Part shown: in pieces, positions 1-20,211 of the stretch
How the letters are laid out: every line of letters starts with the position of its first letter
Numbering within the stretch: position 1 is the stretch's first letter
Virus record (IMG/VR): IMGVR_UViG_3300020188_000070
Span: 1 to 20,211 of that record
Length of the DNA stretch: 20,211 bases
Source of the DNA: a virus
Strand: one strand, 5' to 3'
Program-made: the position numbers and the translations under genes
Notes under the pieces: model-generated
Database searches by the model: none
Told to the model about the DNA's origin: nothing
The model's input: the letters and a program-made list of their open reading frames with translations, nothing else

Positions 1-61
1 GTATGCGATGGGGCATAACGTCCTTCGCCCTGCTTCTGCAATCGCTCTCTTAGAGGCCTAA
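1..61 (+). CDS. Major capsid protein (T7 gp10-like), C-terminal end only
   Basis: The gene enters from outside the window. The first complete codon is at base 2 and the stop is TAA at 59-61, leaving 19 residues that begin YAMGHNVLRPASA. This closely matches the end of T7 gp10A (AKYAMGHGGLRPEAAGA), which forms the icosahedral shell. Its position just before a terminator and the gp11-like tail tube gene is the T7 order, which supports the call. Only the C-terminus is visible, so nothing can be said about a gp10B-like frameshift product. The reading frame closes cleanly. Confidence 0.85.
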   Translation, partial: YAMGHNVLRPASAIALLEA

Positions 62-68
62 GTTTAAC

Positions 69-100
69 GGAGGGGGAGCTTCGGCTCCTCCTTTTCTTTT
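69..100 (+). terminator. Intrinsic terminator after the capsid gene (T-phi equivalent)
   Basis: A GC-rich hairpin has arms GGGGGAGC (72-79) and GCTCCTCC (84-91) with one G-U pair, closed by a UUCG tetraloop (80-83). The stem can be extended by A-U and G-U pairs into the flanks. It is followed by TTTTCTTTT (92-100). T7 has its main late terminator, T-phi, at the same place, just after gene 10. It would let capsid mRNA accumulate above the downstream tail and core genes. Confidence 0.9.
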
Positions 101-113
101 AAGGATATACCAC

Positions 114-377
114 ATGGCTATAATGCGCGGAGGCCATAACTTCTCAGCATTGCGTGTTCCTATTAGGACACCTAATCACAAAACAAAATCACACGCTGTA
201 CTTATTGGCACAGTTAAAAAGCCTGAGCTTAAAAGATTTGGGGAACAAGGTGCGAAGACGAACCAAAGTGAGTCCCAACGTGAGCGTTTTAAAAACAGAC
301 ATCAGAAAAATATAAGCCGTGGTGAGCAGAGTGCTGCTTATTGGGCAAACAAAGTTAAATGGAAAAAGAAAGCATAG
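114..377 (+). CDS. Small basic head-region protein, function unknown
   Basis: An 87-residue, strongly basic protein lies between the capsid terminator and the gp11-like gene. The start is ATG 114, preceded by AAGGA at 101-105; a second in-frame ATG at residue 4 is possible. No signal peptide, membrane segment or catalytic motif is visible. The C-terminal part (FKNRHQKN ... AAYWANKVKWKKK) is rich in Lys/Arg and aromatic residues. From memory it recalls small proteins of marine podoviruses and cyanophages with an F-x-x-RH ... YW-x-x-K-x-W ending, but this is a weak match. The stop codon overlaps the ribosome-binding site of the next gene, so it belongs to the structural operon. A minor head or decoration protein is a guess from location. 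Confidence 0.75.
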   Translation: MAIMRGGHNFSALRVPIRTPNHKTKSHAVLIGTVKKPELKRFGEQGAKTNQSESQRERFKNRHQKNISRGEQSAAYWANKVKWKKKA

Positions 378-386
378 GAGGTTAGC

Positions 387-974
387 ATGGCGCAGACAAC
401 CAAGCTAGAAGCAGTTAACACAATGCTATCGGCTATCGGAGAAGCTCCTGTTACTGCATTGAACTTAGGTCTAGTCGAAGCTGACATTGCTGAAACCATC
501 CTAGAGTCTGTCAGTAAAGAGGTGCAGTCACAAGGCTACTCCTTTAACAGACAGCTATCCGTAGTCTTCAATCCAGATAGCAATAATAATATTATATTAC
601 CTGCTGATATTTTAAGAGCAGACAGCACCCAGAAAACAGGCAACCTAGACTTAGTACAACGTGGTCTTAAAATGTTTGATAGGGTCAATAATACCTACAC
701 AATTACTGGCACAGTATATCTTGATATTGTGACCCAACTAGATTTCCTAGACCTCCCCGAAGTAGTCAAGCGTTACATCACCATTAGAGCAGGGCGTATA
801 TTTCTTGACCGTGTTGTCGGTTCAGCAACCCTACATGGTTTCTCAGAAAAAGACGAAGCTCGTGCCTTATCCGAAATAAGGGATATGGAAGGCGAAGGAC
901 AAGATTTTAATATCTTCAACAGCTTTGACACCTTCAGTATTATTAACAGGGTAGCCCAGAGGACTGTCACATGA
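387..974 (+). CDS. Tail tubular protein A (T7 gp11-like)
   Basis: This 195-residue protein matches T7 gp11 in length (196) and in its N-terminus, KLEAVNTMLSAIGEAPV followed by a helix ending EVQSQGYSFNR. gp11 forms the gatekeeper ring between the portal and the nozzle of the short tail. A perfect AGGAGG (376-381) precedes ATG 387 and overlaps the upstream stop. The 3' end overlaps the gp12-like gene by four bases (ATGA at 971-974), as expected for coupled translation of two proteins needed in fixed proportion. No signal peptide or enzymatic motif is seen, as expected for a virion ring protein. Confidence 0.93.
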   Translation: MAQTTKLEAVNTMLSAIGEAPVTALNLGLVEADIAETILESVSKEVQSQGYSFNRQLSVVFNPDSNNNIILPADILRADSTQKTGNLDLVQRGLKMFDRVNNTYTITGTVYLDIVTQLDFLDLPEVVKRYITIRAGRIFLDRVVGSATLHGFSEKDEARALSEIRDMEGEGQDFNIFNSFDTFSIINRVAQRTVT

Positions 975-3340
975 CACTAATTAGTACGTCCATTCCCAAC
1001 CTTATTAACGGTGTATCTCAGCAGCCCCCTTCTATAAGATTGGTGACACAGGCAGAGAAACAAGAGAATGGATTGTCTAGTGTCGTAGATGGCCTAACCA
1101 AAAGACCCCCCACAGAACACCTTGGCTTTATACAAACCAGTCTTAGTACTCAACAACAAACAGACTTTGATAAAGCCTTTATTCACCCTATTAGAAACTC
1201 TGATAACTCGTTACATTTTTTAACTATACAAAAAGATGGGACAGTAAGTGTTACAGATAGTGCAGGTAGTAATGTCTCAGTCACTTCCGCTAGTACTGTG
1301 GCTTCATACCTTTCGGGTTTAACTAATCCCTCAATAGAACTTACCGCTACCACTGTTGCTGATTTTACGTTTCTTTTGAACAAGACAAAAACAACAGCCA
1401 TGAGTTCTACTGTTTCTCCAACACGCACTCCCGAAGCTTTAGTTCAAGTAGCTAAAGGGGATTACAGGGTTACCTACGGCATTGTAATAACAAAAGGTGG
1501 AGTTTCATATTCACGCTATCTCAGTACAATGGCATCCGTACAAGATACTACTAGTCTTTCATCTAATGCAGAATTTTCTATACAGACTGACCGTATAGCC
1601 CGAAATCTACGGTACACCGCAACGCTTGAATCTTCTTTTTATGGAAACGGAGCAGGTGGGACTATTCCTGGTTTAAATTTTGTAATGTACGGTAACGTCA
1701 TTCATATTTATGGAAGCACAGCATCAGACGATTTTACCATATCGGTATCTGATGGAAGAGGTGGTGACCATCTAAGAGTTTTTAAAACTGAAACAGGTGA
1801 CTTCAAAAAACTTCCAAACGAAGCACCAGAGAATTTTAAAATAAAAGTCGTAGGAGACAATCAAAAAGGTCAAGATGATTATTATGTTGAGTTTAGAAAA
1901 ATTGCAAACGGAAGGCCTGTTTGGAAGGAAACTATAGGAGACAATATTCAAACGACTATTGACCCTGCTACGATGCCCTACCAACTAGTCTACGATGGGT
2001 CAAGTTACTCACTTGAGGCTATGACTTTTGACACTAGACTTGTAGGGGATGATGATACCAACCCTGTGCCTTCCTTTATTGGGCAAAAAATTAATGATGT
2101 TTTCTTTCACAGAAACAGACTTGGCTTCCTAGCAGATGAAAATGTTATCTTTAGTGAAGCCGGAGAGTACTTTAATTTCTTCAGTAAAACGGTGCTTATT
2201 TTAGCAGACAGCGCACCTATTGATGTTGCTGTATCAAACAACCAAGTCTCTATCCTAAGACATGCTGTACCCTTTAATGAAAGTCTAATATTATTCTCAG
2301 ACTTCTCACAGTTCCGCTTATCTGCCACACAGTTACTTACACCTGAGACAGTCTCTATTGACGTGACTACTCGTTTTGAAGCAAGCCTTGACGCAAAGCC
2401 AAAAGGTGCAGGAAAGTTTGTTTATTTCCCTACCAAGAAAGGTTCGTTTTCTGGAGTGAGGGAATACTTTGTGGATGTAGATTCCGAAACAAACGATGCA
2501 GCAGAGATAACAGCACACATTCCAACCTACATTGCAGGTACAGTGAAACACATGGCAGCATCTTCTAATGAAGATATGTTGCTTTTAACAACAGATGACG
2601 ATGCTAAAGTTGTTTATCCATACAAGTTCTTTTACCAAGGCAATGACAAATTACAATCAGCTTGGTCACAATGGAAGTTTTCTGGCGATGTACGTTTCAT
2701 GGAATTTGACCAATCAGACATATATTTTGTAGTGCAGTACGGAGCATCAGTTGCTCTGGAACGTATGAATTTATCTCGTGACGTTGCTTTAGCAGATACC
2801 TCCTTTCCTATTTTACTTGATAGGAGAGTAAAGTTAACAGGTAATGCTACATTGCCTTACACAGATAATACTGCTGTATATGTCACTACAACAGGGGCTG
2901 TTGTAACAGCGTCAGCCGCAGCAACTCATCAAGCTGGTGGTGGTACAGTATATGCAGGCGTTCCTTATAATCTTCTGTACCGTTTTTCCCAGCAAGTATT
3001 CCGTAGAGGTAAAGAGCCTATAACTACAGGCAGACTGCAATTGAAAAACATGGCGGTTGTCTATGCTAACACAGGTTTCTTTAACGTAGTCACAGTGCCA
3101 CATAAGAACCTTCCTGTTGGTTCTCGTAAAACTTATACCAGAGCGTTCACAGGTAGAGTGGTAGGTAGCGGAACTAATGTCCTTGGAACAGTTCCTTTGG
3201 ACACTGGAACTTATCGTTTTGGACTCCAAGCTAACGCACAGAACGCCCAGATAGAGCTACAAAGCGATAGCCACCTGCCCTGTTCATTCCAAGGAGCAGA
3301 GGTAGAAGCGGAGTTTGTGTTGCGTTCACAGAGAATGTAA
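971..3340 (+). CDS. Tail tubular protein B / nozzle (T7 gp12-like)
   Basis: The product has 789 residues against 794 for T7 gp12, the nozzle of the tail that, with gp11, presents the fibre attachment sites. Family-typical features are the start ISTSIPNLINGVSQQPPSIR and a central NRLGFLADENVIFSEAGEYFNFF segment, followed by long beta-rich sequence. It starts at ATG 971 within the stop of the gp11-like gene. The gp13-like ATG follows its stop immediately. No frameshift or internal stop is seen. The identification is firm from the N-terminal motif, length and gene order. Confidence 0.93.
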   Translation: MTLISTSIPNLINGVSQQPPSIRLVTQAEKQENGLSSVVDGLTKRPPTEHLGFIQTSLSTQQQTDFDKAFIHPIRNSDNSLHFLTIQKDGTVSVTDSAGSNVSVTSASTVASYLSGLTNPSIELTATTVADFTFLLNKTKTTAMSSTVSPTRTPEALVQVAKGDYRVTYGIVITKGGVSYSRYLSTMASVQDTTSLSSNAEFSIQTDRIARNLRYTATLESSFYGNGAGGTIPGLNFVMYGNVIHIYGSTASDDFTISVSDGRGGDHLRVFKTETGDFKKLPNEAPENFKIKVVGDNQKGQDDYYVEFRKIANGRPVWKETIGDNIQTTIDPATMPYQLVYDGSSYSLEAMTFDTRLVGDDDTNPVPSFIGQKINDVFFHRNRLGFLADENVIFSEAGEYFNFFSKTVLILADSAPIDVAVSNNQVSILRHAVPFNESLILFSDFSQFRLSATQLLTPETVSIDVTTRFEASLDAKPKGAGKFVYFPTKKGSFSGVREYFVDVDSETNDAAEITAHIPTYIAGTVKHMAASSNEDMLLLTTDDDAKVVYPYKFFYQGNDKLQSAWSQWKFSGDVRFMEFDQSDIYFVVQYGASVALERMNLSRDVALADTSFPILLDRRVKLTGNATLPYTDNTAVYVTTTGAVVTASAAATHQAGGGTVYAGVPYNLLYRFSQQVFRRGKEPITTGRLQLKNMAVVYANTGFFNVVTVPHKNLPVGSRKTYTRAFTGRVVGSGTNVLGTVPLDTGTYRFGLQANAQNAQIELQSDSHLPCSFQGAEVEAEFVLRSQRM

Positions 3341-3796
3341 ATGGAAGCTTACTTTAGACCATATAAAGACACAGACTTTGCAGAGGTAGCCAACAATATG
3401 AGTGAGGCAGACAGACTTGAGGTCAGTCTATCTCACGGCTACACGGCGCATGAAGCGTTGCTGAGAGCCTGTAGTAAGTCTGTTGAAGCAAACACAATGG
3501 TTGGCTCTCAGGGTGAACTACTAGGCATGTTCGGTCTTTGTTATGTTGATGACCTCGTTGGTAGTCCTTGGATGTTATCAACTGGCAAGCTTGCGGATTA
3601 CTACATCAAGTTTCTACGTCAAAGTAGGCAGTGGGTTCTGGATGCTAATGACCAACGTAATGTTCTGTTTAACTATGTTCATGCTGAAAATAAAAATGCA
3701 ATCAAATGGCTTGGGTTTCTGGGCTTTAGTTTTATTCGGAAGCTCAACTACGGAGTGGGCAATGCTCCCTTCTATGAATTTGTGAGGATTAAATAA
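3341..3796 (+). CDS. gp13-like protein with a GNAT acetyltransferase-like fold
   Basis: This 151-residue protein sits where T7 encodes gp13 (138 aa), a small protein required for assembly of the internal core. It opens with an R-P-x-x-x-T/D-F acceptor-like strand (YFRPYKDTDFAEV). The second half carries LFNYVHAENKNAIKWLGFLGFSF, the N-x-x-A-I-x-x-L-x-x-x-GF pattern typical of GNAT folds and also visible in T7 gp13. A glycine-rich acetyl-CoA loop is not obvious, so enzymatic activity is doubtful. The start codon directly follows the previous stop with only a weak Shine-Dalgarno, suggesting translational coupling. The stop shares one base with the next ATG (TAATG). Confidence 0.8.
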   Translation: MEAYFRPYKDTDFAEVANNMSEADRLEVSLSHGYTAHEALLRACSKSVEANTMVGSQGELLGMFGLCYVDDLVGSPWMLSTGKLADYYIKFLRQSRQWVLDANDQRNVLFNYVHAENKNAIKWLGFLGFSFIRKLNYGVGNAPFYEFVRIK

Positions 3797-4338
3797 TGTG
3801 TGTACCACCTCAAATAGCAATGGCTGTAGCTTCAGCAGGCATGAAGTATATAGAATATACAAATGACGTGTCTGACTACAATCAAACGACAGCAAATAAT
3901 GCCAACAATAGGCGCAGTGCTGTTAATGCTAGAGATATGCAGATTAGGCAGACTAGTTTGAGACAAGAGCAAGAAAACGATAAACTTGCAGATGAGAAAT
4001 TCAACAACGTCCTACAAGCCGCCAAAAATTCAGAAACACTAAAGACTGCTGCAGGTGAAGATAATATTCTAGGCAGGTCTATTGACCGCGCATTAAACAT
4101 GAGTATTGCCGATGGTCTTAGAAACGACACCAAGCTGTCCATCCAATCAGATATGGTTAACCAACAAGCTGGCATGGACGTTATGGAAATCCAAGCACGT
4201 CTTGAGGGACGCTTAGGGCAAATTGTTGACCCCAACCCACCAAGTGCTGCAGAGGCAGTTATTGGCATGGCAACGTCTGCGTATGCAGGTCATCAGTCAG
4301 TTCCAGAAGATACTACATGGGCTAATATGTTTAGTTAG
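3796..4338 (+). CDS. Internal virion protein B (T7 gp14-like)
   Basis: The product has 180 residues (T7 gp14: 196) and the same kind of N-terminus, M-C followed by a short hydrophobic Ala-rich helix. After that comes a polar, Gln/Asn-rich helical stretch (QIRQTSLRQEQENDKLADEK) and a small-residue tail (AEAVIGMATSAYAG) resembling the T7 ending ASAYASG. gp14 is ejected first and forms the outer-membrane part of the DNA translocation channel. A GAGGA box lies just before ATG 3796, inside the end of the gp13-like gene. Assignment rests on N-terminal pattern, length and order, since sequence identity in this family is low. Confidence 0.82.
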   Translation: MCVPPQIAMAVASAGMKYIEYTNDVSDYNQTTANNANNRRSAVNARDMQIRQTSLRQEQENDKLADEKFNNVLQAAKNSETLKTAAGEDNILGRSIDRALNMSIADGLRNDTKLSIQSDMVNQQAGMDVMEIQARLEGRLGQIVDPNPPSAAEAVIGMATSAYAGHQSVPEDTTWANMFS

Positions 4339-4346
4339 GAAAAGTT

Positions 4347-5945
4347 ATGGCATCTAAAAGAAGTCAGGTTCGCAGCAACCTACAAACAATAACTGCTAAC
4401 CAACCTGTAGCCAGAGTAATTGATACCTTTGCTCCTTCTGCTGCCCCTGCTCCGCGAAAGACAGACACTACAGATATTCTAAAGACTTTAATTAACTTTG
4501 GGCAATCTCAAGGTAAGAGAATAGCAGCACAAAAAAAGGCAGAACAGGAAGCGTTAGAGCAACAAGAAAAAGATGCTGTTGAGTTAGCTTTCCTAGAAGA
4601 CCCTGACCAATTTGCTAAAGATTTACGCTTAGGTAAATTTAATAACCTTACTCCACCAGCCAAGCTTTTAGCTGCAGAGCAACTGGGAACAAGGTTAGCT
4701 CGTAAGTACAACGTGTTTCTCAGGGAAGAGTATGAAAAAGCTGGGCTTGATAAAAGTGATGATGCAGGTGCTTTCTTTGAATTTGAGAACACCATGCGTA
4801 CTAAGTTTATTCAAAACAATGGGGATGCTTTTACAAAACAAGGTGTGTCAACAGGGTTCTCTAAGAACTTCCGACAGTATATACAGGCCTTAGACTCCAC
4901 ACATACCCAGACAGCTAATACAAATTTAAAAGCCAACCAAGAGCTAGGCTTTAGCGATGCCATCACAGCTAATATTGATGGTGTGTTAAATGGCTCTATT
5001 AGTCCTACCGACTTTGGCACTAGGATTAGACTTGCACAAAACGATGCAAAACTTGGGTATAACTTTGATAACAACAAAGCCAATGCTTTAACCACAGATG
5101 CGTTAATTGCATACTCTGCAGGAAACAATGGTCTTACTTTTAAACAACGTAGGGATGTACTCAAGTTAGGTGACTTTATTCAAACAAGTCCAGGCAGCAG
5201 TCTAAGTGGTACAAGGGAAGCCAGCTTTAAGCTTGGTAAAGCCTTGGTTGCAATTGATGAAGCAGAAGAAAGAGAGAATGATAAACAGACCAAAGTTTAT
5301 AAAGCTAAAAAGCTTATGGTTACTGACTCTGTTACTGCTAAAATACAAGCAGCCTTAAAAGCTGACCCTAACACAAACTTGAAATCAATTTTAAATGAAG
5401 ATGAATTAAAAGAAGCAAAAGAGTTTTATCCTTCTTACTTAAAAGACTTTGATACCTTCCAAGATTTCTTCCAGAACCAAAGTGCCGAAAGATTAAGTGG
5501 TGATGAAGAAATGGCACTTAGGATGGAAATTGCTGAGTCTAGTAACCGTGATGTTGCAAGACGTATGTTAAATTCAATGGTTGCACAAGGCAAATTAAAG
5601 GGTGATGCCACAGTTTTTGGTAAACTTGTTTCAGACATCCAACGAATACCTGCAGATGCCACCACTAAAGCACGTCCTCAGTTTACGAGAGATGCACTTT
5701 ATCAATCTAGTTTTAGATTACTAGGTGGAAAAGTTGCTAATGACGGTAGTTTCATACCAGGTGCTGAGCCTCCAGACCCAGACGTAACAACAAAGCTAGA
5801 ATTTTTCAACTTTGCATTTCAAGATTTATACTTAGGAACAACTCTTGTTGATGGCAAAGCATATATAGATATGTCTCGTATAGAACAGGCCGCTGCGGTT
5901 AGAGCCTTATATTTTAAAGCTAAAGAATATGTACCTATCGAATAA
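4347..5945 (+). CDS. Internal core protein (T7 gp15-like)
   Basis: This 532-residue protein occupies the gp15 position between gp14-like and gp16-like genes. T7 gp15 is 747 aa, so this is a short version. The N-terminus is disordered and Ala/Pro-rich. A charged helical segment follows (about residues 55-75, rich in K/E/Q), and the rest is mostly alpha-helical with many DPD/EDP turns, consistent with a tubular core/ejection protein. No lytic transglycosylase or other enzyme motif was seen. AGGA precedes ATG 4347. Function is inferred mainly from gene order, size and composition. Confidence 0.75.
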   Translation: MASKRSQVRSNLQTITANQPVARVIDTFAPSAAPAPRKTDTTDILKTLINFGQSQGKRIAAQKKAEQEALEQQEKDAVELAFLEDPDQFAKDLRLGKFNNLTPPAKLLAAEQLGTRLARKYNVFLREEYEKAGLDKSDDAGAFFEFENTMRTKFIQNNGDAFTKQGVSTGFSKNFRQYIQALDSTHTQTANTNLKANQELGFSDAITANIDGVLNGSISPTDFGTRIRLAQNDAKLGYNFDNNKANALTTDALIAYSAGNNGLTFKQRRDVLKLGDFIQTSPGSSLSGTREASFKLGKALVAIDEAEERENDKQTKVYKAKKLMVTDSVTAKIQAALKADPNTNLKSILNEDELKEAKEFYPSYLKDFDTFQDFFQNQSAERLSGDEEMALRMEIAESSNRDVARRMLNSMVAQGKLKGDATVFGKLVSDIQRIPADATTKARPQFTRDALYQSSFRLLGGKVANDGSFIPGAEPPDPDVTTKLEFFNFAFQDLYLGTTLVDGKAYIDMSRIEQAAAVRALYFKAKEYVPIE

Positions 5946-5956
5946 AGGAGTCACAT

Positions 5957-8900
5957 ATGGCTGAGCCAGATATTGCTACATCTGTGGATGAAGAGCAAAA
6001 CGATGGTATTATTGAAACAGTGGCGCAAAACATTGCAGAGATACCCGAAGCTGCGGCTCAGGGGTTGGTTAAAGGTGTAGCTGAATTTGATGATAAATTT
6101 AATGCCGTTACTGGCGGTGCATTGGATACTGTCAATGAATGGATGAACGAAAACCTATTTGATTTAGGTAATATTGGCACAGATGAAGATGGTGGCATTG
6201 TTTACTATCGTGTTGCTGAGGCTATGAAACAAGCTAAGGAACTTGGATTAGAAGATGAAGAATTTAATGCTTACGTCAAAGACAAAGCACAAGTAGTCAA
6301 CCTCACTGACGGTGTAAAAACTTTTACAGGTAAAATGACAGCAGGACTTGCTCAATTTGCAGTCGGTTGGTTACCAGCAAATCGCGCCTTGAGTGTAGTT
6401 AATACATCAACCAAGCTAGGCAAAGGCGTAAAACTGGCTGCTGAAGGTGCAGCCGCAGAGGTACTAGCTTTTGACAAACATGAAGCACGACTGTCAAACC
6501 TCATTGAAGATTACCCAGAACTATCAAATCCAGTGACAGCGTATCTTGCTGCTGACCCTAATGACAGCACAGCCGAAGCTATTTTTAAGCAAGCTGTCGA
6601 AGGCGTTATGTTAGAAGGTGCAGCCTTAGTCGTAATAGCAGGGGTAAAAGCTCTAAGAGCAGCACGAAACGGCTCTGAAGACGCTACATCCCTCGCAGAG
6701 ACTGCATCAAAAGAAGCTGAAAGAATTGCTCCTACTATGGGAGATGATTTAGTAGCAGAGCTTGATGCTTTCAAAGAATCAAACCAAATCATTATTGATG
6801 CAAACGAAAAAGCAGCCACCTTAACAGGAGCAGAACGAGCTAGAGTTAGAGCAGATGGGCGCAGTGAAGCTACTGCTGCTATGTCTGACGATGCCTTAGC
6901 AGACCTGCAGTCTAAAGGTGGCGCAGTAACCAAAACCCAAGCTGAACAAACCCAAGCTGCTAAGATAAGAATTGGTGGGTTCTTTGCTAAGTATGGCGAA
7001 AACACTGATGAAGCTCTTGATGCCATTCTTGCTAGGTTTGGAGGCAATGAAGACAAAGCTGCAAAGTTTGTAGCAGACGCTGCAGTCGTAGCGGATATTG
7101 CCAAAACCAAATTTTCAAATACCCATGCTGCCTACAATGCTGGCGAAGCATCCTATGAAGATGCAATGACAGCTTTTGTACGAGCTATAACAGCTATAAA
7201 CTATGCGCGTGGCGGTGTATCTTCTGCAGGTAGAGCATTAGATTTTTCTAAAGTTATTAATGGGTGGGAAGTAAACACTATGGAAGTGGCTCTGAAGACA
7301 GGAGCCTTCTTGCAACAAGACTTAAAAGCACAGAACAAATTCTTTGCTAGCCTTGGTAAGTATGCAACTTCTTTAAAAAACGGTGGTTCTCGCGCTGTCG
7401 GGATGGTCAACGAGTTGTTTATCAACTCTATCCTATCCGGCTTTAAGACACACTTAGTCAACATAGGCTCTAACACTTACACTATGCTTACCATGCCTAT
7501 GGAAAAAGCTATTGGCGCAGCCATAATGGGCAATCGTTCTGACATGATGAAAGCCTTGAGGATGTATCAGGGCTTTGCTTACGGAAGTTTAGCATCTGCT
7601 AAGGGAGCCTTTAGTGCAATTAAAAGTGGAGCTACAAAACTAGACGCTGACTATTCCATTCTGGAAGATGGAAAGATGATGCGTGACGGTTACATCCCTA
7701 ATTGGATGGGTGGTGGTATTATCCGCGCCCCTACACGCCTCCTCGCAGCAGAAGATGAGTTCTTTAAACAGATTAATTTTCGTGCCTTTGTGTACTCAGA
7801 AGCAGTTACAGCAGGCCGTGCATTAATTAAAGAAGGTAAGTTAGACAAGTCACAGTTATCTAAATATGTAGATGGAGAAGTTGAAAAAGCTGTAAACATC
7901 CAGATGGAACAGGCAATGAACGGTACAAGAAGTACTGATGCTATGGCTCCAACTGCAGATGCAGCAATACAATACGGACGTACTGCTACCTTTACTCAAG
8001 GCTTAGATGGAAAAATATCACAAGGTATTAGTAAGGCTGTTACAGAATTTCCTATCCTTCGTCAGATAAATCCATTTGTAAGAACTCCTCTAAACCTTTT
8101 GTCCTATACAGTACAGCGAAGCCCCTTGTTCCTACTATCAGGAAGATGGCGCAGAGACTTTATGTCTGGAGGTACACGTCAGGGCGAAGCAATTACTAGA
8201 GCAACTGTAGGCAGTGGACTAGCTTACTATTTCTATAATCTAGCAGTTGAAGGTAAGATAACTGGCTCAGGCGAACAGCTTGATGTAGACCAACTAAAAG
8301 GCCTACAGGATATTGCAGGGTACGATAAGAACTCTGTAGTGACTGAAGAAGGTTACGTCAATGTACAGCGTTTATCCCCTGCCCTAGACCTTATGACCAT
8401 CATGGCTTCGATTCACGAACTGAATAAGTTCGGAAACAAAGAAGCTGCAGATGAGATGGCTATGGGAGTAACTATGGTCATCACAGAAATGATGCGTGAT
8501 AAATCATTCATGCAGGGTATTGATGACTTCTTCAATGCTATTGATGACCCTGAGCGTTACGGTACATCCTACATGGCTAATCGTGCTGGGGCATTAATGC
8601 CTTACTCTGGCCTTATCAAATCCATCAATCAAGAATTAGCTGACCCCAAGAACAGAAAAATACGCACTGTTCTTGATGGGTTCTACCGCAACACTCCAGG
8701 CCTGTCTGATGAGCTTGACCCACACTACAACATCCTTGGTGAAGAAAAGTTTATTCCAGAGTTTTATGGAGTAGATTTTGCGTCACCTGTGGGCTGGTCT
8801 GAATTGAAAGACAACCCATTAGCTGATGAGTGGATGGCTGCTTTAGAAAATGGAGTTCCTTACAATGTAGGGATGCCCCCTTTGAATAAAGATGGCATAG

Positions 8901-9472
8901 ACCTTACGGATAGAGCGTTTGCCACAGATAAAGATGGTAACCCTTTAGACCCTAGACTTGAGCGTGGCACAGCCTATGGCGAGTGGATGCGGAGAACTGG
9001 TCTTATTAAGGAAAAAGTTGCTCTTGGTGGAAAAGAATTAGGAACTGGTGAGTTAACGCTAAGACAAGCTCTGACAGCCTTAGTGCAATCTGATGATTTT
9101 AAGAACGATGGCACAGGAAACATTCGTATTGGCGATAGAGTCTATACAGGGACAAAGCAGCAAGTAGTGAAAAAAGTAATAAACCTGTACCGCAACACTG
9201 CTTGGGAACTCATGGTTGGTAAAAATCCTTACACAACGAGAGCCGAAGATAAATCACCTTTAGGTGTCTTTGGTTCTGATGGTATTCTGTATGAACATAA
9301 AGCACCACTAAATCCAAAGTATACACAGTTCCCACTCTATCAAAAACTGTCTGTGGCTTACTGGAATAACCATCGAAACAAAAACACTTATTCTCAATCC
9401 CCCGAAGGTCAGAAATGGATGAATGAGAATGAAACACAACTTAATAGCGTACTCACAGGAGGCACTAACTAA
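5957..9472 (+). CDS. Internal virion protein D (T7 gp16-like), without visible transglycosylase domain
   Basis: At 1171 residues this is the largest gene in the window, in the place of T7 gp16 (1318 aa), which spans the inner membrane during ejection. T7 gp16 begins with a lytic transglycosylase domain. Here the first ~120 residues are acidic and helical (IIETVAQNIAEIPEAAAQGL) and no such motif is seen. Conserved-looking segments of large phage ejection proteins are present around residues 480-530 (LSGFKTHLVNIGSNTYTML) and 690-720 (RQINPFVRTPLNLLSY). Hydrophobic stretches near residues 130-145 and 210-230 could contact membrane. A strong AAAGGAG precedes ATG 5957. The stop overlaps the next ATG by one base. 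Confidence 0.8.
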   Translation: MAEPDIATSVDEEQNDGIIETVAQNIAEIPEAAAQGLVKGVAEFDDKFNAVTGGALDTVNEWMNENLFDLGNIGTDEDGGIVYYRVAEAMKQAKELGLEDEEFNAYVKDKAQVVNLTDGVKTFTGKMTAGLAQFAVGWLPANRALSVVNTSTKLGKGVKLAAEGAAAEVLAFDKHEARLSNLIEDYPELSNPVTAYLAADPNDSTAEAIFKQAVEGVMLEGAALVVIAGVKALRAARNGSEDATSLAETASKEAERIAPTMGDDLVAELDAFKESNQIIIDANEKAATLTGAERARVRADGRSEATAAMSDDALADLQSKGGAVTKTQAEQTQAAKIRIGGFFAKYGENTDEALDAILARFGGNEDKAAKFVADAAVVADIAKTKFSNTHAAYNAGEASYEDAMTAFVRAITAINYARGGVSSAGRALDFSKVINGWEVNTMEVALKTGAFLQQDLKAQNKFFASLGKYATSLKNGGSRAVGMVNELFINSILSGFKTHLVNIGSNTYTMLTMPMEKAIGAAIMGNRSDMMKALRMYQGFAYGSLASAKGAFSAIKSGATKLDADYSILEDGKMMRDGYIPNWMGGGIIRAPTRLLAAEDEFFKQINFRAFVYSEAVTAGRALIKEGKLDKSQLSKYVDGEVEKAVNIQMEQAMNGTRSTDAMAPTADAAIQYGRTATFTQGLDGKISQGISKAVTEFPILRQINPFVRTPLNLLSYTVQRSPLFLLSGRWRRDFMSGGTRQGEAITRATVGSGLAYYFYNLAVEGKITGSGEQLDVDQLKGLQDIAGYDKNSVVTEEGYVNVQRLSPALDLMTIMASIHELNKFGNKEAADEMAMGVTMVITEMMRDKSFMQGIDDFFNAIDDPERYGTSYMANRAGALMPYSGLIKSINQELADPKNRKIRTVLDGFYRNTPGLSDELDPHYNILGEEKFIPEFYGVDFASPVGWSELKDNPLADEWMAALENGVPYNVGMPPLNKDGIDLTDRAFATDKDGNPLDPRLERGTAYGEWMRRTGLIKEKVALGGKELGTGELTLRQALTALVQSDDFKNDGTGNIRIGDRVYTGTKQQVVKKVINLYRNTAWELMVGKNPYTTRAEDKSPLGVFGSDGILYEHKAPLNPKYTQFPLYQKLSVAYWNNHRNKNTYSQSPEGQKWMNENETQLNSVLTGGTN

Positions 9473-10731
9473 TGGCTGATTCCATAGTCACCTTCCCAAG
9501 TATAGGAACAGCAACATCAAGCTTTGCATTCTCATTCGATTACCTAGTAGCGACTGACATTGATGCGTTTGTTGAAGGTGTGTCTGTATTTGCAAATAAT
9601 GCCTCCACAGGTACAGCCGTTGGAGGAAACACTTACACAGTAGCGTTTAGCTCTGCTGGGTCTAAAACACTTACATTCTCCCCTGCTGTACCACAAGGTA
9701 GCACAGTCCGTATTGAGAGGAACACTGACCTTACATCTAAGGCGGTGGACTTCTCAGACGGTGCTGTACTTACTGAGATAGCTTTGGACTCCGCAATTGA
9801 CCAGTTGTTCTTTGCTGTTCAAGAGTCGAATGATAAAACCAATGAGTCAGTTAAGGTAACTCCAGATGGTAAGTTTGATGGATTAAGTAAAGTCATTAAA
9901 AATGTAGTTAATCCTACTGATGCCCAAGATGCCGCTACTAAATCTTATGTAGATACTGAAGTTGGTGCTTTAACTACCACAGCAGTCAACCAAGCGACAG
10001 CAGCCGCTAACTCAGCCGTGACCACAGCAACAGGTAACATTATTCCTGATGCTACCAAGCTTGCCATACATCCTATCGGTAGCCAGTACACACTGTCAGA
10101 CGGTTCTACGACTGACTACTCAGCAAAGCATTATCAAGACGCAGCCTCTACTTCAGCGACTAATGCTGGGACAAGCGAGACTAATGCAGCAACATCCGAA
10201 ACTAACTCTCAGAATTGGGCAGTTAAGACTGATGGGTATGCAGAGGGTACTCTAGGTTACTCATCTAAAGCATGGGCTGTTGGTGATACTGGCGGTGTAA
10301 GTAATACTGCTGGTGCTGGTGCTGCCAAAGAGTGGGCTACTGAGACTGCAACAAATGTAGACGGCACTGAGTATTCAAGTAAAGAATACGCCATTGGCGC
10401 ACAACGTAGAGGCCAAGCAGGGGGCGGTTCAGCTAAAGATTGGGCTACCTACGTTGATGGTACTAATACAGTAGACGGAACATCATTCTCAGCAAAGTAT
10501 TGGGCTACAAAAGCAGAAGAACATAAAACAGAGTTCTCTAATTTATATCACGGTCAATCTAGTACTGCGCCAACTGGTAGTGAAGTAGGGGCTGGTGACC
10601 TCTGGTTTGATACAGCTAATAACGCCCTAAAATACTATGACACTAGTAACCAATGGATAGCTATTCAAGCTGTAGATACATCAAACTTTGCTGACAAAGG
10701 CTTCAGTATAGCCTTAGCAATCGCCCTTTAG
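9472..10731 (+). CDS. Tail fibre adaptor, T7 gp17 N-terminal type
   Basis: The first ~130 residues match the gp17 tail-attachment domain: a beta-rich start (FAFSFDYLVATDIDAFVEGV), then RIERNTDLTSKAVDFSDGA, where T7 has VTSTTDRLVDFTDGS, then an Ala/Gln helix. A trimeric-looking Ala/Thr/Ser-rich shaft follows (about 160-250). After that come four or five copies of an S-A/S-K-x-W/Y-A motif (residues ~220-345) and a GDLWFDTANNALKYYDTSNQW module near the C-terminus. At 419 aa it is shorter than T7 gp17 (553) and lacks a recognisable receptor-binding tip, so it probably anchors the proteins encoded downstream. AGGAGG precedes ATG 9472. Confidence 0.85.
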   Translation: MADSIVTFPSIGTATSSFAFSFDYLVATDIDAFVEGVSVFANNASTGTAVGGNTYTVAFSSAGSKTLTFSPAVPQGSTVRIERNTDLTSKAVDFSDGAVLTEIALDSAIDQLFFAVQESNDKTNESVKVTPDGKFDGLSKVIKNVVNPTDAQDAATKSYVDTEVGALTTTAVNQATAAANSAVTTATGNIIPDATKLAIHPIGSQYTLSDGSTTDYSAKHYQDAASTSATNAGTSETNAATSETNSQNWAVKTDGYAEGTLGYSSKAWAVGDTGGVSNTAGAGAAKEWATETATNVDGTEYSSKEYAIGAQRRGQAGGGSAKDWATYVDGTNTVDGTSFSAKYWATKAEEHKTEFSNLYHGQSSTAPTGSEVGAGDLWFDTANNALKYYDTSNQWIAIQAVDTSNFADKGFSIALAIAL

Positions 10732-10740
10732 GAGTAACAA

Positions 10741-11088
10741 ATGGCACAAGATTTTATACGATATATGCTTCAAGGCGTTGGAACGGTAGCTGCTGATGTT
10801 CCCGATGGCACTAATTTTAACTCAATAGATGCACTGGTAGGTATTCACCTGACTAACACATCAGCAAATGCAATCACGGTTGACGCTTATATTCAACACA
10901 CAATCAATGGAACCCCTACTAACCACTACCTTATTAAAGGCGCACCTATTGCCGCAGGTGGTGCATTACAACTGCTTGATGGCGGCGCAAAGATAGTAGT
11001 TCAAACAGGCGATAGGCTGTGGGTTAAGTCCGATACAGCATCATCATTAGATGTTTGGGTATCTGCTGTTGATGCTATTAGCACATAG
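10741..11088 (+). CDS. Small beta-rich virion protein of the fibre array, function unknown
   Basis: A 115-residue protein with alternating hydrophobic/polar strands, few charges and no membrane segment or cysteine. The C-terminal half (GGALQLLDGGAKIVVQTGDRLWVKSD) reads like a jelly-roll or beta-sandwich domain. From memory, small proteins of this type are annotated as virion structural proteins near fibres of marine phages; this was not checked. TTAGGAGTAACAA provides a strong ribosome-binding site and the gene begins 9 bases after the adaptor stop. A fibre connector or cap is the likeliest role by position only. Confidence 0.75.
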   Translation: MAQDFIRYMLQGVGTVAADVPDGTNFNSIDALVGIHLTNTSANAITVDAYIQHTINGTPTNHYLIKGAPIAAGGALQLLDGGAKIVVQTGDRLWVKSDTASSLDVWVSAVDAIST

Positions 11089-11097
11089 GAGTGACCG

Positions 11098-11988
11098 ATG
11101 GGTTATATAGGAAATCAACAAACCGAAGGCTTTAGCAGCATCCCAGCAAAGCAAGATTTGACTGGTGCAACTGGCACTAGCCTTACGCTTTCTCATGCTG
11201 TTGCCAGCGCAGAAGGCATTGACCTTTTTATCAATAATGTCCGGCAAGAAAGTGGCGAAGCATATTCTATTGGTGGCGATGGCGTAACAGTAACGCTTAC
11301 TGGCTCTGTGGCAGCGACAGACGATATTTATGTTGTCTACAACTCACTGGCTTTGCAAACCTCTGTAGTACCTGATGCGAGTGTCAGTACCGCTAAGATT
11401 ATTGATGGGTCTGTAAGCACAGCTAAGATTATTGATGGCAATGTGACTAGCGCAAAGCTGGCATCAACAATAGCCCCAACAAACCTAGAAACAACAGCAT
11501 CCACATTCAAGATGACTGACCTTAGCAGCAATGCGTTTTATCGCACTGGCTCTTGGACACCTGTGTGGTCATCCTCTGGGGCAACTGATGTTACACAATC
11601 AATCACGACAGGCACATATGGGGCGCAATTCGGAAAATATGTACGAATTGGTGATTTAGTAAGTTTCACAGGATTCCTACAATCACCATCTACTTGGACA
11701 TATACAAACGGCGGTGCGCTTAATCAGGGACTTTATGTATATGGCTTACCTTTCAAGGGAGCGAGTTCCAACGGCGGCTCAGAACAATGGGGTATTTCAT
11801 TAAATTATCATTCTAATTTGAGTTGGGCGCAGCAGCTTACTATTAGTGGAATGGTATTAAATGACGAAAAGCTTATTCGCCTTTTTTACTTCGGTGACGC
11901 CACCAGTGGTACTGTTTCGACCAACCATGTTGACCAAGCGAGTTCATTTATTTACTTCTCCGGCTCATACCGAACAGAAGAAGCGTAG
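11098..11988 (+). CDS. Tail fibre-like protein with TAKI/IDG repeats
   Basis: This 296-residue protein has three parts. Residues ~15-95 form a beta domain (GIDLFINNVRQESGEAYSIG, then a T-x-T-L-T-G-S-x-A-A-x-D-D-I-Y-V-V-Y pattern) that is related to the start of the gene at 13259. Residues 96-125 are three 10-residue repeats of the form V-S-T-A-K-I-I-D-G-x, the last degenerate (VTSAKLAS), typical of trimeric phage fibre shafts. The remaining ~170 residues are an aromatic/Gly/Ser-rich C-terminal domain not shared with its neighbours, a plausible receptor-binding head. A strong AGGAG site precedes ATG 11098. No catalytic motif is visible. Confidence 0.78.
   Translation: MGYIGNQQTEGFSSIPAKQDLTGATGTSLTLSHAVASAEGIDLFINNVRQESGEAYSIGGDGVTVTLTGSVAATDDIYVVYNSLALQTSVVPDASVSTAKIIDGSVSTAKIIDGNVTSAKLASTIAPTNLETTASTFKMTDLSSNAFYRTGSWTPVWSSSGATDVTQSITTGTYGAQFGKYVRIGDLVSFTGFLQSPSTWTYTNGGALNQGLYVYGLPFKGASSNGGSEQWGISLNYHSNLSWAQQLTISGMVLNDEKLIRLFYFGDATSGTVSTNHVDQASSFIYFSGSYRTEEA
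11383..11472 (+). repeat. Three 30-bp in-frame tandem units inside the fibre gene
   Basis: Units at 11383-11412, 11413-11442 and 11443-11472 each encode ten residues. The first two share GCTAAGATTATTGATGG exactly and translate as VSTAKIIDGS and VSTAKIIDGN; the third is diverged (VTSAKLAS...). The near-identity of units one and two at DNA level points to recent slippage or duplication that sets shaft length. Confidence 0.85.
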
Positions 11989-12002
11989 GAGACAGATATG
12001 GC
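11986..12002 (+). repeat. Initiation cassette, copy 1 of 2
   Basis: TAGGAGACAGATATGGC contains the previous stop, the Shine-Dalgarno, the spacer and the ATG of the 11998 gene. An identical 17-mer occurs at 14123-14139. Sequence diverges on both sides. Confidence 0.9.
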
Positions 12003-13077
12003 TTTATCTAAAATACTACCCGCCAGTCAATCTCAGTTTGCTGGTGCGAGAAATCTTATCATCAACGGCTCAATGATTTGTAGCCAGAGGGGAACCTCAA
12101 GTACAACTAATGGCTATGGAAGTTGTGATAGGTTTAAAGTTCAATATGCAGGGGCGGGTGTTACACATTCTCAAGAAAGTCTTAGTTCAAGTGACAGCCC
12201 ATATTCAGAGGGCTTTCGCAATGCAATAAAACTTACTAATACCTCTACTTCTAGTGCAACCAATGCGTATGCTCAAATATATCAAGCTATAGAGGCACAA
12301 AATGTTGCTGGCTCGGGCTGGAACTACACTTCAACTTCAAGCAATGTAACTTATCAATTTTGGGCTAAATCTAGTTTGGCTGGTACATACACTACATTTC
12401 TTAAAACCAACGATGGCACAGCATATATTTATTCCAAAGACTTTACTTTGGTGGCAGACACTTGGAAAAAAATTACTTGCACCATTTCGGGCAATTCTAA
12501 TTTAGTTTTTAACAACGACACAGGGAGTGGCTTGGAACTGTATGTAGTTCCTCATTATGGCACTGACTTTACAACTTCAGGACATACGGATGATGCGTGG
12601 ATAGCATACTCAAACACCAATATAGCGGGTGATTACGCACAAAGTTGGACTAACAGTTCAAGTGCTACATTTTTCTTAACAGGCGTCCAGCTTGAGGTAG
12701 GCGAGGCCACGCCGTTTGAGCATGAAAGCTACGAAACTACGTTACGCAAGTGTCAGCGGTATGGATTCAATATTGCTGAAGTTGTATCTGGACGAGTTGG
12801 TGCTGGTCAGGCTATAGGGTCTGGGTCGGCAGATATTTTAGTTAATCATCCTACAACAATGAGGGCTGCGCCGACATTGCCTAGCCCAGATGCTACTGGT
12901 GCAAATGTTACTAATGGGGCTGGTACAGGGATTGCTTCAACGGCAATAGCCTTGCAAAGTGCAACTCCTAATGTGACTAGGTTGAGGGTTAGTGTATCTA
13001 GTGGCTTAACCGCAGGGCAAGGTTCACAGTTATCTTTTGATGCAACGAATGATGCTTTTTTAAAGGCAGAATTATAG
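11998..13077 (+). CDS. Fibre-associated protein with carbohydrate-binding-like beta domain
   Basis: A 359-residue protein. It starts with RNLIINGSMICSQRGTSSTT, a common opening in phage tail-fibre and receptor-binding proteins. A lectin-like beta-sandwich segment follows (about 75-225; YQFWAKSSLAGTYTTFL and WKKITCTISG), then FFLTGVQLEVGEATPFEHES and CQRYGF near residues 225-255. That last combination recurs in marine phage fibre proteins in my recollection. The C-terminal ~100 residues are Ala/Thr/Gly-rich. No enzyme motif was recognised, and a carbohydrate-binding role is inferred from fold-like patterns. The start is fixed by a strong TAGGAGA box that is part of a 17-bp sequence repeated before the gene at 14135. 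Confidence 0.78.
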   Translation: MALSKILPASQSQFAGARNLIINGSMICSQRGTSSTTNGYGSCDRFKVQYAGAGVTHSQESLSSSDSPYSEGFRNAIKLTNTSTSSATNAYAQIYQAIEAQNVAGSGWNYTSTSSNVTYQFWAKSSLAGTYTTFLKTNDGTAYIYSKDFTLVADTWKKITCTISGNSNLVFNNDTGSGLELYVVPHYGTDFTTSGHTDDAWIAYSNTNIAGDYAQSWTNSSSATFFLTGVQLEVGEATPFEHESYETTLRKCQRYGFNIAEVVSGRVGAGQAIGSGSADILVNHPTTMRAAPTLPSPDATGANVTNGAGTGIASTAIALQSATPNVTRLRVSVSSGLTAGQGSQLSFDATNDAFLKAEL

Positions 13078-13085
13078 GATTAATT

Positions 13086-13259
13086 ATGGATATTACATCA
13101 GCGAAATATACAAGTAATGATGGCGCAGAATCTTTATCAATAAAGTTAGTTGCGGATGGTGTTACTATGTATGTACCACTTGACCCAGCAAACACAGAAT
13201 ACGCAGAAATACTGAGCCAAGTAGCGGCTGGCACTCTAACTATAGAGGAGGCAGACTAA
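13086..13259 (+). CDS. 57-aa protein embedded in the fibre array
   Basis: A short complete gene: ATG 13086, stop TAA 13257-13259, preceded by AGGATT right after the upstream stop. The product is acidic with two parts: a beta-hairpin-like start (SIKLVADGVTMYVPLDPAN) and an amphipathic helix (EYAEILSQVAAGTLTIEEAD). Phage fibre regions often carry small proteins with this V-P-x-D-P-x-N ... Y-x-x-I-L ... A-D layout (established by memory, not searched). A fibre chaperone is a possible role but unproven. Its last base is the first base of the next start codon, and its 3' end supplies that gene's GAGGAGG ribosome-binding site, which strongly supports it as real. Confidence 0.78.
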   Translation: MDITSAKYTSNDGAESLSIKLVADGVTMYVPLDPANTEYAEILSQVAAGTLTIEEAD

Positions 13260-14125
13260 TGCCATATATCGGTAAATCGCCTGTGGGCGGCGGGTTTCAT
13301 AAACTCGATGCTCTTACAGCCTCTGCAACAGACACTTACAGCCTCACCCTCGGTGGGGCTTCTTACTTTCCTGAGACTGCTAATCAGCTACTGGTTTCAC
13401 TCAATGGTGTCATTCAGGCTTGCCAAGATAGCTTCCAAGTGAGCGGCAGCAACCTCATCTTCGACAGCGCACTGACAGCCAACGACAGCATCGACTTTGT
13501 GGTTGCTCTTGGTGATGTGTTGGGTGTGCAGGGTGTTACTGATGGTGCTGTGACTACGGCTAAGATTGGTAACAATGCTGTTACTGATGCCAAGTTAGCA
13601 AGCACACTAGATTTATCTAGCAAAGCGTTAACAATGCCGTCAGGTTCTATTATTCAAGTTCAATACACGCAGTTTACTGGTGCATCATTAACAGCAAATA
13701 CAGGAAATACATGGTTAGCTATTCCAGATATAAATGTTAATATCACCCCTACATCAACAAACAGCAAAATTATGGTGCAAATGTCTTTAGGTGCATGGGA
13801 GGCTAGCGCATCCTCTGACCATGCTGTTCGGTTTGGTTTTTATAGAGATTCTTCTTTATTAGTAGCACCAGCAGCAGGGAGTAGATGGACTGCTGTAGGA
13901 ATGGGAGCAACAAACTATGACGATAATAACAGAGTTTCTACCCCTGCTGTTGCTTGGATAACTTACTTTGATGAACCTTCTACTACTAACCAAATTACAT
14001 ATAAAGGTGCTGTAGTTATAGAAACTTCTGGAGACTTTGCACTTAACAGAACGGTTCAAGACACAGATGCAGCAGGGCATGAAAGAACCGTGTCTAGTAT
14101 TATCGTAACAGAGATAGCGGGATAG
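13259..14125 (+). CDS. Tail fibre-like protein, mosaic of modules from its neighbours
   Basis: This 288-residue protein has an N-terminal beta domain (residues ~20-90; NQLLVSLNGVIQACQDSFQV, then ALTANDSIDFVVAL) related to the start of the 11098 gene. A short shaft follows with TAKI/DAKL repeats (97-115), and then a C-terminal half from residue 127 (PSGSIIQVQ, then NITPTSTNSK) related to most of the next gene. It ends in SIIVTEIAG. The combination suggests assembly by recombination of exchangeable fibre modules. The ATG overlaps the previous stop (TAATG) and is served by GAGGAGG in the upstream gene. A receptor-binding role is inferred. Confidence 0.78.
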   Translation: MPYIGKSPVGGGFHKLDALTASATDTYSLTLGGASYFPETANQLLVSLNGVIQACQDSFQVSGSNLIFDSALTANDSIDFVVALGDVLGVQGVTDGAVTTAKIGNNAVTDAKLASTLDLSSKALTMPSGSIIQVQYTQFTGASLTANTGNTWLAIPDINVNITPTSTNSKIMVQMSLGAWEASASSDHAVRFGFYRDSSLLVAPAAGSRWTAVGMGATNYDDNNRVSTPAVAWITYFDEPSTTNQITYKGAVVIETSGDFALNRTVQDTDAAGHERTVSSIIVTEIAG

Positions 14126-14139
14126 GAGACAGATATGGC
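14123..14139 (+). repeat. Initiation cassette, copy 2 of 2
   Basis: This 17-mer is identical to 11986-12002. It contains the stop codon of the 13259 gene, the ribosome-binding site and the start of the 14135 gene. The two downstream proteins share only their first residues (MAL-x-K). Confidence 0.9.
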
Positions 14140-14701
14140 ACTTATAAAGTTAAACAATCAGTCTCTTTCCGCAGTTACATCTGCTGGTTTGCCTAGTGGT
14201 ACTGTGTTGCAAGTTAAACAAAGCGTTATGACTGCATCACTTTATGAAGCTGGGTCTGCGGCACATTTGTCTGATTTAGATGTAGATATAACTCCCACAG
14301 CTTCTAACAGTAAGTTTCTAATAAGAGCGCAAATTTGCATTAGCTCACTAGGTAAAAGGTATCATACTGTAAAACTATATAAACGCATTGGCGGTGTAGA
14401 TACACAGATTTCTAAAGGTGATAATGGTTCTGCTAACAATAGAACAGAAGCGTGGTTAATCTGTGGAACTGGCGACCAAACTAGCGCAGAATATCAACAG
14501 CATCCTACTTTCGGTGAATTTCTTGACTCCCCAAATACAACATCCACAATTACATATAGAGTTCTAGTAGGTACTTTCGGTGCGTGGAGTTCAGGATACG
14601 ATTTTGCTATAAATTCTGCGGCTTACAATAATGGTAGTTATGACGCAAATTGGAATACGTCACCTACTTCTGTTCTTACAGTAACGGAAATCGCTGGCTG
14701 A
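14135..14701 (+). CDS. Small fibre-like protein, paralogue of the upstream C-terminal module
   Basis: The product has 188 residues. PSGTVLQVK at 20-28 and DVDITPTASNSK near 50 align with the same motifs of the preceding gene, and both end in VTEIAG, so this is essentially the C-terminal module of that gene as a free protein. It keeps no N-terminal attachment domain, so it may associate with another fibre protein or act as a cap. Its leader contains the 17-bp TAGGAGACAGATATGGC, identical to the leader of the 11998 gene. Its stop shares one base with the following start (TGATG). No enzymatic motif is visible. Confidence 0.75.
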   Translation: MALIKLNNQSLSAVTSAGLPSGTVLQVKQSVMTASLYEAGSAAHLSDLDVDITPTASNSKFLIRAQICISSLGKRYHTVKLYKRIGGVDTQISKGDNGSANNRTEAWLICGTGDQTSAEYQQHPTFGEFLDSPNTTSTITYRVLVGTFGAWSSGYDFAINSAAYNNGSYDANWNTSPTSVLTVTEIAG

Positions 14702-14904
14702 TGAAGATGGCACAGGAAGTCACACCAGAACTCCGTGTTGCATTAGAACTTGAGGCTCACGAAAAGGAGTGTGCAGTACGCTATGCTTCTGTAGAAGACA
14801 AGCTATCTTGCTTAGATAAACGCTTGTGGCGTTTGGAAGCTATGATTATGGGGTCAACGGTAATCATCGTTGGCCTCGCGGCTACCCTGCTTACAAAAAT
14901 ATAA
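14701..14904 (+). CDS. XhlA-like small membrane protein, holin or holin partner
   Basis: A 67-residue protein made of a charged amphipathic/coiled-coil segment (ELEAHEKECAVRYASVEDKL, then LDKRLWRLEAMI) followed by one transmembrane helix at about 48-65 (MGSTVIIVGLAATLL) and a very short tail. This helix-then-TM layout with the HEKEC motif is that of the XhlA haemolysin/holin-associated family. I chose ATG 14701, which overlaps the preceding stop; ATG 14707 is an alternative giving 65 residues. The open frame extends further upstream, but that would overlap the fibre gene. It opens the lysis region, fitting a role in membrane permeabilisation, though the exact function is not proven. Confidence 0.72.
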   Translation: MKMAQEVTPELRVALELEAHEKECAVRYASVEDKLSCLDKRLWRLEAMIMGSTVIIVGLAATLLTKI

Positions 14905-14937
14905 CTCCCTTAACATCTATGAATGGAGGTCATCACT

Positions 14938-15390
14938 ATGATTGACCCAGTATCCGCTTTTGCGGCTGTTTCTGCTGGTCATGCTGCAATTATGAAGGCC
15001 GTCCAAATCGGCAAAGATTTAAGCAGCCTTAGTTCGTCAATCTCAAAATATGCCCAAGGAGAAGCAGAGCTTCAGTTTGGTGCATCCAAAAAGAAAAACT
15101 CAAGGTTTTCCCTTGCCGAAGACAGTGCCATCGAAAAGCATTTCAAAAAAGAAAAGCTAGACGATATGCGTAAAGAGCTTCGCAGTGTTTTCCAGCTTTA
15201 TGGCAAACCAGGGCAGTGGGAAAGATTACAAGCTGAAATAGCATCTGAACGAGCAAGAATACAAGCGGAGCTTAGGCTTCGCGCCCACAAACGAGAACAG
15301 TTAATCACATGGTGTGCCGTTATGGGCATCCTAACTATCGGAGTTGGGGGGCTTGCTTGGTATGTGCTGTGGTTAAAAGGAATGTCTTAA
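14938..15390 (+). CDS. Coiled-coil protein with C-terminal TM helix, function unknown
   Basis: The product has 150 residues when started at ATG 14938. That start has GGAGGT at 14925-14930; the in-frame ATG at 14923 lies before this box and is rejected. The N-terminus is an Ala/Ser-rich amphipathic helix (AFAAVSAGHAAIMKAVQIGK). The middle is highly charged and helical (residues ~50-120, rich in K, E, R), and residues ~121-145 form a clear membrane helix with a short C-terminal tail. Similar proteins occur near lysis genes of marine podoviruses in my recollection, without known function. The reversed topology (TM at the C-terminus) argues against a classical Rz-type inner spanin. A membrane-bound lysis or ejection accessory is possible. 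Confidence 0.7.
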   Translation: MIDPVSAFAAVSAGHAAIMKAVQIGKDLSSLSSSISKYAQGEAELQFGASKKKNSRFSLAEDSAIEKHFKKEKLDDMRKELRSVFQLYGKPGQWERLQAEIASERARIQAELRLRAHKREQLITWCAVMGILTIGVGGLAWYVLWLKGMS

Positions 15391-15391
15391 A

Positions 15392-15595
15392 GTGTTTAAA
15401 GTAATTGTATTAGCCTGCTCCGTTTTTAATCCAACCGAATGCTACGAATATTCTAACACTCGTGGGGCTTATCCCTCTTATGAGCTATGCGCTGCACGAG
15501 CCGAAGAAATGCGACAAGCAATTCTGGAAATAAACGAAGGGCGAGAGAAACCTCAAGCGTTTCGCTGCGTAAAATTAAAAGGACAAAAGCTATGA
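15392..15595 (+). CDS. Small four-cysteine protein, function unknown
   Basis: A 67-residue protein that begins with GTG at 15392, with AAAAGGA about ten bases upstream and the previous stop just before it. It has a short hydrophobic start (VIVLACSVF), then cysteines at 9, 17, 33 and 59 and an acidic amphipathic helix (ELCAARAEEMRQAILEINEG). Four well-spaced cysteines suggest disulfides or metal binding. The hydrophobic N-terminus is too short for a clear signal peptide, and no convincing lipobox is present, so an outer spanin call is not supported. It overlaps the next gene by four bases (ATGA), indicating translational coupling with the holin-like gene. Confidence 0.62.
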   Translation: MFKVIVLACSVFNPTECYEYSNTRGAYPSYELCAARAEEMRQAILEINEGREKPQAFRCVKLKGQKL

Positions 15596-15939
15596 TTTTA
15601 GGAGTTGTACAGGCAGTTGCCGGACTTGCTGGAACATGGATGGAAGGGAAAGTTGAAACCCAGAAAGCCAAGGTTGCAGTAGCAAAAAAGGTAGCTGCTG
15701 GTGAAATGGAATGGAACCAAACAATGGCATCCGCTTCAGCATCCTCTTGGAAGGATGAGTGGCTAACCTGTTTGGTAAGCATACCATTAATTTTAGCATT
15801 TACAGGACATGAACACATTGTTCAACGAGGCTTTGAAGCCCTTGAGACAATGCCGGATTTTTATAAGACAGCCGTTGGTGTTGTGTTTGCAGCCAGCTTT
15901 GGCGTTCAACAGTTAACCAAAATGTTTAAGAAAAAATGA
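15592..15939 (+). CDS. Three-TM holin-like protein (GTA/3TM holin type)
   Basis: The product has 115 residues from ATG 15592, which has AAAAGGA upstream and overlaps the previous stop; the open frame continues further upstream but inside the preceding gene. The N-terminus is a hydrophobic/amphipathic helix (ILGVVQAVAGLAGTW) followed by a charged Lys/Glu-rich helix. Then comes SSWKDEWLTCLVSIPLILAF (second membrane segment), a loop with RGFEALETMPDFYK, and a third membrane segment (TAVGVVFAASFGV) with a basic tail ending KKK. The S-W-K-D-E-W ... S-I-P ... G-F-x-x-L-x-x-M-P-x-x-Y pattern is what I associate with the three-TM holin family described for gene-transfer-agent release. It is the best candidate for the hole-forming holin here. 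Confidence 0.75.
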   Translation: MILGVVQAVAGLAGTWMEGKVETQKAKVAVAKKVAAGEMEWNQTMASASASSWKDEWLTCLVSIPLILAFTGHEHIVQRGFEALETMPDFYKTAVGVVFAASFGVQQLTKMFKKK

Positions 15940-16142
15940 TTATGTGGGACATGCACAACCATACAACCCCAGAACAAGCAGAGAGAAACCGAATGAGTTT
16001 ATATGAAAATATGAATAAAAGAAAAGCAGCAGGAACTAGCCGCTCAAAGTCAAAGTCAACAGTATCACCCAAAGCATACGCTAACATGAAAGCTGGGTTT
16101 CCAAAAAGTAAGACTGACAAGTACAAAAAGAAGACAGTTTGA
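15936..16142 (+). CDS. Lys/Arg/Ser-rich small phage protein
   Basis: A 68-residue product from ATG 15936, which overlaps the holin-like stop (ATGA). ATG 15993 is an alternative start giving MSLYENMNKRKAAGTSRS; that shorter form matches the small basic marine-phage proteins I remember (SLYxNxxxRKxAGTSRSKSKS, then SPKAYANMKAGFP). It is strongly basic, with no membrane segment or catalytic motif, and probably disordered. The C-terminus carries KTDKYKKK, which recurs near the N-terminus of the 16685 product. Neither start has a strong Shine-Dalgarno, so coupling from the holin gene is likely. A nucleic-acid-binding or structural role is only a guess. Confidence 0.65.
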   Translation: MIMWDMHNHTTPEQAERNRMSLYENMNKRKAAGTSRSKSKSTVSPKAYANMKAGFPKSKTDKYKKKTV

Positions 16143-16162
16143 AAATCTTACTCTCAATCCTA

Positions 16163-16291
16163 ATGAAGAGCCTCTATGCAATTTTAATAGCTTGGTTGCT
16201 CTATATGTTTGGCATGGCTTTGTTGAACGACATTTGTGGTTGCGTAAAAGATTTTGATGGGTGGTGGAGATTTAATGAACCAGCTAATTGA
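16163..16291 (+). CDS. Possible 42-aa single-TM protein
   Basis: A short open frame fills the otherwise empty gap between the basic protein and the endolysin. From ATG 16163 it encodes 42 residues: a Lys at position 2, a membrane helix (LYAILIAWLLYMFGMALL) and a polar tail with DICGC and two tryptophans. A TTG at 16139, overlapping the upstream TGA, would add eight residues. It overlaps the endolysin start by 17 bases. There is no convincing ribosome-binding site. Size and topology suit an accessory holin or antiholin, but a chance open frame cannot be excluded. Confidence 0.42.
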   Translation: MKSLYAILIAWLLYMFGMALLNDICGCVKDFDGWWRFNEPAN

Positions 16292-16688
16292 CCAATTAAT
16301 AAGACATGAATCTATGGAGCTTAAGCCATATAGATGTACTTCAAACAAGCTAACTATCGGAATAGGACGCAATCTGGAGGACGTAGGTATAAGCGAAGAA
16401 GAAGCGAAAAGCCTACTAATGAACGACTTGAAGCGAGTGGACACACAGCTAGAACAAATGATGCCGTGGTCACAAGAGCTAGACACGGTGAGATACGAAG
16501 GATTAATGAACTTCGTCTTCAACGTAGGGATAGGGACAGCCTTAAAGTTCGTCAACGCAATGGCAGCGATAAAGGAAAAAGACTTCGATACTGGAGCGAC
16601 AGAGCTACTTAACAGCCGTTGGGCTGAGCAGGTAGGCCAACGTGCCATCGAAGTCGCTGAGCAAATCCGTACAGGAGAGTACCAATGA
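16275..16688 (+). CDS. T4-type endolysin (lysozyme, GH24-like)
   Basis: A 137-residue muramidase that cleaves the MurNAc-GlcNAc bond of peptidoglycan. The N-terminal active site is plain: E12 in IRHES, C21 in PYRCTS and T27 in KLTIGIGRN give the E-8aa-D/C-5aa-T triad of the family. C21 replaces the Asp of T4 lysozyme, a known natural variant. Later motifs also match T4: EGLMNFVFNVG (T4 ALINMVFQMG), SRWAEQVGQRA (T4 SRWYNQTPNRA) and IRTGEY. There is no signal peptide or N-terminal anchor, so it needs a holin. I chose ATG 16275 because GGTGGAG lies just upstream; ATG 16254 would add seven Gly/Met-rich residues. T7 itself uses an amidase from the middle genes instead. Confidence 0.93.
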   Translation: MNQLIDQLIRHESMELKPYRCTSNKLTIGIGRNLEDVGISEEEAKSLLMNDLKRVDTQLEQMMPWSQELDTVRYEGLMNFVFNVGIGTALKFVNAMAAIKEKDFDTGATELLNSRWAEQVGQRAIEVAEQIRTGEYQ

Positions 16689-16882
16689 AAAAAATACCCA
16701 CTGCTCCTAAAAAAACAGATAAGTACAAAAAAAAAGTAGCTAGTGCGCCAGTGTTTTCTAGTAGAGAAGCGGCGGAAAAACACCGAAAAGAAAAAGGTGG
16801 GACAGTAGCAGTCGATATGGGAAGTTACCATTTATACATATTTCCAAATGGAAGTACTTCGTCTATAGGAAAACCGAAATGA
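16685..16882 (+). CDS. Small Lys-rich protein, function unknown
   Basis: A 65-residue protein with ATG 16685 overlapping the endolysin stop (ATGA) and GGAGAG nearby. The first 20 residues are disordered and basic, including KTDKYKKK. The rest (FSSREAAEKHRKEKGGTVAV, then YHLYIFPNGS) looks like a small alpha-beta unit: helix, Gly-Gly turn, two strands. No membrane segment or cysteine is present. Its stop overlaps the small-terminase start by four bases, tying it to both lysis and packaging genes. I do not recognise a family. Confidence 0.68.
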   Translation: MKKIPTAPKKTDKYKKKVASAPVFSSREAAEKHRKEKGGTVAVDMGSYHLYIFPNGSTSSIGKPK

Positions 16883-17085
16883 GCAGAGAAATCTTAGACT
16901 CCCTGCATGATGCAGTAAGCCAAGAGCTACTTGCTCGTGTCCGTACTGGCGAAGCTACAGCCTCAGAGCTATCCGTAGCCGTCAAGTTCCTCAAAGACAA
17001 CGGAGCCAGCCTAGACGTTATAACTGCTGAGTCTCCTTTAGGTAGCCTCCTAGAAAGCCTGCCGTTTGATTCAGTGACTAACTAA
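16879..17085 (+). CDS. Small terminase subunit-like protein (T7 gp18 position)
   Basis: A 68-residue helical protein (T7 gp18: 89 aa). It consists of a helix ILDSLHDAVSQELLARVRTG, a turn, a second helix EATASELSVAVKFLKDNGAS and a tail SPLGSLLESLPFD. The pattern L-H-x-x-V-x-x-E-L-L-x-R-x-x-x-G-E-A-x-x-x-E-L-x-x-A-x-K-F-L-K-D-N is one I associate with small terminase/DNA maturase A proteins of T7-like marine phages. It would bind the packaging site and load TerL. ATG 16879 overlaps the previous stop, with AGGA about nine bases upstream. TerL follows after two inserted genes. Confidence 0.8.
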   Translation: MSREILDSLHDAVSQELLARVRTGEATASELSVAVKFLKDNGASLDVITAESPLGSLLESLPFDSVTN

Positions 17086-17087
17086 TA

Positions 17088-17222
17088 ATGAAAAGTCCCT
17101 GCGTAGGTATCTGTAAACTTGATAAGCAGGATAAGTACTGCGTTGGGTGTGGCAGAACAATGGAACAAATCCGTAATCATTATCTAAAGGACGCAGCAAA
17201 CTATGGCTCCAAGAAACCATAA
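17088..17222 (+). CDS. DUF1289-like four-cysteine miniprotein
   Basis: This is a complete 44-residue open frame. The sequence SPCVGICKLD followed by YCVGCGRTMEQI matches the DUF1289 family layout, C-x3-C then C-x2-C (C5, C9, C18, C21). That suggests a metal- or Fe-S-binding knuckle, and the biochemical role of the family is not known to me. The start is ATG 17088, three bases after the TerS stop, without a strong Shine-Dalgarno. The last 20 bases overlap the start of the oxygenase-like gene, and its body contains that gene's AAAGGA site (17185-17190), so the two are translationally linked. Such proteins are common in proteobacterial genomes, so acquisition from a host is plausible. Confidence 0.8.
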   Translation: MKSPCVGICKLDKQDKYCVGCGRTMEQIRNHYLKDAANYGSKKP

Positions 17223-18276
17223 GCAATGGCGTACAAAGCCTAACGTAGAATATGTTAGCTCCCTCATCTACTCAGACCAAGACCTATATGAGCAAGAAAT
17301 AGAACAGATATTCTCTAAGGTCTGGGTTCCATGTTTTCACAAAAGTGAACTACCACATGCTGGTAATTTCAGAACTGGTCAGATAGCAGGTCAGAACATA
17401 CTTGCTTACAACACTGGCAAGGAGATAGTTGCCTATCGTAACTACGATGTGAATGAGCCTAGTGGTACGTTTGCGGCTCCTATTGTCACCTCAGAACCAA
17501 AGCTACATTGCGAAGTAAAGCATGGCGGTATGGTCTGGATAACCTTAGACCCTAATCCTACCCAGAGTGTAGAAGAATGGACAGGTGGTGCTTTTGATTG
17601 CATTGCTGGTGCTATTGGTACTGAAGAGCTAGAGGTATTCCACTATCACAAGGCTATCATAGATACCAACTACAAGCTTTGGCACGATACAAACTCAGAG
17701 TTCTATCACGATTTCATGCACTATTTTAATCGTGTGTCAGGATTTAACGATGAGTACTTTGCCAGAAAGAACATTCCTTTCGATAACGGTCACGTTAACG
17801 TCAGCAGCTTCACGGTAAACTACGAAGAATATGATGGCTTTGAAGATAGAGGCGAACTCTCCTTCCCTACCCTGCCCCCAAACCAATGGTACATGGTAGA
17901 TTTATTCCCAGGATATAACTTTAATCTACGAGGCTCAGCTTACCGTAGCGATAGCGTCACTCCTCTAGCACCTAACAAGGTTCTCATAGAGTTCAGAGGT
18001 TATGGCCTCAAGAGTGACAGTGAAAAAGACAGAGCTACTCGTATTAAACACCACAACTCTATCTGGGGTGGCTTCGGACGTAACCTACACGAAGACCTAA
18101 TAGGTGTAGCAGGACAAGGTACAACCATGCGTCCAGCTACTGAAGAGCGTTATATCCTCCACGGCAGACACGAGAATGGAACAATCCACGATGAGGTTGG
18201 TATGAGACATTATTATAGCGAATGGTCTAAATGGCTAGGCGTTGACGCTAGTAATCCAAAGGCACTAGCTGCTTGA
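17203..18276 (+). CDS. Rieske-oxygenase-like protein (ring-hydroxylating / methanesulfonate monooxygenase alpha type) lacking the 2Fe-2S ligands
   Basis: The 357 residues follow ring-hydroxylating oxygenase alpha subunits end to end. The start is IFSKVWVPCFHKSELPHAGN, then strands GQNILAYNTGKEIVAYRNY. MVWITLDPNPTQSVEEW (110-126) matches the usual VFVNLDP segment. The catalytic part has NYKLWHDTNSEFYHDFMHYF (156-175), and IWGGFGRNLHEDLIGVAGQG occurs at 287-306. Likely mononuclear-iron ligands are H169 and H173 with D298 or E297, and E166 as bridging acid; the spacing H-x3-H is shorter than the usual H-x4-H. The Rieske pairs C-x-H and C-x2-H are absent: N-Y-D-V-N stands where N-V-C-R-H is expected, and the domain is shortened. 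It overlaps DUF1289 upstream and terL downstream. Oxygenase activity is therefore doubtful. Confidence 0.8.
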   Translation: MAPRNHKQWRTKPNVEYVSSLIYSDQDLYEQEIEQIFSKVWVPCFHKSELPHAGNFRTGQIAGQNILAYNTGKEIVAYRNYDVNEPSGTFAAPIVTSEPKLHCEVKHGGMVWITLDPNPTQSVEEWTGGAFDCIAGAIGTEELEVFHYHKAIIDTNYKLWHDTNSEFYHDFMHYFNRVSGFNDEYFARKNIPFDNGHVNVSSFTVNYEEYDGFEDRGELSFPTLPPNQWYMVDLFPGYNFNLRGSAYRSDSVTPLAPNKVLIEFRGYGLKSDSEKDRATRIKHHNSIWGGFGRNLHEDLIGVAGQGTTMRPATEERYILHGRHENGTIHDEVGMRHYYSEWSKWLGVDASNPKALAA

Positions 18277-19940
18277 ACGTACCAGTTCAACTGCAGGACT
18301 TCAGAAACTTTTTATTCATAGTATGGAAACACCTTGGCCTCCCAGAGCCTACCCCGATACAGTACGACATTGCAGATTACCTGCAGAGTAGTCCTAAACG
18401 AGCCATCATTGAGGCTTTTCGTGGGGTAGGCAAAAGCTATATCACGGCAGCTTATGTCGTACACCAGCTTCTGCTAGACCCAGAGTTAAAGTTTCTTGTC
18501 GTATCTGCATCGAAGTCTCGTGCTGATGACTTCTCCACCTTTACCCAACGGATTATCCTAGAGCTACCCATATGTCAGCACCTAGTAGCCAAGGATACCC
18601 AACGATGGTCAAAGATTGCCTTTGACGTAGCCCCTGCCAAAGCAGCAGGTAGCCCCTCAGTCAAGTCTGTGGGCGTGACAGGCCAGCTTACTGGCTCTCG
18701 TGCCGACATAATCATTGCTGATGACGTAGAAGTACCCAACAACTCCATGACCCAGATGATGCGCGAGAAGCTCAGCGAGGCAGTCAAGGAGTTTGACGCT
18801 ATCCTAAAGCCAGATGGCAAGGTTGTGTACCTTGGAACCCCTCAAAATGAGATGTCCCTGTACAATACTTTACTAGAGCGTGGCTATGCCATGCGTGTAT
18901 GGCCTGCAAGGTATCCTACCGTAGAGGACTCTCAGAAGGCCTACAGCGGGCGTTTGGCTCCTTTCCTATGGAACACACTAGAGAAGGACTCAGAGGCCGT
19001 CAGTGGGACTCCTACGGACTCTAAACGCTTTTCTGATGAAGATTTGATAGAAAGAGAGCTTAGTTATGGCAGAAGCGGTTTCGCTTTACAATTTATGCTT
19101 GATACTAGCATGTCTGATGCTGATAGATTTCCTCTCAAGATAGCAGACCTGATTGTCTACCCCTGTGATATTGACACAGCACCAGAGAAACTGGTCTGGG
19201 GTATCTTCAAACCTATTGATAGCATCCCTAATGTAGCGTTGTCTGGTGACCGTTTCTACGCCCCAGAGGACACCATAGGGCGTTCAAGCTACACAGGTAG
19301 TGTTCTTGCCATTGACCCTTCTGGTAGAGGCTCAGATGAGACAGCATACGCTGTTGTGAAGATGCTTAACGGTTTCCTGCACGTTGCAGCGGCTGGAGGC
19401 ATAGCTGGGGGTTACAGTAGTGAAACTCTGACCACCATAGCTAACCTAGCGAAAGACCATAAGGTTAACGCTGTGCTGATTGAGAGTAACTTTGGTGACG
19501 GTATGTTCACCGAACTGCTCAAACCCTACATGACTAAGGTGTACCCTGTGTCTATGGAGGAAGTCAGACATAGTAAGCAGAAGGAAGCTAGGATTATAGA
19601 CACTCTGGAACCTGTAATGAACCAGCATAGGCTCGTTATAGACCCCACAGTGCTGCAGAAAGACTACGATAGCGTACAGCACCTCCCCCCTGAGAAGGCC
19701 ATGAGGTACATGCTGACCTATCAGATGACTAGGATTACACGTCAGCGTGGTGCTTTGGCTCACGATGATAGGTTGGATGTTTTAGCTATGGCTGTGCAGT
19801 ACTGGGTAGAGCAGATGGCTGCTGATGCAGACACAGAAATCAGGGTCAGGAAATCTGAATTATTGGATAACGAGTTAGATAGGTTTTTATCCCATGTAAA
19901 CACCAGTAACCATAGGCCAAAGGCCAGTTCGTGGTTCTAA
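18273..19940 (+). CDS. Large terminase subunit (T7 gp19-like)
   Basis: A 555-residue packaging ATPase/nuclease (T7 gp19: 586). The ATPase domain has Walker A FRGVGKS (49-55) and Walker B IIIADD (146-151). Between them, SPSVKSVGVTGQLTGSRAD is nearly identical to T7. The C-terminal RNase H-type nuclease has acidic clusters at AIDPSGRGSDE (D348), IESNFGDG (E404) and HDDRLD (D498/D499). The start is TTG 18273, inside the overlap TTGA with the preceding stop; the protein aligns with T7 from just after this point (FRNFLFIVWKHLGLPEPT), so no later start is likely. Translation probably depends on coupling to the oxygenase-like gene. Confidence 0.95.
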   Translation: MNVPVQLQDFRNFLFIVWKHLGLPEPTPIQYDIADYLQSSPKRAIIEAFRGVGKSYITAAYVVHQLLLDPELKFLVVSASKSRADDFSTFTQRIILELPICQHLVAKDTQRWSKIAFDVAPAKAAGSPSVKSVGVTGQLTGSRADIIIADDVEVPNNSMTQMMREKLSEAVKEFDAILKPDGKVVYLGTPQNEMSLYNTLLERGYAMRVWPARYPTVEDSQKAYSGRLAPFLWNTLEKDSEAVSGTPTDSKRFSDEDLIERELSYGRSGFALQFMLDTSMSDADRFPLKIADLIVYPCDIDTAPEKLVWGIFKPIDSIPNVALSGDRFYAPEDTIGRSSYTGSVLAIDPSGRGSDETAYAVVKMLNGFLHVAAAGGIAGGYSSETLTTIANLAKDHKVNAVLIESNFGDGMFTELLKPYMTKVYPVSMEEVRHSKQKEARIIDTLEPVMNQHRLVIDPTVLQKDYDSVQHLPPEKAMRYMLTYQMTRITRQRGALAHDDRLDVLAMAVQYWVEQMAADADTEIRVRKSELLDNELDRFLSHVNTSNHRPKASSWF

Positions 19941-19943
19941 AGT

Positions 19944-19963
19944 CCTCCTATAGCTATAGGGGG
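19944..19963 (+). terminator. Palindromic hairpin just after terL
   Basis: CCTCCTATAG and CTATAGGGGG are reverse complements except for one G-U pair, giving about a 7-bp stem with a TAGCTA loop four bases after the terL stop. There is no U-run after it (TTAAACTT), so a classical intrinsic terminator is uncertain. It may terminate a phage RNA polymerase transcript, be a processing site, or serve DNA-end functions. Confidence 0.4.
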
Positions 19964-19993
19964 TTAAACTTATATATAGATACTATAGGGGTT
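19954..19993 (+). repeat. Direct repeat CTATAGGGG(G)TT
   Basis: CTATAGGGGGTT at 19954-19965 and CTATAGGGGTT at 19983-19993 differ by one G. The first copy is also the 3' arm of the hairpin, the second the core of the candidate promoter. Confidence 0.8.
19971..19993 (+). promoter_or_regulatory. Candidate T7-type RNA polymerase promoter near the right end
   Basis: The core ACTATAGGGG (19982-19991) equals T7 positions -6 to +3 (ACTATAGGG) and is preceded by a TATATATAG upstream element. With +1 at G 19988, 9 of the 17 upstream bases agree with the T7 consensus, almost all of them in the core. T7 has its phi-OR promoter in the same place, right of gene 19. The polymerase gene is outside the window and its specificity is unknown, so this is a candidate only. 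Confidence 0.4.
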
Positions 19994-20091
19994 CAAGGGG
20001 GTTTAAGGTTAGTTTCTTACTTCCCCTCCCCCTGATATTTTAGGCATAAAAATCTGAAGGGGTATATACGGTAGTACGGAGCCGACTTACC

Positions 20092-20107
20092 CCTCTTGAC
20101 CTCTTGA
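20092..20107 (+). repeat. Tandem 8-mer CCTCTTGA x2
   Basis: Two perfect adjacent copies at 20092-20099 and 20100-20107. T7 carries arrays of a short repeat next to its terminal repeats, so this may be a minimal analogue, or a trivial duplication. Confidence 0.8.
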
Positions 20108-20175
20108 TAGCCATATTCTACTTCAAAATAATCAATCAACACCACCACACCACACCACGAAACACACTTATATAT

Positions 20176-20193
20176 AGGCTCTCTCTAGCCTTT
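20176..20193 (+). terminator. Short hairpin followed by TTT near the window end
   Basis: A perfect five-base stem AGGCT / AGCCT encloses CTCTCT, and the last T is followed by TT. The stem is short and the U-run minimal, so terminator function is weakly supported. Confidence 0.3.
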
Positions 20194-20211
20194 CAACGGT
20201 TGATATATCCG

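Follow-up and report, generated by a model that had tools for sequence, protein, structure and literature searches.

Known Rieske-type oxygenases

Within a single chain of a Rieske oxygenase, the metal centres are more than 40 Å from each other, and electrons move instead to the adjacent chain, over about 12 Å, by way of a bridging acid (PMC7948474, PMC12445004). The role of this acid has been described for the carnitine monooxygenase CntA, in which the bridging glutamate E205 is needed for inter-subunit electron transfer (PMC7948474). A natural division of such an enzyme has been characterised for NdmC and the Rieske-bearing NdmD, a fusion of the split-off Rieske domain with a reductase (PMC4408171). 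Phage proteins similar to the methanesulfonate monooxygenase alpha subunit, MsmA, but without the Rieske motif were published in 2015 for phage HMO-2011 (PMC4433239), and a text search of a study of HMO-2011-type phages (PMC9038755) found no mention of the gene. The missing motif itself is therefore already known; what was not found published is the presence of a complementary partner and, with it, a split of the enzyme as the reason for the missing motif, the search having covered an open-access collection of papers.

The oxygenase gene of the phage window

The window, that is, the whole stretch of 20,211 nucleotides analysed here (IMG/VR record IMGVR_UViG_3300020188_000070), encodes on its plus strand a clusterless MsmA-type oxygenase alpha subunit of 357 amino acids (17203..18276, from ATG to TGA, with the plausible ribosome-binding site AAAGGA upstream), for which a role as the catalytic half in a split oxygenase is proposed below. 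Among named records, ADW08429.1 of phage HMO-2011, annotated as methanesulfonate monooxygenase, is the closest, with 73% identity over the full length. The Pfam search of the window protein gave a match to Ring_hydroxyl_A (PF00848) at residues 141-345 that exceeds the cut-off (E 6.6e-6), and no match to a Rieske domain. As had been noticed earlier, the Rieske ligands are missing: the protein has three cysteines (44, 103, and 133), no CxH...CxxH was found in its sequence, and the CxH-x26-CxxH spacer of the MsmA type is absent.

In the alignment with canonical MsmA, what is gone from the window protein is a lobe of about 45 residues with the CxH-x26-CxxH motif; its N-terminal segment, Rieske beta scaffold, and catalytic domain are all retained. 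The relic of the Rieske domain comprises residues 21-115 (17263..17547, plus strand), with the scaffold visible in the MsmA alignment as well as in AlphaFold strands at residues 42-114, and the excision point of the cluster-binding lobe falls around residues 80-99 (17440-17499, plus strand). The earlier reading is to be corrected in that the Rieske domain is not wholly missing: the lobe has been excised, and the scaffold has been kept.

The iron site had been assigned to E166, H169, H173, and E297/D298. H169 and H173, which are part of the motif EFYHDFMH at residues 166-173 (17698..17721, plus strand), and D298, the probable third iron ligand in the E297-D298 pair of the NLHED motif (18091..18096, plus strand), are all present in the window protein; E166, however, is more plausibly the acid that bridges the subunits than a ligand of the iron, because it aligns with the glutamate of the CntA motif ECYH, which is E205. 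The protein has the catalytic domain and the fold of a Rieske oxygenase alpha subunit and, in its sequence, the 2-His-1-carboxylate site and the bridging acid, and it lacks CxH-xn-CxxH. Judged from these motifs, the product of 17203-18276 is an MsmA-type Rieske-oxygenase alpha subunit with an intact iron-site motif and no Rieske ligands.

The AlphaFold monomer model of the window protein (pLDDT 79.5, pTM 0.84) matches alpha subunits from Rieske oxygenases of the naphthalene/biphenyl dioxygenase type, with a Z of 28.8 and an rmsd of 3.4 over 321 aligned residues (12-347) against naphthalene dioxygenase alpha. The structural overlay that had been suggested recovers the fold, including the scaffold of the Rieske domain. 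The model is of low confidence near residues 179-184 and 290-297 and hence does not establish how the third ligand is placed.

The gene is located, as stated in the preliminary description, between the genes for the terminase small subunit terS (DNA_Packaging_2 of the T7 type by Pfam; 16879..17085, plus strand) and the terminase large subunit terL (T7 type, with a TTG start; 18273..19940, plus strand), the latter overlapping the oxygenase stop and being nearest to Roseobacter phages, at about 61%, an affinity that weighs against the reading proposed below. Between terS and the oxygenase gene there is also a gene for a DUF1289 protein of 44 amino acids with four invariant cysteines (PF06945, E 1.2e-12; 17088..17222, plus strand), a possible accessory that is not required.

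Phage homologues

Clusterless relatives of the window protein are encoded on at least 598 viral contigs. The iron-site motif (ExxHxxxH with NLHED) is present in all 125 distinct phage proteins and CxH-x10..35-CxxH in none of them, so the homologue survey proposed earlier gave the same picture as the window; canonical MsmA, for comparison, has both the Rieske and the iron-site motif in 18/18 proteins. One phage clusterless copy has an in-frame stop in its N-terminal part (L052:744-1811).

Chromosomal homologues in SAR116 and their proposed partner

The host-side scan of 84,980 species genomes found three kinds of relative. These include canonical MsmA of about 403 amino acids in Hyphomicrobiales and others, plus one locus of SAR116 MED-G04 (L107); chromosomal clusterless copies of about 355 amino acids in SAR116-type genomes, with 72-78% identity to the window protein; and two copies on what are apparently phage contigs (L085, L098). 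None of the 17 SAR116 clusterless proteins has the Rieske motif. The view that the clusterless form is held by phages alone is not supported, since SAR116 chromosomes carry the clusterless copy beside a partner having both a Rieske motif and a reductase.

The genes conserved in the operon-like surroundings of the chromosomal clusterless copies encode a substrate-binding protein, an ABC transporter, a protein of about 800 amino acids, and an MsmB-like protein (beta-subunit/SnoaL-like), as well as an MsmC-like Rieske ferredoxin, a LysR regulator, TauE sulfite exporters, and C1-folate enzymes. In some genomes, several kb separate the clusterless gene from that of the ~800-aa partner. The conserved set also has, in the interval from the ferredoxin to the clusterless gene, a protein of about 280 amino acids with no Pfam match, which may be an assembly factor (L089:6953-7789 and L144:14555-15382). 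In the same interval, genome G029 has a large molybdopterin-type oxidoreductase and two more genes (L144:9912-14502), which would fit the dmsABC cluster described close to msmA in SAR116 (PMC8547437).

The ~800-aa partner starts as an MsmA with the full CxH-x26-CxxH; the catalytic domain that follows lacks EFYHDFMH and GRNLHED, and the C-terminal part is a Pyr_redox_2/Reductase_C reductase of the NAD(P)H type; CxH-x26-CxxH was found in 10/10 of these proteins and the iron site in 0/10. The decay of the catalytic domain is least advanced in G029, where the helix is still recognisable as KFHQDFMK against EFYHDFMH, having lysine in place of the bridging glutamate and glutamine and lysine in place of the two histidine ligands, and where the segment of the third ligand is lost. 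The G029 assembly, one contig of 2,753,527 bases, encodes exactly two MsmA proteins of these kinds, one with the Rieske motif and one clusterless. Its size and this pair, which fits the two MsmA proteins, one of them with the Rieske motif, reported for IMCC1322 (PMC4433239), suggest that G029 is Ca. Puniceispirillum marinum IMCC1322, the bacterium that HMO-2011 infects. If so, the host in the one cultured phage-host pair for the clusterless gene would have the split system. In another genome (G010), an in-frame TGA separates the alpha part of the partner from the reductase (L147:13189-15575), corresponding either to a natural un-fusing or to a sequencing error, and G014 has fragments. The AlphaFold models are of single chains, and that of the ~800-aa partner is too poor to be used (pLDDT 55.8).

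The clusterless gene is present in 12/61 SAR116-family genomes, the partner in the same 12, and neither in the other 49, a co-occurrence that is not independent per genome, since the 12 are related and the two genes are often in one operon. One of them (G009) has two clusterless and two partner genes. SAR116 genomes encode together a clusterless subunit and a separate Rieske-bearing reductase, as expected of a split oxygenase of the NdmC/NdmD type; in phages, the catalytic half alone was found.

Both proteins were compared across the 10 genomes with both genes. The Rieske half of the partner has 90.4% identity against 37.8% for its catalytic half, and the clusterless protein has 76.6% in the relic Rieske part against 93.9% in the catalytic part, with canonical MsmA as a control at 84.8% and 86.0%, respectively. 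In 45/45 genome pairs, the Rieske half was better conserved in the partner than in the clusterless protein; for the catalytic half the order was the reverse, again in 45/45. Such reciprocal constraint is the pattern expected if each of two paralogues retained one half-function.

The clusterless proteins of phages and SAR116 group together in a single clade (100/100) next to canonical MsmA, which is consistent with one loss of the Rieske lobe; the catalytic-domain tree has long branches for the partners. In the tree with the 100/100 clade, the SAR116 copies formed one clade (100/99) nested among the phage proteins; the AU test, however, did not reject a single phage clade (p-AU 0.37), so that transfer between phage and host may have gone in either direction.

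Viral contigs were also scanned for electron-delivering components. Neither the MsmA part of the partner nor the canonical Rieske region nor MsmB was found on them in these scans, which find close relatives only, and a phage-encoded electron partner was discarded as a candidate after the scans gave none beyond two reductase-only matches.

Proposed split oxygenase and alternative explanations

From the complementary losses, the reciprocal constraint, the co-occurrence, the conserved iron and bridging residues, and the result of the viral-contig scans, here it is proposed that the window protein is quite likely the phage-encoded catalytic subunit of a split MsmA-type Rieske oxygenase, which borrows its other half from the host. 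With slightly less confidence, but still as the probable course of events, the split is attributed to complementary decay of two MsmA paralogues in SAR116, with widespread marine phages carrying the catalytic half and exploiting the electron-delivering half of the host in trans. In this process, an ancestral MsmA would have been divided between two paralogous subunits, the one of about 800 amino acids, with a reductase fused at its C-terminus, keeping the Rieske motif and losing the iron ligands and the bridging acid from its catalytic domain, and the one of about 355 amino acids keeping the iron site together with E166 as the bridging glutamate and losing the Rieske lobe.

The two halves may complement each other in a mixed ring, with electrons crossing the subunit interface. 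A ring of this kind, in which electrons would be passed in trans, is suggested because the donor and acceptor sides are on different proteins and because NdmC and NdmD provide a precedent. Electrons would pass from NAD(P)H to the fused reductase, perhaps with the MsmC-like ferredoxin, then to the Rieske cluster of the partner, and through E166/H169 to the iron. There, the enzyme would oxidise its substrate, which is probably methanesulfonate or a similar sulfonate. Upon infection, the phage would add the catalytic half and borrow the partner, the MsmB-like protein, and the ferredoxin of the host, so that the activity may be raised or re-tuned. Of the roles listed in the preliminary description, an alternative electron route is the one that fits best, and the SAR116 partner data now name its likely path.

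Alternatively, the phage protein might be an inhibitor, a poor subunit whose entry into the mixed ring stops sulfonate oxidation, sparing NADH or changing host metabolism. Assembly with host subunits would be expected with catalytic domains as alike as those of the phage and host clusterless proteins (85-96% identity), and the N-terminal relic has diverged from that of the host (about 48-63% identity), which also counts against the split model, as it could mean a different partner surface. Inhibition is nonetheless improbable, given that 125/125 proteins have the same iron-site and bridging residues and that constraint within the phage protein is strongest in the catalytic domain, whose active site would not have to work in an inhibitor, with a median pairwise dN/dS of 0.022 (residues 141-345) against 0.092 in the relic (residues 1-130) and 0.051 in the whole protein. 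A test for purifying selection on H169, H173, and D298 had been proposed; the phage gene is under strong purifying selection, and the codons of these three residues change only synonymously (CAC/CAT 55/26, CAT/CAC 41/40, and GAC/GAT 55/26, respectively), as does that of E166 (GAG/GAA 59/22). The constraint on the catalytic domain and the synonymous changes in the ligand codons speak against the sequestration, dominant-negative, and virion or packaging roles considered earlier.

About equally improbable is a direct delivery of electrons to the phage subunit, without the ~800-aa partner, by the host MsmC-like ferredoxin or by the four-cysteine DUF1289 protein of the phage. The SAR116 cluster does encode a Rieske-type ferredoxin, the end of the DUF1289 gene overlaps the oxygenase start by 20 nt in the window, and 30/31 DUF1289 matches in phage loci are within about 2 kb and on the same strand, in several arrangements (L160, L192, L187, L208-L210, L055). 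However, most loci with an oxygenase homologue have no DUF1289 match nearby, and the reverse scan of related phage DUF1289 loci found the oxygenase motif in 22/80 and none in 58/80 within the fetched DNA, ruling out DUF1289 as an obligate partner. In one phage, DUF1289 is apparently fused to the N-terminus of a lysozyme (L198:5155-5733), which points to the lysis module. Direct delivery would also not explain why, in hosts, the clusterless gene and the partner always occur together.

Less probable still is that the protein was repurposed for binding, sequestration, packaging, or a role in the virion, with an iron that is no longer catalytic. Its gene lies between terS and terL in the phage group of the window, and the preliminary description took it for a core part of the late operon on these grounds; this order, however, is restricted to close relatives of the window (L003-L006, L033), and in most others, including HMO-2011, the oxygenase gene is elsewhere in the late/lysis region, in several genome contexts. 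Additionally, every metal and bridging residue has been kept through synonymous codon changes, and the chromosomal copies adjoin msm-like metabolic genes. A local deletion or assembly error as the cause of the missing lobe is ruled out by its absence from 125 distinct phage and 17 SAR116 proteins.

Comparison with known systems

If the split-oxygenase proposal is true, an oxygenase without its own electron relay would show how a virus can contribute half of an enzyme to its host, and two paralogues with complementary losses would be a second route to a split Rieske oxygenase besides NdmCDE. The 'msmA' annotations of phages and of many marine genomes would need care, as a clusterless copy would mark a split system, and a survey based on the Rieske motif would count the partner and miss the catalytic subunit. 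Because the gene is common among viral contigs, phages may influence marine organosulfur oxidation.

Among described proteins, ADW08429.1 of HMO-2011 belongs to the same family, with 73% identity and likewise no Rieske ligands, in another type of phage and at another genome position. CntA has the same fold, and its bridging glutamate and first iron histidine align with E166 and H169; however, it is a homotrimer with both centres in every chain. Similarly to MsmABCD, the window protein has a homologous catalytic domain (overall 59-66% identity) with the same iron site, and the SAR116 partner keeps the 26-residue spacer; in the canonical enzyme, in contrast, a single chain has both the Rieske motif and the iron site and the reductase is a protein of its own, functions that are divided differently in SAR116. 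The caffeine N7-demethylase NdmCDE of Pseudomonas putida CBB5 also has a non-heme-iron subunit without its own Rieske cluster, served by a Rieske-reductase fusion (PMC4408171), although it belongs to another subfamily, acts on another substrate, and requires the GST-like NdmE. Unlike NdmCDE, the proposed donor in SAR116 is a decayed MsmA alpha chain joined to Pyr_redox_2/Reductase_C, and the catalytic half is also found in phages.
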